Assembly: GCF_030817415.1 (NCBI RefSeq) | Contig: NZ_JAUSZI010000002.1 | Location: 7,564,001 to 7,628,000, forward strand | Origin: Streptomyces umbrinus | Lineage (GTDB): Bacteria > Actinomycetota > Actinomycetes > Streptomycetales > Streptomycetaceae | Direction of reading: 5' to 3' | DNA: 64,000 nucleotides | Program-made: the position numbers and the translations under genes | Shown here: one piece after another, positions 1-64,000 of the stretch | Layout of the letters: every line of letters starts with the position of its first letter | How positions within the stretch are numbered: the first letter of the stretch is position 1 | The notes under the pieces: model-generated | Database searches by the model: none | The model's input: only the letters and a program-made list of their open reading frames with translations | Told to the model about the DNA's origin: nothing

Positions 1-2
1 AC

Positions 3-500
3 GCCAAGGCGCAGGTCTCCTTCGACCCGGAGACCGTTGACCGGTTCCGGCTGATCGGCTACGACAACCGGCAGGTCGCCGACGAGGACTTCCGCGACGA
101 CCGTGTGGACGGCGGGGAGATCGGTCCTGGGCATACGGTCACGGCGCTGTACGCGGTGCGGGTCAGGCCGGGGGCGTCGGGGCATGTGGCCACGGCCACG
201 GTGCGGTGGCTGGACCCCGACTCCCGTACTCCGCACGAGGAGACGGGGCAGGTCGAGACCTCCTCTCTCGACCGGGGCCTGTGGTCCGCCGGGACGGCGC
301 GCAGCGGTCTCCAAGTCACGGCGATTGCGGCGTACTTCGCGGACGCCCTGCGCTCCGACGCGGTCGGCGGGGGCGCCGCGCCGGTCCCGCCCTCGCTGCG
401 CGAACTCGCCGACCGGGCCGACGATTTGGCCTCCACCACGGAAAGCCGCCCGATCCGCCAGCTCGCCGAGACGATCGACCGGGCGACGGATCTGGGGTAG
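3..500 (+). CDS. vWA-domain protein, YfbK type, C-terminal part
   Basis: The reading frame is open from the window edge, so only the last ~165 residues are visible and the start lies upstream. The segment FRLIGYDNR...VADEDFRDD followed by DGGEIGPGHTVTALYAV is the conserved C-terminal region (DUF3520 type) that follows the von Willebrand A domain in YfbK-like proteins. Streptomyces members are usually exported or membrane-anchored proteins of unknown role. The MIDAS motif would be in the missing N-terminal part. It ends at TAG and is followed by a run of intergenic repeats. Confidence 0.8.
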   Translation, partial: AKAQVSFDPETVDRFRLIGYDNRQVADEDFRDDRVDGGEIGPGHTVTALYAVRVRPGASGHVATATVRWLDPDSRTPHEETGQVETSSLDRGLWSAGTARSGLQVTAIAAYFADALRSDAVGGGAAPVPPSLRELADRADDLASTTESRPIRQLAETIDRATDLG

Positions 501-522
501 TGGTCGTCTGCGGGTGGGGTGG

Positions 523-957
523 GGCTGGTCGCGCAGTTCCCCGCGCCCCTGAAGACGAGCCTGCCGTTTGTCGTCGGGTCGGGGCCGCGACGGGGCATCC
601 GATCGCAGCTGTGTCATCCCGCACCGATTGGTTGCCCGTCAGAGGTCGTGCTGCGATCGGAAACCCCGACACGACCCCTTCGGCCGGAGGGCGACTGCCG
701 GAGGGTGGGGGCGGGCCCCTTCAGGGGCGCGGGGAACGGCGCAGTCTTGTGGCTTTTAGGGGCGCGGGGAACTGCGCGCTCAGCCCCCGCCGGGCCGGCA
801 GATGCGCACCGTCCTCGGCCACGCTCTTTGGGGGCGCGGGGAACTGCGCAATCTTTTAGGGGCGCGAGGAACTGCGCGACCAGCCACGGATGACCCGCAC
901 GATCCCTGGATCCTCAGCCCCCACCCACTAGGGGCGCGGGGAACTGCGCGACCAGCC
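523..957. repeat. Six copies of a GGGGCGCGGGGAACTGCGC repeat
   Basis: This 460-base gap has no gene but holds six copies of a ~20-28 bp repeat with core GGGGCGCGGGGAACTGCGC, most followed by GACCAGCC-like bases. Copies lie at 523-550 (reverse orientation), 723-743, 758-785, 830-853, 858-885 and 930-957. Spacing is irregular, so this is not a CRISPR. Repeats of this kind are common between Streptomyces genes and usually occur singly; their role is unknown to me. Confidence 0.8.
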
Positions 958-962
958 CCCAC

Positions 963-2741
963 TCACCCGCACAACTTCCTCTCAGCCCGCACAGGATCAT
1001 TCGGGAAACGAAACGCCGTACGTTCCCAGGCTCCAGTGATGTTGCTCAGAAAACGTCCCGGAGTCAGCGGCCCCCGAGTCGCCGAGTTCAACTCGGCAAG
1101 CGCACCGCAGTGCAGGGCGCGCCGAGCGGCGGCCACCTCGGAAGGGTCGGCCCAGCCGGGCGCGTCCCCCGGCACACCCCGATCCGCAGCAAGCCACGCC
1201 GCCGGCAGCCGCTTGTCGTGGCCGACCCGTCCGCCCCCGACCCGCTCCGAATGCGCGGCCACCGGGTAGGCCAACCCGATGGGATCGAGCGCGGCCCCGT
1301 CCAGCGGCACGACCGATCCGTTGAGCCCCAGCACCACATAGCTGGCCGTCATGGAAGGAGCGCCCGCACCCACGGGCGCCGCCACCCGCCCCTCCTTGCC
1401 GAACAGCAGGGCCGGCGCTCCGGAGTACCGCGCGGCCCACACCTTGCGCGCGTACTCCAGGTGATGCGGAGCCCCGACGAAGGTGTGCCGCACGGGATGC
1501 GGATCGGCGTTGTGGCGGACATACACGCCACGTTCGTCCGCGATCCCCGCCGGCCCGATCTGTCCGCCGTACGGAATCCGCAGCCACCCCGCGCACACCA
1601 CCGCCCACAGTCCGACCCCGACCGCCGCCAGCGCGCCCACCCGTGTCACCGGCACCACGAAGACGGGCAGCAGCATCAGCAGAAGCCCCGGCAGCAGCAT
1701 CCGCCCGTGCATGAAGTCACCGCCGACCTTGATGACGTACAGCCAGCACAGCGCTCCGGCGACGACGGGCGCGAGCACGGGAACGAGCCGCGTGACCCCG
1801 CGTTCGGCGAGCCCGCCGCGCGCGGGCAGCACCGCGGCTGCCACGAACAGCGCGGGGACCCACAGCAGATAGGGATGCGCGAAGTCGCCGAGATACCCGA
1901 GGCCCCGCCCCCACAGACTCTGCGAAGCCTCCTTGGTCACGGCGGGCAGTGGCACGAGATGCCCGTAGTACCCGGCCCGGAACACCTCGTACGCGGCCGG
2001 CAGCGCGCCCGCCGCCCCCGCACCCGCGAGCGTGCCCCGCCACGACGGCTGTACGAGCAGCCACTGCGCGCCGAGGAAGACGACGGACACGAGCCCCAGG
2101 TCGGGACGGACGAGCGGCCCGAGCCCGATGACCGCCGAGGTCAGGAGGGAGGAGGGCCGGGTGATCAGTGCCAGCCACGCGCCCGCGATCCAGCACGTCG
2201 CGAGTCCCGTCTCAAGACCGGAGGTGGCGAAGTCCCACACGGGCGGCAGGCCGAGCAGGACCAGCGACCCCAGCGGCACGGCCGCCCGACCGCCGTACGT
2301 CCGCAGCGCCCCGAGCCCCGCGAGCGCGAAGCCGGCCGCGGTCAGCAGCAGTCCCCCGAGCACCGCCGCCGACACCGGATCCACGCCTACTGTCCCGGCC
2401 GCCACGAGCAGCCACTGCCACAGGGTCCCGGTCGACGACTCGACCCGCTCACCCGCGTTGAACACGGGCCCGTTGCCTGCCAGCACCTGCCGCACGGTCC
2501 GTACGTAGATGTAGGCGTCGTCGGACATCCACCGCCGCTGGAACCCGGCGTACGCCACCACGAGCGCGGGCCCCAGCCACACCGCCACCCGGGCCCGGTC
2601 CGCCCACAGCGCCCGCTGCCCCGGCCCGGGCGGCAGCGACACGGAGGAGGAGGAGGGAGAGGAGGGCGGGCGGGGCTTCGGGTATGGGGGGTGCGCTGGG
2701 GAGTGCGTCGACGTCATGTCCCGTTCATCGGCCCCCGTCAA
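963..2741 (-). CDS. AftB-like GT-C family integral membrane glycosyltransferase
   Basis: A 592-residue protein with a Pro-rich cytoplasmic N-terminus and about ten hydrophobic segments. Near the first membrane segment it carries RRWMSDDAYIYVRTVR and AGNGPVFNAGERVE, which matches the signature of mycobacterial AftB (terminal arabinofuranosyltransferase using decaprenyl-phospho-arabinose). The DD pair is typical of GT-C catalysis on the outer face of the membrane. Streptomyces lacks arabinogalactan of the mycobacterial kind, so the sugar and acceptor here are unknown. The start is at MTGADERD; MTSTHSP eight residues in is an alternative. The soluble C-terminal third is likely extracellular. Confidence 0.75.
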   Translation of the reverse strand: MTGADERDMTSTHSPAHPPYPKPRPPSSPSSSSVSLPPGPGQRALWADRARVAVWLGPALVVAYAGFQRRWMSDDAYIYVRTVRQVLAGNGPVFNAGERVESSTGTLWQWLLVAAGTVGVDPVSAAVLGGLLLTAAGFALAGLGALRTYGGRAAVPLGSLVLLGLPPVWDFATSGLETGLATCWIAGAWLALITRPSSLLTSAVIGLGPLVRPDLGLVSVVFLGAQWLLVQPSWRGTLAGAGAAGALPAAYEVFRAGYYGHLVPLPAVTKEASQSLWGRGLGYLGDFAHPYLLWVPALFVAAAVLPARGGLAERGVTRLVPVLAPVVAGALCWLYVIKVGGDFMHGRMLLPGLLLMLLPVFVVPVTRVGALAAVGVGLWAVVCAGWLRIPYGGQIGPAGIADERGVYVRHNADPHPVRHTFVGAPHHLEYARKVWAARYSGAPALLFGKEGRVAAPVGAGAPSMTASYVVLGLNGSVVPLDGAALDPIGLAYPVAAHSERVGGGRVGHDKRLPAAWLAADRGVPGDAPGWADPSEVAAARRALHCGALAELNSATRGPLTPGRFLSNITGAWERTAFRFPNDPVRAERKLCG

Positions 2742-2812
2742 GTCGAGCTTGACGCCGGATGTTGTCCGCGGTGGGCCGAACGGGGGACCGAGCAGTGGGA
2801 ACTGACGTTGAG

Positions 2813-3427
2813 TCAGGCCGTGGCGCAGACCGACGGCAGCGCCCGGCCGAGCCCTTTCAGGTGCAGTACGTCCAGCCGGTGCTCGTACGCGGACAGCGCG
2901 GCCGCGGCGTACAGGCGTGGTCCGCAGGAGGCGTCGGCGCGGACCGGGGCCGTCTGCCGGAGCGACGCCAGGAGGCGGGTGGTGATCAGGTCGAGCGCCG
3001 GGCGGACCTCCTTGGCCAGGTCGGGGCGCTCGGTGGGCCGCTCGTCGGGGTGGGCGTCCCAGCGTGCGTACAGGCCGCGCTGGACCAGCTTGTTCGCCTC
3101 GATCTGGTCGCGGAACACAGCGGTCACGGAGTCCGGGTCGAGCCCGAGCCCGGCCGCCCGCGCGGCGACGTCGTCCAGGATCTGCCGCTCACGCACCGGG
3201 TCGTCGATGGGCGACTCGGTGCCGTACTTGGCCGCCGCCACCTTGTCCGCCAGCAACAGCCGCTCTGCGAACAACTCGGTAAGAGCGCCGAGACCGGATG
3301 CGCGTACGGCGGTGGCGGATGTGTAGGCGGCCGGAGCGTGGGCGGTCGCGGACGTGGTTCCGGAGACCGCGGCGGTGGCGAGTACGGCAGCGGTGACGAA
3401 GACGGACCGGAGGCGGTGGGGTCGCAC
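2813..3427 (-). CDS. Secreted chorismate mutase (AroQ gamma type)
   Basis: A 204-residue exported protein: signal peptide of ~28 residues (RLRSVFVTAAVLATAAV...ATA) followed by an all-helical domain with ERLLLADKVAAAKYG and ERQILDDVAARA, typical of periplasmic or secreted AroQ-gamma chorismate mutases (chorismate to prephenate). Two Cys near the C-terminus could form the disulfide seen in this class. I chose the GTG at 3427 because GAAGGGA sits just upstream and the signal peptide begins there; the open frame extends further but overlaps the tetR gene. Its start lies 38 bases beyond the tetR stop on the same strand, so the two may be co-transcribed. Why the enzyme is secreted is not clear. Confidence 0.8.
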   Translation of the reverse strand: MRPHRLRSVFVTAAVLATAAVSGTTSATAHAPAAYTSATAVRASGLGALTELFAERLLLADKVAAAKYGTESPIDDPVRERQILDDVAARAAGLGLDPDSVTAVFRDQIEANKLVQRGLYARWDAHPDERPTERPDLAKEVRPALDLITTRLLASLRQTAPVRADASCGPRLYAAAALSAYEHRLDVLHLKGLGRALPSVCATA

Positions 3428-3464
3428 TGGGTTCCCTTCGAAAGGAAGTCGGTTCAGGGAGAGG

Positions 3465-4049
3465 TCAGTTGGCGCCTGGCCGTCGCCCCGCGCCGTGCAG
3501 CAACGTATCGACGACGAGCGTGGCCAGTGCGTCCGGGTCCTGTTGGGCCTCGGGTCCGTGCAAGGCCTCGCCGATGAGCGCGTAGTAGACGCGCCGCGTC
3601 CACTCCAGGTCCACGGAGGCGTCGAGCAGGCCCTCGTCCCGCGCGCGTCCGAGGAGTTCGAGGCAGCGGGCACCTACCTGTTCCCAGCCCGAAGCCGCGG
3701 TCCCGCCCTCGTCGTCCGGACGGCTCAGCGCATAGCTCCAAGCCCCCTTGATCCGCAGGACGTTGGCGGTGATGCGATGCAGGGAGACCAGCGGCGGAGC
3801 GGTGTCCGGGCGGCCGTCCTCGACCGCTTCGGCGAGCTGGCGTACGGCCGACTCGGCGAGCGCCTCGATCAGCGCCCGCCGGCTGGCGAACCGCCGGTGC
3901 ACCGTCGTCCGCGCCACCCCCGCTGCCTCCGCGATCTGCTCCATGGACGCGCCGGGATCGGCGGCGAGCACCCGCTCGGCCGCCTCCAGGATCACGCGCA
4001 CACTGCGCTCGGCGTCGGCACGCAGCCGCCGGACGGCCGGTTCGGCCAT
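3465..4049 (-). CDS. TetR family transcriptional regulator
   Basis: A 194-residue protein with an N-terminal helix-turn-helix (SMEQIAEAAGVARTTVHRRF, residues ~35-54) and a helical ligand-binding C-terminal domain. The ATG follows a strong AGGAGG. It is divergent from the short-chain dehydrogenase gene across a 142-base gap containing a perfect palindrome, the usual layout for a TetR protein that represses its neighbour and itself. The downstream gene on the same strand is the secreted chorismate mutase. The ligand is unknown. Confidence 0.9.
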   Translation of the reverse strand: MAEPAVRRLRADAERSVRVILEAAERVLAADPGASMEQIAEAAGVARTTVHRRFASRRALIEALAESAVRQLAEAVEDGRPDTAPPLVSLHRITANVLRIKGAWSYALSRPDDEGGTAASGWEQVGARCLELLGRARDEGLLDASVDLEWTRRVYYALIGEALHGPEAQQDPDALATLVVDTLLHGAGRRPGAN

Positions 4050-4111
4050 GGGGACCTCCTGAGGTGACGTGGGTCAAACGATACGTGAAGGCAGCGGTTT
4101 CTCTGTTATCT

Positions 4112-4127
4112 GCAACATTGCTGTTGC
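4112..4127. promoter_or_regulatory. Palindrome GCAACA-TTGC-TGTTGC, candidate TetR operator
   Basis: Perfect 6-bp arms around a 4-base centre, between the divergent tetR and dehydrogenase genes. The right arm overlaps a possible -35 element (TTGCGG, 4124-4129) for the rightward gene, with TACTCT at 4146-4151 as a candidate -10. The location fits an operator for the adjacent TetR protein; binding is inferred only. Confidence 0.5.
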
Positions 4128-4191
4128 GGTTCTATGGGAAGTGGCTACTCTTATGTAGTAGATAGTGCATCCAGAAGCGAAAGGAACCACC

Positions 4192-4998
4192 ATGACTCTC
4201 GCTCTCGTCACCGGCGCCTCCTCCGGGCTCGGCGCTGAGTTCGCCGACCAGCTCGCCGCGCGCGGCCACGACGTGGTCCTCGTGGCCCGTTCCGAGGGCC
4301 GCCTCGAAGAGGTGGCCGACCGGCTCCGCGTACGCCACGGCGTCCAGGCGCACGTGCTGCCCCAGGACCTCGCCGAACCGGACGCGGCCCGGCGGGTCTC
4401 GGACGCCCTCGCCGCCCGGGGTCTCGCCGTCGACCTGCTGGTCAACAACGCGGGGTTCGGCACCTGCGGCCGTTTCGAGGACATCGACCCGTCCCGCGAC
4501 CACGACGAGATGATGGTCAACGTCGTCGCCCTGGTCGACCTCACCCACGCCCTGATCCCCGGCATGCTGGAGCGCGGCTCGGGCGCGGTCCTGAACGTCG
4601 GTTCCACGGCGGGCTACCAGCCGAGCCCGTACTTCGCGGTCTACAGCGCCACCAAGACGTTCGTCCTGAACTTCTCCCTGGCCCTGCGCCAGGAGTACCG
4701 CGGTCGCGGCATCAAGGTCACGGCCCTCTGCCCGGGCCCGGTGGAGACCGGCTTCTTCGAGGCGATCGGCACCCGCAAGGCCGCGGTCACGGGCTCCTTC
4801 ACCACCTCGGAACCCGTCGTACGGGCCGCCCTGCGCGCCCTCGACCGCGACCGCGCCTATGTCACCCCGGGCCTCGGCAACGCCCTGGGCGCCCACCTCA
4901 CCCCGCGCCGCCCGCGCACCCTGGTGGCCGCCATGGCGGAGCGCGTCACCCGCAAGGTCCTGGAGTCGGAGACCGGGCGGGAGCGGGTCGCCGCCTGA
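4192..4998 (+). CDS. Short-chain dehydrogenase/reductase (SDR)
   Basis: A 268-residue classical SDR: NAD(P)-binding TGASSGLG near the N-terminus, NNAG motif in LLVNNAGFGTCG, and catalytic Ser and YxxxK in NVGSTAGYQPSPYFAVYSATK. ARSEGRL after the second strand suggests NADP preference. The ATG at 4192 follows AAAGGAAC; an in-frame ATG nine codons upstream has no ribosome site. It is probably controlled by the divergent TetR gene. The substrate cannot be read from sequence; similarity is to the DltE/YqjQ-like group of lipid or ketone reductases. Confidence 0.88.
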   Translation: MTLALVTGASSGLGAEFADQLAARGHDVVLVARSEGRLEEVADRLRVRHGVQAHVLPQDLAEPDAARRVSDALAARGLAVDLLVNNAGFGTCGRFEDIDPSRDHDEMMVNVVALVDLTHALIPGMLERGSGAVLNVGSTAGYQPSPYFAVYSATKTFVLNFSLALRQEYRGRGIKVTALCPGPVETGFFEAIGTRKAAVTGSFTTSEPVVRAALRALDRDRAYVTPGLGNALGAHLTPRRPRTLVAAMAERVTRKVLESETGRERVAA

Positions 4999-5126
4999 GG
5001 TCCGCGCGGGTGCTCCGCCCGACCGGGGAAATCTCCAAGCGGGTTGAAAATCCCCTACGCATGAGTAAGTTTACCCGGAAGTAAGTACGCGCCACCGCGT
5101 AACGCGAGCCGCGACCGGGAGCTGTC

Positions 5127-7046
5127 ATGGGCGTACGCAAGGACCTGAAACGGGCGAAGAAGCGCACCGATCTCGCGGACCGCACCAAGGTCGAGATCAC
5201 CAGGGACCACCACGGAGCTGTCTGTGAGGCGCGCATGCCGGCCCTCGCCCCGAAGGCCGCCACCGGCAGCATCGCCGATCTTCCCTTCACCAACGCGGCC
5301 GAGGCCCCCGACGCCGTGGTCCTCCGCCGCAGGGAGAACGGCACCTGGCAGCCGGTGACCGCGGCCGCGTTCGCCCGCGAAGTCACCGCCGTCGCCAAGG
5401 GGTTGGTCGCGGCGGGCCTCGAACCGGGCGGCCGCGTCGCGGTCATGTCCCGTACGCGCTACGAGTGGACGCTTCTCGACTTCGCGATCTGGGCGGCGGG
5501 CGGCCGGAGCGTGCCCGTGTACCCCACGTCGTCGCCCGAGCAGATCGAGTGGATCGTCCGCGACTCGGACGCCCGGTTCGTTGTTGTCGAGACCCCTGAG
5601 AACGCGGCGGCGGTCGCGACCGGCACGGCCGACCATCCGGATCCGCCGCACGTGTGGCGGATCGACGGGGGAGCGATCTCCGATCTGACCGTTCTGGGCG
5701 GCGGTGTCGCCGAGGAGGAGGTCACCAGGCGGCGTGCCGCGCTGACCCCCGGCACCGTCGCGACCATCTGCTACACCTCCGGCACCACCGGCCGGCCCAA
5801 GGGCTGCGTCCTCACCCACGCCAATCTGCACGCCGAGGCCGCGAACACGGTCGAGCTGCTGTACCCCATCTTCAAGGAGGTCACCGGCCAGATCGCCTCG
5901 ACGCTCCTCTTTCTCCCGCTCGCCCACATCCTGGGGCGCACCCTCCAGATCGCCTGTCTGACGGCCCGTATCGAACTGGGCCACTTCCCGAGCATCAAGC
6001 CCGACGAACTCCGCCCGGCGCTACGGGAGTTCCGGCCCACCTTCCTGGTCGGCGTGCCGTACCTCTTCGAGAAGATCCACGGCACCGGCCGCGCCACCGC
6101 CGAACGGATCGGCCGCGCCGCCTCCTTCGACCGCGCGCACCGCGTCGGCGTCCGCTTCGGCGAGGCGCACCTCGACAAATTCCTCGGCCGCGGCAAGGGC
6201 CCCGGCCCCGGCCTGTACGCCGCCTGGGCCCTGTACGACCTGCTGGTCTACCGCCGCATCCGCAGGGAGCTCGGCGGCCGCACGCGCTACGCCATCAGCG
6301 GCGGCTCCCCGCTCGACCGCGACCTCAACCTCTTCTTCTACGCCGCCGGCATCATCGTCTACGAGGGCTACGGCCTGACCGAGACCACCGCCGCGGCGAC
6401 GATCGTCCCGCCCCTCAACCCCCGCCCCGGCACGGTCGGCCTCCCCGTCCCCGGCACTTCGATCCGTATCGCCGAGGACGGCGAGGTCCTCATCAAGGGC
6501 GGCATCGTCTTCGGCGCCTACTGGAACAACCAGGCCGCCACCGACGCCGCCCTGACCGACGAGTGGTTCGCGACCGGCGACCTCGGGGACCTCGACGAGG
6601 ACGGCTATCTCACCATCACCGGCCGCAAGAAGGACATCCTCGTCACCTCCGGCGGCAAGAACGTCTCCCCGGCCGTCCTGGAGGACCGTCTCCGCAGTCG
6701 CCCGCCGGTCGGCCAGTGCGTCGTCGTCGGCGACAACCGCCCCTATGTCGCCGCCCTGATCACCCTGGACCGGGAGGACCTCACCCACTGGCTCTACGTC
6801 CGCGGGATGCCGGCGGACACCCCGGTCTCCGAGCTCGTTCACGACCCCCGCATACGCGCAGACGTCCAGAAGGTCGTCGACCACGCGAACCAGGCCGTCT
6901 CCCGTGCCGAGTCGATCCGCGAATTCGCCCTGGTGGAAGGCGAGTTCACCGAGGAGAACGGGCTGCTCACCCCGTCCCTGAAGATAAAGCGCCACGCGGT
7001 GACAGCGGCGTACGCGAAGGAGATCGAGGCGCTGTACCACAGCTGA
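5127..7046 (+). CDS. Long-chain fatty-acid-CoA ligase (AMP-binding)
   Basis: A 639-residue ANL-superfamily enzyme. The P-loop is YTSGTTGRPKG, the A5 motif is YEGYGLTETTAAATI, the A7 region is EWFATGDLGDLDEDG, and the C-terminal lysine region is TSGGKNVSPAVLED. This arrangement is typical of FACL/FadD15-like long-chain acyl-CoA synthetases, which activate fatty acids with ATP and CoA. The ATG at 5127 follows GGGAG; an internal ATG at 5235 preceded by GTGAGG would remove a basic 36-residue leader and is a possible true start. TTAC-CCGGAA-GTAA upstream (about 5071-5084) is a small inverted repeat. Confidence 0.9.
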   Translation: MGVRKDLKRAKKRTDLADRTKVEITRDHHGAVCEARMPALAPKAATGSIADLPFTNAAEAPDAVVLRRRENGTWQPVTAAAFAREVTAVAKGLVAAGLEPGGRVAVMSRTRYEWTLLDFAIWAAGGRSVPVYPTSSPEQIEWIVRDSDARFVVVETPENAAAVATGTADHPDPPHVWRIDGGAISDLTVLGGGVAEEEVTRRRAALTPGTVATICYTSGTTGRPKGCVLTHANLHAEAANTVELLYPIFKEVTGQIASTLLFLPLAHILGRTLQIACLTARIELGHFPSIKPDELRPALREFRPTFLVGVPYLFEKIHGTGRATAERIGRAASFDRAHRVGVRFGEAHLDKFLGRGKGPGPGLYAAWALYDLLVYRRIRRELGGRTRYAISGGSPLDRDLNLFFYAAGIIVYEGYGLTETTAAATIVPPLNPRPGTVGLPVPGTSIRIAEDGEVLIKGGIVFGAYWNNQAATDAALTDEWFATGDLGDLDEDGYLTITGRKKDILVTSGGKNVSPAVLEDRLRSRPPVGQCVVVGDNRPYVAALITLDREDLTHWLYVRGMPADTPVSELVHDPRIRADVQKVVDHANQAVSRAESIREFALVEGEFTEENGLLTPSLKIKRHAVTAAYAKEIEALYHS

Positions 7047-7213
7047 CACCCTCCGGATCGGCCGACCCGACCGTCGGCCGGACGGCGCACCCGCGTTGCG
7101 TGGTTCGGGAGCCTATGGTCGCATCGTCCCGGAAAGGCGCCTAATGGGTATTTGGGTGCCGCGATCGAGGGCCGACCGCCCGTTGGCGGCTGCCCCAGCT
7201 CCTGGGAGGACCT

Positions 7214-7588
7214 TTGTCTCACCGCATGCTCCGCTCGGCGGCCACCGTGCTGCTGGCATCCGCACCGCTCTTCGCCGCCGCGCCGGCACGGGCCGCTGTG
7301 CAGCAGCAGGACTTCCCTTGCGCGGTCGGCGTCCAGAAGGCCGACAGTGCGGTGACCAGTGCGGTCACCGTCAGCATCCGATGCCAGGAAACGCAGACCG
7401 TTGGTGTGACGATCGCCGCGGGTGACGTCGAACTGGCGAGGCTGCAACAGACCGTTGAGGCCAATGTTCAGCAGAGCGTCACCCTCACCGTGCCCAGGGT
7501 CCCGCAGGTCTGCGCCACGCTGCGGGCCAACGGCGAGAGCACCACTCTCTGTACCCCTGCCGCCGCTTCCGCGCCGGGATCCGCCTGA
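7214..7588 (+). CDS. Small exported protein with three cysteines
   Basis: A 124-residue protein starting at TTG, which is correctly placed 4 bases after GGGAGGA; the in-frame ATG four codons later is too far. The N-terminus is a signal peptide ending ARA. The mature ~95 residues contain three Cys (FPCAVG, SIRCQE, QVCATL), many Val/Thr and no membrane anchor, suggesting a compact beta-rich extracellular domain. I do not recognise the family. It lies just upstream of the tandem two-Cys protein genes. Confidence 0.65.
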   Translation: MSHRMLRSAATVLLASAPLFAAAPARAAVQQQDFPCAVGVQKADSAVTSAVTVSIRCQETQTVGVTIAAGDVELARLQQTVEANVQQSVTLTVPRVPQVCATLRANGESTTLCTPAAASAPGSA

Positions 7589-7593
7589 GCAAA

Positions 7594-7649
7594 CGGTCGC
7601 CGCCACCCATCCCACGTTCCGTCAGGATCCGGGTGGACGGCGGCGACCG
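7594..7649 (+). terminator. Hairpin after the small exported protein gene
   Basis: CGGTCGCCGCC at 7594-7604 pairs perfectly with GGCGGCGACCG at 7639-7649, with further ACCC/GGGT pairing inside. No T-run follows, as is usual in Streptomyces. It probably terminates the gene ending at 7588. Confidence 0.55.
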
Positions 7650-7753
7650 CCGCGCCTCCGCCGGGTCCCGTGAAGCCGGTTGCGCCAAAAGGTGCGTAAC
7701 TCGCTTAGCGTCACTCAATTGGGCCTGTCGGGAATCGTGCGTTAAGAGAGGCT

Positions 7754-7790
7754 CGTGTTAGCGTCAGTGACGAGCCGAACACGGTCCGTA
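7754..7790 (+). promoter_or_regulatory. Conserved upstream block of the tandem small-protein genes, copy 1
   Basis: A block beginning CGTGTTAGCGTC and containing GTGACGAG and ACACGGTCCGTAA recurs almost unchanged 35-75 bases upstream of three consecutive genes (7754, 8400 and 8987). Strict conservation of a non-coding stretch ahead of each gene suggests a shared promoter or 5' leader. The sigma factor cannot be assigned; GGGAAT upstream of copy 1 is only a weak ECF-like -35 candidate. Confidence 0.45.
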
Positions 7791-7825
7791 ACGGGGATCG
7801 TGTGCGTGAAGAAAACGGAGACGTG

Positions 7826-8080
7826 ATGAACAAGCTCAAGAAGGCTGCGGCCGTGGCGGTCATGGTCGGCGGTCTCGGCCTTGCCGGCGGCGGGGTTGCC
7901 AGCGCCAGCGGTGGCGGCGACTACGACGACCCGTTCCCGTTCGCCGTCGACAACCTGCAGGTCGTGGAGTGCGAGCAGACGTTCGACGCCGGCACCGGCT
8001 TCATCGCCTCTCCCGTGGCCGGTGGTGACGTGGAGCAGAACATCGGCAACTTCTGCTCGGCGGTCAACGTCGAGGACTGA
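7826..8080 (+). CDS. Tandem two-Cys exported small protein, copy 1
   Basis: An 84-residue protein: signal peptide MNKLKKAAAVAVMVGGLG...ASA, then ~56 mature residues with the family pattern VDNLQVVECEQ...GDVEQNIGNFCSAVN and one Cys in each half. I chose ATG 7826 (GGAG upstream, clean signal peptide). A GTG eight codons earlier is in frame, and in the sister copies it has a strong AAGGAGG; here that site is degraded. It is not a chaplin: the GN and Cys spacing differ. Function unknown; a small disulfide-bonded surface or extracellular protein is likely. Confidence 0.7.
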   Translation: MNKLKKAAAVAVMVGGLGLAGGGVASASGGGDYDDPFPFAVDNLQVVECEQTFDAGTGFIASPVAGGDVEQNIGNFCSAVNVED

Positions 8081-8130
8081 TCAGGCGCTGTGGTGCCCGC
8101 GGGCGGCGTTGCCGCCTGAGGATGACTGGC

Positions 8131-8159
8131 GCCCCGGAAGGGTGTTGACCTTCCGGGGC
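8131..8159 (+). terminator. Hairpin after copy 1
   Basis: GCCCCGGAAGG pairs perfectly with CCTTCCGGGGC (11 bp, 7-base loop). The same element follows copy 2 at 8765-8793, so it belongs to the duplicated unit. Confidence 0.75.
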
Positions 8160-8168
8160 GCGAATGCG

Positions 8169-8233
8169 GTGCCTCCGGCGGGTGGTGGGGAACAAGGGTC
8201 ACGCTCTTGTTCCCCACCACCCGCCGGAGGCAC
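8169..8233. terminator. Very long perfect hairpin (28-bp stem) followed by T-rich tract
   Basis: The arms at 8169-8196 and 8206-8233 are perfectly complementary over 28 bp around a 9-base loop, then TTTGTTTTT. It lies only 10 bases after another complete terminator and is absent after copies 2 and 3, so it looks like an inserted element rather than part of the repeated gene unit. It could act as a terminator in both directions. Confidence 0.7.
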
Positions 8234-8471
8234 TTTGTTTTTGGGTGATCCGAGGTGGGTTGGGGGTAATTCGCATACCTGCGATATCAAATTTCAGTCA
8301 ACCGGATCACCCGGCTGCTCTGGTTGTCGTAAAAGGTGTGAATAACTTGATTAGTCCTACTTAATCCGGCGTGTCTGAAATGGTGGAGTAAGGGAGGGTC
8401 GTGTTAGCGTCTGTGACGAGTCGGACACGGTCCGTAAGGAGGCTCGTGTGCGTGAAGAAATCGGAGACGTG

Positions 8472-8714
8472 ATGAACAAGCTCAAGAAGACTGCTGCCGT
8501 AGTGGCCATGGTTGGCGGTCTCGGCCTTGTGGGCAGCGGGGTTGCCAGTGCCAACGGCTACGACGACCCGTTCGCCGTCGACAACCTGCAGGTTGTGGAG
8601 TGCGAGCAGTCGTTCGACGGCGGCGCCGCCTTCGCCGCCGCTCCCGTGACCGTTGGTGGTGACGTGGAGCAGAACATCGGCAACTTCTGCTCGGCGGTCA
8701 ACGTCGAGGACTGA
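8472..8714 (+). CDS. Tandem two-Cys exported small protein, copy 2
   Basis: An 80-residue paralogue of the gene ending at 8080. The signal peptide ends ASA, then NGYDDPFAVDNLQVVECEQ, a variable stretch, and GDVEQNIGNFCSAVNVED. The mature form has ~50 residues with two Cys. The upstream GTG at 8448 has an excellent AAGGAGG and would add MREEIGDV before the Met; I prefer ATG 8472 because that gives a normal basic signal-peptide N-region, but the longer form is possible. It sits in its own transcription unit with leader and terminator. Confidence 0.7.
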   Translation: MNKLKKTAAVVAMVGGLGLVGSGVASANGYDDPFAVDNLQVVECEQSFDGGAAFAAAPVTVGGDVEQNIGNFCSAVNVED

Positions 8715-8764
8715 TCAGGCGCTGTGGTGCCTGCGGGCGGCGTTGCCGCCTGAGGATGACTGGT

Positions 8765-8793
8765 GCCCCGGAAGGGCTTTGGCCTTCCGGGGC
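8765..8793 (+). terminator. Hairpin after copy 2
   Basis: GCCCCGGAAGG pairs with CCTTCCGGGGC, followed by GCTTTGTTTT. It is nearly identical to the element after copy 1. Confidence 0.75.
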
Positions 8794-9058
8794 GCTTTGT
8801 TTTGGGCTTTCGGCTGCGGGCCGGCGGGAAGTCCCTGCGGGTCTGCGTAATTCCTACTTGAGGCAGGCGCGTCGGGAATTCCAGTTAACCGGATCACCCG
8901 GCTGCTCTGGTTGTCGTAAAAGGTGTGAATAACTTGATTAGTCCCACTTAATCCGGCGTGTCTGAAATGGCGGAGTAAGGGAGGGTCGTGTTAGCGTCTG
9001 TGACGAGTCGGACACGGTCCGTAAGGAGGCCCGTGTGCGTGAAGAAAACGGAGACGTG

Positions 9059-9301
9059 ATGAACAAGCTCAAGAACACTGCTGCCGTAGTGGCCATGGTC
9101 GGCGGTCTCGGCCTTGTGGGTAGCGGGGTTGCCAGTGCCAACGGCTACGACGACCCGTTCGCCGTCGACAACCTGCAGGTCGTGAAGTGCGAGCAGGCGT
9201 TCGAATCCACCGCCGTCTTCACCGCCCTTCCCGCGGCCCCCACTGGCGACGTGGAGCAGAACATCGGCAACTTCTGCTCGGCGGTCAACATCGAAGACTG
9301 A
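9059..9301 (+). CDS. Tandem two-Cys exported small protein, copy 3
   Basis: An 80-residue paralogue. The leader and first half are almost identical to copy 2, the central stretch after CEQ is different (AFESTAVFTALPAAPT), and the end GDVEQNIGNFCSAVNIED is conserved again. The same start ambiguity applies: GTG 9035 with AAGGAGG versus ATG 9059 with GGAG. The two Cys are retained. Function unknown. Confidence 0.7.
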   Translation: MNKLKNTAAVVAMVGGLGLVGSGVASANGYDDPFAVDNLQVVKCEQAFESTAVFTALPAAPTGDVEQNIGNFCSAVNIED

Positions 9302-9320
9302 ACCGACGTGCGGCGGGGGG

Positions 9321-9349
9321 CGGGTCTCGCGCCTTCAGTGCGAAACCCG
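9321..9349 (+). terminator. Imperfect hairpin after copy 3
   Basis: CGGGTCTCGC pairs with GCGAAACCCG with one mismatch, 20 bases after the stop of copy 3. A second, perfect hairpin lies at 9434. Confidence 0.45.
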
Positions 9350-9433
9350 TTGCTCCCATGCTTGTCGCGTCGGACGCCCTGATCGATCTGGTGGCTCCGG
9401 GCCGAAGGGGCAGCGGCAACAATGCGTAGAACA

Positions 9434-9470
9434 GGAGATGTCGAGATGCCAGAAGCTCGACATCTCCTTT
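9434..9470 (+). terminator. Perfect 12-bp hairpin with TTT
   Basis: GGAGATGTCGAG (9434-9445) pairs with CTCGACATCTCC (9456-9467), then TTT. It separates copy 3 from the diverged fourth copy. Confidence 0.7.
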
Positions 9471-9531
9471 GCCGTTCTGGATGGAGCCACGACGTTTCGT
9501 AGTGGCCGCGAGTCAATCCATGGAGTTACGC

Positions 9532-9792
9532 GTGTACAGGTTCAAAAAGATCATGCTGGTGACAACCGCTATCGGTGGTATCAGCCTGACGGGGGCCGGG
9601 GTCGCCCAGGCTCACTGCGCTGACGACCAGCCCGACACCGCCATCGAAAACGCGCAGTTGCTGAACTGTGAACAGGAATACAGCTCCAGCTCCCTGGTCG
9701 AGGTCAATGCGCCGATCACCGTCCTGGGTGACAGTGTTACGAACATCGGAAATTTCTGCACGCAGGTCACTCAAGATCGTGACAGTCGCTGA
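9532..9792 (+). CDS. Diverged fourth member of the two-Cys protein family
   Basis: An 86-residue exported protein. The GTG start at 9532 has GGAG seven bases upstream; an ATG at 9520 is the alternative. The signal peptide YRFKKIMLVTTAIGG...AQA is followed by a mature part with IENAQLLNCEQEY and GDSVTNIGNFCTQVTQ, matching the CEQ and NIGNFC landmarks of the three upstream copies at low overall identity. It has an extra Cys right after cleavage (AHCADD). Promoter-like block and leader are not shared, so this is an older paralogue. Confidence 0.65.
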   Translation: MYRFKKIMLVTTAIGGISLTGAGVAQAHCADDQPDTAIENAQLLNCEQEYSSSSLVEVNAPITVLGDSVTNIGNFCTQVTQDRDSR

Positions 9793-9876
9793 TCCAGGGG
9801 ATCCCGGGGCTGATCGAGAACTGAATGAAGCCGGATCTCTCCGTGCGTGCGCAGAGTCGATCCGATCCGATAAAGG

Positions 9877-9914
9877 CAGCGGCCATCCCTCCCCTGATGG
9901 TCGCTGGCTTTTTT
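9877..9914 (+). terminator. Rho-independent terminator with T-run
   Basis: CAGCGGCCATC pairs with GATGGTCGCTG (one G-T pair), followed by GCTTTTTT. This is a textbook intrinsic terminator, unusually T-rich for this genome, ending the gene that stops at 9792. Confidence 0.8.
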
Positions 9915-9980
9915 GCATATATCGAGATTGAAGTTTCTTTCAGGTTCGAACAGAGTGGCGCGTTCGTCGGATATCATCCG

Positions 9981-10015
9981 ATCAGTGCAATTCATATCAG
10001 TGCAATTCACATCAG
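9981..10015. repeat. 15-bp direct repeat ATCAGTGCAATTCAT/C, 2.3 copies
   Basis: Two contiguous 15-base units (9981-9995, 9996-10010) and a partial third lie in an AT-rich gap of 370 bases that has no convincing gene between 9793 and 10165. The spacing is not a whole number of helical turns. It may be an activator or repressor site for the gene at 10166. Confidence 0.5.
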
Positions 10016-10165
10016 CGGCCAATGCGGGGCCATTCGGATGAAGCTTGATGGCTACTCATCCGTAAGGCGGGCGCCCGCTTGATCCGGGGGTTTACTGCTG
10101 AGGTGGCATCGATTCCGTCCTTCCGGCGAAGGAGAATTCGATCCGAATCGCGCCTCGGAGGGAAC

Positions 10166-10426
10166 ATGACTGATGTAATTATCCTGCCGCGTTGCCCGAA
10201 GACGGGGAAGGCGTCGTTCCGTACTGAATCCGAGGCGAGGGTCTGGCTGGTCAGGCAGCCACTGTTGGACAGGATCCCGGATCGTATCTACCGATGCTCC
10301 GACTGTCAGTACTGGCACTTCACCGGGTCCCATCACTGGACCAGTCAAAAAATCGGCTGGCGACGAAACTACGGCAGGCGTGAAATCGCTTCCCGGCGCA
10401 ACGGTGGGAAGAAAAGGAGGAACTGA
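10166..10426 (+). CDS. Small basic zinc-ribbon-like protein
   Basis: An 86-residue cytoplasmic protein starting at ATG after GGAGGG. It has CPKTGK near the N-terminus and YRCSDCQYWHFTGSHH in the middle, which could bind one metal ion (Cys, CxxC and nearby His). The C-terminus is strongly basic (RRNYGRREIASRRNGGKKRR). Similar short proteins with this pattern occur in actinobacterial mobile and accessory DNA; no function is established to my knowledge. Confidence 0.65.
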   Translation: MTDVIILPRCPKTGKASFRTESEARVWLVRQPLLDRIPDRIYRCSDCQYWHFTGSHHWTSQKIGWRRNYGRREIASRRNGGKKRRN

Positions 10427-10484
10427 CTGCCGAGTCAGCCGGATCTTCCCCCTTATTCGATCAGAAATCAGAAAGACGACGAGA

Positions 10485-11228
10485 TTGCGAAAGAACCTGA
10501 GCAAGGGAATTGTCGTGACCGCCGCTGCGACGAGTGTGCTGTCCCTGTACGTCATCCCGGCGTTCGCGGACTCGCCCCCCGAGGAGACCTCGGGGGGCCC
10601 ACTCGGCGCCCTGTCCGACACGCCTGCTGCCCTGCCCGGCGACAGTGTCCTCCACGCCTTGGGGAACGGTCCCGCAAGCGCGAGTCCCAACACCAGCGAC
10701 GTGAGCACCGCGCCCGACCCGTCCCCCGTGAACTCCCGCATCGGCGGCCCGAACCCCAGCGGGTCGCAGGGGGCTGCCCACGACTCGGCCCCGGCTGACG
10801 GCCGCGAGGACGGGAACCACGGACACGACAGTGATCACGACGACGCTGCCGGGTACGGCGAGGACAGCGACTACGGCGAGGACAGCGACTACGGCTACGG
10901 CGACGACCACGGCTACGACAGCGGCTACGGCGACGACTACGGCTATGGCGGCTACGGCGACACACCGCCCACAAAGCCCCCCACCACGCCGCCGGCGTCA
11001 CCGCCCACCGCCACGCCACCGGTGAAGTCACCGCCTGCGTCGCCGCCCCCGACCACTCCGCCCAGCACCCCGCCGCGGAAGCCACCGGCCTCGCCCCCGA
11101 CACAACCGCCCTCCCTGCCCGAGACCGGCACCAACGAGCAGGTGCTGGCGGCGTCGGGCATCGCCGCGCTGCTGTTGACGAGCGGCGCCATCCTGTACCG
11201 ACGAGGCCGAGCCGAATCCCGTCGATAG
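10485..11228 (+). CDS. LPETG-anchored surface protein with chaplin-like signal peptide
   Basis: A 247-residue protein from TTG 10485. The leader RKNLSKGIVVTAAATS...FADS closely resembles chaplin signal peptides. The mature part has no intact chaplin domain: the PAALPGDSVLHALGN stretch is only faintly similar and lacks the Cys pair. A region of GYGEDSDYG-type Asp/Tyr/Gly repeats and His/Asp-rich sequence follows (residues ~110-160), then a Pro/Thr-rich wall-spanning stalk, LPETG, a hydrophobic segment and RRGRAESRR. It should be attached to the wall by a class C/E sortase. The ribosome site is weak and the open frame extends 35 codons upstream, so the start is tentative. Confidence 0.75.
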   Translation: MRKNLSKGIVVTAAATSVLSLYVIPAFADSPPEETSGGPLGALSDTPAALPGDSVLHALGNGPASASPNTSDVSTAPDPSPVNSRIGGPNPSGSQGAAHDSAPADGREDGNHGHDSDHDDAAGYGEDSDYGEDSDYGYGDDHGYDSGYGDDYGYGGYGDTPPTKPPTTPPASPPTATPPVKSPPASPPPTTPPSTPPRKPPASPPTQPPSLPETGTNEQVLAASGIAALLLTSGAILYRRGRAESRR

Positions 11229-11237
11229 CGCTCCGCT

Positions 11238-11268
11238 CGGGTGCCGGAGGAAGCACCTCCGGCACCCG
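11238..11268. terminator. Perfect 13-bp bidirectional hairpin
   Basis: CGGGTGCCGGAGG pairs with CCTCCGGCACCCG around AAGCA, between the convergent LPETG gene (stop 11228) and FAD-oxidoreductase gene (stop 11294). Confidence 0.8.
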
Positions 11269-11293
11269 GCTCCCTCCGCCGACGGCGCGTCTT

Positions 11294-12547
11294 TCAGGGT
11301 GATTCCGTGTTCCCCCGACCCACCGGTACGGGGATCACTTGGGCGGGCGGGGCGGCGGTGCGCAGTCGGTGGCGTACTCCTCGTACGAGCGTCGTCGCCG
11401 TGAAGGTCGCTCCGTGGACGAAGCGCATGGCGGGGCCGAAGCTGGAGGCCGTCAGCAGGCCTGCCAGGAACAGCCCGTGGCACGAGGACTCGAAGTCCCG
11501 CCCGACAGCGGGGGAGCCGTCGGCTGTCGTTGTCAGGCTCGCGCGCAACTCGGCGGAGAGCAGGTCGAGCCGGTCCAGGGCCGGGCGGAACCCCGTGGCC
11601 GCGATCACGTGTTCGGTATCCAGGTAGCTCAGCTCCCCGGTCCGGCTCACCGTCTTCAGCCGTACGCCGCCCGGCACCGCACGGGCCGCGGCGACCTCGC
11701 GGCCGAGCAGCATCTCCACCACCGGCTCGACCCGGTCCCGCACCCACCAGGCGCCCGCCGGTCCCAGCGCGGTGGTCGCGATGCGGGTGCGGGTCGACTT
11801 GGGGAGGCGATGGAAGAGGTCCGGACGCTCGGCGTAGAACCAGTTGCGCCAGCCGCAGCCGAGGCCGCTGTGCGGGGTGCGGGCCGACTGCCACCGGAGG
11901 CGCTGCAAGGGCGGCGGCACGTCGTTCCAGCGCAGTCGTTGCGCCCGCGCCAGCAGCCGTACGCGCGTGCCTTGTTCGGCGAGGAGCGCGGCTGTCTCCA
12001 GGGCTGCCTGGCCGCCGCCGATCACCGTGACGTCCATGCCGCGGAAGCGGCCGAGGTCACGGTGGTCGCTGCTGTGCGTGACGAGTCCGGGGTGCAGGCC
12101 GCGCAGGGGGGAAGGCACCTCTGTGAAGGGCATGACGCCGACCGCCAGCGCCACCGTCCGGGCGCGCAGCACCTCTCCGTCCTCGGTGACCGCTTCGAAG
12201 CCGACCGGCCCGGCCGCCACCCGGCTCACCATGCGCTCGTCCACCTGGGGCACGGCGTTGCGCGCGAACCACAGGCCGTACGCGGCGAACGTCTCCACCG
12301 GGATCGGCTCCGCATGACGCGCCGTGAGCCCCGAGGCCGCGCAGTACGCGTCCAGACGCCAACGACCGTCAGGGTCGGCGAGGTTGGAGGCCCATGGCTC
12401 CGACTTCAGGTACATACCGCGGGCCATGTGGGACCGCCAGGACGCCATGGGCCGCCCGAGGACGCGCAGGTCGAGCCCGGCGGCCGCGGCGTGCGACGCG
12501 ATGGACAGGCCGTATGGGCCGGCGCCCACCACCAGCAAGTCGTGCAT
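11294..12547 (-). CDS. FAD-dependent oxidoreductase, flavin monooxygenase-like
   Basis: A 417-residue protein beginning MHDLLVVGAGPYGLSIA, an N-terminal Rossmann GxGxxG for FAD. A second nucleotide site VTVIGGGQAALETAALL lies near residue 180, and VIAATGFRPALDRLD closes the family pattern. This is the layout of FMO, lysine/ornithine N-hydroxylase and thioredoxin-reductase-like enzymes. The ATG shares its A with the stop of the upstream ATP-grasp gene, so translation is coupled. The pair lies beside a glycan locus, but the substrate is unknown. The open frame continues 47 codons upstream inside the ATP-grasp gene and is ignored. Confidence 0.85.
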   Translation of the reverse strand: MHDLLVVGAGPYGLSIASHAAAAGLDLRVLGRPMASWRSHMARGMYLKSEPWASNLADPDGRWRLDAYCAASGLTARHAEPIPVETFAAYGLWFARNAVPQVDERMVSRVAAGPVGFEAVTEDGEVLRARTVALAVGVMPFTEVPSPLRGLHPGLVTHSSDHRDLGRFRGMDVTVIGGGQAALETAALLAEQGTRVRLLARAQRLRWNDVPPPLQRLRWQSARTPHSGLGCGWRNWFYAERPDLFHRLPKSTRTRIATTALGPAGAWWVRDRVEPVVEMLLGREVAAARAVPGGVRLKTVSRTGELSYLDTEHVIAATGFRPALDRLDLLSAELRASLTTTADGSPAVGRDFESSCHGLFLAGLLTASSFGPAMRFVHGATFTATTLVRGVRHRLRTAAPPAQVIPVPVGRGNTESP

Positions 12548-13806
12548 CAGCAACTGCTCGCTTTCTCGTCGTCGGTGAGGTGCGGTGCGGCCGCCTGGTG
12601 GACCACGCGTGTCGGTGCGGGCGCCGACGGAGCCGCGCGCAGCCGCTCCCGCAGTCGACGGGACACATGGCGGCACCACAGGGTCCACATCGCCCGGCCG
12701 GGACCCGGGTCGTCCGGGGCGTGCCAGGCCAGTTCGCGTCCGCGCGGCGCGGGCCGCAGCGCAGCGAGCGGTGCGTAGTTCTCCACCACGAACGACCGCC
12801 CCACCAGCGGTGCGGCCTCCGGCAGGGGACGGTGCGTCAGGTCGAGATGCAGGGCGCGTACGACGTCAAGTCCGGCGGAGTCGGAGAAGAGCCGGAACTG
12901 GGCGCCGGGGCGCGGGTTGAAGTCGAGCAGGTGATAGAGGCCCGTCGTGCCGCAGCGGCGGAAGTCGAGGTCGAAGATGCCGCGGTAGCCGAGCTTGCCG
13001 GTGAGTCGCTCGGCGAGCGCCTGCACCTGCGGGTTGGCCGTCCAGCAGCCGACGGTGGTCAGGCCCGCCCCGCGCGGCCACGCCCGCTGCTTGCGGCCCG
13101 GCCCGCCCGCGCGCACAACACTGGAGCGGTCGGCGTATCCGTGGAAGAACCAGTCGCGGTTCGGGCCCGGCGGCAGATACGCCTGCAGCAGCAGCGGGCT
13201 GCCGGCCTCCTCGGTGCGCAGATACAGCTCCCGGGCCTGCTGAGCGGATTTCACCAGCACCGTGCTGTGCAGCGTGCTGTCGGCGGGCAACAGCCAGGGT
13301 CGGCTCCACTTCGCCACCAGCGGGAGTCCCAGCCGCAAGGTGGCGTCGGCGGCCTGCCCCGGGCTGTCCGGGACCAGGGTCACCGGGTGCGGGATGTCCA
13401 AGGACGCGCACACGGAGGCCAGACCGGCCTTGTCGGCGACGTGTTCGGGCAGTGCGCCGGGCCCGGCGGGCAGCAGATAGGAGGGCGCGAGTTCCTCGCG
13501 CATGCGGCCCACCGCGACCGCGCTCGCGTCGTCCATCGGGACCAGGACGGCGGGGCGCGCGATCCGGGTGGCCACTTGGTGCAGCGCGGCGGCGATCTCG
13601 CGGGGGGACGAGCCGGGTGGCGGTGGGAGATGCATTTCCCGTAGAAAACGCGATCTGGGTACGGGACTTCCCGTGGAATCGGCGACCACATGCACCTCCA
13701 CTCCCGCTCTGCCGAGCGAACGCACCGCGCCCAGTGTTCCATGGTGAAAGGGATTCCGGTCGATCCGCAGCAGAACGGCGGGGACGCGGGTGTCGAGCAG
13801 CTGCAC
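12547..13806 (-). CDS. ATP-grasp carboxylate-amine ligase-like protein
   Basis: A 419-residue protein. Its N-terminal domain binds a small substrate (VPAVLLRIDRNPFHHGTLGA), followed by an ATP-grasp core with LGLPLVAKWSRPWLLP, then GIFDLDFRR and LLDFNPRPGAQ, the Mg/ATP-binding acidic and Asn residues. ATP-grasp enzymes join a carboxylate to an amine or thiol through an acyl-phosphate. GTG 13806 has GAAGGAG eight bases upstream; a GTG three codons earlier overlaps that site. It is first in a two-gene unit with the FAD oxidoreductase and divergent from the GH26-like gene. Reminiscent of ATP-grasp proteins in EPS and peptide-ligase loci; substrate unknown. Confidence 0.8.
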   Translation of the reverse strand: MQLLDTRVPAVLLRIDRNPFHHGTLGAVRSLGRAGVEVHVVADSTGSPVPRSRFLREMHLPPPPGSSPREIAAALHQVATRIARPAVLVPMDDASAVAVGRMREELAPSYLLPAGPGALPEHVADKAGLASVCASLDIPHPVTLVPDSPGQAADATLRLGLPLVAKWSRPWLLPADSTLHSTVLVKSAQQARELYLRTEEAGSPLLLQAYLPPGPNRDWFFHGYADRSSVVRAGGPGRKQRAWPRGAGLTTVGCWTANPQVQALAERLTGKLGYRGIFDLDFRRCGTTGLYHLLDFNPRPGAQFRLFSDSAGLDVVRALHLDLTHRPLPEAAPLVGRSFVVENYAPLAALRPAPRGRELAWHAPDDPGPGRAMWTLWCRHVSRRLRERLRAAPSAPAPTRVVHQAAAPHLTDDEKASSC

Positions 13807-14010
13807 GGACTTCACTCCTTCGGATCGGCTCACCCGTGCGGGGGAGCGAGGCACTCGAAAGCCGTAACGACAGTGGCGTTATGTCATTTCATGTGACTGA
13901 CTTCATGTGACTGTGTATCAGTAATGCGGAAAGCAATGCAGAAGAACAGCAGCAGCGGCAGCAGAAACGCCAGGGCAGAAGACAGTAGGAGAGCGGAGAA
14001 AGGAGCAGGC

Positions 14011-15351
14011 ATGGTTCTACAGCAGTGTCGGGCCCGGACCAGGCGGCTGGCGGTCGTCGTGGCGGCGGTCGCCGTTTCGGCCGGGCTGGCCTCCGGTACC
14101 GGCTTCGCAGCGGGGACGGGGCCCTTCGCCGGTGCTTCCGCTCCGATGGCGGCCACCCCGGCGCCAACGGTGCCCGCGGCGTCCGCATCGGCCGCGCCGC
14201 CAGCACCGCAGGCATCCACGGTCACCCCGGACCTCACGACCCGGCCCGTCATCGAGCCGTCGAAACCGGCCCCGCCGAACTCTTCCGCCGCGCCGACGAC
14301 CTCGGCGCCTGGCACGGAGCGCCCCGCCTTCGGCGCCTTTCTCGACTCCGGAGTCCGGGGCGTGTACGGCATGACGAAACTCGGCAGGTGGCTGGGTGGT
14401 GCCGAGCCGCGCGTCGGTCACACCTATCTGCCGGGGGACCGTTGGAGCAACATCGAGGGAACCGACCGCTTCCTTGCGCCGTGGGCGCGCTGGCGCACGG
14501 CGAAGGACGACCGGATCTTCGTTCTCAACGTGCCCATGCAGGAGCGCAACGAGGAGGGAGTCTCCGACGCCGAGGTCAGGTTGCTGCTGCGGCAGGGTGC
14601 GGCCGGGCACTTCGATCATCACTTCCGCGCACTCGCCGCGCGGCTGGTCGAGTTGGACGTGCCGGACACGGTACTGGTGCTCGGCTGGGAGATGAACGGC
14701 ACGACGTACACCCATCGCTGTGGACCCGACCCGAAGGCATGGAAGTCGTACTGGAACAGGATCGTCACCACCATGCGTTCGGTGCCGGGACAGAAATTCC
14801 GGTTCGACTTCACGCCGAGCCGGGGCCGGGACGCCGTTCCCTGGACGCGGTGCTATCCGGGGGACGACACGGTCGACATCATCGGCATGGACACGTACGA
14901 CCAGCCGCGAGGAGTTTCCTTCGACGAGCAGGTGAAAGAGCCATACGGACTTCAAGCACAAGTGGACTTCGCGAAATCGCATAACAAGCCCATTTCCTAT
15001 CCCGAATGGGGGCTCTTCCGTAACGGTGACAACGCCGAATACATGCGGCGGATGCTCGCCTGGATCGATGAGCACAAGCCGCTGTACAACACGCTGACCG
15101 ACTACTGCCCGCACGGAGTCTGGCAGTGCGGGGCCAATCCCAGATCTTCCTGGGTCTACCGGTCCGCCCTTTTCGGCCGCGCGGACGAACCTGCGACTTC
15201 GCCCACACTGCCCACATCGCCAACGCCGGCCGTGCCCACCGCACCGTCGCCTCCGACACGCTGCGCGCCGCTGCGCCTCGGCGACTGGGGCGAGTACTGG
15301 CTCGGCGGGAGGCTGTGTCTGCGTCTCGACTGGTGGTCGCGGACCCGATAG
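14011..15351 (+). CDS. Secreted GH26-like glycoside hydrolase
   Basis: A 446-residue exported protein: signal peptide at the N-terminus, an Ala/Pro/Ser-rich linker to about residue 125, then a TIM-barrel domain. VLVLGWEMNGTTYTH supplies the likely acid/base Glu, and ISYPEWGLF the likely nucleophile Glu, as in family 26 beta-mannanases and related enzymes. A Pro/Thr linker and a short Cys-bounded tail (CAPLRLGDWGEYWLGG) end it. ATG 14011 follows AAAGGAG. It faces away from the ATP-grasp gene and its 3' end overlaps the convergent acyltransferase gene. It may trim or release the polysaccharide made by the adjacent operon. Confidence 0.82.
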   Translation: MVLQQCRARTRRLAVVVAAVAVSAGLASGTGFAAGTGPFAGASAPMAATPAPTVPAASASAAPPAPQASTVTPDLTTRPVIEPSKPAPPNSSAAPTTSAPGTERPAFGAFLDSGVRGVYGMTKLGRWLGGAEPRVGHTYLPGDRWSNIEGTDRFLAPWARWRTAKDDRIFVLNVPMQERNEEGVSDAEVRLLLRQGAAGHFDHHFRALAARLVELDVPDTVLVLGWEMNGTTYTHRCGPDPKAWKSYWNRIVTTMRSVPGQKFRFDFTPSRGRDAVPWTRCYPGDDTVDIIGMDTYDQPRGVSFDEQVKEPYGLQAQVDFAKSHNKPISYPEWGLFRNGDNAEYMRRMLAWIDEHKPLYNTLTDYCPHGVWQCGANPRSSWVYRSALFGRADEPATSPTLPTSPTPAVPTAPSPPTRCAPLRLGDWGEYWLGGRLCLRLDWWSRTR

Positions 15352-16481
15352 CGGCCACCGGCGGCGGGACCCTCGCGGGTCCCGCCGCCACCGGTCCGCT
15401 CCCGGAAGCGACGCAGCAACTCCTTGCCCTGCCGCCGCGCGGCCACGTCGCCCACCACCGCCGACATCAGCGGTGCCGTGCGCCGCCGGGCCAGCAGCAG
15501 CCGCTGGTTGACGACAGGTTCGGGGCGCCAGTGGTGTTTGTAGGGCTCGTCGCCGCGCAGCAGGCTCAGCGTGCCCGGTCCGCCGTTACCCGTGTGCTGC
15601 GTGCACGCGTCGAGGAGTATCACTGCCACGTCCGCCTTGCGTTCCCGCAGGCGTGGATGGGCGCCGTACAGGTAGCCGCCCGCGAGCCGCCGCGACAGCA
15701 GCGTCAGGTCCACGGCCACCACGTCGTCGTCGAGCCGGAACTCGGTGACCACCGCGTCGCCGGAGCGCACCATCGGCTCCACGGAGCGCACCAGATGCTC
15801 GCAGAAGCGTGTCTGCAGGTGCTCCGACGTCACGTTCCGGCCCTGCCACTGCAGTCGGTGCAGTTCGACCAGCCGCTGAAGCGACACGCCCACCCGGTCC
15901 GGCGGTACGACGTGCCGCTCCACGCCGAGCGACCTCAGCTTGCGCAGCTTGGCGCGGATTCGCTGGGCCTTGCCGGACGCCAGCCGGGACACCAGTTCGT
16001 CCATGGGCACGGTGGGCAGCTCCAGGCACAGCGAGTCCTGAAGCCGGCGGCGCGGCCCGCTCCAGAGCTCGTAGACGTGCTCGACCGCTCCGCCCGGCCG
16101 CACCTCGCGGAAGTCGATGAGCGCGGTGCGGGCCGCGGCCGACAGCGCCTCGGCGAGCACGGCGGCCGCCCGGTCCGCCCGCTCGTCGTCGATGAGGACG
16201 TCCCCGTAGTCGGAGATCGCCCCGCCGAGCGGTACGAGCCTGGGCACTGGGCCGCGCCGGAGCATCAGGGGTGCGGCGGCCACGAGTTCGGCACCCTCGC
16301 GCACGAGCACAAGCCGCAGCCGGCCGGGTGTGCCGTACGAGAGCCACCACGAGTGCAGCCAGGCGTGGTTCTGGAACGGGGTCGCCGCGCCGCACCGCTC
16401 GTACAGCCGCCCCCAACCCGGGGCCACCTCGGCGAAGGCGCGCCCGTCGGTGACGAGTTCCGTCGTGTACGCCGCCGTCAC
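15156..16481 (-). CDS. FemAB/GNAT-like N-acyltransferase of EPS locus
   Basis: A 441-residue protein with the BioF2-like acetyltransferase fold: WLHSWWLSYG and LVLVREGAELVAAAPL in the N-terminal half, and VAVDLTLLSRRLAGGYLYG plus GPGTLSLLRGDEPYKHHW in the C-terminal half. Proteins of this type acylate amino sugars or aminoacylate cell-wall precursors. GTG 16481 overlaps the wzz stop by GTGA. There is no in-frame stop before 15156, so the last ~65 residues are low-complexity and overlap the GH26 gene by 196 bases in antisense. It is the last gene of the nine-gene operon. Confidence 0.75.
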   Translation of the reverse strand: MTAAYTTELVTDGRAFAEVAPGWGRLYERCGAATPFQNHAWLHSWWLSYGTPGRLRLVLVREGAELVAAAPLMLRRGPVPRLVPLGGAISDYGDVLIDDERADRAAAVLAEALSAAARTALIDFREVRPGGAVEHVYELWSGPRRRLQDSLCLELPTVPMDELVSRLASGKAQRIRAKLRKLRSLGVERHVVPPDRVGVSLQRLVELHRLQWQGRNVTSEHLQTRFCEHLVRSVEPMVRSGDAVVTEFRLDDDVVAVDLTLLSRRLAGGYLYGAHPRLRERKADVAVILLDACTQHTGNGGPGTLSLLRGDEPYKHHWRPEPVVNQRLLLARRRTAPLMSAVVGDVAARRQGKELLRRFRERTGGGGTREGPAAGGRYRVRDHQSRRRHSLPPSQYSPQSPRRSGAQRVGGDGAVGTAGVGDVGSVGEVAGSSARPKRADR

Positions 16482-17140
16482 AGCTGTCCATGCATGTCGG
16501 CGGCGGTGGCCGGGCCGGGCACCGAGGCGGGGCTGGCGGTGTCGTCGCTTTCCGTCCGCCTCGGCCGTACGAGCAGCGCCAGGCCGCCGAGCAGGCCGCC
16601 CGCGCTCGTGCCGACCAGACCGGTCACCATCCGTGACGCTGACGTCGGCTCGGTCGGCCGCACCGCCGGTGAGAACTGGACGAGTTCGACGTGGGTGCTG
16701 CCCTTGGTCTTGTTCGCGTGGTGGGTCAGCGCGCGGGTGACCGCGTTGGCCATGCCGGAGGCGAGGCCGGGGCGCTCGGAGGTGGCCGAGACGGCGATCA
16801 TCGGCGCGTCCGGCGAGGTGGCCGTCCGCACGTTCCGCCGCAGCGTCCGCACCGGTACGCCCGCCGACGACTGCGCGTCCCCGAGCACCGCGAGCTGCGT
16901 GGCGGCGCGGCCGTACGCCTGTGCGAAGCCGAGTGCGGTGGTCGGGTCGGAATTGTTGGTGGGTACGGCGACGACATAGCTGGTCGCCGTGTACGTCGGG
17001 GCCTTGAGCGTGCCGTAGGCACCGCCGAGCAGGCCGCCGACGAGCGTGCCGGCCGCGAGCAGCAGCCAGGGCCGCAGGACGCCGGTGCGGCCCGGGCGGC
17101 CGGACTTCCGGCGGAATCGAGTGGGTTTGTCGGTCATCAC
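16478..17140 (-). CDS. Wzz/YveK-like polysaccharide chain-length protein
   Basis: A 220-residue protein with two membrane segments (LRPWLLLAAGTLVGGLLGG, residues ~22-40, and MVTGLVGTSAGGLLGGLALL, near 175-195) bracketing an extracytoplasmic region, the Wzz topology. TYTATSYVVAVP after the first segment is typical. There is no kinase domain, unlike the Wzc-like protein at 49163. GTG 17140 overlaps the upstream GT4 stop; ATG 17137 is equally possible. It would regulate export or chain length of the polysaccharide made by this operon. Confidence 0.8.
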   Translation of the reverse strand: MMTDKPTRFRRKSGRPGRTGVLRPWLLLAAGTLVGGLLGGAYGTLKAPTYTATSYVVAVPTNNSDPTTALGFAQAYGRAATQLAVLGDAQSSAGVPVRTLRRNVRTATSPDAPMIAVSATSERPGLASGMANAVTRALTHHANKTKGSTHVELVQFSPAVRPTEPTSASRMVTGLVGTSAGGLLGGLALLVRPRRTESDDTASPASVPGPATAADMHGQL

Positions 17141-18285
17141 GAACTGGCTCCCTGAGGTGAGGGGGACAATGAGCTGGACACCGCTGCCGTGTACACGTCC
17201 ATGAGCCGGGCAGCGCTGCGGGAGATGCTGTAGCTGTGCGCGGCGTCCGCAGCCGTACGCGGCCGCGGGCCGGCCGCGCGCACTGCGGCGACGGCACGGG
17301 CGTACGCCTCGGGGCCGCCGCGCACGCGTAGGGCACCGGCGGCGGCCTGCGGAGGCAGGTCCTCGATCGCCGGGCAGGATGTGTAGAGCACGGGCAGGCC
17401 GGACGCCAGGGCCTCCACGACCGCCAGCCCGAAGGACTCCTCGGGGGACGGCGAGGCGAGCAGGTCCATGGCGAACGTGAGCGAGGGCACGTCGAGGCCG
17501 GGGGAGGCGTCGGGGACGTTGGGGCGCTCGCCGGTGAACAGGACGCGGTCGGCCACGCCTGCCTCGTGGGCCGTACGGCGCAGGACGTTCTCCTCCGGGC
17601 CGCCACCGACCAGCAACAGCCAGTGGTCGCCCGGAAGTCGGGCCATCGCCCGGATGAGGACGTCGAAGCGCTTGCCCGCGGTGAGGCGGCCGATCCCGCC
17701 GACGACGTAGGCGTCCTCCGGCAGGCCGAGGCGTCGGCGAGTGTGGTGGCGCCGGGACACGTCGAAGTGGAAACGGGCCAGGTCGATTCCGTTGGGGACG
17801 ACCTCGATGCGAGGGGAGGGCACGCCCCAGCGTTTGAGGCGGTCGGCGACAGCGGGGGAGACGGCGACCGTGGCGGAACCGAGGCGCTCGCTGGCGAGGT
17901 AGAGCGCGCGGACGCCCGCTGTCAGCTGCCGGCCTTCCATCTGGGAGTCGCCGAGGGAATGTTCGGTGGCGACCACGGCCCTGACGCCAGCGAGTCGGGC
18001 GGCCAGCCGACCGTAGACGCAGGCGCGATAGAGGTGGGTGTGGACCAGGTCGTAGCCACCCGCGCGGATCAGGCGGATCAGGCGGGGGAGCGCGGACAGG
18101 TCGTGGTTGGCGCCCATGCCGAGGTGGTGCACGCGGACGCCGTCGGCAACAAGCCCGTCGGCGACGGCGCCCGGGTTGGTGAGGGCCACCACCTCGCAGT
18201 CGACGGTGAGGTGCTGCAGGAGCAGGCGGAGCTGTTGTTCGGCGCCGCCGACGCCGAGACCGGTGATGATGTGCAGCCCTTTCAT
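17137..18285 (-). CDS. Glycosyltransferase family 4
   Basis: A 382-residue GT-B enzyme. N-terminal GLGVGGAEQQLRLLL is the usual acceptor-domain opening. In the C-terminal donor domain GIGRLTAGKRFDVLI and SPEESFGLAVVEALASGLPV provide the GT4 E-x7-E motif and nucleotide-sugar binding. It acts at the cytoplasmic membrane face, adding one sugar to a lipid-linked intermediate. ATG 18285 lies one base after the deacetylase stop, so the two are coupled. Confidence 0.9.
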   Translation of the reverse strand: MKGLHIITGLGVGGAEQQLRLLLQHLTVDCEVVALTNPGAVADGLVADGVRVHHLGMGANHDLSALPRLIRLIRAGGYDLVHTHLYRACVYGRLAARLAGVRAVVATEHSLGDSQMEGRQLTAGVRALYLASERLGSATVAVSPAVADRLKRWGVPSPRIEVVPNGIDLARFHFDVSRRHHTRRRLGLPEDAYVVGGIGRLTAGKRFDVLIRAMARLPGDHWLLLVGGGPEENVLRRTAHEAGVADRVLFTGERPNVPDASPGLDVPSLTFAMDLLASPSPEESFGLAVVEALASGLPVLYTSCPAIEDLPPQAAAGALRVRGGPEAYARAVAAVRAAGPRPRTAADAAHSYSISRSAARLMDVYTAAVSSSLSPSPQGASS

Positions 18286-18286
18286 G

Positions 18287-19051
18287 TCACACGCCCTCCA
18301 CGGGGCGCCGGCGCAGCCGGTGCAGCCGGTGCTTGAGGTGCAGCCGCCAGGCTGTGTCGTTCTGGCCGATGTGCAGACGGGGGAGGGCGTGCGGGCCGGT
18401 CAGGGGGCCGGGGTCGATGGCGCAGGCGTAGGTGTACCCGGCTTCGCGTACGGCGGCGACGGCGCGGCGGTCGACCGTGCCGTACGGGTAGCAGAACCCG
18501 TCGACCGGAGCACCGATCAGCTCCGACAGCAGTGCCCTGCTGTCGGTGACCTCAGCCTTCAGCGTGGCATCGTCGGCCCGGGTGAGATCGACGTGCGTCA
18601 GCCCGTGCGAACCGATCTCCACGCCCGCGGCAGCCGCCCGCCGGACGCCGTCCGCGGACAGCAGCGGCTTGCGCGGGCCGAGCGTGTCCCAGGAGTTGAC
18701 GCCCCCGAGCCGGGCGGGCAGGACGAAGAGGGTGGCACCGCAGTTCCAATGGCGTAGCGCCGGCAGAGCGTGGGCGAGGAAGTCGGCGTATCCGTCGTCG
18801 AAGGTGAGACCGACCAGGCGCCGACCTTTGCCCCGGGCGCGGGCGGCGAACAGTTCGCGCAGGGACACGCCGCGTAGCCGGCGCCGGCGCAGCCAGGCCA
18901 GCTGCCGCTCCAGCCGCTCGGGTGTGACCGTGATGCGGTACGGGTCGTCGGAGCAGTCGCCCACGGAGTGGTACATCGCCACCCACGGGACCGGACGGGG
19001 GCGCGCGGCGGGGTGTCTGCCCGTGCCGACGGATTCAACTGGAACGGCCAT
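18287..19051 (-). CDS. Polysaccharide deacetylase (NodB/CE4)
   Basis: A 254-residue CE4 protein with the metal/catalytic motif LTFDDGYADF, the zinc-binding IGSHGLTHVDL and FCYPYGTVD. No obvious signal peptide, so it probably acts on cytoplasmic or membrane-bound intermediates, for example de-N-acetylating a lipid-linked amino sugar that the FemAB-like protein could then modify. ATG 19051 has GGAGG seven bases upstream and overlaps the end of the flippase gene by 17 bases. Confidence 0.88.
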   Translation of the reverse strand: MAVPVESVGTGRHPAARPRPVPWVAMYHSVGDCSDDPYRITVTPERLERQLAWLRRRRLRGVSLRELFAARARGKGRRLVGLTFDDGYADFLAHALPALRHWNCGATLFVLPARLGGVNSWDTLGPRKPLLSADGVRRAAAAGVEIGSHGLTHVDLTRADDATLKAEVTDSRALLSELIGAPVDGFCYPYGTVDRRAVAAVREAGYTYACAIDPGPLTGPHALPRLHIGQNDTAWRLHLKHRLHRLRRRPVEGV

Positions 19052-20825
19052 GCCTCAGCCTCCGCGTGACGGCACCTACGGAATGAAGCGCGGGTGTGCG
19101 GCCCTGGGTGCCCAGGGCCAGTCCGAGCAGGAGGAAAACGGCGGTCACGGTCACGCAGCCGACCGCGAAACCCGCCACCGGGGACCCCGGCGCGCTTGAG
19201 GTGAACGCCCCCGCCGCCGTGGCGACCACCGCCGTCCGCAGCGGCCTGCCCAGATCGGACAGCACGTGCCGGGTACGGATGGGGACCCCGCGTGACCTGT
19301 GCTGCGCGGCTCGACGACGGCGGGCCGCGGTCCAGGTCGAGAAGGTGAAGGAACTCGGTCCTGCGGGTTTTCCCGCTCGCCGTGCGCTCTTGGGACGGGC
19401 GTGTCCGTTCGGCTCCTGCGCGAGGCCGGCGAGCAGCAGTGCGGCCGTGACGGTGATGCCGACGGCGTTGGCGGCGGCGATCCCCGACACGCCCCAGGAG
19501 TCCACGGTTCCCACCCCCATCCAGGTGGTCGCGACGACACCCGCGGTCATGGCGCCGATCGGATACCAGGTGGGCCGCCCCGCCGAGAAGTACGTGCGGA
19601 TCAGTACCCCCACCAGGGTCTGGCCGAGCAGCCCGAGGGCGTACACGCGCAGGACGCCCGCGGTCACCACCGTGTCCTGCGCGGTGAACGCGCCCCGTTG
19701 GAACAGGATCGCGATGATCTGCGGCGCGCAGGCGATCACCGTGGCCGCGCCGAAGAGCACCAGGCGGCAGGCCAGCGCCAAGTCCCGCTCCACGCGGGCG
19801 CGAGCCCGTTCGGTGTCGCCGTCGGCGAGCGCCTGCGCGACCACCGGAAAGGTGACGGTGCACAGCATCAGCGACAGCGTCATCGGGATCTGGGCCACCT
19901 TCTGCGCGTAGTTGAGGTGCGAGATGGCCCCGGCGGGAAGGGTGGAGGCGAGGAAGCGCTCGATCAGGACCTGGGACTGTCGGCACATGGCGAAGAGGAG
20001 AACGCTGCTGATCAGGGCGAGGTTCATCGGGTGTACCTCGACCCCGCCGCCGGAAACGGATGGGCGACTCCTCAAGAGCCGCCGCAGGGACGGCAGTTGG
20101 ACAGCGACCATCAGGCAGCCACCCGCCGCCACTCCGGCCGCCGCCGATCGCACGCCCCAGCGCTCGCCGAGCAGCAACATCGCGGCGATGATGCCGGCGT
20201 TGTAGGCCACGTAGATCGTCGCGGGCGCCAGGAAGCGACGGTGCGCCCGCAGAGCCGCGCTGCAGTACCCGGCGAGCCCGAAGCTCAGTACACAGGTCGC
20301 CGTCAGCCGGGTGCAGTCGGTGGCGAGGCCGGGTTCGGGCAGGCCGGGTGCCAGAGCCTCGACCAGGTAGGGGGCCCCTACGATGATCAGCGCGGACACG
20401 GCGACGAAGCCGAGGGACAGGCGGGGCAGGGTGCTGGCGACGAGGGAGCGAACCGGGTCGCCGGAGACGCCCTGGGCGCGCCGGGCCAGGGCCAAGCTGA
20501 AAGCCGGGATCATCGCGATGGCCAGGCCGTCCTCGATGAGCAGCGTGGCGGCGAACTCCGGTACGGTCCACGCGACCAGAAAGGCGTCCGTCTCGCTGCC
20601 CGCCCCGAAGAACTGGGCCAGTGCCTGATCCCGCACCAGGCCGAGCAGCGCCCCGGCGACCGACAGCGACGCCGTGATCAGAGTGGCCTTCGCGATGAAC
20701 TTCCCCGTAGCCGTAGGGGAGTCGGTGCTGTCCATTTCCTGCGTGGCTGTCCGTGCCGCGGGCACGGCGACCCCGTCGGTCCCGCAACGGGGCGCACGCG
20801 GAGTCTGCGGCGGCGTCACGGGCAT
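19035..20825 (-). CDS. MurJ/MviN-like flippase of EPS locus
   Basis: A 596-residue polytopic protein of the MOP superfamily with ~14 hydrophobic segments. LLGLVRDQALAQFFGAGSETDAF near the N-terminus is the MurJ signature, and LAIAMIPAFSLALA follows. Its place among EPS genes suggests it flips lipid-linked repeat units rather than lipid II. The C-terminus carries an additional loop rich in Arg/Lys (residues ~460-510) and two more membrane segments. ATG 20825 overlaps the ligase stop by ten bases; GTG 20819 is an alternative with GTGA overlap. Confidence 0.85.
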   Translation of the reverse strand: MPVTPPQTPRAPRCGTDGVAVPAARTATQEMDSTDSPTATGKFIAKATLITASLSVAGALLGLVRDQALAQFFGAGSETDAFLVAWTVPEFAATLLIEDGLAIAMIPAFSLALARRAQGVSGDPVRSLVASTLPRLSLGFVAVSALIIVGAPYLVEALAPGLPEPGLATDCTRLTATCVLSFGLAGYCSAALRAHRRFLAPATIYVAYNAGIIAAMLLLGERWGVRSAAAGVAAGGCLMVAVQLPSLRRLLRSRPSVSGGGVEVHPMNLALISSVLLFAMCRQSQVLIERFLASTLPAGAISHLNYAQKVAQIPMTLSLMLCTVTFPVVAQALADGDTERARARVERDLALACRLVLFGAATVIACAPQIIAILFQRGAFTAQDTVVTAGVLRVYALGLLGQTLVGVLIRTYFSAGRPTWYPIGAMTAGVVATTWMGVGTVDSWGVSGIAAANAVGITVTAALLLAGLAQEPNGHARPKSARRAGKPAGPSSFTFSTWTAARRRRAAQHRSRGVPIRTRHVLSDLGRPLRTAVVATAAGAFTSSAPGSPVAGFAVGCVTVTAVFLLLGLALGTQGRTPALHSVGAVTRRLRHGRSS

Positions 20826-22177
20826 CGCGCCACGCTCTCCCGCGCGTTTCCGAGTACCGGAACCGGCGGGGCGGCCTGCGGCTCGCTGTTCCCGGCCAGC
20901 GCCCACCACGTCACCAACCCGAAGGACACGGCGGTCAGCACGGTGGAGGGGCCGCCGATGTCGGCGTACACGAAGTCGGTGAGCTGCCAGACCAGCAATC
21001 CGCAGGCGACCAGCCCGCAGTCGAGGCCGTGTCGCCCCGACGGGCGCGCCCGCACCGTCGCCCGCAGCACGCACACCAGCAGCGCCAGCCAGCTCCCGGC
21101 GAACGCCATCAGCCCGAGTAGGCCCTGTTCGCTCAGCACCAGTAGATACATGCTGTGCGGTGACAGCAGCGGCTGCTTCCGGTACGCGGCCCCCGCGCCC
21201 TCGGTGTCGCTGCCCGACGACAGCGTCGGCGAGGCGTACGCGTCCCGGTACTCGGGGAAGCCCTTCAACCCGACGCCGGTCAGCGGGTGTTCGCGCCAGA
21301 TGTCGGTGGCGGCCGCCCACATCGCGTACCGGTCGACGACGGACTGGTCGGGGGCGTCGGTGACTTGAGTGATGCTGTCGATCCGCTCCTCCAGCACCGC
21401 CGTGCCGACACCGAGACCGCCCACCAGGACCACGCCCGCCGCGGCTACGACCGCAGCCACCTTGAGCGCGCGCCGCAGCCCGGCCAGGACCAGCTGCACG
21501 GCGCAGGTCACAGCCGTCGCGATCCACGCGCCCCGGCTGAAGGACAGCGCGAGCGGCAGCAGCAGCGCCAGCGCGCACGCGAGGGCGACTCCCCTTTGCC
21601 GTACAGACGTCCGCCGGAGCGCGAGGGCGAACGCGCACACGAGGCCGATGCCGACCACCGTTGCCATCCCCATCACGTCCTGTGGCCCGAACGTGCCGAC
21701 GGCCCGGATCTGCTCGCCCTGAAAGGAGGCGCCGGTCCGGGTGACGTACTGGTGCACTCCGACGGCCCCCTGCCAGCCCGCGAGCCCCACGAACGACCAG
21801 GCCAGCAGCCGGAAGTCGCCCAGGTCGCGGATCAGCAGCAGGACCGCCGTGGGGACGAGCACGAAGATCTGCAGATACCGGCTCATACCGGCGATCCCGG
21901 CCTCGGGTGAGTACGCCCCCAGGGCAGCGACGACCAGCCCGAGGACCGGCAGGCCCAGCACCACGGCGGCCGTACGCGGCAAGGGGCGTCGCCGGTCCCG
22001 TACGAGGCGGATCACACAGAGGAGCACCAGGAACCCGGACGCCGCGTCGGCGGGACCTGGGCCACCCTCGCTGCTCGGGTCGAGCGGCAGCGCCAGCAGG
22101 GCGAGCACAGCCACCACGGGCAGGACCGGTGTCAGGACGGTGCCCCGGCGCATGAGCGGCGTCAGTGCGAGAGTCAT
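20816..22177 (-). CDS. O-antigen ligase/polymerase family membrane protein
   Basis: A 453-residue protein with ~11 hydrophobic segments. SFSRGAWIATAV and the large extracytoplasmic loop ending in SPHSMYLLVLSEQGLLGL are the Wzy_C (WaaL/Wzy) hallmarks. In a Gram-positive locus it probably polymerises repeat units or ligates chains outside the membrane. ATG 22177 begins the first membrane segment; the open frame extends upstream inside the glycosylphosphotransferase gene and is ignored. It starts five bases after that gene's stop. Confidence 0.87.
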   Translation of the reverse strand: MTLALTPLMRRGTVLTPVLPVVAVLALLALPLDPSSEGGPGPADAASGFLVLLCVIRLVRDRRRPLPRTAAVVLGLPVLGLVVAALGAYSPEAGIAGMSRYLQIFVLVPTAVLLLIRDLGDFRLLAWSFVGLAGWQGAVGVHQYVTRTGASFQGEQIRAVGTFGPQDVMGMATVVGIGLVCAFALALRRTSVRQRGVALACALALLLPLALSFSRGAWIATAVTCAVQLVLAGLRRALKVAAVVAAAGVVLVGGLGVGTAVLEERIDSITQVTDAPDQSVVDRYAMWAAATDIWREHPLTGVGLKGFPEYRDAYASPTLSSGSDTEGAGAAYRKQPLLSPHSMYLLVLSEQGLLGLMAFAGSWLALLVCVLRATVRARPSGRHGLDCGLVACGLLVWQLTDFVYADIGGPSTVLTAVSFGLVTWWALAGNSEPQAAPPVPVLGNARESVARCP

Positions 22178-22182
22178 GGCTC

Positions 22183-23610
22183 TCAGCTTCCCGTCGGACG
22201 CATGAGCGTGGCCGCGGTGCGCAACAGGATGCACACGTCCTGCCACAGCGACCAGTTGTCGATGTAGACGTTGTCGAACCGGAAGCGGTCCTCGATGGAC
22301 GTGTCGCCGCGCAGCCCATGGATCTGGGCGAGGCCGGTGACGCCGGTCCGCATACGGTGGCGAGCCGCGTAGCCGGGGTGGGCCTCGCTGAACTGTGCGA
22401 CGAAGTAGGGGCGCTCGGGCCGAGGTCCGACCAGACTCATGTCGCCCCGGAGCACGTTCCACAGCTGGAGGAGCTCATCGAGCGAGGTGCGCCGCAGCAT
22501 GCGGCAGAACCCGCGCATCTCGTGGTCGTCCGCCACGCTCCACCGGGTCGCCGCCTCGTGCTCGTCGACGGGACGGTGAGTGCGGAACTTCAGCAGCGTG
22601 AACGGCTTTCCGTCCTTGCCGATGCGCTCCTGCCGGAACACCACCCCCGGCCCGTCGCTGATCCGCAGTGTCACCGCGCACACCAGCAACAGGGGGCTGA
22701 CCAGCAGCAGCAGTGTCGCCGACACGAGGATGTCAAGCGCCCGCTTGCCCACGCTGCCGCGTGGCGTCGTAGTCCTCTCCAGACGACTGCAGGAGAACCC
22801 GGCCAGTCGGTCCTTCGTCGCGTACGACGGAGAGTCCGCGTCCAGCTCCCAGACCACGCAACCCCGCTCGGTCAGCGCGCTCAGCAGCGGTCCCTGTTGG
22901 GCCCGTACGGAGGGGTGGACGGCCAGCACCGCCCGCACGCTGTTCTGGACGACCGCCCTCTCGACCTCTTCACCGGTCGTCAGAACCGGCAGGCCCCCGG
23001 CGCCGTCCTGTCGTTCGGCCACGATCCCCACCGGCCGTACCCCGCACCAAGGGTGCCGCAACACGGCGGCGGCCACGTGCTGCGCGGTCACCGCCGGGCC
23101 GATGACGAGCGCGGTGTGCGGGTTGCGCAGCAGCGCGGCGCGCCACCTCGCGTGCACGGTGCCGCGCAGCGCGCAGCTCGCCGCAGCCTGCACGGCGAAG
23201 CCCACCAACAGGGTGCGCGTGGACAGCGCGTCGTCCGGCCGGTACGCCGCCACCAGTGCGGCGAGCGCCAGCCAGGCCACCGCTGTCCGGCGGCAGATGG
23301 CGGGCAGTTCGTCGAGGATGCCCGGCACCGGCGGGCGCGCGTGGTGCGGGCGCAGCAGCAGCGACGCGGCCAACAGCAAGGCCGATGGGAGCGGGCGGAG
23401 TTGAGTCCCGGTCAGTGTCAGGGCACCCAGCAGGGCGGCCGTGCCGTCCGCGACGAGCAGGGGCACCGGTGAGGCCGACCGCGCGGGCCGCCTGCCGGCG
23501 GGGGACGGGGGACTCGGGACGGCGCCGCGCGGCGGCATGACCGAAACGGGCGAGAATCCGTGATCCCGGGGCTGTGTGCCGGGGGAGGAGATAGCGCTAT
23601 CCGCGGTCAC
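22183..23610 (-). CDS. Polyprenyl glycosylphosphotransferase (chain initiation)
   Basis: A 475-residue protein: N-terminal hydrophobic segments, a central Rossmann-like domain (HTALVIGPAVTAQHVAAAVL), and a C-terminal bacterial sugar-transferase domain. The latter has LVSPLLLVCAV, the catalytic KFRTH region, RTSLDELLQLWNVLRGDM, SLVGPRPERP and GVTGLAQIHG. It transfers a sugar-1-phosphate to undecaprenyl phosphate, starting the repeat unit. GTG 23610 overlaps the upstream GT4 stop by GTGA. This is the initiating enzyme of the first EPS locus, distinct from the WbaP-like protein at 45766. Confidence 0.9.
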   Translation of the reverse strand: MTADSAISSPGTQPRDHGFSPVSVMPPRGAVPSPPSPAGRRPARSASPVPLLVADGTAALLGALTLTGTQLRPLPSALLLAASLLLRPHHARPPVPGILDELPAICRRTAVAWLALAALVAAYRPDDALSTRTLLVGFAVQAAASCALRGTVHARWRAALLRNPHTALVIGPAVTAQHVAAAVLRHPWCGVRPVGIVAERQDGAGGLPVLTTGEEVERAVVQNSVRAVLAVHPSVRAQQGPLLSALTERGCVVWELDADSPSYATKDRLAGFSCSRLERTTTPRGSVGKRALDILVSATLLLLVSPLLLVCAVTLRISDGPGVVFRQERIGKDGKPFTLLKFRTHRPVDEHEAATRWSVADDHEMRGFCRMLRRTSLDELLQLWNVLRGDMSLVGPRPERPYFVAQFSEAHPGYAARHRMRTGVTGLAQIHGLRGDTSIEDRFRFDNVYIDNWSLWQDVCILLRTAATLMRPTGS

Positions 23611-24788
23611 GAGTGGATGGACTCCCTATGCTCCGTGGGTGCGACGCGTGGTGCGGGTCGCACGTCGATCAGATGGCGGTAGACGTCCGCAACCGCCTCG
23701 GCGGTGTGCCGCACGTCGTGCGAGGACAGGACGTGCTGGAGCCCCTGGCAGCCGAGCGATGCGCGCAGCGGCGGGTCGAGCAGCAGTTCGGCGATGGCCC
23801 CGGCCAGCACCGCCGGGTTCTCGGGCGGGACCAGGCAGCGGGAGGCGAGTGAGGGAGGCAGGCTCTCGCGGGCACCGTCGACGTCTGTGGCCACCACCGG
23901 CCGGCCGCAGGCCATCGCCTCCAGCGGGGCCAGCGCCATGCCCTCCCAACGGGACGGCAGAACGACGAGATCGGCGGCCTGGTACCAGGGGACGACGTCG
24001 GCGACGGCACCCGCGAACAGCACGGACCTCGGCGCGTGCGCCCGAAGCCGGTCGCGGTCCGGCCCGTCGCCGACCAGGACGAGACGCGCGCCGGGCACCC
24101 TGCGGGCGACGGCACTCCACGCCCTCACCAGGACGGCCTGGCCCTTTTGTCGGCACAGCCGCCCTACACAGACGACGAGCGGCGCGGCGGGATCGACCTC
24201 GCGCAACGGCCTCAACCCAGCCCGTACGGTACCGACGGGGGCGGGGCGGAAGCGCTGCAGGTCGACGCCGTTGGGGATGACGCTCCACCGCCCGCTGATC
24301 CCGGCGTGCACGCCGGTCATGCGCTCCGCCTCGCTCACGCACACCACCTGGGAGGCCCAACGCACCCCCCACCGTTCCCACGCCCGCGCGAGCGCCGAGG
24401 CGGCCCCGCCGGTGGCCTCGAACGACCAGGCGTGCGGCTGGAACACGGTCGGGATCCTCCCCCGGACGGCAAGCCGCCCGGCGAGCCCGGCCTTCGCGCT
24501 GTGCGCGTGCACCAGATGAGGGCGTACTTCATCGATCACGCGTGCGAGATGCCGTACCTCCCGGACGAGTGACGGACCCGGTGACCGCGTCGCCTGCCAG
24601 TGCCGTACGTCCGCGCCCAGTCGCCGGAGCCCTGTGGTCAGCGCGCCGTCGGGGCAGGCCACCGTGACGGCCAGGCCGGCCGTGAGTTGCGCCTGTACCA
24701 GGTCCGTCACGACGCGGGCGACCCCGCCGTCCACGGGCTGGGTGAGGTGAAGGACCCGTGACCGAGGGCTGGTTGATGACGTGTGCAT
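23607..24788 (-). CDS. Glycosyltransferase family 4
   Basis: A 393-residue GT-B protein opening with RVLHLTQPVDGGVARVV. The donor domain has CVGRLCRQKGQAVLVRA and PSRWEGMALAPLEAMACG with the GT4 Glu pair. It begins at ATG 24788 downstream of the DUF3344 gene (49-base gap) and is coupled to the initiating transferase, so it likely adds the second sugar to the lipid-linked primer. Confidence 0.9.
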   Translation of the reverse strand: MHTSSTSPRSRVLHLTQPVDGGVARVVTDLVQAQLTAGLAVTVACPDGALTTGLRRLGADVRHWQATRSPGPSLVREVRHLARVIDEVRPHLVHAHSAKAGLAGRLAVRGRIPTVFQPHAWSFEATGGAASALARAWERWGVRWASQVVCVSEAERMTGVHAGISGRWSVIPNGVDLQRFRPAPVGTVRAGLRPLREVDPAAPLVVCVGRLCRQKGQAVLVRAWSAVARRVPGARLVLVGDGPDRDRLRAHAPRSVLFAGAVADVVPWYQAADLVVLPSRWEGMALAPLEAMACGRPVVATDVDGARESLPPSLASRCLVPPENPAVLAGAIAELLLDPPLRASLGCQGLQHVLSSHDVRHTAEAVADVYRHLIDVRPAPRVAPTEHRESIHS

Positions 24789-24837
24789 GTGCGATGTCCT
24801 CGCTCACGGTGACGCTCGGGACGGGAGGGAACACGCC

Positions 24838-25986
24838 TTACCGCTGGGCGTCGACGGCGACGAAGAGCACGCCGGCCCAGATCAGGTCCCGCTGGGAAAC
24901 GACTCGGAAGGCCAGTTGGTCGCCGCCGTGTCGCAGGCCTGTTCCGAGATCGAACACATCGGAGTCGTAGCCGAGGGTGCGGGCGTACGCCGGCACCCGC
25001 TTCGGCCCGGGCGCTCCCGGTTCGCTGATCGTGGAGTTCAGGACGTCGTCGCCGGGATTGGCGGGGTTGGTGAGGGCTGTGACCTTGGTGCGGTGGGAGG
25101 GAGGGGTGGAGGGTGTGCGGGTGGTCGTGAGGGTGAGAGTGTCGCCGGTCGCGCCGTGGTCGCCGTCGTACGTCACCAGGCCCGCTCGGCCGCCCGCGCC
25201 CGCCGGGAAACGCATTCCGCGCAGCCGGATCTCCTGCCCCGCACCGGACTTCAGCGCGTCGAAGCCGTCCCAGACGGCGAGGTGCCGCAACGGCTCCTCC
25301 GGGTTCTCGTACGCCACCACCAGCGTCCAGCCACCCCACGCGCCGGCCGTCGACCTTCCCATCGCCACGTTGACCTGTGCCACGGTGTACAGACCCGGCC
25401 CGTTCTCCCGCACCAGCCTCGTGACGTCCGCCGAGGCCTGGAAGGCGTCCGCACCGTGCGCCACACGGTGGCCGACGACCGTGTCCGCGAGGACCTCCTT
25501 GTACTCCCCGCCCTGTTCGGCGACCAGCACCCGCCCGTTGTCCTTGGGCGGCTTCTGCTCGCCGACGCGCAGGTTGCCGCCCCAGTACAGCCGTGCGTAG
25601 CTGACCTGTGAGCCCTCGGGTACACGGACCTCCGCACGGGAGGAGTTGTAGGTGTTCGGGTCCTTGTCGACGTCGACGTACGTCATGTCGAAGTCGCCGT
25701 TCACCCCGGTCCCGCCTTCGCGAGTGGCTGGGCAGGAACGCGCCGTCGGCGGCAGGGATTTGTGGTTCGCCCGTGGCATACGGCAGCTGATGGAGACGTT
25801 GGCCGCGCGGACGATCCCGCCGTGTTGGCGGGCCTGGTATCGCTGGGCGAATGGGAGACGGTCAGCCTCCTGCGACGATGGTGCGACAGGCGTGACCGCC
25901 AGGGCACCTGCGGGAGCCCACATCCCGGCGAGGGCGAGGGCGCCCACCGTTGTACGGCGCAGCAGGAGGGCTAGGGAATTGCGCAT
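24838..25986 (-). CDS. Exported DUF3344 protein
   Basis: A 382-residue exported protein: signal peptide of ~30 residues (RTTVGALALAGMWAPAGALA), then a beta-rich domain with NGDFDMTYVDVD, ARLYWGGNLRV and GWTLVVAYENPEEPLRHL, which mark the DUF3344 family. Four Cys-free stretches alternate with two Cys near residues 68 and 84. The family is extracellular, often next to EPS or surface loci; its function is not established. It is first in the nine-gene minus-strand operon and its promoter must lie in 25987-26110. Confidence 0.8.
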   Translation of the reverse strand: MRNSLALLLRRTTVGALALAGMWAPAGALAVTPVAPSSQEADRLPFAQRYQARQHGGIVRAANVSISCRMPRANHKSLPPTARSCPATREGGTGVNGDFDMTYVDVDKDPNTYNSSRAEVRVPEGSQVSYARLYWGGNLRVGEQKPPKDNGRVLVAEQGGEYKEVLADTVVGHRVAHGADAFQASADVTRLVRENGPGLYTVAQVNVAMGRSTAGAWGGWTLVVAYENPEEPLRHLAVWDGFDALKSGAGQEIRLRGMRFPAGAGGRAGLVTYDGDHGATGDTLTLTTTRTPSTPPSHRTKVTALTNPANPGDDVLNSTISEPGAPGPKRVPAYARTLGYDSDVFDLGTGLRHGGDQLAFRVVSQRDLIWAGVLFVAVDAQR

Positions 25987-26099
25987 GACCGGCGTTGTCC
26001 TTTGGGGAAGGTGGAGGTGTCAGGGGGCAGCAAGAAGCGATGTGCGTGCTCTAGGGACGCGTCAAGAGGTGCGCAAACTCTAGCTGCTATCGGACATAA

Positions 26100-26114
26100 T
26101 CCAGTCAAACTGGA
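26100..26114. promoter_or_regulatory. Palindrome TCCAGT-CAA-ACTGGA
   Basis: A perfect 6-bp inverted repeat lies ~115 bases upstream of the DUF3344/EPS operon in the divergent gap 25987-26486. It is a candidate operator. The rest of this 500-base gap shows a GCTTCCC/GGGAAGC inverted repeat near 26155-26178 and no convincing gene. Confidence 0.4.
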
Positions 26115-26486
26115 CAAGTGTGTCGGATTGGTGAAGTAGGGGGCTTCCCGGGCTTGCTTCCCGCTTTACAAGGGGAAGCGGGCCCAGGGCTCGAAGCAGC
26201 CCCCCGTGCGCGGTCTGCCCGCGCGGCGTATCGCGCCCACCTGACTCCGCAGGCCGACGGGCCCGGTGGCGCGGCGAAGGACGCCCTGGCCGAACCGCGC
26301 CGGCGCAACGCTGTTCCTTTCCGCTCTTTCTCCTGGCCCGTCCCGACTGGCAGAGTTAAATCCTTCATGGGTTTCATATGAGTACTCGGCAATCTTCTGC
26401 AGGCGGGTTTCCGGACCGGTCGGCGCTCGTTGTGCACGACGTCAGAATCCGCCCCGGCTACCCACATTGCCGAAGAAAGGAACTCC

Positions 26487-26762
26487 ATGAAGTCTCTGAA
26501 GGCTGCTGCTGTCGTCACCGGGTCCCTGATCATCGCCGGTGCCGCCGCGCCCGCGTTCGCCCAGAACGCCACCGAGGTGGTGCACAAGAGCCTCAACAAC
26601 GCGGTGAACGCGCTCAACAAGGGCCCTGTCCAGGCGCAGCCGCTGAACGGGGACGTGCTCGACGCCAAGGAGAAGAAGGAGGCGCTGCTGAACACGGTGG
26701 ACCGCACCTCCGCCGGCCTGGGCAACGGCACCCTGCTGGGCGGCCTGTCGCAGCAGAAGTGA
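26487..26762 (+). CDS. Small exported protein, unknown family
   Basis: A 91-residue protein. ATG 26487 follows AAAGGAA. The signal peptide KSLKAAAVVTGSLIIAGAAA...FAQ is followed by ~65 mature residues, helical and Cys-free (NATEVVHKSLNNAVNALNKG...LDAKEKKEALLNTVDR). Similar short exported proteins occur in Streptomyces, but I cannot name the family; it is not a rodlin or chaplin. It stands alone, with a terminator downstream. Confidence 0.7.
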   Translation: MKSLKAAAVVTGSLIIAGAAAPAFAQNATEVVHKSLNNAVNALNKGPVQAQPLNGDVLDAKEKKEALLNTVDRTSAGLGNGTLLGGLSQQK

Positions 26763-26833
26763 GAATGTCCCCGGCCGCGATGCCCGCCGCGTCTTGATCC
26801 GGCGCTTCTGGCATTTCCCGGTGGTTGCCCCGA

Positions 26834-26868
26834 AGAGGCCGATTCCGCGCCGTGCGGTGTCGGCCTCT
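26834..26868 (+). terminator. Hairpin after small exported protein gene
   Basis: AGAGGCCGA pairs with TCGGCCTCT (9 bp, 17-base loop). It lies in the 330-base gap before the tyrosinase operon; nothing else is seen in that gap. Confidence 0.5.
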
Positions 26869-27093
26869 GCGTTGCCGGGACTGTCCGTCGCACGGTGTGG
26901 CTTCTGCGGCCGGATTCATTTCATAAGGGGTGACCCTGCACCCGCGATGCCGATATCCCTTGTTCAGAGGATGTGCGGGGATTTCGGGGGCTTGTTGGAT
27001 GGGATGGAGAATTCTTGGTGCTGACCTACGAGTTGAGGGCGAAGTTCTGGATGAGGGTCTTGGAGCCTGCCTCGTGTGATCATGTTGGCGCGT

Positions 27094-27636
27094 ATGCACC
27101 GCTCGGGTGAGAGAACGTCCGAGGCCGCTCGGTGGTCGCCGCGGTCGAGCCCCGGGGAGGCCGTGACCGGATCGTCACTCGCCGTCAACCCCACGGAGCC
27201 CACCGGGCGGAGGCGGATGCTGCGAGGGTTGTTCGCGTCAGTGGCCGGGATGGCGCTCGCTCCGTTCCTGGCGGCATCGGGAGCGACCGGGCCGGAGGGG
27301 GCGTGGTTCCGCGAGACGTATCGCGGACGGCGCATCGTCGGCATCGCAGACGACGCCGGGCGTTTGGGCGACGAGGTCTGCGGCGTCTGGCACGTCACTG
27401 TGGACGGGCGGCCGCTGCACCTCATGCGTCGCGTCGACGGCAGTTGGATGACCATGGTCGACCACTACCAGTCGTATCCGACGCCACTCGCCGCGGCGCG
27501 CGCGGCTGTGGACGAACTCGGCCCCACCGCGCGGTTGGGCGCGTCGGGCGGAACGGGCAGCCGCACGGACGACAGCGGTACGCCGTACGGCGGCCAGGGA
27601 ACCGAGGGGGATCATCGCCATGGTGTACACGCGTAA
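27094..27636 (+). CDS. melC1: Tyrosinase cofactor (copper chaperone) MelC1
   Basis: A ~180-residue protein. GRRRMLRGLFASVAGMALA is a probable Tat signal, after which comes the caddie domain with WFRETYRGRRIVGI, VDGRPLHLMRR and MTMVDHYQSYPTPLAAARAA, as in MelC1/MelD1. It binds apo-tyrosinase, helps load two Cu ions and carries the enzyme out through Tat. The start is uncertain: ATG 27094, GTG 27076 and GTG 27163 are in frame and none has a well-spaced ribosome site. The n-region is longer than usual. It overlaps melC2 by 17 bases. Confidence 0.85.
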   Translation: MHRSGERTSEAARWSPRSSPGEAVTGSSLAVNPTEPTGRRRMLRGLFASVAGMALAPFLAASGATGPEGAWFRETYRGRRIVGIADDAGRLGDEVCGVWHVTVDGRPLHLMRRVDGSWMTMVDHYQSYPTPLAAARAAVDELGPTARLGASGGTGSRTDDSGTPYGGQGTEGDHRHGVHA

Positions 27637-28486
27637 GGACGTCAGCACGCTCACCCCTTCCGAGCGGCGCCGGTTCGTCACCGCACTGATCGAGGTCAAA
27701 CGCCGCGGTGAGTACGACGAGTTCGTCCGCATGCACATCCAGTATTTCGTTCCCGACGGCGAGAACGGCCCGCGTACGGCCCACATGGCGCCCTCCTTCC
27801 TGCCCTGGCACCGCAGGTTCCTGCTGGACCTGGAGCGGGCGCTGCGCCGCGTGGACGAGTCGGTGACCGTGCCGTACTGGGACTGGACGCGCGACCGCGC
27901 CTCGACGGCCGTACCGTGGACCGAGGATCTGCTCGGCGGCAACGGGCGGCGTTCCGACCGGCAGGTCATGACCGGCCCCTTCGCCTACCGCCATGGCCAG
28001 TGGACCATCAAAGAGGGGATCACCGACGCCGAGTACCTCATGCGGGACCTGGGTCACTCCCGGGACCCGATCGCTCTGCCCACGGCCAGGGATGTGGAGG
28101 GGGCCCTCGCGGACCCGGTCTACGACACGGCCCCCTGGAACTCCACGTCCGCCAAGGGGTTCCGCAACAAGCTGGAGGGGTGGGGGCCGGGGCAGGGCGT
28201 CACGTCTTGGCGCAACCACAACCGGGTCCACCGATGGGTCGGCGGCCACATGGTGAGCGGCGCCTCCGTCAACGACCCCGTCTTCTGGATGCACCACGCC
28301 TTCGTCGACCTGGTGTGGTCCCGCTGGCAGCGGCGGCACCGGGACGCCCGCTATCTCCCCGCGAAGCCGCCCGGCCCGGGGGATGCCCAGCGCGGCCGGG
28401 TCGTCGCGCGGCACGAGAGGTTGCCGCCGTGGGACGTGACCCCGGAGGAACTGGAGGATCACAGCGCGGTCTATCGGTACACGTAG
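27620..28486 (+). CDS. melC2: Tyrosinase MelC2
   Basis: A 288-residue type-3 copper monooxygenase that oxidises tyrosine to DOPA and quinone for melanin. CuA ligands are His39 (RMHIQYF), His55 (TAHMAP) and His64 (PWHRRF). CuB ligands are His200 and His204 (RNHNRVHRWVGG) and His226 (MHHAFVD). No signal peptide of its own, as expected for a protein exported with its MelC1 partner. ATG 27620 follows GAGGGGG within melC1. By overall look it may belong to the MelD rather than the classical MelC subgroup; I cannot settle this without alignment. Confidence 0.93.
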   Translation: MVYTRKDVSTLTPSERRRFVTALIEVKRRGEYDEFVRMHIQYFVPDGENGPRTAHMAPSFLPWHRRFLLDLERALRRVDESVTVPYWDWTRDRASTAVPWTEDLLGGNGRRSDRQVMTGPFAYRHGQWTIKEGITDAEYLMRDLGHSRDPIALPTARDVEGALADPVYDTAPWNSTSAKGFRNKLEGWGPGQGVTSWRNHNRVHRWVGGHMVSGASVNDPVFWMHHAFVDLVWSRWQRRHRDARYLPAKPPGPGDAQRGRVVARHERLPPWDVTPEELEDHSAVYRYT

Positions 28487-28759
28487 CAGACACGACCACC
28501 TGCGGGTGGGCCGCCCAAAGGCCTGACCTTACCGGGCTTCGCACGCGACGCCGGGCATCCCGCTGCGACCTGTCTGTTGTGCGACGCAGGGCATCGGAAG
28601 AGCCCTGACCAGGGCATCTCGCTGTAGTCGCTTCCTGTAGTCGGCCCGGTGGTCGGTTCTGCGATCGGTCCGACAGGGACCCATGCCGCCGTGACCGGGA
28701 GAAGCATGTGCGGCGAGGGGCAGGAGAGCGAGTAAAGGGTCTGACGTGGGGAGATGCGG

Positions 28760-28831
28760 CGCCCCGGCAGGACTCGAACCTGCGGCCAAGCACTTGGAAG
28801 GCGCCTCCTCTATCCACTGAGCTATGGGAAT
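28760..28831 (-). pseudogene. Degenerate tRNA-Arg copy, probable att site
   Basis: The reverse strand matches the intact tRNA-Arg(UCU) at 54167 over nearly its whole length, including AGGTTCGAGTCCTGCCGGGG and GCTCAGTGGATAGAG. However, the 5' acceptor strand is replaced (ATTCCCA), one C is missing from the 3' acceptor strand, the D-stem is broken (GAGG for GAGC), and the anticodon loop reads CTTCCAA. It cannot fold as a normal tRNA. Same orientation as the intact gene 25.4 kb away, as expected for the distal direct repeat of an element integrated at a tRNA. The flanking gap 28487-28943 has no gene. Confidence 0.75.
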
Positions 28832-28943
28832 GACCTGCGGAAACGCAGTCTTCCAGGCGCTCGCCCCAGGTGCCTGTGGGGCATATGTGGGATCAGGTGA
28901 CCCCTGGGATCCGTGGGACGCTGCTGCGCCACGGTGGCGGCTG

Positions 28944-29567
28944 CTATCCGGTCCGCATGGGTGCGGCGATCCGCTCCACGATCTCCTCGATCTGAACCAG
29001 GCACTCGTGTACTTGTGGTGGAGGTGCGCCATGAGGGTCGTTCACGTCTACGTCACCCATGTGTGTCGACACGGCACCACGGCGAGCGGCCGCGCCCTGG
29101 ACGAGGGTCACAAACCGTGCGGCCGGATCCACCACGCCTGCGGCGTCCTCTGAACGCACCAGCCGGGCGAACTCACGGAAGGTGAATGCACGGGACAACG
29201 CGAGCACAGGGGACAGCCGCACAGCGGCCTCACGATGCTCCGTCGCAGCGCCCAGCACCAGGTCCGCGCTTTCGACCATCTCCTTGGTCAGTCGGCGGGA
29301 GCCCATCCCGTAGGGCTGCACGCCACGTCCGAGGAGGAAGGAGGTAACAGCAGCCGCCATTGGCATACCCGCGACGGCCCAGGTGCCGGCACTGCTCAAA
29401 TGGATCACCTGCCGATGCTCGAGCAGTCGGTGCCTGAGCAGGCACTCGGCAAGCGGAGAGCGATAGACGTTGCCGGTGCACACTGCAAGTACGCGGAACG
29501 GGGGCACGCACCCTCCAGGAGGTGAAGAAGAGGAGACCAAGACGTGCGGAGCGATGTCAGTATTCAT
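28944..29567 (-). CDS. Low-molecular-weight protein tyrosine phosphatase (Wzb-like)
   Basis: A 207-residue LMW-PTP. The active-site loop is VCTGNVYRSPLAE (C-x5-R), with Tyr where many members have Cys or Ile-Cys. LSSAGTWAVAGMPM and VLGAATEHREAAVRL are the usual internal blocks; the terminal DPH motif appears in a variant form (DVDVNDPHG). Partner of the tyrosine kinase at 49163: it should dephosphorylate the kinase tail. ATG 29567 gives a 23-residue extension before the domain. It sits alone at the left edge of the island, transcribed toward the tRNA remnant. A decayed second copy lies at 48520. Confidence 0.85.
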   Translation of the reverse strand: MNTDIAPHVLVSSSSPPGGCVPPFRVLAVCTGNVYRSPLAECLLRHRLLEHRQVIHLSSAGTWAVAGMPMAAAVTSFLLGRGVQPYGMGSRRLTKEMVESADLVLGAATEHREAAVRLSPVLALSRAFTFREFARLVRSEDAAGVVDPAARFVTLVQGAAARRGAVSTHMGDVDVNDPHGAPPPQVHECLVQIEEIVERIAAPMRTG

Positions 29568-29989
29568 CCGACATCTCCGCCGGGATGAGGACTTGGAAGA
29601 GCGACACGTGTTGGATCGCTGTGTTCGCCACTACGCCACCAGCCATGGCCGGGCCTTGGTCGACCGGGTGCCGCCACCGTTCATGCCAGACGGGGGCCCG
29701 GTCCCTCGATGGACCGCATGGCTCGCATCTCCTTGAGCGGAGCGGGCCGACCCAGGGTATCGCTGGTCAGGGCGGTTGCCACAGGACAGCCAACCGAATG
29801 GCGCATATCGAGCAGCTTCGCTCCTCGTGTCTGGGGGACTGGCGGCCGGTCCGGTGATCTACATACGCCATACGGCGCCTTATTTCCCGAAAACGCTTAA
29901 CAAGCGGTATTCGGCGCTATCTATGCACATACCGTACTCGCGGGTCGGACCATGCCGTCGCCCGATTCCACTTGAGGAGCGTGAATGCG
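29568..29989. other. Gap without recognisable gene
   Basis: Divergent region between the phosphatase gene and the surface-protein gene. It is slightly AT-richer toward 29860-29930 (AAAACGCTTAACAAG), where a rightward promoter could lie. Short open frames here resemble nothing I know. Confidence 0.5.
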
Positions 29990-30493
29990 ATGACGGCGTC
30001 ATCGAAGTGTCGTGCCGCCTTCGCGGCCACGGCAGCCTCTGCTGTCCTGGTCGCAGTCCCAGTCGTAGGGGCCCAACCTGCCCACTCCCAGCCGTATCCA
30101 CCCAATCCCCCGAGCCTGACCCTCACCGCCACCACCGTCGACGCGGGAGACGACCTCGGCTTCACAGGGACCGGGTTCATTCCGAACGAGGGGGTGAACG
30201 CGTTCCTCCTCTCGAAGCCGATCAAGCTGGGTCACTTCACCGCCGACGCAAACGGCACGGTGGAGGGTACCGTCACCATCCCCAAGCGGACCGATCCAGG
30301 CAAACACATCTTCCGTCTCAAGGGAGAGGAATCGAAACTGACCCTCTCGGCCAAGATCACCGTACGCTCGCACAAGCCTCACTACGGCCACACCGGTGAG
30401 GACCGCTCGTCCGTTCTGTTGGGCGGAGCCGGAGCCGCAGGGCTGCTCGGAGTCGGCACGATGATGGCTGTCCGGCGACGGAAGCTCAACTGA
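29990..30493 (+). CDS. Exported surface protein with C-terminal membrane anchor
   Basis: A 167-residue protein. ATG 29990 lies after GAGGAG; a GTG at 29981 is too close to it. Signal peptide with AFAATAASAVLVAVPVVGA, then an Ig-like beta domain (SLTLTATTVDAGDDLGFTG...GTVEGTVTIPKRTDPGKH, residues ~45-125) and a C-terminal hydrophobic segment (GGAGAAGLLGVGTMMAV) ended by RRRKLN. No LPxTG is visible before the anchor. This resembles single-pass Streptomyces cell-surface proteins of unknown role. Confidence 0.72.
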   Translation: MTASSKCRAAFAATAASAVLVAVPVVGAQPAHSQPYPPNPPSLTLTATTVDAGDDLGFTGTGFIPNEGVNAFLLSKPIKLGHFTADANGTVEGTVTIPKRTDPGKHIFRLKGEESKLTLSAKITVRSHKPHYGHTGEDRSSVLLGGAGAAGLLGVGTMMAVRRRKLN

Positions 30494-30899
30494 CCACCCC
30501 GCTCCATCCGGCAACTGCGAAGCCTGTGGCGATACCGGCGGCCGACAGCGGATCTTTCGACGCATGGCCTCACGTCGCGTCGGGGTACCTGCTGGCGGCC
30601 GCTGCCGCCCTGACCGCCTGAAGCAAGCCCCTCCGGGAAAGGCGGCCGGAGCCCAGCGCGGCACAGCGAGCAGCCCACTGTGGTGACGCGGGTTCTCGTC
30701 CTCCAGGGCTGTGCGGCGTCGATGAGTTCATGCTGGACGCCTGATCTGCCGTCGTCCGAACAGAACGGCTGCGCACCAGCATGATGCTGTGCCCGCCGCC
30801 TACGTCGAAGTGATCGAGGTAGGCGCCCTCGCGCACTTCGACGGGAAGCCCGGTGGGCTGAGCCGGCCGACGTGCCGACCCTGGCCGCCGTGGAGTCTG
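30494..30899. other. Gap with possible gene remnant
   Basis: No intact gene. On the minus strand around 30750-30840 a short stretch reads VREGAYLDHFDVGGGHSIM, which looks protein-like but has no start, no full domain and no family I can name. It may be the remains of a gene lost when the island was assembled. Confidence 0.35.
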
Positions 30900-31940
30900 T
30901 CAGTGCCGCAGCGTGCCGGACTCGTGATTTTCCACGTACCAGGCGTACGTCCGGGCGATTCCTTCCCGCAGGCCGACACGAGGAACCCAGCCGAGCGCGG
31001 TGAGCCGGGATACCTCAAGGAGCTTGCGCGGGGTACCGTCCGGCTGCTTCGTGTCCCACTCGACGCTCCCCCGGTACCCGACGACCTCCGCGACGAGGTC
31101 CGCCAGTTCCCGGATGGTCAGGTCCGTGCCGGTGCCGACGTTGACCGGACTGGCCGCGTCGTAGTGCTCGATCAGGTGCAGGCACGCCCGTGCCAGATCG
31201 TCCACATGGAGGAACTCCCGACGAGGCGTGCCACTGCCCCAGTTCACCACCCGTCGCGCACCCGACTCCTTCGCCTCGTGGAAGCGCCGCATCAGGGACG
31301 GCAGCACATGGGAGTGCTCGGGGTGGAAGTTGTCGCCCGGCCCGTACAGATTGGTCGGCATGGCGGAGATCCAGGGCAGACCGTACTGGCGTCTCACTGC
31401 CTGCACCTGCAGAATTCCGGCGATCTTGGCGATGGCGTAGGCGTCGTTGGTCGGCTCCGGAGGACCCGTCAGCAGCGCCTCCTCGCGGATGGGCTGCTCG
31501 GCGAACTTCGGGTAGATGCAACTGGAACCCAGGAACAGCAGCCGCTCCACCCCGTGCTCCAGGGCCGCGTCCAGCACGTTCACCTGGATGCGCAGGTTGT
31601 CGGAGAGGAACTCGGCGGGCCGGGTGGCATTCGCCTTGATCCCGCCCACTCGCGCCGCGGCCAGTACCACTACGTCCGGGCGCCTGGCCGCGAACCAGTC
31701 GAACACCGCCTGACGCTCCCTCAGGTCCAGCTCCGCCGAGCCGGGCGCGACCACATCGGTGAACCCTTCACGGCGAAGTTCCCTGCGCACCGCCGAACCG
31801 ACCAGCCCCGAGCCCCCGGCCACAAACACGCGCGCCGAGCGGTCGAGGGGGCGGTGCGCCCTGTCGTCCCGCGCCGCGGCAAGGGCGTTCACCGCCGAGG
31901 CGACATGGACGGTGGCACCGGTATCAGTACTGGCGGCCAT
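30900..31940 (-). CDS. fcl: GDP-L-fucose synthase
   Basis: A 346-residue extended SDR. Rossmann motif FVAGGSGLVGSAVRREL, SSCIYPK containing the catalytic Ser and Cys, YAIAKIAG (Tyr-x3-Lys), and NFHPEHSHVLPSL containing the catalytic His. These residues define GDP-4-keto-6-deoxymannose 3,5-epimerase/4-reductase, which makes GDP-L-fucose with NADPH. It has a ~35-residue N-terminal extension before the Rossmann fold, so a later start is possible. It works with the GDP-mannose dehydratase at 32959, from which it is separated and divergent. Confidence 0.92.
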   Translation of the reverse strand: MAASTDTGATVHVASAVNALAAARDDRAHRPLDRSARVFVAGGSGLVGSAVRRELRREGFTDVVAPGSAELDLRERQAVFDWFAARRPDVVVLAAARVGGIKANATRPAEFLSDNLRIQVNVLDAALEHGVERLLFLGSSCIYPKFAEQPIREEALLTGPPEPTNDAYAIAKIAGILQVQAVRRQYGLPWISAMPTNLYGPGDNFHPEHSHVLPSLMRRFHEAKESGARRVVNWGSGTPRREFLHVDDLARACLHLIEHYDAASPVNVGTGTDLTIRELADLVAEVVGYRGSVEWDTKQPDGTPRKLLEVSRLTALGWVPRVGLREGIARTYAWYVENHESGTLRH

Positions 31941-32235
31941 GGGGCTCGATGTCCTCCTTCACGGACGGTGTGCCGAGAGCCGCCGCCTCCGCGTGGCCCC
32001 TGGGAACTGAACGTCCGTCAGCTGAATGGAACCAGCATGTAATTCCTGAAAGGCGACACAACGTCATGATGCGGATGATAGCGCCGATATCCGTATTCTT
32101 GCCGGGTGTCGGAGGTGCCAGAGGTGCCGGAGTTCGGGGTCGCATCCTGTCCGCCCTGACGGCTCTGCCGAAAGAGAAGGCGCGTGGCCGTCGAGACGGG
32201 CAGCGCCGCACGACACGTGGCCAAGAGGAAGCAGC

Positions 32236-32889
32236 ATGTTGAAGACAAAGATCGCCGATCCCACGAGGCCCGGATCCCTTGCCCACTCGGCTCGCGCCAA
32301 GCGCTGGGACGAACTGCTGCGATGCTTTCCCGACCTGGCCGAGATGTACGTTCTCGACCTCGGCGGTACCCCCACCGCCTGGCGTGGCGCACCCGTCCGG
32401 CCGGCGCACGTGGTGACCGTCAATCTCGACCCGCGCACCGCCCGGCATGCCGAGTCCGGAGTCACGCCGGTCGTCGCGGACGCGTGCAGCCTCTCGCTGC
32501 CGCCGCACATGGTCACCCGGCGATTCGACCTCGTCTACTCGAACTCCGTCCTGGAGCACGTGGGAGGGCACTACCGGCGGCAGCAGTTCGCCGACACGGT
32601 GCACAGCCACGCGGACCACCACTGGGTACAGACCCCCTACCGCTACTTCCCCGTCGAACCCCACTGGCTGTTCCCAGGGCTGCAATGGCTCCCGTTCCGG
32701 GCTCGCGTCGCCGTCTCCCGGCACTGGCCGCACGGACACGTCCCACGCGCGGCGCGTGCGCAGGCCACCCGCGACGTCCAGGAGGTCGAGCTCCTGTCCG
32801 CGGCCGAGATGCGGTCCTACTTCCCTGCTTCCACCATCTGGTTCGAACGCTTCGCCGGACTTCCCAAATCACTGGTCGCGAGGAAGTGA
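32236..32889 (+). CDS. SAM-dependent methyltransferase, copy A
   Basis: A 217-residue class I methyltransferase. MYVLDLGGTPTAW is motif I and FDLVYSNSVLEHVGGHYRR is the motif IV region. TPYRYFPVEPHWLFPGLQ is a distinctive block shared with copy B at 34092, to which it is ~75% identical by eye. ATG 32236 after AGAGGAAG. It starts the rightward sugar-assembly operon, just before gmd. Likely O-methylates a sugar of the glycan; it resembles methyltransferases found in EPS and lipooligosaccharide clusters. Confidence 0.8.
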   Translation: MLKTKIADPTRPGSLAHSARAKRWDELLRCFPDLAEMYVLDLGGTPTAWRGAPVRPAHVVTVNLDPRTARHAESGVTPVVADACSLSLPPHMVTRRFDLVYSNSVLEHVGGHYRRQQFADTVHSHADHHWVQTPYRYFPVEPHWLFPGLQWLPFRARVAVSRHWPHGHVPRAARAQATRDVQEVELLSAAEMRSYFPASTIWFERFAGLPKSLVARK

Positions 32890-32958
32890 GCCGTGCCCGC
32901 CGTCCTCCCCAGCTCAGGTGCGCTTTCCAGCCCCCACAGCCCAGCAGAAGGAGTCCGC

Positions 32959-34050
32959 ATGACGGACAAGACCGCGCTCATCACTGGCATCACCGGCCAG
33001 GACGGCTCCTACCTCGCAGAACTGCTGCTGCAGAAGGGGTACCTGGTGCACGGAATCGTCCGCCGCTCCTCGACCTTCAACACGCAACGCATCGAACATC
33101 TCTACAGGGATCCGCACGACCCCGAGGCGCGCCTCTTCCTGCACTACGGCGACCTGACCGACGGAACCCGGATCGCCGGGCTGCTCGAGCGGCTGCGGCC
33201 CGACGAGGTCTACCACCTGGCCGCCCAGTCCCACGTACGGGTGTCGTTCGACGAGCCGGAGTTCACCGGGGACACCACCGGGCTGGGCACCACGCGGCTG
33301 CTCGAGGCCATCAGGACGACGGGCCTGCCCTGCCGGTTCTACCAGGCGTCCAGTTCGGAGATGTTCGGCGCCTCCCCGCCGCCTCAGCACGAAGGCACCC
33401 CGTTCCACCCGCGCTCCCCGTACGGGGTCGCCAAGGTGTACGCGTACTGGGCGACGCGTAACTACCGGGAGGCGTACGGGATGTACGCGGTCAACGGCAT
33501 CCTGTTCAACCACGAGTCTCCTCGCCGTGGCCCGACCTTCGTCACCCGCAAGGTGGCCACGGCCGCCGCACGCATCAAGGCCGGCCTGGAGGACGTCGTC
33601 TACCTGGGTAATCTCGACGCCCGACGGGACTGGGGATACGCGGCGGAGTACGTCGAGGCGATGTGGCGGATGCTGCAACAGGACGAACCGGACGACTACG
33701 TGGTCGCCACCGGCGTCAGCTACAGCGTGCGCGACTTCGTCGAGCAGTGCTTCGCCCATGTCGGCCTCGACTGGCGCGACCATGTGCGGTTCGACGAGCG
33801 ATACCTGAGACCGACCGAGGTGGACGACCTCGTCGGTGATGCCACGAAAGCTGATCGGGTCCTCGGATGGCGCCCGACAGTCCGCGCCCCTGAGCTGGCC
33901 CGTCTCATGGTCGATGCCGAAATCGCGGCGCACGCACCTACGCCTTCCGTTCTGGACAGCCTGCCCGCGCCCGCCTCGATGCCGCAGATGGCAAGGCTCT
34001 GTCACGATGCGCCCGCCCCCGGCACTGCCGGAGTGAGGAACCCCGTGTGA
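32959..34050 (+). CDS. gmd: GDP-mannose 4,6-dehydratase
   Basis: A 363-residue extended [18 protein letters not shown] is the NADP-binding loop, [13 protein letters not shown] the cofactor-specific arm, SSSEMFG the active-site Ser/Glu and [12 protein letters not shown] the Tyr-x3-Lys. It converts GDP-D-mannose to GDP-4-keto-6-deoxymannose, the substrate of the fucose synthase at 30900. ATG 32959 has AAGGAG upstream. It lies between two duplicated methyltransferase genes. Confidence 0.94.
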
Positions 34051-34091
34051 CCGGCATCGCCACATCGAAACGCGGGCAGCGAGGAAACAGC

Positions 34092-34745
34092 ATGCTCAAG
34101 ACGAGGATCGCCGACCCCTCAAGACCCGGATCCCTCGCCCACTCGGCTCGCGCCAAACGCCGGCAGGAACTGTTGCGTTGCTTTCCCGACCTGGCCGAGA
34201 TGCGCGTTCTGGATCTCGGTGGGACCCCAGCTTCATGGCGCAGCGCACTCGTCCGGCCCGCACATGTGGTGACTGTGAATCTCGACCCGCACACCGCCCG
34301 GCAGACAGAGCCCGGTATCACCCCGGTCGTGGCAGACGCGTGCAATCCCTTCCTGCCGGCCCCTTTGTCGGCCGAGCGATTCGACCTCGTTTACTCGAAC
34401 TCCGTCCTTGCGCACGTCGGCGGCCAGTACCGGCGGCAGCAGTTCACCGAAACCGTGCACCGCCACGGGACCCACCATTGGGTACAGACTCCCTACCGGT
34501 ACTTCCCCGTCGAACCGCACTGGCTGTTCCCCGGACTTCAGTGGCTTCCGGTCCGGGCTCGTATTGCTGTCTCCCAGCACTGGCCGTTCGGACACGTCCC
34601 CCGCGCCCAACGCGCGCAAGCCATCCGTCATGTTCAGGAAGTCGAGCTTCTGTCGATGATTGAGATGCGGTCCTACTTCCCCGCCTCCCGCATCTGGATC
34701 GAACGGTTCGCCGGGCTTCCCAAATCGCTGGTCGCGAGGAAGTGA
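34092..34745 (+). CDS. SAM-dependent methyltransferase, copy B
   Basis: A 217-residue paralogue of the gene at 32236: same length, same RVLDLGGTPASW and TPYRYFPVEPHWLFPGLQ blocks, same ending FAGLPKSLVARK. Differences are scattered, including a changed residue in the motif IV block (VLAHVGGQ for VLEHVGGH). ATG 34092 follows GAGGAAA; a GTG overlapping the gmd stop is in frame but less likely. Probably methylates a different position or sugar from copy A. Confidence 0.8.
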   Translation: MLKTRIADPSRPGSLAHSARAKRRQELLRCFPDLAEMRVLDLGGTPASWRSALVRPAHVVTVNLDPHTARQTEPGITPVVADACNPFLPAPLSAERFDLVYSNSVLAHVGGQYRRQQFTETVHRHGTHHWVQTPYRYFPVEPHWLFPGLQWLPVRARIAVSQHWPFGHVPRAQRAQAIRHVQEVELLSMIEMRSYFPASRIWIERFAGLPKSLVARK

Positions 34746-34910
34746 AGGTGTCGGCAGTTCTCCGCCCGGGTGGATGACACCCCAAACAATCGGCACATCG
34801 AGTGCTCATCGCCGACACGAACCGACCAGATGGGTTCACTTCGTATTCTGCGGTGTCCGTCGACGTCCGCAGCCCATGACGCAGAACGAGCGAGGGAGTA
34901 GCGCATCCCC

Positions 34911-35666
34911 ATGGCAATCAACCAGAGTGAGCAGACTGCCCGAACGGCCACTGCCTCTCCCCTGGGACGCATCCGTAAGCCGATCGCGCGAATCCGCAGG
35001 ATTCACCCGTGGCTCTATCAGTCCAGGCCCGCCCTGAACGGACAGCGATTCCGGCAGGAGATGTTCCGCTCCCTGCTTCAGGAGCTCCAGCCGGACGCCG
35101 TCTTCGAATCCGGAACCTACCGCGGTGCCACCACGCAGTTTCTGTGGCATGTTTCCGGACGCCCCGTGTACACCGTTGAGAAGGACCCGGCCCTCGCTCG
35201 TCTGGTAGCTCGGCGGTTCCGGGATGTCGCAGAGATCAGAGTGATGAAGTCGGACTCAAGGAAGGCGCTTCAGGGCCTTCGCGAGAACTCCTCGTTCCCG
35301 AAGTCCCGCGTCTTCTTCTATCTCGACGCCCACTGGGAGGAGGATCTGCCGCTCCGCGAAGAGGTGGCCATCATCACCGGGGGTTGGACAGACTCGCTGA
35401 TCCTGATCGACGACTTCAAGGTTCCCGATGACCCCGGTTATGGGTTCGACACATACGCGGGGACTCAGCTGTCAGTCGAGTACCTGGGCAATGCGGTCGG
35501 GGAGTACAAGGTCTTCTGGCCGAACTGTCCATCGAGCGAGGAAACCGGGGCACGTCGCGGCTGCGTACTGCTGGCGGCTCCGACCCTTGCCGACAGGATG
35601 GCAGCGCTGGACCCGGTGCGGAGCATGGACGATGCTGTGCCACTTGGCCGAGCGGGCAGCCGGTGA
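34911..35666 (+). CDS. Class I methyltransferase-like protein
   Basis: A 251-residue protein. AVFESGTYRGATTQFLW resembles motif I, VYTVEKDPALARLV the acidic loop that holds SAM ribose, and FFYLDAHWEEDLPL plus SLILIDDFKVPDD the later strands. The arrangement is like methyltransferases that act on glycans or rhamnosyl residues (CmcI/macrocin-O-methyltransferase type), where acidic residues of DxH and DD bind a metal. The target is unknown. It follows copy B by 165 bases. Confidence 0.7.
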   Translation: MAINQSEQTARTATASPLGRIRKPIARIRRIHPWLYQSRPALNGQRFRQEMFRSLLQELQPDAVFESGTYRGATTQFLWHVSGRPVYTVEKDPALARLVARRFRDVAEIRVMKSDSRKALQGLRENSSFPKSRVFFYLDAHWEEDLPLREEVAIITGGWTDSLILIDDFKVPDDPGYGFDTYAGTQLSVEYLGNAVGEYKVFWPNCPSSEETGARRGCVLLAAPTLADRMAALDPVRSMDDAVPLGRAGSR

Positions 35667-35784
35667 GCACAGCTGCGCACCGGGCCGCCGACGGCACCAG
35701 GGGTCCCGGCCACGTTCGCTTGCGGAGCCGGCTCGCATGGCTGAGCAGAGCACCCGGTAGAGCCGCAACCGGTAGGGAGTGAGC

Positions 35785-37287
35785 GTGACTGTCAGGACGG
35801 CGCCCGTCGACACCGAGGAGGCGAGTGCCTCAGCGGCCCACATCCCTCCTGCGAGCCAGCCATTCTCATCGGTTTCCCGGCGTACATGTCAGGCGATCGC
35901 AGGCACTGTGGCCGTCATTTTGCTACTGGCCGGGGGACGCTGGGTATCCCATATCATGATTGGTCCCGTCTACATCACCGACGTACTGCTGGCTGCCGCC
36001 GTTCTGCACATGGTGTGTTCCCGCCTGCTGGCCAAGCACCACTTGGGTATCAACCACGGGCCCGGTGTCCTGGTCGGACTGGTGGTTTTTGCCACGCTGG
36101 TTCGCGTCATCCCGTCCGAGGGAGAGGCGCTACTGATCGCACGCGACGCGGCGCCTTTCCTCTATGTGGCTGTCGCCTACCTCTCGGCAAGGGGATATCT
36201 CCTTGCGAGTGAGCCCGACCGGCGGCGGACGGCCCGGCTTGTCCACGGTGCACTGGGGATCCACCTGTGCTGGGTGGCGTGCGTAGTCCTGGTGCCCGGC
36301 CTCTCATCGGCACTCAGTGAGTTCTGGAGCGGTCCGAGCCCAGAAGTGAGATCGGATCTCGACACAGCGTTGCTCGGCATCCTGGCGGGAGTGTCGATCC
36401 TTCGGTTCCGCCGCAAGGAGGCGACCTGGATGAGTGCATTGCTGGCCGGAGCCTCAGTGGCTCTGGCTCTCACCATGCACTCCAGAGCAGGTTTGCTTGC
36501 CTGCTGCATCTGCGTCGTGGCCGCTTTGGCCGGCGGTGTGGACAGGAACGCCAGGGCTTCGGTTCGCACGGTGGCTCTCGGCATGTCGGCGGTAGTCCTG
36601 CTGATCGTGCTGCTTCCGAGCAGCCCGGCTGCTCAGCGCCTGATCGCAACTGTGGACCAGGGAGCAGCCTCTCAGGCGCTCGCTGTCAGTGCCGGAGGAA
36701 CCTCGAACGCGAGGAAGGTGGCGTGGGAAAGGGTCATCAGATTCACGCTCGACGACCCGGCCCGGGTAATGATCGGTGTCGGCTTCGGACCTGATTTCCT
36801 GAAAGACGCGGATGCCGACGTGGCGCTGGGCTCGAAGACCTACCAGGGGGTACGTTCCCCCCACAACTACCTCGTGACCGTGTTCGCGCGGCTTGGTCTC
36901 CTCGGACTGATCATGATCGCCGCGCTTCTGGCCGCAGTCCTCGCCGCCGCAATCCGGGAGCTGCGGGCACGACATCAGCCGGACGAACTCACCTTCATGT
37001 GTGTGTTCATGGTGATGTCCTTGCTTGTCATCGCGATGCTGGGCGTTGTGTTGGAGTCCCCGTTCGGCGCAGTCCCCTTCTTCTGGGCCGGGGGAGTACT
37101 CCTGGCTCGCCGCCATCGGCGGCGGCGCTCTCCGGCGGGAACAGCTCACGTGGTCCCGTCAGTCCGATACCGAAGGCCGCGCCTCATCGAAGCCCCTCCG
37201 GAGAGCGCCGGATCCCTGGCGCTGGTGGCCGAGTCGGCTCCTGTCCTCTCCATGGAGCCGACTGCACGGGCTGTACATCAGCGGTGA
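35785..37287 (+). CDS. Wzy/WaaL-like O-antigen polymerase
   Basis: A ~500-residue polytopic membrane protein with ~11 hydrophobic segments. TMHSRAGLLACCICVVAAL and GVRSPHNYLVTVFARLGLLGL are the Wzy_C landmarks bracketing a large external loop. It would polymerise lipid-linked repeats after flipping. GTG 35785 is well placed after GGGAG; GTG 35779 overlaps that site. It immediately precedes the flippase gene (22-base gap). Confidence 0.85.
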   Translation: MTVRTAPVDTEEASASAAHIPPASQPFSSVSRRTCQAIAGTVAVILLLAGGRWVSHIMIGPVYITDVLLAAAVLHMVCSRLLAKHHLGINHGPGVLVGLVVFATLVRVIPSEGEALLIARDAAPFLYVAVAYLSARGYLLASEPDRRRTARLVHGALGIHLCWVACVVLVPGLSSALSEFWSGPSPEVRSDLDTALLGILAGVSILRFRRKEATWMSALLAGASVALALTMHSRAGLLACCICVVAALAGGVDRNARASVRTVALGMSAVVLLIVLLPSSPAAQRLIATVDQGAASQALAVSAGGTSNARKVAWERVIRFTLDDPARVMIGVGFGPDFLKDADADVALGSKTYQGVRSPHNYLVTVFARLGLLGLIMIAALLAAVLAAAIRELRARHQPDELTFMCVFMVMSLLVIAMLGVVLESPFGAVPFFWAGGVLLARRHRRRRSPAGTAHVVPSVRYRRPRLIEAPPESAGSLALVAESAPVLSMEPTARAVHQR

Positions 37288-37309
37288 CCGGCCACAGGAA
37301 GTGACATCC

Positions 37310-38653
37310 ATGAGCTCATCGACCAGTGAAAGCTCGGAGACCGAGGCCCCCGACATGTCCGCAGTCGGGTCCAGGTCCTATCTACAGGCCGTCCTGAGAT
37401 CGTTTGCCGCTAAGGCTGTCGTGCTCGTTCTGGGGGGAGCCGCCACACTGCTGTCGGCGCGCAGTGTCGTCGACACTCTCGGTATTGCCGGCTATGCGCT
37501 CGTCGCCCTGGTCAGTACGCTGCCGAGCCTGCTCGCGGTCTCCGAGCTCGGTGTCGGAGCCGCCGTGATCGACGCATTTTCCAGTGGAGACCGCGAGCAC
37601 ATGCTCCGCACCATCACCGCGGGTGCCCGGACACTTCTGTGCGCAGGCTCTGCCATTGCCGTTTGCGGAGTTCTGACGGCTGTCTCGGGTGCGGCCGACG
37701 CACTGCTCGCCAGCACGTCCGGACCGGGCGCCGCCCCGTGCATCGCTGTCGTATCCGTGCTGTTCGGCTGCAGCCTGCCCCTTAGCCTGGGTGGATCAGT
37801 GCTCGGGGGCTTGGGCCGCTATCACTTCGCCGTGCTCCTGCAAGGAGCCGGCACGCTCATCGCGTTGACCGTCGTGCTGCTCGGTGCCGCATATGACGCG
37901 CCCCCGGCAGTCTTCGCCGCGTCGGTGCTCATCGGGCAGTGTGCCGCCGGAGCGGGCAGCCTGTTGCTGGCCGGCCGCATGCTGAGGATGCGCTTGCTCC
38001 GTGTCGTGCTTTTTCCGCTTCGTCGGTTCCCAGGCACCCGGATCATTCAACTGGCAGGACCTATGGCTGTGATCAAGGTGACCTCCGCCGTCGCCTATGG
38101 TGCGGATCGCCTTGTCCTCAGCAGCGTCGCGACCCCCGTCGCCGTGGCCGTCTATTCGGCGGGAGCCCAGCTCTACGCTCCTGCCTCCGCGCTCATTGCA
38201 GCGGCGGCGCTGCCGCTGTGGCGAATGTTCAGTAGGCATCGTCGTACCTCCCCGCAGGCACCGCGCCGCCAACTGCTGCAACTCACGGCGTATTTTACCG
38301 CGGGCGGCCTGGCGATCAGTGTCCTGCTGGTGACCGCTGGCCCGACTGTGGCGAGTTGGATGCTGCACGGCCGTGTGGCCGTCGGGCCTGGGCTGATGGC
38401 TGCCTTTTCCGCCTTGGTCCTCTCCCACGCGGTGAACTATCCCGTGGCGATGTGGCTCTCGGATCCGGCAGGGCTCCGCTTCCAGGCTGTGCGAGCCGTC
38501 CTCATGGCCGTCGTCAACCTGGCGGCGTCGGTTCCGCTGGCCCACTTTATGGGACCCACAGGACCTGTGTTCGCCTCCGCCGGTGCCCACTTTCTGTGTG
38601 TGACCGTCCCATGTCATCGGAGGGTCTTCACTCGGCGTGGCAGGGCAGCGTAG
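37310..38653 (+). CDS. Wzx-like oligosaccharide flippase
   Basis: A 447-residue membrane protein of the MOP superfamily with ~12 hydrophobic segments beginning at FAAKAVVLVLGGAATLLSAR after a Ser/Glu-rich cytoplasmic N-terminus. ADRLVLSSVATPVAVAVYSAGAQLY matches the polysaccharide-transporter motif around segment 7. It should flip undecaprenyl-linked repeat units for the polymerase upstream. It ends the rightward operon and converges with the phosphotransferase-like gene; a small CACGGG-TGT-CCCGTG hairpin lies between at 38720-38734. Confidence 0.85.
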   Translation: MSSSTSESSETEAPDMSAVGSRSYLQAVLRSFAAKAVVLVLGGAATLLSARSVVDTLGIAGYALVALVSTLPSLLAVSELGVGAAVIDAFSSGDREHMLRTITAGARTLLCAGSAIAVCGVLTAVSGAADALLASTSGPGAAPCIAVVSVLFGCSLPLSLGGSVLGGLGRYHFAVLLQGAGTLIALTVVLLGAAYDAPPAVFAASVLIGQCAAGAGSLLLAGRMLRMRLLRVVLFPLRRFPGTRIIQLAGPMAVIKVTSAVAYGADRLVLSSVATPVAVAVYSAGAQLYAPASALIAAAALPLWRMFSRHRRTSPQAPRRQLLQLTAYFTAGGLAISVLLVTAGPTVASWMLHGRVAVGPGLMAAFSALVLSHAVNYPVAMWLSDPAGLRFQAVRAVLMAVVNLAASVPLAHFMGPTGPVFASAGAHFLCVTVPCHRRVFTRRGRAA

Positions 38654-38745
38654 TGCTGTAAATCGGACACGCCGTCCCGATGCCTCGGCGGAGCCGTTGA
38701 CGGTTTCCTCGGGCGTCCACACGGGTGTCCCGTGGGCGCGTGGAG

Positions 38746-39675
38746 TCAGGTGACCTTGAGGCCCAGCTTCGAGGCGACGCGGTCGCGAAAACCGCCTACC
38801 CGTCGGATGCTCGCCGCGGGGGCCGAAGCGAAGTAGGACCGGAGTGCTTGGTCGACCTCTGGCTGAGGGCAACCGATACGCGTGGCAAGTTGTGCCAAGG
38901 TCCCCTGAGGTTCGGTCAGTTCACGGACCACAGCCCTCGCGTCGATCCATCGGAGATGCCCACCCGCCTGGACGAGGTAGTGAATGACGTCCCGCAAGGG
39001 ACGCTGGGCCAGTGACGCGCACTCCCAGTCGACGATGCCCAGCCCTTGGGGAGTTCTGAGGATGTTCCAGGGCGCCAAGTCGCCGTGCCTCAACGAGCGC
39101 TTGCCGTTGCCCGGTCTGCCGAGTGCCGCCGTGATGTCCAACAGCTCGTCGCGGGAGAGCAGTCCCGCCTGGCGGCAGTTCGACCAGGCCCGACTCATCA
39201 CCACGAAGTGGTCCCCCATGAAGTCCGCGAAGAGGAGTTCGGGGACGTTGAACGGAAGCCCCATCGAGGGGAGTTTTGTGAGGACTTCCCCTTCGTTCTG
39301 GAGACGTTGGTCATCGCGGCTGCCAACCTTGAGCACATAGCGAGGGCGGCCAGAAGCAGAGAGGGCGGCAATGCATCTTCCCGGCGTGGACGAGTGCATG
39401 AAGGCCATGCCGTCGACGTCCTTGGGCAAGGCGTGAAGGAAGGTGTCCGCGAAGGCCAGCGGATTGTCGACCTTGGGCCCGATCTTCACGCGCATCATGA
39501 ACTGGTCGAAGATGGCGGCCGCACGGCCGGCAGGTCGCAATGGCCGATAGATGACGCGCGCGGCTGCCGTGCCGTGTCGTCCGCCCGTGCTCCGCAACTC
39601 GATACGCCGCCCCAATGGGCCGGCGCGCAACAGCCCGCGCTGCCAAGTGAACTGCCCGACGTCCACCTTTGTCAT
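38746..39675 (-). CDS. Phosphotransferase-like protein (APH/choline kinase fold)
   Basis: A 309-residue protein. LRHGDLAPWNILRTPQGLG gives the catalytic H-x-D-x4-N (Brenner) motif and IVDWECASL the Mg-binding Asp. A Lys in RPRYVLKVGS would contact ATP. Such kinases phosphorylate small hydroxyl substrates or sugars; in a glycan cluster it could modify a sugar or a precursor. ATG 39675 overlaps the upstream methyltransferase stop by ATGA, so it is the last gene of a minus-strand operon. Confidence 0.75.
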   Translation of the reverse strand: MTKVDVGQFTWQRGLLRAGPLGRRIELRSTGGRHGTAAARVIYRPLRPAGRAAAIFDQFMMRVKIGPKVDNPLAFADTFLHALPKDVDGMAFMHSSTPGRCIAALSASGRPRYVLKVGSRDDQRLQNEGEVLTKLPSMGLPFNVPELLFADFMGDHFVVMSRAWSNCRQAGLLSRDELLDITAALGRPGNGKRSLRHGDLAPWNILRTPQGLGIVDWECASLAQRPLRDVIHYLVQAGGHLRWIDARAVVRELTEPQGTLAQLATRIGCPQPEVDQALRSYFASAPAASIRRVGGFRDRVASKLGLKVT

Positions 39676-40421
39676 CTCACAGCCCTTGCCATGTACAGCT
39701 GCTCAACCATCAGTCCTCCGGTGATCCTCTGCAGAGGCGGCCTGCATGCGACCGCATCGGCCCTTCTCAGGGCCGCAGCGGGAAGATTCCGGTGCAGGAC
39801 GGGTGGGAAAGCCGAGAAGCCGCGGCGGGATTCCACCCGGAATCCGGATGCGTCCAGAAGTTCGATGATGTCCCTGTGTCGCAGCTCGTTCGGGCGCTCC
39901 GGTCTGCTCTTGGGCACGCGTACAGCGATGGACCGCAGACTGGGACAGTGCCCATGGTTGTTCAGGATGAGGAGAGCACCTGGCTCCATGTGCTGTCTGA
40001 TCTTGCGGAGGACAGGCACCCTGACCTCTTCAGGCGCATTCAGAAGAAATCGAAAGACAGTGACGGCATCGTACGGGCCTGCCAGCAGGTTCTCGGTGAG
40101 TGCGCAGCCGGTCCTGATGAGTGCTCCGGGGCTGGCCTCGGCCGCACGCTTGGCCATCTCCGCCGAGATGTCAACGCCCGTCAGCTCGTCCGCCACACCT
40201 TCCAGCCCTCGCAGAATGCGGCCGGTTCCACAGGCGAAGTCGAGAACCCTGAGACGTCCGCGACTTACCCGTTCACTCCGAAGCACGTCCAGGAGGACAG
40301 GCCTTTCAAGACGCCACACATGGTCGTCGTAGCTGCCTTCATCGTACTGGCGAGTGTAATGTTCCACCCTTCCCTCGTCGACGAACTTGGCTTCATAGCC
40401 GCTCCAGCCTGAACGCATCAT
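39672..40421 (-). CDS. SAM-dependent methyltransferase
   Basis: A 249-residue class I methyltransferase: RVLDFACGTGRILRGLE is motif I, ELTGVDISAEMAKRA motif II and YDAVTVFRFLLNAPEE the motif IV region. The C-terminal part PNELRHRDIIELLDASGFRV is the usual end of small-molecule methyltransferases. Coupled to the kinase-like gene and 46 bases after the GT2 stop. Substrate unknown; sugar O-methylation is inferred from position. Confidence 0.82.
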   Translation of the reverse strand: MMRSGWSGYEAKFVDEGRVEHYTRQYDEGSYDDHVWRLERPVLLDVLRSERVSRGRLRVLDFACGTGRILRGLEGVADELTGVDISAEMAKRAAEASPGALIRTGCALTENLLAGPYDAVTVFRFLLNAPEEVRVPVLRKIRQHMEPGALLILNNHGHCPSLRSIAVRVPKSRPERPNELRHRDIIELLDASGFRVESRRGFSAFPPVLHRNLPAAALRRADAVACRPPLQRITGGLMVEQLYMARAVR

Positions 40422-40467
40422 GTAGGAACCCCTTCTTGTCGTTCACAGTGGGAACTTCGGTTCCCTC

Positions 40468-41358
40468 TCAAGAGGAAACCCGTACGTTCACCAGCTGATT
40501 GGCGCGATGTAGGGCACTTTCGTTCAGCCACCAGCGAAGATCTTTGCTCCGGGCCAACTGATTGGCCCGCAGCTGCCTGATGTATCCATGGCTCACCACC
40601 TTCTGGGCGGCGTGCACCGACATGCCCACAAGACGGGACGCGCGTCGCGTTAGTGCTGTTCTGGGCAGGCCGTGTACCGAAGACATGAGATCGAACTCGG
40701 CCTGGTACCTCTCGGCGGGTTGTTGCGTGACCTGGGCGTCATGCACCCGATATGCCGCCAACGGGCGGGGCAGGTAGCGAAAACGTGCTCCGTCGGCCGC
40801 CAGCGAGAGCCACAGATTCCAGTCCATGACCCTGCGCAGCCGTGGATCCCAAGAAGTCTGCGTCAAGCGGCTACGGCGCACGAAAGTGGCGCAGGACGGA
40901 ATGAAGCAACCATACTTCCGCAAGGTGAATTGAGAGAAGCGATGCACGGGGAGGAGCCGTAGGTACCTGCCGTGTGCATCCACGAATACGCAGTCCCCGA
41001 AGATCACATCTGCCTCCGGTTCGGAGGCAATCACATCGGCTGCCGCCGCGACACCGCCCGGGAGGTAGAACTCGTCCGCGTTCAGCCAGCCGATCCAGTC
41101 CGACGTGGCACGGGCAGCAGCCCGGTTCAATGCGTCGGATTGCCCGCGATCAGGCATGCTTCTGTGATCCAACTGCGGGTGCCGTCGCGCAAGGTTCTCC
41201 AGCAGTTGCACCGATCCGTCAGTGGATGCCCCGTCCTGCACGATGTGCTTGAGGCCGGGGTAGCACTGACGTGCCACCGAGACCACCGCGTCCTCGATAT
41301 ACTGGCGGTAGTTCATACTTGGCGTGAGAATGTCAATCGTCGGTCTTCCGGTTGTCAA
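40468..41358 (-). CDS. Glycosyltransferase family 2
   Basis: A 296-residue GT-A enzyme: IDILTPSMNYRQYIEDAV opening, HIVQDGASTDGS for nucleotide binding and GWLNADEFYLPG where DxD would be (Asp-Glu here). VMDWNLWLSLAADG is the C-terminal acceptor-side motif. I chose TTG 41358, which has GGGAG seven bases upstream and starts right before the domain. The frame is open to 41490 without a ribosome site. It lies 165 bases after the GT4 gene. Confidence 0.82.
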   Translation of the reverse strand: MTTGRPTIDILTPSMNYRQYIEDAVVSVARQCYPGLKHIVQDGASTDGSVQLLENLARRHPQLDHRSMPDRGQSDALNRAAARATSDWIGWLNADEFYLPGGVAAAADVIASEPEADVIFGDCVFVDAHGRYLRLLPVHRFSQFTLRKYGCFIPSCATFVRRSRLTQTSWDPRLRRVMDWNLWLSLAADGARFRYLPRPLAAYRVHDAQVTQQPAERYQAEFDLMSSVHGLPRTALTRRASRLVGMSVHAAQKVVSHGYIRQLRANQLARSKDLRWWLNESALHRANQLVNVRVSS

Positions 41359-41523
41359 TGCGTTCTCCCTGTGGGTGCCTTTTGGGTGCAACTCGATAAC
41401 CGGAGATGAGCCCGCGTCCATACCGTTTTCGGCGAGACGTTCATCCGCAATTGACACGCTGAGAAGTATTCGGCTGAACAGTCGGGTCAAGAAGCAGGAG
41501 TGACAGGCGCCACCGCTGGCGCG

Positions 41524-42825
41524 TCAGTGCGGCGAAGGTTTGCCGCCACCTCGGGCCCGGCGATATGCGGCCTGCTGGACGGCGTCGGCATAGACGGCTG
41601 CAATTCCCTCCGTCCACGACCGCTTGGTGTAGTACCGGGCATGCATCTGAATGCACCGTTTGTGAAGCTCGGGGAAGTGGGTTCGGGCCGCGCGGAGCGC
41701 CTGCGGAAGATCAGGGTCGGTGTAGACGGCACCCGTACCGATCCGGTGGACGTTGTCTGCCGTCGCCGATCCCGCCAGGGCGAGTACGGGCACCCCCGCA
41801 GCGAGGGCTTCCTGATAGACGAGCGAGGCGGCGCTCTCGGGGCAGACGCTGGGGTAGATCAGGCCGATGTAACGCGGTAGACGGGTTGCGATCTCGGTAC
41901 GTGGGAAGGGGCCGAAGAACTGAACACTCGTCGGGGCAGCCGCCCTGCAAGCGGACTCCAGCGGGCCGGACCCGATCACATCGAGAGGCTCGTTCTCCGG
42001 CCAGTTCCGAAGCAGGGGCAGGATGCCTTTCTCCTCGCTCAAGCGGCCGACATAGAGCCATCGGGAGGCCCGATGTGCTCGCTCCGGGGTGGCAGTCAGT
42101 CGCATGGTCGCGTGCTCGACGTCCACGAAGTTGGGCACCAGAGCGAGGCGTTCTTCCGCCACTCCGAGGCGGAGGAAGAGGTCCCGGCTGAGCTCGGAGA
42201 GCGCCACCATCCGGTCGGCCCGGCGCAGAAGCGGATGGGCTGCGGCACCGTGCCGTCCGGCCCAGGCGAGGGGAAGCGTGGCGGTGCGCGATCCCCGGTA
42301 GCAACCGTGCCGTAGTCCCGCCCAGCTGTCGCCATCTGGGCATGCCGTGCACATGGTTCCATTGCGAAAGAACGTGGCGGCTGCGCAGGCCGAACGGTAG
42401 TTGTGGAGGGTAGCCACAAGCGCGCCAGGCCAGCTCGCCAGCCAGGCAGTGCCGAAGTTCGGGAACAGGTTGTGGACGTGCACCACATCGGGATCCAGAC
42501 GGCGCAGCTCGGCCAGAGGCGACCGGCCGCGCCCCGTGCCGACACGGACGGCGGCTCGGAGGGCGTACCCGGGTTCCCTTTCCAGGTCGTCGGTGTGCCC
42601 GGTGATCACGGTGACATCGTGCCCGGCGGCACGAAGCGTCTCCGACTGGTCCATCACGGCAACGTTTTCACCGCTGGGCTGGCGTGACGAGTAGAAGCTG
42701 TGCACCAGCGCCACTCGGTGGGTTGCGGGACGCCCAGGCGGACCATCGGCCCGGAGGTGAGCTGTCTCGTTCACTCGGCCGTCCTCGGCATCCGTGTCGT
42801 TGATCAAGCGTGATGACCGTGTCAT
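41524..42825 (-). CDS. Glycosyltransferase family 4 with Cys motif
   Basis: A 433-residue GT-B protein. The HSFYSSRQPSGENVAVMDQ opening and the Cys-bearing block LHNYRSACAAATFFRNGTMC followed by TACPDGDSWAGL (four Cys in all with CYRG) mark a subgroup of actinobacterial and cyanobacterial EPS glycosyltransferases. The donor domain has LYVGRLSEEKGILPLL and a Glu-rich YPSVCPESAASLVYQEAL. ATG 42825 overlaps the upstream methyltransferase stop by ATGA. The N-terminal 35 residues look disordered. Confidence 0.88.
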   Translation of the reverse strand: MTRSSRLINDTDAEDGRVNETAHLRADGPPGRPATHRVALVHSFYSSRQPSGENVAVMDQSETLRAAGHDVTVITGHTDDLEREPGYALRAAVRVGTGRGRSPLAELRRLDPDVVHVHNLFPNFGTAWLASWPGALVATLHNYRSACAAATFFRNGTMCTACPDGDSWAGLRHGCYRGSRTATLPLAWAGRHGAAAHPLLRRADRMVALSELSRDLFLRLGVAEERLALVPNFVDVEHATMRLTATPERAHRASRWLYVGRLSEEKGILPLLRNWPENEPLDVIGSGPLESACRAAAPTSVQFFGPFPRTEIATRLPRYIGLIYPSVCPESAASLVYQEALAAGVPVLALAGSATADNVHRIGTGAVYTDPDLPQALRAARTHFPELHKRCIQMHARYYTKRSWTEGIAAVYADAVQQAAYRRARGGGKPSPH

Positions 42826-43628
42826 CGGCGGTTCCCGGCGACGAGGCCGAAGGTCGTCGGCGGGAAGAGGCGCTCCCCGGCAGCCTGAAGCAACCCCGAC
42901 TGGGTGGACCAGTAACGCCGGACCTCCACCCTTGCGAAGGCCGGTGCGAGCAGGTCCCGCAGGGCATCCTCGTCGACGCCGTCGCGGACGACGTGGTACT
43001 CGACCATGTCGGCCTCATTGGCGTCGTCGTAGACGCCGCGCAGCCGGCGCAGGCGGCGCAGGCGGGTGGCGAGGTCGCGGCGGAGCTGGCCCTGGCCGAG
43101 GCGCCAGAGGAAGTACGCGTTCCGGTCCAGGCACAGCGACATCCGTGAGCGGCGCGGGTACCACAGGGGATCCTGGGCACTGAGGAACGCGCCGCCGGGA
43201 ACGATGCGCTCGATGAGCTGCTTGACGGTGCCCAGGTAGTCGGGGATGTGGTGCAGCACGGAGATGCACACCACGGCGTCGAGCGGCCCGGCCTGGCAGG
43301 CCGCGGTGCCTTCCTTGTCGTGGATCACGGTGACATGCGGATTGCGGTGGAAGCGGACGCTCGGCTCGCTCATCTCCGTCACCGTGACCTGCGCGCCCGC
43401 GGCCACGAGATGATCGGTGAAGGTGCCGTGTCCGGCTCCCAGTTCGAGCACCCGGCACTGCCCGTTCCGGTCGGGGACCTGTTGGACCAGGGCGTGGAGG
43501 TCTCCGATCAGCCGGTCTCGAATCGTGTGGTGGCGAATGTGCGGGGAGCCCGACGCGTAGTCGTGCCCGACTCCGTGCTCGCGCTCTTGCAGCTCCCCCA
43601 TCGAGGGTCTGACCGGAGTGATCGTCAT
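42822..43628 (-). CDS. SAM-dependent methyltransferase
   Basis: A 268-residue class I enzyme: CRVLELGAGHGTFTDHLV (motif I), QVTVTEMSEPSV (motif II) and LDAVVCISVLHHIPDYLG (motif IV). The C-terminal half is Arg-rich and helical. ATGA overlaps link it to the genes on both sides, so it belongs to the operon made of decarboxylase, WecG-like transferase, methyltransferase and GT4. It likely methylates a sugar of the repeat unit or caps the chain. Confidence 0.82.
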   Translation of the reverse strand: MTITPVRPSMGELQEREHGVGHDYASGSPHIRHHTIRDRLIGDLHALVQQVPDRNGQCRVLELGAGHGTFTDHLVAAGAQVTVTEMSEPSVRFHRNPHVTVIHDKEGTAACQAGPLDAVVCISVLHHIPDYLGTVKQLIERIVPGGAFLSAQDPLWYPRRSRMSLCLDRNAYFLWRLGQGQLRRDLATRLRRLRRLRGVYDDANEADMVEYHVVRDGVDEDALRDLLAPAFARVEVRRYWSTQSGLLQAAGERLFPPTTFGLVAGNRR

Positions 43629-44575
43629 GGCCGCACCTTAGGAACGATGTCGGGAATTTCCCGGCCCTGACCGACGAGTCGGCCCGAATTCAGGCGATCG
43701 GATGCCGCGTGCACCGCACCGCCGTCCGCTCGTACGGGGCGTGTCGCCTGGCGCACCACCCCGTGGACGAACCGCGCGTTGCCGAACAGGTACCGGCGCC
43801 ACAGGCGGCGTGGTTCGCAGCCGAAGCGGAACAGCCATTCCAGCCCGTTGTGCCGCATCCAGTGCGGTGCCTGCGGCTTGCTGCCGGCGATGAAGTCGAA
43901 GGCCGCGCCCACGGCAACGGCCACCACGGGCAGTGCGTCGCACAGTTCGGCGGCCCAGCGGTCCTGCTTGGGCGTGCCGAGTCCGACCCAGACGATGTCC
44001 GCCGCGGCGGAACGGATTTCCTCCACCTGCTGCCGCCGTTCGTGGACGGTCAGGGGACGGAAGGGCGGGGAGCAGGTGCCGACGATCCGCGCCCCGGGAT
44101 AGCGCTGCCTCAGTTCCCGGTGCAGTGCGTCGAGCACCTGGGGCGTGGAGCCGAGAAGGTAGTGATTCAGTTCGGTGTGCTGACTCAGGGCGAAGACGTC
44201 CAGAAGGAGGTCGGGGCCGTAGACACGTGTGCCCGGCAGTGCGGCGCTGCGGTGGAGCAGCCGGTTGGCCCACACGACCGGCTGCCCGTCGGGGAGGTTG
44301 AGGGAGGCCGAGCGGAGGATGCCGAGCAGCTCGGGGTCCCGGTCGGCCAGGGCGAGCGTGTAGGCGTTGGACAGGTGTACATCACTGCCGCGCTGGATGC
44401 CGGAGGTGCCGGGTCCGTCGGTAAGCCCATGGCTTGCCTCGCGCATCCGACCGGCCAGGTGCACGACATGGCGGGCCGCACTGTCGCGGGTGTGCGCGGT
44501 GATGGGCACACCGAGGCACTCGACCACGGGAGCCGCCGTCACCGATGTCGTTCGACTGCTCGGAGGGGCGGTCAT
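43625..44575 (-). CDS. WecG/TagA/CpsF family glycosyltransferase
   Basis: A 316-residue GT26 protein. Landmarks are LPDGQPVVWANRLL, YLLGSTPQVLDALHREL, RYPGARIVGTCSPPF and VWVGLGTPKQDRWAAELC, all diagnostic of the WecG/TagA fold. Family members add ManNAc(A) or glucose to an undecaprenyl-diphospho-sugar, usually as the second step of chain assembly. ATG 44575 overlaps the UXS stop by ATGA; the open frame extends upstream inside that gene and is ignored. Confidence 0.9.
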   Translation of the reverse strand: MTAPPSSRTTSVTAAPVVECLGVPITAHTRDSAARHVVHLAGRMREASHGLTDGPGTSGIQRGSDVHLSNAYTLALADRDPELLGILRSASLNLPDGQPVVWANRLLHRSAALPGTRVYGPDLLLDVFALSQHTELNHYLLGSTPQVLDALHRELRQRYPGARIVGTCSPPFRPLTVHERRQQVEEIRSAAADIVWVGLGTPKQDRWAAELCDALPVVAVAVGAAFDFIAGSKPQAPHWMRHNGLEWLFRFGCEPRRLWRRYLFGNARFVHGVVRQATRPVRADGGAVHAASDRLNSGRLVGQGREIPDIVPKVRP

Positions 44576-45573
44576 GAGCGGGCGGCTTCGGAGCGCGGCG
44601 TGGATCCGGCGGACTGCGCGCCGCTCCCGGTGAACTCCCCGAGGGCCAGACGCCGGCGGAAGTCGGTGATGGTCTCGCACAGGCCGCGCTCCACGGGAGT
44701 CGTGGGCTCCCAGTTCAGCAGTTCGCGGGCCAGGGTGATGTCCGGACGCCGTCTCTCGGGGTCGTCCTGGGGACGGGGGGTGAGCGTGATCTCGGAGCGG
44801 GACCGGGCGAGCTTGCCGATCCACTGTGCCAGCTCCAGCATGGAGACCTCGTGGGGATTGCCCAGGTTGACGGGCCCGCTGTGGTCACTGGCCAGCATGA
44901 GCAGCAGGCCTTCGACCACATCGTCGACGTAGCACAGGGACCTGGTCTGGCTGCCGTCGCCGGTGACCGTGATCGTCTCCCCGCACAGCGCCTGGCGGAT
45001 GAAGGTGGGGATCGCCCGTCCGTCGTCCGGGCGCATCCGCGGCCCGAAGGTGTTGAAGAGCCGCACGATCTTGGCGTCCACACCGCGGCTCCTGCGGTAC
45101 GCCATCGTCAGTGCCTCGCCGAAGCGCTTCGCCTCGTCGTACACCGAACGGGGGCCCACGGGGTTCACATGTCCCCAGTAGCTCTCCGGCTGAGGATGGA
45201 TCAGGGGGTCGCCGTACGACTCGGAGGTGGAGGCCAGCAGGAAGCGGGCGCCCTTCGCGGCGGCCAGGTCCAAGGCGTGCCAGGTGCCGGCCGAGCCCAC
45301 TCGGAGTGTCTCCAGAGGCAGTCTCAGGTAGTCCGCGGGCGAGGCTGGTGAAGCCATGTGAAAGACGGCGTCCACCGGCCCCGGCTCGTCCACGCCCTCG
45401 GTGATGTCCCAGTGGCGGAACTGGAAGTGCCGGTCGCCCATGAGGTGCTCGATGTTCTCGGGGCTGGAAGTCAGGAAGTTGTCCACGCAGACCACTTCGT
45501 GGTCCGCCTGAAGCAGCCGCTCGCACAGATGGGAGCCGATGAACCCGGCCCCACCCGTCACTACTGCACGCAT
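44572..45573 (-). CDS. UDP-glucuronate decarboxylase (UDP-xylose synthase) family
   Basis: A 333-residue extended SDR. VTGGAGFIGSHLCERLL is the NAD-binding motif and VDNFLTSSPENIEHL the adenosine loop. ASTSESYGDP supplies the catalytic Ser/Glu, SVYDEAKRFGE the Tyr-x3-Lys, and RLFNTFGPRMRPDDGR is typical of UXS. The reaction is UDP-glucuronate to UDP-xylose plus CO2. A dTDP-glucose dehydratase-like activity is less likely. It leads the minus-strand operon and is divergent from the initiating transferase. Confidence 0.85.
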   Translation of the reverse strand: MRAVVTGGAGFIGSHLCERLLQADHEVVCVDNFLTSSPENIEHLMGDRHFQFRHWDITEGVDEPGPVDAVFHMASPASPADYLRLPLETLRVGSAGTWHALDLAAAKGARFLLASTSESYGDPLIHPQPESYWGHVNPVGPRSVYDEAKRFGEALTMAYRRSRGVDAKIVRLFNTFGPRMRPDDGRAIPTFIRQALCGETITVTGDGSQTRSLCYVDDVVEGLLLMLASDHSGPVNLGNPHEVSMLELAQWIGKLARSRSEITLTPRPQDDPERRRPDITLARELLNWEPTTPVERGLCETITDFRRRLALGEFTGSGAQSAGSTPRSEAARS

Positions 45574-45765
45574 GCAGGTCCTCTCGGCCGCCCCGCCCAG
45601 GCTGGTGGACGAGGGCGAGCTTCGGTGTCATTGCCGAAGCTCAGATCGATGTCGTGTTTCTATTCATTAGTCAGAAATGGACAGATTGAGACGTCACGCG
45701 GGTCGAAATGCTCCCAGTCAGGGCACGTTTCACCCGTTCTGCCGTAGAAGGCGAAGGGATGCGGA
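45574..45765. promoter_or_regulatory. Divergent promoter region between UXS and WbaP-like genes
   Basis: A 192-base gap, AT-richer around 45650-45690 (TTTCTATTCATTAGTCAG), where two divergent operons must start. No clear operator is visible. It is the hub of the second glycan locus: sugar supply and transferases to the left, initiation, DUF4012 and kinase to the right. Confidence 0.4.
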
Positions 45766-46425
45766 ATGCCGGTATCCACTGCGAAGACGGCTCATCACCG
45801 GCCGGTTCCGTGGCGGCGGGCGCACTGGGGAGTGCGGGCGGCCAAGCGGTCCATCGACTGCGTGGCGGCGTCCGTCCTGCTCCTGTTGGTGGCGCCGGTG
45901 CTCCTCGCCGCCGCCGTCGCGGTGAAGCTCGACACTCCGGGCCCGCTGCTGTTCCGCCAGCGCCGCACCGGCTGGCGGGGCAAGGAGTTCCACGTCCTCA
46001 AGTTGCGGACGATGCACCTCGGTTCTGAGCGGTTGCGCACGGCCATGGAATTGCGCAACGAGGCGGACGGGCACCTCTTCAAGATCCGCGAGGACCCACG
46101 GGTGACCGCGGTCGGGCGGTGGTTGCGGCGTTACTCCCTGGACGAGTTGCCGCAGCTGGTCAATGTGCTGCGGGGGCAGATGTCCCTGGTCGGTCCCCGT
46201 CCGCTCCCGGTCGTGGACTCGGCGTTCACCGGGGAGGCCCGCCGCCGCCTGCTGGTCCGGCCCGGGATCACCGGACTGTGGCAGGTGAGCGGACGGTCCG
46301 ACCTCGTCTGGGAGGACGCCCTGCGCCTGGATCTGGAGTACGTCGACACCTGGTCGATCAGGCTGGACCTGGCGATCCTCTGGCGGACCCTCCCCGCCGT
46401 GCTGCGCGGTGACGGCGCCTACTGA
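45766..46425 (+). CDS. WbaP-like undecaprenyl-phosphate sugar phosphotransferase
   Basis: A 219-residue minimal bacterial sugar transferase: one hydrophobic hairpin (VLLLLVAPVLLAAAVAV), then FRQRRTGWRGKEF, LKLRTMH, YSLDELPQLVNVLRGQM, SLVGPRPLPV and RPGITGLWQVSGRS. It puts the first sugar-1-phosphate on undecaprenyl phosphate. It lacks the N-terminal domains of the enzyme at 22183, so the two glycan loci have their own initiating enzymes. ATG 45766 follows GAAGGGA. Confidence 0.92.
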   Translation: MPVSTAKTAHHRPVPWRRAHWGVRAAKRSIDCVAASVLLLLVAPVLLAAAVAVKLDTPGPLLFRQRRTGWRGKEFHVLKLRTMHLGSERLRTAMELRNEADGHLFKIREDPRVTAVGRWLRRYSLDELPQLVNVLRGQMSLVGPRPLPVVDSAFTGEARRRLLVRPGITGLWQVSGRSDLVWEDALRLDLEYVDTWSIRLDLAILWRTLPAVLRGDGAY

Positions 46426-46540
46426 GCCGGCGCCCGCGCGTCGCACGGAGGGGCTCACCTCCGCACCCGGCGCCCGGAGGGCGTTGCGCGGGGGCGGGCC
46501 ACGGGATCCACGAACGAGATCAGCCAGGGAGTGACACCAG

Positions 46541-48457
46541 ATGTCCGAGACTCGCCGTGGTGCGTCGCGGGTGCAGAAACCCCCGCTCAGTGCGGAGCGG
46601 GTCAGACGGATTCCGCGCCGGTGGAAGGAGCGGGTCCTGCCCGCCGTCATCGTCCGTCGGCTGCGCGACCGTCGTGTGAGGCTGCCGGTGTACGCCGCGG
46701 CGGGACTGCTCCTGGCCGGTGCTGCCTGGATCGCGGTCACCGGAGTGCTCGCCCGCAATGAGCTGCTGGCCGCCCAGCGGAGTCTGGAGATGCTGCGGCG
46801 GCAGCTCCTCGCGCAGCCCTCAGCGGACCCGGCCACCGCGGCCGGCCCGCCAACGACGCGGACCGCAACAGCACAGGACGCGGTGCGCAGCGCCGCCGGC
46901 CATGCCGCCCGGGCGCATCGGCTCACCACCGGCCCCGCCTGGTTCCCGGCGGCCCATCTGCCCGTTCTCGGCGGCCCCTTCCGTACCGTACGCGGTATCG
47001 CGGAAGCCTCCGACCGGCTGACCCGCGACGTGCTCTCCCCCATGGCGCGCACCGTCGCGGAACTCGGTTCCACCGGGACGGCCGACGGCCGACACCTGAA
47101 CCTCTCCGCGCTGCGCCGTGTGGCTCCCCTTCTCGGACAGGCCTCGCGCAGCGCATCGGAGGTGCGCGCCGATGTCGACGACCTCCCGCACGGCACCTGG
47201 CTGCCGGCCACCGACCGGGCGCGCACCGAACTCGCCCGACAGCTCGATCGGATCACCCCTCTCACCCACGATGCCGCCGCGGCGGCCCGGTTGATGCCCT
47301 CGATGCTCGGAGCGGACGGACCGCGGCGGTACCTCGCGGTGTTCGAGAACACCGCCGAGGCTCGTGGAACGGGTGGGCTTCCCGGAGCCTTCGCGGTGCT
47401 CAGGGCGGACCGGGGTCGACTGAGCTTCGAGTACTTCGGGAACGACACCGAACTGAGCGAGGCGTATGCGGACGTCGACCTGGGCGCGGAGTTCGACGCG
47501 CTCTACGGCCCCAGCGCCCCGACCCGGACCTGGGTGAACTCCAACATGAGCCCGCACTTCCCGTACGCGGCGCGGATCTGGGCCGCGGCGTGGCAGCGGC
47601 ACAGTGGCCAGACCGTGGACGGTGCCTTCGGCCTGGACCCCGGTGCGGTCTCTGGGCTCCTCGCCGCCTCCGGCCCTGCCTGGCTGCCCGACGGGAGCGT
47701 CATCGCCGCCCACAACGTCGTGGATCTCAGCGAGCGCGCCAGCTACGCGCTCCACCCGGACTTCAAGCGGCGCAAGGCGTACTTCCTCGACGTGGCGCGT
47801 GCGGTGGCCGTCCGGCTGCTCGGTGCCTCGTCCGACCCTCCGCGCCGGGCCGCCTTCTTCTCGGCACTGCACCGGCAGCTGGGAGAGGGACGGATCAAGG
47901 TGTGGAGTGCCCACTCGGCGGAGCGGCGCCAACTCCAGGCGCGGTCGTTCGGCGGAGCACTGCCCGAAGGATCCGCTCCGCTGGCCGGACTGGTCGTCAA
48001 CAATGCGGCGGGTACGAAGCTCGACTACTACCTCGACCGCCAACTCGTGTGGGCACCGGGCCGGTGCGCCGGCGGCCAACGCGAGGTCACCGTGACCGTC
48101 CGCCTGACCAACCGGGCTCCGGTGTCGGGACTCCCGCCGTACGTCGTCCAGCGGGTGGACGACCCGCCCTACGACACCCGGCCCGGTGACAACCGCCTGT
48201 TGGTGTCCTACTACGCCAGTACGGAGGCCACCCTGTCCGGTGCCACCCTGGACGGCCGCCCCACTCAGGTCGGCCACGGCGTCGAGCGGGGCCACCCGGT
48301 CTTCACCCTCGATGTCGAGCTGCCCGCGCGCGGCACGCGCACCCTCGTACTCCACTTGCTGGAGCGGCCTCGGGACCGTTCTCCCGTCGTGCTGCGTCAG
48401 CCGCTGGTGCATCCCCTGCGGGCCACGGTGTTCCCGAACAGTCCGTGCATCGGCTGA
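46541..48457 (+). CDS. DUF4012 membrane-anchored protein
   Basis: A 638-residue protein: basic cytoplasmic N-terminus, one membrane segment (VYAAAGLLLAGAAWIAVTG, residues ~49-67), a helical extracellular region, then the DUF4012 domain. RYLAVFENTAEARGTGGLPG, LSFEYFGNDTELSEAY and NSNMSPHFPYAARIWAAAWQ are its landmarks. The family accompanies EPS and capsule genes in Actinobacteria; the domain has a LytR-CpsA-Psr-like feel in its Arg and Asp placement, but its role is not established. It could handle attachment or export of the polymer. It follows the initiating transferase by 115 bases. Confidence 0.85.
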   Translation: MSETRRGASRVQKPPLSAERVRRIPRRWKERVLPAVIVRRLRDRRVRLPVYAAAGLLLAGAAWIAVTGVLARNELLAAQRSLEMLRRQLLAQPSADPATAAGPPTTRTATAQDAVRSAAGHAARAHRLTTGPAWFPAAHLPVLGGPFRTVRGIAEASDRLTRDVLSPMARTVAELGSTGTADGRHLNLSALRRVAPLLGQASRSASEVRADVDDLPHGTWLPATDRARTELARQLDRITPLTHDAAAAARLMPSMLGADGPRRYLAVFENTAEARGTGGLPGAFAVLRADRGRLSFEYFGNDTELSEAYADVDLGAEFDALYGPSAPTRTWVNSNMSPHFPYAARIWAAAWQRHSGQTVDGAFGLDPGAVSGLLAASGPAWLPDGSVIAAHNVVDLSERASYALHPDFKRRKAYFLDVARAVAVRLLGASSDPPRRAAFFSALHRQLGEGRIKVWSAHSAERRQLQARSFGGALPEGSAPLAGLVVNNAAGTKLDYYLDRQLVWAPGRCAGGQREVTVTVRLTNRAPVSGLPPYVVQRVDDPPYDTRPGDNRLLVSYYASTEATLSGATLDGRPTQVGHGVERGHPVFTLDVELPARGTRTLVLHLLERPRDRSPVVLRQPLVHPLRATVFPNSPCIG

Positions 48458-48519
48458 TTTCCCGCCCCGGTGGCATGGATACTGATGCTGTGCGGGATAT
48501 CTACGCCTCCAATTCGTTT

Positions 48520-48943
48520 CGGAGGGGTTGGCCCGCTTCACGCGTGCTTGTCGTGTGCACCGCGACCTGTACCACTCGGCGCTCGCCGAATGCCCGCTGA
48601 GGCAACGGCCGGCCGCGGCACGGCAGCCGGCCCAGGTCGGCAGCGCCGGAACGCACGCCGTGCCGGGCAGGCCGATGGTGGCCGCGGCCGCCTCCATTCT
48701 GGTACTGGGTGCCGCGGCGGAACACCGCGAGGCGGCCGTACGGCTGTCCCCGTGCGGGCGTTGTCGCGTGCGTTCACGCTGCGCGAATTCGCCCAACTGC
48801 TGCCGCCCGGCGCGGAGTCGAGCGGGCGCAGGGCGACGACGGCGCGGCCGGGCGGCCCCCGGTGCCGCCCTCGGCAGGCATGGCAGTGCGTGATGCGCGT
48901 CAAGGAGTCGGTGGAGAGGATCGCCGCCGCCGTGCGGACCGGC
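48520..48943 (+). pseudogene. Decayed second copy of Wzb-like phosphatase
   Basis: Three frames together reconstruct a relative of the phosphatase at 28944. RVLVVCT in one frame is followed after a shift by LYHSALAECPLRQR. SAGTHAVPGRPMVAAAAS is next, then a ~20-residue deletion, and VLGAAAEHREAAVRLSP. After another shift ALSRAFTLREFAQLL and VKESVERIAAAVRTG appear. The catalytic loop is destroyed and the Arg replaced. Located between DUF4012 and the kinase, the usual wzb position, so this was probably the original partner. Confidence 0.8.
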
Positions 48944-49162
48944 CGGCCCTCCATCGCCGTCGGCACGCCACAACGCGGCCGACGGAACCCGTGTGGTCGG
49001 TGACGGATGAACGGCCACCGAACGCGCGTGCGGCAAATGGCTGTACGCGGCTCCGGCTGCCTCAGCGGAAGGCCGTCACTCCTGCACGTTTTCACCGGTC
49101 ACTATGGATACGATCGGTAGGTTAACGAATGTCCCATATCGCCGCCTACTTGCACACCTGGG

Positions 49163-50668
49163 ATGGATATCTTGGATCTGTCCGACTACCTCCGATTCCT
49201 GGTCAGGCGTTGGCGCGCCATCGCGGCGCTGGGCCTGCTGGGAACAGCGGTCGGCGCGTTCGCCACCAACGCCACCACACCGCAGTACCGGGCCACCTCG
49301 ACGCTCTTCGTGTCTCTTCAGGACTGGGACGACACGGTCAAGCTCAATCAGGGCAACACCTTCGCCCAGGCTCGCGTCCGCTCCTACGCGGAAGTGGTCA
49401 CCAGCCCTCACGTGACCGAGCCGGTCGCCAAGTCTCTGCGCCTGGACATGACGCCCTCACAACTGGCCCGAAAGATCACCACGGAGGTACCCCTCGAAAC
49501 GGTACTCCTCAAGATCACCGTCACGGACACGCAACCGTCCCGGGCGGCTCGGATCAGCAACGCGATCGCCCACCGCTTCGCCGAGGTCATCGCTGACATC
49601 GAACGACCGGAGGGTGCCCGGCTCTCGCCCGTCCGGCTGAGCATCACCCAGCCCGCCCACAGACCGAACGCGCCGGATTCCCCGAACCTGGTGCTCAACC
49701 TCGCGCTCGGGCTCGTGGCCGGTCTGAGCCTCGGTACCGGCCTGGCGGTCGCGCGGGAGTCGCTGGACACCTCGGTGCGCAGCCGCAGCGACCTGACCCG
49801 GTGTCTCGCCGACGCCGGCGGACCGGCCGTACTCGGAAGCGTCGTCCTCGACCAGCGTGTCTCCCGACACCCGGTGGCGACGGACGACGACGCGTTCGGT
49901 CGGCGGGCGGAGGACTTCAGACGGCTGCGCACCAGCCTCCGGTTCGTGGACATCGACGCTCCGCCCAAGGTCATCGCGGTCACCAGCGCGGTGCCCGGCG
50001 AGGGGAAGACGAGCATCTCGATCAACCTGGCGTCCGCCCTGGCCGAGTTCGGCTCCTCGGTCTGCCTGATCGACGCGGACCTGCGGCGCCCCAGCGTGGC
50101 CAATGCGCTCGGCCTGGTACGGGACGCCGGACTGACCACCGTGATGATCGGCCAGGCGAATGCCGAGGACGTGATGCAGTCGGCGGGCTCCTTCTCGGTG
50201 CTGGCCAGCGGGGTGCTGCCGCCGAACCCGGCGGAGATGCTGGGCTCGGCGCAGTTCCGCACCGTGGTGCGCTCGCTCGCCGACCGGTTCGACCACGTGG
50301 TGATCGACACCGCCCCGGCACTCCCGGTGGCGGACACACTGGCGATGGCCTCGGCGGTCGACGGCTACCTGCTGGTGGCCCGGTACGCGAAGAGCACCCG
50401 GGGCCAGCTCACCGACGCCGTGCGCGTCCTGCAAGACGTCGGCACGACTGCGCTCGGCAGCGTCCTCAACATGGTGCCCGCCAAGCGCGACAGCGAGCAG
50501 TACGGCTACGGGTACGCGTACCGGCCCAGGACCTCGGCACGCCGAGACTGGCGCCGACTCCGCCGCCGCGGCAGGCCGGCGACGATCGGTGCCTTCCCCG
50601 CGCCGACCACGCCAGCGGGGAAGGACACCGCCCCGGTGGCTGCCAAGGAAGGCGGAGAGCATCACTGA
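49163..50668 (+). CDS. Wzc/CpsCD-like polysaccharide tyrosine autokinase
   Basis: A 501-residue fusion. The N-terminal Wzz domain has two membrane segments (near residues 18-36 and 175-192). The C-terminal BY-kinase has Walker A SAVPGEGKTSISIN, Walker A' CLIDADLRRPS and Walker B VVIDTAPALP, plus a Tyr-bearing tail (YGYGYAYRP). It autophosphorylates on tail tyrosines and cycles with a Wzb-like phosphatase to control polymer export. The tail has only three tyrosines, fewer than in enterobacterial Wzc. ATG 49163 has no strong ribosome site. Confidence 0.92.
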   Translation: MDILDLSDYLRFLVRRWRAIAALGLLGTAVGAFATNATTPQYRATSTLFVSLQDWDDTVKLNQGNTFAQARVRSYAEVVTSPHVTEPVAKSLRLDMTPSQLARKITTEVPLETVLLKITVTDTQPSRAARISNAIAHRFAEVIADIERPEGARLSPVRLSITQPAHRPNAPDSPNLVLNLALGLVAGLSLGTGLAVARESLDTSVRSRSDLTRCLADAGGPAVLGSVVLDQRVSRHPVATDDDAFGRRAEDFRRLRTSLRFVDIDAPPKVIAVTSAVPGEGKTSISINLASALAEFGSSVCLIDADLRRPSVANALGLVRDAGLTTVMIGQANAEDVMQSAGSFSVLASGVLPPNPAEMLGSAQFRTVVRSLADRFDHVVIDTAPALPVADTLAMASAVDGYLLVARYAKSTRGQLTDAVRVLQDVGTTALGSVLNMVPAKRDSEQYGYGYAYRPRTSARRDWRRLRRRGRPATIGAFPAPTTPAGKDTAPVAAKEGGEHH

Positions 50669-50686
50669 GCGAAGGGGGATGCCGAG

Positions 50687-50719
50687 GACGCCCGGGACCG
50701 TCTGGCCGGCCCGGGCGTC
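50687..50719 (+). terminator. Hairpin after kinase gene
   Basis: GACGCCCGGG pairs perfectly with CCCGGGCGTC (10 bp, 13-base loop), 19 bases after the kinase stop. Confidence 0.65.
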
Positions 50720-51254
50720 GGCGTCCGGCAGGCGTAGCGCCGTCGGCCCGGCATGCACAGGAGCCGGGGATCCGGCGCGGCGGTTCGCGTCTCCCGGCCG
50801 ATGGCCCGGTCCGCAGTGATGCGTGCTCTCCTGGCGCTCCCGGTCATCGCGGCCGCGGCCCTGGCGGGCGCGATACCCGGCCTTGGGCCAAGGCCCGGCT
50901 GCTGCCTGTCACACACTCGGCGTGCACGAAACCCACGGACGATCCGTCTGGGGCTGTGTCGGCCGCACGCTTTCAGGACCAGTCAGCACCGGCCACGGAT
51001 GCTACTGGCTTCCTGCACACTCCGAAGACGGCGGCCCGCGTCCGCGCGGCCTTCGCCCACGTACTCGGCACACCCGCCGCACGGGTGGCGGAGCTGACCG
51101 TCTGCTCCCAGGTCCTGCAGGCCGCCGACCGCACCCCGTTCTACGCGTCTCTCAGCAACGCCGTACGCGCACACCTCACACGAGCGGCCTGAGCCGCCGA
51201 CGCCCTGCACCATGGCTTCATGACTGAGGTGCCGTTGTCGGGCGGACGCATCAC
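50720..51254. other. Gap with possible ORF fragment
   Basis: Between the kinase terminator and the transposase remnant. On the plus strand a frame from GTG 50956 to TGA 51192 reads TDATGFLHTPKTAARVRAAF and ADRTPFYASLSNAVRAHL. It has protein-like composition but no ribosome site and no family I recognise; it may be a displaced gene fragment. Confidence 0.35.
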
Positions 51255-52317
51255 GCCCGGGCCTGATAGAGCGTGAGCAGGGACCACATTCCTGCTCGAT
51301 GCCTGCCGGGTCGCCCGAGCGCAGGTTGCGCCCGTTCATGATCGTGTGGCGGAGTGCGTAGTACGCCGATTCGTGTTCCCACCGCTGATGGTAGAGGCCC
51401 ACCAGTGAGGTGGCGGGGTAGCGGCGGGCGTCGGTCAGGGGCGTGACGAGTCGGTAGGACCCGGTGAAGGACGTGCCGTCCGCGCAGGTCACGGCGATCT
51501 GTGTGTCGATGACCCGCACCTTCACGGTGCCGATCGCCGAGAGGTAGGAGCCGTCGGTGAGGCGGGTGAGGACCGGCGTGCGCCGGTTGCTGCGAAGCCG
51601 GCCCAACACCTGGGCGCCGGTGTCGGTGACCTTCGAGAGGAAGACGTTGCTGTCGAATCCTTTGTCCCACAGCACCAGCATGTCCGGCCGCAGCAGATGC
51701 AGCAGTCGGCGAGCGTAGCTTGTCTCGCCCTCGGCGGTGGGGCCGAACACCGCGCCGACCAGGGCCCGGGTGCCGGATTCGATCAGCGTCATCAACTCCA
51801 GCGTCGGATAGCCATGATGCGAAGTCCTGCCCAGCCAGGCCCGGTTCCGCTCGGAATCGGGGACTCTCAGCGAACTGCAGCCGTCGAACGACACCATCCG
51901 GTAGGGGCCGAACCGCGCCCCTGGCGTCGTCGGCCGGGCCAGCAACCCGGCCAGCACCTCGAACAACGCCCGCACCGGCGCGCTGCCGATCCGCCGGCGC
52001 AGGTCACGCAACGCCTTCGCCGACGGACAGACCACCGGCATCCCGGACAGACCCGCGGTCAGCGTGTCCCAGACCAGCCGGTAGCCGACCTCGGGGAACA
52101 GGCACATCGCCAGCAGGAAGTAGACCCCGACCCGCGACGGCAGATCACGCAGCCGTCGCTGTACCGCCCTCGTCTCCGCAAGGACCGCGTCCACGAGCTC
52201 GAACGGCACGACGGCAGTCAACTCGCCCAGATGCCCGGGAGCGAACCGGCCCGCGGCCACGGTGACCGTACGGGTGATAGTCGTCAGCACAGACGGCCGG
52301 ACACAATGACGGGGCAA
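51255..52317 (-). pseudogene. IS4-family transposase, frameshifted and 3'-truncated
   Basis: The frame from 52317 encodes ~345 residues of an actinobacterial IS4-type DDE transposase: YRMVSFDGCSSLRVPDSERN with the first Asp, MLVLWDKGFDSNVFL with the second, and YHQRWEHESAYYALRHTIM with the Glu of the Y-(2)R-(3)E signature. After RSGDPAGIEQE one base is missing; MWSLLTLYQA continues in the next frame and then stops, so the last ~80 residues are gone. The remaining open frame to 50983 reads unrelated DNA. Confidence 0.85.
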
Positions 52318-52481
52318 CGGAGCTCCTTCGGGACAAGCTGTCTTGGTCGACTGCCTGTACCAACGAGCTCCGTTGCTCCGCGTCGAGAATCCTTCAACTC
52401 ACTTGCGTGACCTGCGAAAACGCTTAGGGCCCGTAAAGAATCAACACGTTGCTTTCCCGGTCTGCCTGTCGTTGGTGTGGT

Positions 52482-53279
52482 ATGTCCATACCGAACGATG
52501 TTCGTGACCAACTTGCCCTGAGATTCGGGGTGTTGTTACCTCAACTGAATGAGCGGCAGCAGCGGCTGGCGCTGGCCGCCGAGGCCCGGCTGCTGGGGCA
52601 CGGCGGGGTTCGGGCCGTCGCGCGTGCCGCAGGGGTGAGCGAGACGACGGTGCGCAAGGGGGTCTTCGAGCTGGAGGGCGGTGAGGACCCATTGCCCGAT
52701 GGCCGGGTGCGCCGGGACGGCGGCGGTCGCAAGAGCGCCGAGGAGCTTGACCCGCTGCTCGTTCCGGCGTTGTTGGCGCTGGTCGAGCCGGAGGAGCGGG
52801 GCGATCCGGTGTCGCCGCTGCGGTGGACGACCAGGTCGCTGCGGTCTCTGGCCGGGGAGCTGACGCGGCAGGCCATGCCGCCTCGGCGCCGACCGTGGGC
52901 AGGCTGCTGCGGGAGAACGGTTTCAGTCTGCAGGCCAATGCCAAGGCCCTTGAAGGCGCTCAACACGCCGACCGCGACGCGCAGTTCCGGTACGTCAACG
53001 GCCAGGTCAAGGACTATCAGGCGGACGGCGAGCCGGTGGTCAGTGTGGACACGAAAAAGAAGGAAGTCGTCGGGGAGTTCAAGAACGCGGGACGTCAATG
53101 GCGGCCGGCCGGTGAACCCGTGCGGGTTGACGTCCATGACTTCCCCGGTGATGCACTGGGCAAGGCCCTGCCCTACGGCATCTACGACCTGGCGGCGGAC
53201 ACCGGCTGGGTGAACGTCGGTACGGATCACGACACCGCAGCCTTCGCGGTCGAATCGATCCGCCGTTGGTGGAACGGGC
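52482..53279 (+). pseudogene. ISAzo13-family transposase, frameshifted and truncated
   Basis: ATG 52482 starts MSIPNDVRDQLALRFGVLLP, continuing with the helix-turn-helix HGGVRAVARAAGVSETTVRKG. The frame shifts near 52875 and continues as ASAPTVGRLLRENGFSLQAN, VVSVDTKKKEVVGEFKNAG and YGIYDLAADTGWVNVGTDHD, ending at ESIRRWWNGQG. About 150 residues, including the last catalytic acid, are missing. Divergent from the IS4 remnant, with only ~165 bases between. Confidence 0.82.
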
Positions 53280-53411
53280 AAGGACGTATCGTTTGCCGGT
53301 GCCTCGCTTCTGGTGGCGCTGGATGTGGAATTGTTCGATCCGGCAAGGGTGAGCGCCAAGCGCTACTACTACCGGGGAACACGCATCCCGACACTGTGGC
53401 CGAGCACAGCA

Positions 53412-53544
53412 TGAAGTGAACACCGACCCAACGGGACTTGTGGAGAGCCCGGTGCGCTTAGCGGCGCACGCCGGGTTCGGGAGGCGACCCGGAGAAACGG
53501 GCTGGTCGTGAGGCCAGTACCGCGCTCCGGGTCGACCTCACCCA
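53412..53544 (+). ncRNA. Group II intron 3' remnant (domains V-VI)
   Basis: At 53445-53478 lies a 34-nt domain V: GAGCCCGGTGCG at its 5' side and CGCACGCCGGGTTC at its 3' side, with the catalytic AGC triad. The preceding ACACCGACCCAACGGGACTT and following domain VI-like hairpin (GACCCGG...CCGGGTC) match the tail of actinobacterial group II introns. The tetraloop reads TAGC instead of GNRA. No maturase reading frame precedes it (the 130 bases before are unassigned), so this is an inactive fragment. Confidence 0.8.
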
Positions 53545-53591
53545 TACCGAGTGGGGGTGGAAGTCGGCGGCGGCTGAAACTGGGTTCAGGC

Positions 53592-54166
53592 GTCGCCGAG
53601 ACGGACCGGGTCTTCGGCCCGCAGCGCCGAGACTTGCTTGCTGCGGAGCTCGCGTCGGTCGACGACCGCGCGGCGAGACAGCGACAGACGCAGCGAGACC
53701 AGTTGCAGCGCGCTCTCGAAGGGCTCTCGCGCCGCCAAGAGAGCATCCTGCGTCAGGCCGAGAGTGGCGGCCCAGATGATCCCTTCGCCAAAGGGTTGCG
53801 TACGAGCTACAACAGGCTGGAGTCAGAGCGAGAGACCGCTCTCACGACCCTCGCGGAGCTGGACGCTGCGGACGCGGCCGAACCCGTTTGGCCAACTCAG
53901 GAGGCCGCAGACCTGCTGGACGGACTGCCGTACCTGGCTCTCAACCTTGCCCATGCGCCTCAGCAGCTTCTTCGGCGGCTGTTCGAAGTCATTCAGCTCA
54001 CGATCCGTCTGCACTACGACCCGAGCGAGGCGGCGATCAACATCACGCTGCCTGCCGACATGCTGCTCGACATCGCCACGACTGCGGAAAGGATGCAAGA
54101 CGTCATGCCTGCCACTTCGAAGCTGGGGGTGGCTCCAAGGGCCACAGCACGTACAGATGCTGTTGG
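53592..54166 (+). pseudogene. Serine recombinase, C-terminal remnant
   Basis: About 190 residues corresponding to the coiled-coil C-terminal region of a large serine recombinase (resolvase/invertase superfamily). RDLLAAELASVDDRAARQR and LQRALEGLSRRQESILRQ are coiled coil; LLDGLPYLALNLAHAPQQLL and FEVIQLTIRLHYDPSE are the usual closing block. The catalytic N-terminal domain and zinc ribbon are absent, cut off by the intron remnant. The frame runs on into the tRNA gene without its own stop. Probably the decayed integrase or a related mobile gene of the island. Confidence 0.78.
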
Positions 54167-54239
54167 CGCCCCCGGCAGGACTCGAACCTGCGGCCAAGCG
54201 CTTAGAAGGCGCCTGCTCTATCCACTGAGCTACGGGGGC
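54167..54239 (-). tRNA. tRNA-Arg (UCU anticodon)
   Basis: The reverse strand folds as a 73-nt tRNA. The acceptor GCCCCCG pairs with CGGGGGC, the D-stem GCTC with GAGC, the anticodon stem is GGCGC/GCGCT with loop CTTCTAA, and the T-arm is GCAGG TTCGAGT CCTGC. The anticodon TCT reads AGA (Arg). CCA is not encoded. It marks the right edge of the island; a degenerate copy is at 28760. Confidence 0.95.
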
Positions 54240-54550
54240 CGGGTGTGGTGGCCTGTGGTGCTGGTGCCCGGGTGTGGGCGGGTCCGTGACCTTGCAGGGG
54301 ACAAGGATAGAGCGCCCGGGTCCCTGTCCTTGATGCTTCGCCTCCGTGGCTCGATGTGGAGGTTCAGTGAAGCGGTCCTGATAATCGCAGGCAGGTGCGA
54401 ATCGTGCATCGCTTTTGGCGTCTCACGCCCCGGGTGTTGTGCACTCGTTATGCCTGCGCCCCATGCGTCCCTTCCGCCTCGTATGTCCGATCGGCGCGCA
54501 GACATGCTCATATGCTTCAGAAAGCCTCCAAAATTGGGCATTCTTCGCAT

Positions 54551-56158
54551 GTGGTGACCTTGGACGTACGGCCTCAGCTTCTCGACGCACTTTCCGCCCT
54601 GCGCGACCGTGTCGCCGCCGCACGCTTCCCGCTGCCCCTGGCGGGCGCTCCACGCGCGCGTGCCAACCGCGACGAACTGCTCGCGCAACTCGACGACTAT
54701 CTCGTGCCCCGGTTGAGAGAACCCGAAGCACCCTTGCTCGCCGTGATCGGAGGATCGACCGGGGCGGGCAAGTCCACACTGGTCAACTCCCTTGTGGGAC
54801 GCCGGGTCAGTGAAGCCGGGGTACTGCGGCCCACGACGCGCACTCCGGTGCTCGTGTGCCACCCGGAGGACCATCACTGGTTCAGCGGTATGCGCGTACT
54901 GCCGGACCTCACACGCGTGTGGGTGCCCCAACAGGACGCCGGGGACGATCCACTGCTGCCGGGCGAGGACGACGGGCGGGTGCTGCGCATCGAGACCGCC
55001 GACACCCTCCCGCGCGGGCTCGCCCTCCTCGACGCGCCCGACATCGACTCCCTCGTGGCCGACAACAGGGTGCTCGCCGCCGAACTGATCTGCGCGGCCG
55101 ACATCTGGGTGATGGTCACCACGGCCGCCCGGTACGCAGACGCCGTGCCGTGGCATCTGCTCCGTACCGCGAAGGAACACGACGCGACGCTCGTCACGGT
55201 CCTCGACCGGGTGCCCCACCAGGTCGTTTCGGAGGTGTCGCGTCAGTACGGCGCGCTCCTCACCAAGGCGGGGCTCGGCGACGTACCCCGCTTCACCGTG
55301 CCCGAGTTGCCCGAGTCGGCATGGGGTGGGGGGCTGCTTCCGGCCACCGCGGTGGCGCCTCTGCTCGCCTGGCTCACGGAGCAGGTGGAGGATCCGGGAG
55401 CCCGACAGCAGGCGATGGCACGCACGGCGTACGGGGTCCTCGACTCGCTGAAGACACGGATGCCCGAGCTGGCCGGTGCGGCGGCCGCGCAGTACGCCGC
55501 CGCCCTGCGGCTCACCGCGGCCGTCGACGGGGCGTACGACAGCGAGCACGCGCGCGTACGGGGCCGTTTGCAGGCCGGGGCCGTGCTCGCCGGGGACGCG
55601 CTCAAGCGGTGGCGCAGCTATCCGCTGGACTGCACCGCCGGCGAACTGCTCGACGCGCTCGCCGAGAGCCTGGCCGCGCTGCTGCTGTGCGCCGTCACCG
55701 CCGCCGACGAGCGCATCGACGAGGCCTGGCGCCGCGAACCCGGCGCGGCCGCGCCGGGGCTGACGGACCGTGATCCGACGCTGGAGAGCGCCGAGCACCG
55801 CATCGGGATGGCCGTACGGCGCTGGCGGCGGATCCTCGAGGAGTACGCCGAGGAGGAGGTGCGTGCCCTTGAGAAGAGCGTCGCGCCGGACCCCGAGGTG
55901 GTGGCGGCGCTGGTCGCCACCGCGCTCCTGGGCGGCCGTCGGGCCCGGTCCGCGGGCGAAGGACTCGCCGAGCGGATCGGAGCCCACGGCGCCCTGCGGC
56001 TGCGCGACAAGGGCGGGCGGCTGCTCAGCGACTACCTCGACAAGACCCTGCACACCGAACGGGAGCGGCGGCTCGCGCCGCTCGACGCACTCGACGTACA
56101 CCCCGAACCCCAGGCCGAACTCATCGCCGCGCTGTCCGTACTGCAGAAGGAGAGGTGA
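54551..56158 (+). CDS. Dynamin-like GTPase, first of a pair
   Basis: A ~535-residue protein. P-loop [17 protein letters not shown] near residue 63, switch region [13 protein letters not shown]3 motif LLDAPDIDS and a G4-like VTVLDRVP. The rest is long helices, as in bacterial dynamin-like proteins that act in pairs at membranes (DynA/DynB-type pairs support sporulation septation in Streptomyces). The start is uncertain: GTG 54551 ([14 protein letters not shown]) is preferred by the domain boundary, but ATG 54512 and a start at 54395 are in frame. It is coupled to the next gene. Confidence 0.82.
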
Positions 56159-56160
56159 TC

Positions 56161-58227
56161 GTGGTGACCGCCGTCACGGACCACACGGATCACGCCGATC
56201 ACCCCGGAGACGACGAAGGGCGTGAGGGCAGTGGGCACGCGCGCGTGGAGGACGATTTCGTGACCGACCGCAAAGACGTTCGCAAGAAGGACTTCGACAT
56301 GAAGGACTTCATCAAGAGGGATACCGGCAAGAAGGACGCCGGCAAGAAGGACGCCGGCAAGGTGGGTGTCCGTTCGGAGAGCCGCATGTTCGGGCTTGTG
56401 CGCGTGGAAATCGACGACTACCCCGAGAAGCCCGCTTCCGGGGACGACACGGACGGCACCGACGGCATCGGCAACAAGGGCCGCGCGGACGGCGCGGCGG
56501 GCGCAGATGCCGCCGACGCCGCGGACTCCGGCGTCTCCTGGGACGACGGGCTGATCGCGCGGCGCGTGTCCGCCACGGCGGAGGGACAGGCCAGGCCCGT
56601 GAAGGAGGCTGTCGTGGACAGCAGGCCGCCCGTAGTGACCCCTCTCGCGTACGACGGTTCGCTACGGTCCCGCCTCGACGCGCTGCGTGAACTGGTGGGG
56701 CTCTCCCGCACCCGGCTGGACAGCAGGACGCTCGCCGAGGCGGGGCAGGTCCTGGACGAGGCCACGGCGCGGCGCAGGCTCTCCGGACAGCACACCGTGG
56801 TCGCCATCGCGGGCGCCACCGGAAGCGGCAAGTCGCAGCTCTTCAACGCGCTCGCCGGAGTGGCCATTTCGGAGACCGGGGTACGCAGACCGACCACCGC
56901 CGCGCCCATCGCGTGCAGCTGGAGCGACGGCGCGGCGAGCCTCATCGACCGGCTCGGCATCCCGGGGCGGCTGCGACGGCGCCCGCTGCAGAGCGCGGAG
57001 GCCGAGGCGCAGTTGCGCGGGCTCGTCCTGGTGGACCTGCCCGACCACGACTCCGCGGCCGTCCAGCACCGCGAACAGGTGGACCGCATCCTTGCGCTCG
57101 TCGACGCCGTCATCTGGGTCGTCGACCCGGAGAAGTACGCCGACGCCGTGCTGCACGAGCGCTATCTGCGGCCCATGGCGGGACACGCGGAGGTCACCTT
57201 CGTAGTCCTCAACCAGATCGACCGGCTGCCCGGGGAGGCCGCCGACCAGGTCCTCGACGACCTGCGGCGGCTGCTCGACGAGGACGGGATCGCGCTCGGC
57301 GAGTACGGCGAGCCGGGCGCGACCGTTCTCTCGCTGTCCGCGCTCACCGGGGACGGCGTCCCGGAACTGCGCGAGGTGCTCGGTCACTTCGTGGCCGAGC
57401 GGGGAGCCGCGGTGCGCCGGATCTCCGCCGATGTCGACGCGGCGGCGGCCCGTCTGTGGCCGGTCTACGCGAACCGGAGGCAGGCAGGGCTTACCGAGGA
57501 GGCGCGCGACGAGTTCGCCGACCGGCTGGCGGACGCGGTTGGCGCCACGGCGGCGGGCGAGGCGGCCGAGCGGGCGTGGCGACGCAACGCCAACCGCGCG
57601 TGCGGCACCCCCTGGCTGCGACTGTGGCGCTGGTACCAGGACCGGCGCGAACCACCGACCGGGCGCCTGTCCGTACGGACCCACGCCGACGAGGAGGCCA
57701 CGGCCCGGCAGCGGGTCGAGCAGGCGGTCCGTACGGTCGCCGAGCAGGCGGCCGGCGGACTGCCCACGCCCTGGGCGCAGGCGGTGCGCGAGGCGGCCGT
57801 ACGGGGGTCACAGGGGCTGTGCGAGGCGCTCGACGAGCTGGCCGTACGAGCCGGCGCGCCGGTCGGGCGGCCGCCGAGGCCCGGCTGGTGGCCGGTCGCC
57901 GTACTGGCCCAGGCGGCCATGACGATCCTCCAGGCCATCGGCGGGCTCTGGCTGCTGGGGCAGGTCGTCGGCTTCATGTCGCCGAATCTCGGGGTGCCGG
58001 TGCTACTGATGGTGATCGGCATCGTGGGCGGACCGGGTGTCGATTGGGCCTGCCGGCTGGCGGCACGCGGGCCGGCCCGGCGGTACGGGCTGGAGGCGGA
58101 ACGACGGTTGCGGGAGGCGGCGTCGGGGTGCGGCCGCGCCCGGGTTCTCGATCCGCTGGCGTCGGAGCTGCTGCGGTATCGGGAGGTGCGGGAGCAGTAC
58201 CTGCGGGTTACGGGGGTCGGCGTCTAG
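56161..58227 (+). CDS. Dynamin-like GTPase with C-terminal membrane hairpin, second of a pair
   Basis: A 688-residue protein. Long acidic/basic low-complexity N-terminus with KKDAGKKDAGK repeats (residues ~1-150), then the GTPase: IAGATGSGKSQLFNAL, RRPTTAAPIACSW, LVDLPDHDSA and LNQIDRLPG. A helical stalk and two hydrophobic segments (AVLAQAAMTILQAIGGLWLL and VPVLLMVIGIVGGPGV) follow near residues 580-640. GTG 56161 has AAGGAG eight bases upstream; GTG 56155 overlaps the previous stop. It resembles the DynA/DynB-type arrangement. Confidence 0.85.
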   Translation: MVTAVTDHTDHADHPGDDEGREGSGHARVEDDFVTDRKDVRKKDFDMKDFIKRDTGKKDAGKKDAGKVGVRSESRMFGLVRVEIDDYPEKPASGDDTDGTDGIGNKGRADGAAGADAADAADSGVSWDDGLIARRVSATAEGQARPVKEAVVDSRPPVVTPLAYDGSLRSRLDALRELVGLSRTRLDSRTLAEAGQVLDEATARRRLSGQHTVVAIAGATGSGKSQLFNALAGVAISETGVRRPTTAAPIACSWSDGAASLIDRLGIPGRLRRRPLQSAEAEAQLRGLVLVDLPDHDSAAVQHREQVDRILALVDAVIWVVDPEKYADAVLHERYLRPMAGHAEVTFVVLNQIDRLPGEAADQVLDDLRRLLDEDGIALGEYGEPGATVLSLSALTGDGVPELREVLGHFVAERGAAVRRISADVDAAAARLWPVYANRRQAGLTEEARDEFADRLADAVGATAAGEAAERAWRRNANRACGTPWLRLWRWYQDRREPPTGRLSVRTHADEEATARQRVEQAVRTVAEQAAGGLPTPWAQAVREAAVRGSQGLCEALDELAVRAGAPVGRPPRPGWWPVAVLAQAAMTILQAIGGLWLLGQVVGFMSPNLGVPVLLMVIGIVGGPGVDWACRLAARGPARRYGLEAERRLREAASGCGRARVLDPLASELLRYREVREQYLRVTGVGV

Positions 58228-58260
58228 GGCGTGTTGCGAAAGTTCGCGAGGCTGGGGCAC

Positions 58261-58283
58261 CTCCCGGCCGGAGGCCGGGGGAG
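58261..58283. repeat. Short inverted repeat CTCCCGGCC/GGCCGGGGGAG
   Basis: A compact hairpin with a 2-base bulge, of the CTCCC...GGGGGAG kind that recurs between Streptomyces genes. It lies 34 bases after the dynamin gene and may serve as its terminator. Confidence 0.5.
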
Positions 58284-58495
58284 GGAACTGTCGGGCATGC
58301 CCTGGGCGGGTGAAGTTCTCGTTCGGGTGGCGGAGTTGTCCACAACCGGGCGGTGGCCCACAGCGCTCAGCGGGCTCGGGCCGGCGGAGGCAGTCTGGGA
58401 CCGCGGCGATCAACGACGCGAGCACATCGCGGTCGCCGCACCGGACGCAGCCGTACGGGACGAGCCCGTAGGCGTGGGCAGGGAGGGATTCCGCG

Positions 58496-59005
58496 ATGAA
58501 CGAGACGACGGTGTGTGTGGTGGGGAACGTGGCGACGCAGCCGGTGTTCCGGGAGACGGCGACGGGCTCGTCGGCGAGGTTCCGGCTGGCGGTGACGCAG
58601 CGGTACTGGGACCGGGAGAAGAACGCCTGGACGGACGGGCACACCAACTTCTTCACGGTGTGGGCCAATCGGGCACTCGCGACGAATGTGCAGGCGTCCG
58701 TCTCGGTGGGCGAGCCGCTCGTGGTGCGGGGGAGGCTGAAGATCCGCTCCGAGCTGCGCGACGGGCAGTCGTGGACGGGCGCGGACATCGAGGCCACGGC
58801 GATCGGCCACGATCTGGCGCGCGGCACCGCGGCGTTCCGGCGCGCCCACAAGGGCGAGACACCGTCGGATGCGCCGGCCAAGCCGGAGCCCAGCTGGGAG
58901 ACGGAGCCGACGGCTCAGGCGGCCGAGACCGCTCACCAGCAACAGGGGCAGCAGGAGCAGCGTGGGCAGCGACAACAGCATCAGGAACCGGCTCTGGTGA
59001 CGTGA
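58496..59005 (+). CDS. ssb: Single-stranded DNA-binding protein paralogue
   Basis: A 169-residue protein. OB-fold in residues 1-110 with TTVCVVGNVATQPVFRET, RFRLAVTQRYWDREKNAW, TNFFTVWANRALA and VGEPLVVRGRLKIR. The C-terminal tail is Gln/Ala-rich (QQQGQQEQRGQRQQ) and lacks the acidic DDDxPF tip that recruits replication proteins. That pattern fits the second SSB of Streptomyces (SsbB, linked to chromosome segregation during sporulation) rather than the replicative one. The ATG has GGGAGG upstream. Confidence 0.88.
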   Translation: MNETTVCVVGNVATQPVFRETATGSSARFRLAVTQRYWDREKNAWTDGHTNFFTVWANRALATNVQASVSVGEPLVVRGRLKIRSELRDGQSWTGADIEATAIGHDLARGTAAFRRAHKGETPSDAPAKPEPSWETEPTAQAAETAHQQQGQQEQRGQRQQHQEPALVT

Positions 59006-59051
59006 CGTCAGGTACACACCAGGTACTGGACTCACTGTCTGGCCGAAGTGC

Positions 59052-59103
59052 GGCTTATCGGCGAATGCGTTCCGAACGGTCCCCATGGATTTGTCGATAA
59101 GCC
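59052..59103. promoter_or_regulatory. Inverted repeat GGCTTATCG...CGATAAGCC
   Basis: Perfect 9-bp arms (59052-59060 and 59095-59103) separated by 34 bases in the gap between ssb and the thioester-domain gene. It could be a two-site operator or a weak terminator. Confidence 0.4.
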
Positions 59104-59281
59104 CAGCTCACGCCTCATCTCGGCGATAACGATTCCGAGTCGGATCGCTTGTCCGATGTCATGACCGGGGAGAGAGGTGCGCCCCGTCCTTAGGATGCCG
59201 GGCATAGCTCTCGGGGCTTCTGATTCTGCTGGTGGGACCGTAACCCCCCACGTCAACGGGTCCTGCTCGAAGGGGAATTCT

Positions 59282-60688
59282 GTGCTTTCTTCGTTCTCTG
59301 CGTCGTCCGTGCGTGGGCGGGGCGCCGCCCGGCTCGCCGCGGCGGCGCTGGTGTCCGGACTCGCTGCCGTGAGCGCCCTGACGGCCGCGGGCACGGCCGC
59401 CGCCGACGAACTCCCCCTGAGCCGGGGCGGCGCGACCGCCACCATAGGTGAGCTGAAGACGTCCGGGGCCGCCGTCATCCACGAGAACGGCGAGGACAAG
59501 CAGGTGCCCGCGGGGCTGTTCGAGATGTCCGTCGACAACGGCGGCACCCTGCAGACCTACTGCGTCGACCTCCACAACCCGACGCAGATGGACGCCAAGT
59601 ACCAGGAGACGCCCTGGAGCGGCACCTCACTGAACGGCAACCCCGACGCGGGCCGCATCCGCTGGATCCTGCAGAACTCCTACCCGCAGGTGAACGACCT
59701 CGCCGCGCTGGCCGCCAAGGCGGGCGCGAGCGGTCTCACCGAGCAGGACGCGGCGGCCGGCACGCAGGTCGCGATCTGGCGGTACTCGGACGGTGCCGAC
59801 GTGGACGCCGTCGACCCGCAGGCGGAGAAGCTCGCCGACTATCTGCAGCGCAACGCGCGCACCCTCGCGGAGCCCGAGGCCTCGCTGACCCTGGACCCAC
59901 CCGCGGTCTCCGGTCACGCCGGTGAACTGCTCGGCCCGGTCACCGTGCACACCAACGCGGACAGCGTGACGGTCACGCCGCCAGCCGACGCGACCAGCGG
60001 AGTGCTGGTCGTCGACAAGGACGGCAAGGAGATCACGTCCGCGGCCGACGGCGGCGAGCTGTTCTTCGACGTCCCCGAGGACACCGCGGACGGTTCGGCC
60101 GCGCTGACCGTGCAGGCCTCGACCACCGTCCCGGTCGGCCGGGCCTTCGCCTCCGAGACCAGGAGCCAGACCCAGATCCTCGCCGGCTCCAGCGAGTCGA
60201 CGGTCTCGGCGACGGCCACCGCGAACTGGGCCAAGACCGGCGCGATACCCGCGCTGTCGGCCGAGAAGAACTGCGCCGAGGGCGGCGTGGACATCACGGC
60301 GGCCAACGAGGGCGACGAGGCGTTCACCTTCCAGCTGATGGGTGTCGAGCACACCATCGCGGCAGGCGCGTCACAGACCGTGACGATCCCGCTGCAGGAG
60401 GACCAGGCGTACGACTTCACGATCAAGGGGCCGAACGGCTACGAGAAGCGGTTCAAGGGCGTACTCGACTGCCGGACGCAGAGCAGCGTCGGCGCCGAGA
60501 CGGCCCAGACGCTGAACGAGCCCAGCCCGGCCACGGCGGGCGGCACCTCCACCGCGACCACCGACCTCGCCGATACCGGCGCCTCCAGCGCCACCCCCGT
60601 GATAGCGGGGATCGCGATCGCCCTCGTCGTGGCCGGTGGCGCCGCGGTGCTCTTCGTCCGCAAGAAGAGGACACCGACGCAGGACTGA
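59282..60688 (+). CDS. Thioester-domain (TQXA) surface protein, sortase-anchored
   Basis: A 468-residue exported protein. GTG 59282 after AAGGGGA; signal peptide to ADE. The thioester domain spans residues ~45-210: TLQTYCVDLHNPTQ holds the reactive Cys and AAAGTQVAIWRYSDG the Gln that would form a Cys-Gln internal thioester. Beta-rich domains follow. Near the C-terminus a Thr-rich stretch leads to LADTG, a hydrophobic segment and RKKRTPTQD, a class E sortase signal. Such adhesins can bind surfaces covalently; in Streptomyces their targets are unknown. Confidence 0.9.
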   Translation: MLSSFSASSVRGRGAARLAAAALVSGLAAVSALTAAGTAAADELPLSRGGATATIGELKTSGAAVIHENGEDKQVPAGLFEMSVDNGGTLQTYCVDLHNPTQMDAKYQETPWSGTSLNGNPDAGRIRWILQNSYPQVNDLAALAAKAGASGLTEQDAAAGTQVAIWRYSDGADVDAVDPQAEKLADYLQRNARTLAEPEASLTLDPPAVSGHAGELLGPVTVHTNADSVTVTPPADATSGVLVVDKDGKEITSAADGGELFFDVPEDTADGSAALTVQASTTVPVGRAFASETRSQTQILAGSSESTVSATATANWAKTGAIPALSAEKNCAEGGVDITAANEGDEAFTFQLMGVEHTIAAGASQTVTIPLQEDQAYDFTIKGPNGYEKRFKGVLDCRTQSSVGAETAQTLNEPSPATAGGTSTATTDLADTGASSATPVIAGIAIALVVAGGAAVLFVRKKRTPTQD

Positions 60689-60709
60689 GGTCACGGAAGC
60701 AGCCCGGTA

Positions 60710-60747
60710 AGAGGGCTCCTGGCCAACCAGCTGGTCAGGAGCCCTCT
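60710..60747. terminator. Perfect 12-bp bidirectional hairpin
   Basis: AGAGGGCTCCTG pairs with CAGGAGCCCTCT, with CCA/TGG inside, between the convergent thioester-protein and DUF2637 genes. Confidence 0.8.
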
Positions 60748-60781
60748 CGCGGAAAGTGGCAGGGAGAGCGGCCGAGCGGAA

Positions 60782-61615
60782 TCAAGCAAGAGGCGGTCTC
60801 CGTGTGGCCGAATCGCTCTTGGTTTCAGGGGGCTCTGGAGATACGGGGCTGGGGCGCTGCCGGTGCCGGGACATGCTCTGGCGTGGCGGCCGGGTCAGTG
60901 TGATTTGCCGGACCAGTTGCTGGAAGCAGGCCAGGGACGCGAGGGCTGGTAGGACGGCTGGGGCGATACCAGTGAAGGTCCTGGCGGCCTCCGCCACACA
61001 GAGCATCATCGCGAGGGAGGAAAACAGCAGAACGACGAACCATGAGTGCACAGCACGGCGTTGGTGCAGGGCGGCCCGCAGGATGGAGAGCGAGGCCACC
61101 ATCCAGGGTCCGTAGACCAGAAGGGGCCACCAGGAAACCGTGCCGCTCGTACCGGACGCGATGTGCCGCAGAGGTTCGTAGGCCACCATGCCACCGAAGA
61201 CGCTCACCATCGCCACAATGACCGTGGCGAATGCGGCGATCATGAAGCTGACGGTCTGCAGCCACGTGAAGCGGAGTTTGCGGACTCGCACCTTGCGATG
61301 TCCGGCAGAAGGACGCCGGATGGGCGGCAACTCGGCAGTGATCTCTACCAGGTTGTCCATCGGGTCGCCGGTGAAGCCGACGCCGGACGGCGGCTCGTTG
61401 CGAGGTGGCGGCACGATGGCCTCCTGCTCCGCCGCCGCGGCATCCTGCAGGAGGTAGGTGAGTTCCTCGACCGGGTCCCAGCCCTGTTCCAAGGGGTCAC
61501 CCGGGTGCAGGGCCTCGACAGGGCCCCTGTGCTGGCCGGTACCCGATCCGGTGGGGCGTGCGCCCGAATACCATTCACGTCGCGTGAAGGGGAGATCCTG
61601 GTAGTGGTCATTCAT
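60782..61615 (-). CDS. DUF2637 membrane protein
   Basis: A 277-residue protein: hydrophilic N-terminal ~110 residues, then four membrane segments starting at FTWLQTVSFMIAAFATVIVA, with VFGGMVAYEPLRHI and WWPLLVYGPWMVASLSILR. The C-terminal tail is basic and Pro-rich. The pattern fits DUF2637 proteins, which include Spd-like spread proteins of plasmids and chromosomal relatives near conjugative elements. It starts 15 bases after a small gene on the same strand. Function unknown. Confidence 0.78.
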   Translation of the reverse strand: MNDHYQDLPFTRREWYSGARPTGSGTGQHRGPVEALHPGDPLEQGWDPVEELTYLLQDAAAAEQEAIVPPPRNEPPSGVGFTGDPMDNLVEITAELPPIRRPSAGHRKVRVRKLRFTWLQTVSFMIAAFATVIVAMVSVFGGMVAYEPLRHIASGTSGTVSWWPLLVYGPWMVASLSILRAALHQRRAVHSWFVVLLFSSLAMMLCVAEAARTFTGIAPAVLPALASLACFQQLVRQITLTRPPRQSMSRHRQRPSPVSPEPPETKSDSATRRPPLA

Positions 61616-61630
61616 GGAAATCCGCCCCCG

Positions 61631-61915
61631 TCACGTGCGGGAGGCGTGGAAGCCGGAGCGTCCCTGGTCGTTCCACCGTCGGCTGAGGTCCTCCTGGGCC
61701 GCGTCCAGCAGCGTCAGGAACTCGCCGAGCAGCGACTCGGTGACCCACAGTTCGACCCGTGCACCGTCTCCGTGCAAGGTGCCGCGAGCATCAGGCGATG
61801 AGTACGCTGCGGCCGGCGTGTATGTGTACCGCCCCACTGCCACAGCACGGTCCGCGGGTGGATTCTCCGCCGGCGCTCCGGCGCGGGGAGAGTCAAGGAG
61901 CCTTACTTTCGTCAT
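61631..61915 (-). CDS. Hypothetical protein upstream of DUF2637 gene
   Basis: A 94-residue soluble protein with a Pro-rich first third, then VAVGRYTYTPAAAYSSPDAR and VELWVTESLLGEFLTLLDAA. The last part looks like a single structured helix-strand unit. It is probably co-transcribed with the DUF2637 gene. I do not recognise the family. Confidence 0.55.
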   Translation of the reverse strand: MTKVRLLDSPRAGAPAENPPADRAVAVGRYTYTPAAAYSSPDARGTLHGDGARVELWVTESLLGEFLTLLDAAQEDLSRRWNDQGRSGFHASRT

Positions 61916-62872
61916 ATTCCGCTAACGCTGCCCCCCCTCCTCCTGATGCGCGGCAAATGAGTGAGCGTAATTTCGCAGAAGCGTTGACGGGAGCGTTTGT
62001 AATTAGAATCCGTCGCGCCGTGCTCGGCGCGTGGAAAGTCAAGCGGTTTGTCTTTTGAATTCTTCTCGGACAGGGGGAAGGATTTGCCTCAGGCGGACCG
62101 GGTTGGGTGGCATCCTCATGGTGGCTTCGGTCGTAGCCGCATCCCTGCGGCCTCCGTTCGTCAACGGTGGTAGCGGGCCGCCGGCGCCACGTCTGGCATC
62201 AACGGCGGTGGACGGCGGCAGCCAACGACGCTCCGGGCGGCGTCCGTCAGGTCGGCACGGCCGTCACGAAGACCGCCCGACCGAACTCGTGCAGCGGATG
62301 CCTGCGCGGATCCACGCCATCCCCTGGGGAGACGCACACCTCGAACCCGATCGCACCTTCACGTGGCTCTGCCGCGAAAGCCTGCGGTCGCTCCCCAGCT
62401 GCCCTGGCCGCGCACGAGTGACCGGCGGGCCGTCGCTTCCTGCCGGGGCCGGACGCGAGTCGGCTGATTCCTGGGCCGTCTCCGGGCCGTGTGAGGCCCC
62501 CGACGTCGATCGCTGACGACTGACAGTGACAGACCGACTACAGAGTCGAGCAGGGGAAACCTCAGGTCAGCGATCCAGCGCACCTTCGGTGCGCGCCGGG
62601 GACGTGGTAAATCCTGTGGCGTGCGCTGGGGTGCTTCCGTCTGCCCCTGACGTGGGCTGGTACCGCTGCGGGACGCTGGTGGGGTTCGTTCCGGCCGAAG
62701 CCGATTGCTCTGTGATGCCGGTGAGCTCGCAGGTCGGCGTGGCACTGAGGGCCGTCCGTCCATGGGAACCGTGGAGTGTTGCTCTGAGCACGGGCGCCAG
62801 AATTCTTGTTCCACCCTGGCCCTCCCGGAACGGCGTACCGCTTGGCCATTCGGCGGGGGAGGGAGCGGGGCC
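61916..62872. other. Gap: promoter region and 5' part of IS110 element
   Basis: About 950 bases without a convincing gene. 61920-62060 is AT-richer and should hold the promoter of the leftward pair. From roughly 62520 to 62872 the sequence is probably the 5' non-coding end of the IS110-type element, where active members encode their bridge RNA. No terminal boundary can be fixed by eye. Confidence 0.4.
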
Positions 62873-64000
62873 GTGGACGTGCTGCACGAACGCCGCGCCG
62901 GTGTGGACATCAGCAAGAAGGATGCCAAGGCGTGCGTCCGCCGCCCGAGTACGAAACGACGGGGCCCGTTCACCAACGAGACCACGACCTGGGGCTCGAC
63001 CACGAACACTGTGCTCGCCCTGCGGGATCACCTGCTCGCCGCCCAGGTCACACTCGTCGTGACCCGGGCCACCAGCGACTACTGGAAGCCGTTCCACCAC
63101 CTGCCGGCCGAGGACCTGAACGTGATCCTGGTCAACGCCCGGCAGGTCAAGAATTTGCCCGGCCGCAAGACGGAACGTCTCCGACGCCGCCTGGCTTGCC
63201 CAGCTCGGCACCCACGGCCTGGTCCGCCCCTCGTTCGTGCCGCCGCAGCCGGTGCGCGAACTGCGGGACCTGACCCGGGCCCGCACCCAGATGACCGCGA
63301 GCGCGGGCAGATCGTGCAACGACTGGAGAAGCTGCTGGAGGACACCGGGATCAAGCCGGCCGCGGTCGCCTCCGACCTCATGGGCGTCTCGGGCCGGGCC
63401 ATGCCGGAGGCCCTCATCCGTGGTGAACGCGACCCGCAGGAGCTCGCGGACCTGGCCAGACGCAAGCTCCGCAACAAAATCCCCGAACTCACCGAGGCCC
63501 TGACCGGACGCTTCCGCGACCACCACGCCTTCCTCACCCGGCCGCACCTGGACCACTACGGCCAGTTCACCGGCGCAATCGGACAGCTGGATACCCGGAT
63601 CACGGAGGCGATGGCCCCCTATCGAGGCACCCCCGGCCTGCTCGACACCATCCCCGGCATCAACCAGGCCGTCGCCGAAGTGATCACCGCGGAGACCGGC
63701 GGCGACATGGCCCGGTTCGCCTCCGCCAGGCACCTCGCGTCCTGGGCCGGGGTCTGCCCCGGCCACCACGAGTCCGCCGGCCGCACCAAGAACACCAGGC
63801 TCCGGCCCGGGAACCCGTATCTCAAAGGCCGCCCTTGGCCTGGCCGCCTTCGGGGCGGTGAGAACCAAGGACACCTACCTGCAGGCCCGTTACAAGCGGC
63901 TGACCGCCCGGCGCGGCCCGCTCAGTGCCCTGGCCGCCGTCGAACACCCGATCATCACCGCGATCTGGCACATGCTCACCGACAACGTCCCCCATCACGA
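62873..64000 (+). pseudogene. IS110-family transposase, frameshifted, cut by window end
   Basis: GTG 62873 starts VDVLHERRAGVDISKKDAKA (first catalytic Asp), continuing ALRDHLLAAQVTLVVTRATS where the usual Glu of the DEDD set is replaced. The frame shifts near 63172 (VSDAAWLAQLGTHGLVRPSF), again near 63290 (IVQRLEKLLEDTGIKPAAVA), and a third time near 63823, after LRPGNPYL (AALGLAAFGAVRTKDTYLQA). LLDTIPGINQAVAEVITAET and FASARHLASWAGVCPGHHES are the Transposase_20 helix-hairpin-helix and Ser region. At least three frameshifts make it inactive. Confidence 0.85.

Follow-up and report, generated by a model that had tools for sequence, protein, structure and literature searches.

A tandem array of small exported two-cysteine proteins in Streptomyces umbrinus: apparently homogenised gene ends, a divergent core and a possible relation to missing rodlins

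The array and its surroundings

The window, by which we mean the whole 64,000-nucleotide stretch of the Streptomyces umbrinus chromosome under analysis, carries four genes for exported proteins, g1 to g4, in a row on the forward strand (Table 1). All four products have a Sec-type export signal, 53–59 mature residues, two landmark cysteines and a C-terminal GNFC, with a calculated pI of 4.1 and GRAVY values of -0.03 to -0.48; g4 has in addition a third cysteine directly after the likely cleavage site. The first-pass annotation of this region as a tandem run of exported two-cysteine proteins is therefore borne out. It had also called three of the genes near-identical and copies 2 and 3 a 587-bp tandem duplication; the genes are indeed alike, but protein identity to g2 is only 83–84% for g3 and g1, and the match between g2 and g3 spans only positions 8290–8702, a segment of 413 bp in which 29 bases differ, 18 of these in the counted stretch 8610–8660. 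g1 and g2 have 141 nt in common at 96% identity.

Table 1. Features of the array and of the adjoining sequence in the window
Feature	Position	Strand	Remarks
Conserved small exported protein	7214–7588	+	Just upstream of array; TTG start as listed
g1 conserved leader	7751–7825	+	TANNNT (-10-like) at -67; SD GGAG at about -9
g1	7826–8080	+	A-type exported two-Cys protein; 84 aa, mature about 57; 84% to g2
g1 variable core	7979–8023	+	After CEQ, before GDVEQNIGNFC
g1 probable terminator	8160–8242	+	Near-perfect long inverted repeat, then T-rich run; predicted -73 kcal/mol
g2 conserved leader	8397–8471	+	97% to g3 leader
g2	8472–8714	+	A-type; 80 aa, mature about 53
g2 variable core	8610–8660	+	Stretch counted in the first pass; 18/51 differ from g3
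g2 predicted intrinsic terminator	8762–8796	+	Prediction: 3 sites vs 2.1 expected by chance in region
g3 conserved leader	8984–9058	+	Sequence conservation
g3	9059–9301	+	A-type; 80 aa, mature about 53; 83% to g2
g3 variable core	9197–9247	+	Counterpart of 8610–8660
g4	9532–9792	+	B-type; GTG start; 44% to g2; A leader absent upstream
86-aa conserved ORF	10166–10426	+	Downstream of array
LPXTG-anchored exported protein	10434–11228	+	Start approximate; Gram_pos_anchor / LPXTG_anchor

Each A-type gene has its own -10-like box and leader, and the conserved leader that these genes have in common is a new finding. An extended N-terminus from an in-frame GTG (MREEIGDVM...) was considered and rejected, and the region was judged to be leader and not coding because the leaders vary by insertions and deletions of 1–2 nt. 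RNAalifold gives nothing convincing for an RNA structure in the A leaders (-0.8), and the Rfam matches are all below the cut-off, most of them coming from the long hairpin at 8160–8242.

The neighbours of the array are an AMP-ligase, the LPXTG protein, an oxidoreductase and conserved ORFs. A gene like that at 7214–7588 is present at 9 of 30 loci (L049 and L061 being one place) and at 5 of 6 loci in a further comparison, the 86-aa ORF at 18 of 30 (two places counted twice), and relatives of the LPXTG protein at 13 of 30. Across the genus, 15 of 392 genomes have the 86-aa ORF, including all nine with A/B genes (that is, genes of the A or B type). The B gene takes the final array position at L043–L050, L052–L054 and L060. 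The scanned part of the neighbourhood contains no gene recognisable as encoding a toxin or an immunity protein, although an immunity gene of an unfamiliar type may be present, and the A/B proteins have no match to a toxin family.

The A/B family, its distant relatives and the chaplins

Neither Pfam nor NCBIfam has an entry for the A/B family, which agrees with the earlier remark that no function had been described; a PDB search returned just two weak, unrelated matches (homoserine kinases, E 0.4 and 0.69), and neither query matched in plasmids. The first-pass annotation had proposed a structure prediction; AlphaFold gave an uninformative result for g2 (pLDDT 48.6). All 52 aligned homologues have N38, Q40, C44 and Q46, and almost all have C73; in the B type Gln 48 falls just short of invariance. 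A third cysteine after residue 27 is absent from 51 genes in a set of 53, which consists of ORFs fitting a regular expression that itself requires NxQ...CxQ and a later cysteine; members such as those of L051, L055, L067 and L068 drop out of this set, and L059 and L061 were omitted as copies of L048 and L049. Successive genome searches within Streptomyces drew on a largely overlapping set of genomes.

The MRKYQ/MRKLR proteins of other streptomycetes, small exported two-cysteine proteins for which no published name was found, are distant relatives. They resemble the A/B proteins in having a related signal peptide, a similar leader layout and tandem arrays, but differ in the spacing and the sequence between the cysteines; comparison of the MRKYQ and A/B profiles with hhalign scored 21.3, with shuffles reaching up to 18.9 and a probability of only 25%. 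Hairpin covariation is clear in the MRKYQ leaders but not in the A leaders, and a model of the MRKYQ leader has no match in genome G000 and matches in 2 of 61 genomes.

Short chaplins (PF03777) are likewise exported and have two cysteines, a C-terminal GNxC and a similar length (52 mature residues for one chaplin of the window genome), and the signal peptide of g1 is identical at 17 of 27 positions to that of a chaplin in the same genome. The chaplins differ in cysteine spacing and, by calculation, in hydropathy, the chaplin of the window genome having a GRAVY of 0.61 and a pI of 6.0, whereas the A/B proteins are acidic and lack hydrophobic character. An initial, small profile resembled the chaplins (19.1, with 100 shuffles up to 16.0), but when the comparison was enlarged to 133 sequences of the family and 30 of chaplins the score was 15.0 and 60 shuffles reached up to 18.3, and chaplin membership was rejected; PF03777 has no match in g1–g4, in the 52 aligned members or in 10 further members. 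The window genome also has true chaplins, with six domains.

Occurrence of the arrays and of rodlins

The rodlins RdlA and RdlB share with the A/B proteins small size, export, two cysteines, paralogous genes and a distribution known only from streptomycetes. The mature rodlin chain has about 105 residues, of which the N-terminal part is amyloid-forming (PMC5314377), compared with the 53–59 residues in the window and with 48–64 residues past residue 27 in the 53-gene set. There is no sign of sequence homology in the comparison of the A/B and rodlin profiles, which scored 12.1 with 60 shuffles up to 17.5, and rodlin queries have no match in genome G000. The MRKYQ proteins share a short QNQxC-like stretch with rodlins (hhalign 19.5, shuffles up to 15.2, probability 5%), and one relative (P0227) bears the UniRef label 'RdlA protein'.

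Of 384 genomes in the genus, 270 have rodlins, but they are missing from all 22 chosen genomes, comprising nine with A/B genes, seven with relatives, and six with the same locus that carry another or unknown protein there; in four of these six the array slot is occupied by Asn-rich small exported proteins. The family search matched 35 genomes, and only two of these (G107 and G310) have rodlins, with matches that cover essentially the signal peptide (residues 1–30 and 1–34). Loss of rodlins has been published for S. avermitilis, S. griseoflavus and S. hygroscopicus (PMC4255298); family or relative proteins are present in the records of S. avermitilis and S. griseoflavus.

Because the examined carrier genomes lack rodlins, the A/B proteins may be a substitute spore coat. 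Our preferred reading, to which we give a probability of roughly 40%, is that the arrays are a concertedly evolving surface-protein system used where rodlins are missing. Their products are a tandem family of small exported proteins, acidic with a pI of about 4 and probably stabilised by a disulfide. These would reach the outside of spores or aerial hyphae and serve there as structural sheath proteins, standing in for rodlins in rodlin-less streptomycetes; assembly contacts would be made through the conserved ends (NxQ...CxQ and GD..xNIGNFC), leaving the core as a weakly constrained surface loop or linker. The analysis provides candidate genes for rodlin replacement and a negative association over hundreds of genomes.

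It is also conceivable, if somewhat unlikely, that rodlins are missing by coincidence, through shared ancestry, and that the family serves some unrelated purpose outside the cell. By arithmetic about 81 further genomes have neither rodlins nor a family match, and after correction for phylogeny only 1–3 independent pairs carry information; all of them agree with expectation, but they are too few for significance. Against coincidence, the family genomes are scattered among the rodlin genomes on an rpoB-region tree: the 22 genomes do not form one clade, and rodlin versus family takes five changes, although 11 of 27 inner forks are unresolved and the tree's genomes, those with rodlins and the others, were selected by label, which keeps its counts from being an unbiased test. 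The relatives also lie near chaplins, as rodlins do, with chaplin genes near MRKYQ relatives at 7 of 14 loci and near 10 of 30 rodlin stretches; the A/B loci lack this adjacency (0 of 34, duplicates included, with the same pattern), in a comparison made with a regular expression over unequal stretches (1.8–3.2 kb for MRKYQ and rodlins, some overlapping, and up to 19 kb for A/B).

A broader proposal is that rodlin-less streptomycetes carry A/B, MRKYQ/MRKLR or Asn-rich proteins instead, which supply the spore sheath with a different outer layer, with ends kept uniform by gene conversion and an exposed core that diversifies to give a strain-specific spore surface; we regard this as distinctly doubtful.

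Apparent homogenisation of the ends and a divergent core

The first-pass hand count of 18 differences in 51 bases between 8610–8660 and 9197–9247, against about 6 in the 150 bases before, is exact (Fisher p 6e-8), and the variability of the core is not due to chance, since 11 of 14 arrays diverge more there than in any other of the five leader and gene segments. The core is nevertheless no more variable than untranslated sequence, the mean per-base divergence over 14 arrays being 0.294 in the core versus 0.311 in the 60 nt past the stop codon.

Runs tests suggest that the flanks have undergone gene conversion inside individual genomes (4000 column shuffles, limit 0.05/15). Identical stretches exceed the length expected from shuffling in 5 of 6 pairs within a genome (copies 1–2 and 2–3 of S. 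canus, 1–2 and 2–3 of genome G253, and 1–2 of the window genome) and in 1 of 24 pairs between genomes (window copy 2 with S. canus copy 1), the latter serving as the control since uneven conservation along a gene can by itself lengthen runs. The pair in which the hand count had been made, g2 and g3, is the weakest of the six and fails (162 of 4000 shuffles). Copies 2 and 3 appear to keep their leaders alike within each of the three genomes (identity 0.97 in the window genome, 0.97 in S. canus and 0.99 in G253, versus 0.89–0.93 between such copies of different genomes), and copies 1 and 2 their tails (0.94, 0.95 and 0.80, respectively). Homogenisation of the signal peptide is clear in G253 only (0.99), and in the C-terminal part there is none outside the window genome. 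From -182 to -76 upstream, copies 2 and 3 of the window genome are 0.96 identical, versus 0.74–0.89 for same-position copies, and are not clearly closer in S. canus (0.89) or G253 (0.76). Concerted evolution of the arrays is supported by these tests in three genomes, and would be a bacterial example of such evolution acting on both ends of a 250-bp gene with the middle mostly spared.

The cores mostly have one identity per array position and diverge to about the same extent as untranslated sequence. Core identity by array position is 0.593 versus 0.455 and 0.440 (1 of 216 relabelings, four strains), with an exception in S. canus, where copies 1 and 2 have similar cores (0.82). The first-pass suggestion of cassette exchange holds insofar as recombination has occurred, but the exchange signal lies in the flanks and the cores track array position across strains. 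Recent unequal crossing-over as the origin of g2, whose 5' half is like g3 and whose 3' half is like g1, was rejected, because copy 2 of S. canus and of G253 is equally mixed, with a tail resembling copy 1 and a leader resembling copy 3, and the cores track position.

The first-pass annotation had also proposed diversifying selection, according to which the core would be a recognition surface (for phage, predator, competitor or host) where new amino acids are favoured. The excess of amino acid changes on which this could rest is present in the window array: the g2/g3 core has 16 non-synonymous differences to 1 synonymous (binomial p 0.02, for one of three non-independent pairs; core versus rest, Fisher p 0.006), the g1/g3 and g1/g2 cores have 13:0 and 8:1, and in codons 47–63 only 3 of 17 third bases differ against 15 of 34 first and second bases. 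This excess comes from three non-independent pairs in one genome, but is left unaccounted for by drift. The pooled pN/pS for the core is 1.03 in within-array pairs (three of which include a B-type gene) and 0.69 in same-position copies of three strains; neither a central dN/dS well below one nor a match to a characterised family, which had been named as evidence against the proposal, was found. Diversifying selection is nonetheless unlikely and is not the best reading of the core, because the divergence of the core is about that of the tail, the cores track position and the runs tests indicate conversion of the flanks. Arrays with homogenised ends can mimic diversifying selection if just two copies are compared.

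It is similarly improbable that relaxed constraint alone explains the pattern, with leader, signal peptide and C-terminal motif under purifying selection, the core a free linker, and gene conversion unneeded. The equal rates of core and tail, a signal-peptide pN/pS of 0.28 and the failure of g2/g3 in the runs test would all be expected from it, but the excess of long runs within genomes over that between genomes arises despite equally uneven conservation, and the core has a synonymous divergence of 0.30, which falls to 0.21 in the signal peptide and to 0.14 in the C part.

Concerted evolution of a surface-protein system remains our preferred reading, and it is very improbable that the proteins are instead secreted enzyme ligands, either protease inhibitors or transglutaminase substrates with a reactive invariant glutamine: streptomycetes do export transglutaminase and inhibitors that it cross-links (PMC4757070), and Gln 40 and Gln 46 are invariant, but no inhibitor family was matched, Gln 48 of the B type is less strictly kept, and ladders of glutamines fit a fibrous protein equally well. 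The GACAC motif of the WhiA box, which is described as short and frequent (PMC3781837), occurs in 27 of 51 upstream 100-nt stretches, in three of them only at -6.

Array genes and family extent

The four genes of the array, A-type g1-g3 and B-type g4, lie in a 12.4 Mb genome and encode products of 80-86 residues. Each begins with a putative signal peptide, assigned by reading the residues: a basic N-terminus, then a hydrophobic segment ending in an AxA site. The predicted mature part of 53-59 residues carries the landmarks NxQxxxCxQ and GDxxxNIGNFC, and structure prediction for an A/B protein is uninformative (pLDDT 48.6). The first-pass annotation's mismatch counts between g2 and g3 are exact on recounting (18 of 51 in the core stretch between the two cysteines, 6 of 150 before it), but the 587-bp duplication proposed for these genes is only partly borne out: the likeness of g2 to g3 is confined to 413 bp (8290-8702, with 29 mismatches), and further on the untranslated tail of g2 resembles that of g1 (94%). 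We note also a near-perfect inverted repeat 3′ of g1 (8160-8242; about 32 predicted pairs, then a T-rich run), probably a terminator and possibly a small insertion; reading by eye finds none of this type in the sequence after g2 or g3.

Array genes in the window and the leader hairpin of the MRKYQ relatives
Feature	Position	Strand	Description	Loci
g1	7826-8080	+	exported two-Cys protein gene	
g2	8472-8714	+	exported two-Cys protein gene	
g3	9059-9301	+	exported two-Cys protein gene	
g4	9532-9792	+	exported two-Cys protein gene, type seen last at most loci	
MRKYQ hairpin	~75 nt before ATG		candidate RNA hairpin	L016-L018, L020, L022-L030, L034

No Pfam or NCBIfam family fits the A/B proteins, their relatives having been checked too, and an open-literature search yielded no paper recognisable as describing them. 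A phmmer search gives 51 matches, window proteins included, and a profile built mostly from g4-type sequences gives 282; the organisms named among the matches listed are all Streptomyces. Among the best 120 of the 282 is a family member (P0107) whose UniRef name begins 'Chap'. Within the genus 35 of 392 genomes match at E 1e-3, nine of them with clear A/B genes (G000, the window genome, and G106, G108, G124, G176, G252, G253, G274 and G349), and in a draw of 296 genomes from 72 genera five match at E 1e-8, all of one genus. Loci hold one to five A genes, mostly with a single g4-type B gene at the end. There is also a stray family gene near the left end of a G000 contig (C2, ~40.9 kb; L005 1501-1725), with a leader similar to that of the family, in which the GNFC motif precedes NLQ...C, the swapped order; permuted relatives of this kind occur elsewhere (P0050, L067).

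Divergence of the core and its flanks

We compared copies within 14 arrays (the 51 A genes minus single copies and L062-L064). Mean divergence per base is 0.134 in the leader, 0.079 in the signal peptide, 0.153 in the N-terminal mature part, 0.294 in the core and 0.085 in the C-motif, and the core is the most divergent of these five segments in 11 of the 14; the first 60 nt after the stop codon reach 0.311, so that the core is variable, yet not above untranslated sequence. Pooled pN/pS within arrays, with a B-type gene in three of the pairs, is 0.28 for the signal peptide, 0.74 for the N-terminal mature part, 1.03 for the core and 0.87 for the C part. When genes at the same position are compared between S. 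canus (L043), G253 and the window genome, pN/pS is 0.69 in the core (nine pairs; 42.3 synonymous and 71.7 non-synonymous differences) and 1.51 in the C part. As to the diversifying selection proposed earlier, the window array taken alone has non-synonymous to synonymous counts of 16:1, 13:0 and 8:1 for the three core pairs, which leave room for selection in this lineage.

Cores also keep their place in the array. Across four strains, core identity is 0.593 at the same position, 0.455 at other positions in other strains and 0.440 at other positions in the same strain, and of 216 relabelings the true one alone reaches the observed position effect.

The flanks behave otherwise. In each of three genomes the leader of copy 2 is 0.97-0.99 identical to that of copy 3, versus 0.89-0.93 when 2/3 copies from different genomes are compared; for the tails, identity between copy 1 and copy 2 of the same genome is 0.94, 0.95 and 0.80. 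Because these differences amount to few bases, we tested runs of identical variable sites (4000 column shuffles, threshold 0.05/15). Among the six within-genome pairs, five meet it (copies 2-3 and 1-2 in both S. canus and G253, and 1-2 in the window) and the window's 2-3 pair does not (162 of 4000 shuffles), versus one of 24 between-genome pairs that does (window 2 with S. canus 1). We read this as gene conversion that would act on the ends and mostly spare the core, so that the exchange proposed earlier finds its signal in the gene ends and not, for the most part, in the core. The picture is not tidy: the signal peptide is clearly homogenised in G253 only, the C part shows no homogenisation outside the window genome, and S. 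canus cores 1 and 2 are 0.82 identical.

Surroundings and leaders

The surroundings of the array are conserved. Beside it at 30 loci, some places being counted twice, lie genes for an 86-aa ORF (18), an oxidoreductase (14), a further ORF without Pfam match (14), an LPXTG protein (13) and a small exported protein (9). The window's LPXTG-anchored protein (10434-11228) has a Tyr/Gly/Asp-rich and Pro-rich middle, and at several loci the match to its relatives is confined to the two ends. The 86-aa ORF is present in 15 of 392 genomes, among them all nine that carry A/B genes. Of the remaining six, five have a different small exported protein in the slot upstream of the ORF (L133, L134, L136-L138), Asn-rich in four (for example NTNTNTNT), and the short stretch covered at L135 has none. 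No rodlin, a known spore-surface protein, was found in the genomes with these other slot proteins either.

A-type genes share about 70 nt immediately 5′ of the ATG, with a TANNNT box at -69 to -62 in 49 of 51 genes examined (most at -67), then strongly conserved sequence and a Shine-Dalgarno sequence (GGAG) at about -9. Because these leaders vary by 1-2 nt indels, the in-frame upstream GTG start of database entries is doubtful. Neither g4 nor the B genes at L051 and L052 have the A leader. Genes of the MRKYQ relatives, distant small exported two-Cys proteins of other streptomycetes, have leaders of the same layout plus a covarying 6-bp stem, and there is good evidence from the alignment for a predicted RNA hairpin in these leaders and not in A leaders: in 14 sequences 96.4% of cells are paired with 13 both-side changes, neither value being equalled in 500 shuffles, although the number of pairs with a both-side change (three) is reached by 156 of 500. 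A model of the hairpin also picks up tandem sets in two genomes, G026 and G027.

Rodlins and a candidate surface-layer role

Of 384 genomes in the genus, 270 match a rodlin query; among 22 selected for carrying A/B genes (nine), relatives (seven) or the same locus (six) there is no match. In the genus-wide family search rodlins occur in 2 of 35 matching genomes (G107 and G310, where the family match covers residues 1-30 and 1-34 only) versus 268 of 349 (Fisher p 3e-17, ancestry not corrected for); a few genomes are not shared between the family and rodlin samples, and G388 is one of the 22. Genomes with the family are scattered over a 30-genome tree of the rpoB region, on which five changes are required for rodlin versus family; one to three independent pairs are informative, all in the expected direction and none opposed, too few for significance. 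Rodlins "appear to be lost readily", according to a published account that names S. avermitilis, S. griseoflavus and S. hygroscopicus (PMC4255298). Among the matches listed, S. avermitilis records include family proteins; an S. griseoflavus record includes an MRKYQ relative.

We infer that in streptomycetes without rodlins the A/B family may form a protein system of the surface layer. Several points weigh against such a role: the proteins are by calculation acidic, not hydrophobic, they have no profile similarity to rodlins and none secure to chaplins, no chaplin gene was seen at A/B loci, and about 81 genomes without rodlins also lack a match in the genus-wide family search.

Profile score (21.3, 60 shuffles reaching up to 18.9; hhalign probability 25%), leader and signal peptide all connect the MRKYQ relatives with the A/B family, and over a short stretch these relatives resemble rodlins (score 19.5, against at most 15.2 in shuffles; probability 5%). 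One of them is named 'RdlA protein' in UniRef, and a chaplin gene lies nearby at 7 of 14 MRKYQ loci and 10 of 30 rodlin stretches. In the window genome itself, the signal peptide of one chaplin (C2, ~9.00 Mb; L200 8034) is identical to that of g1 at 17 of 27 residues.
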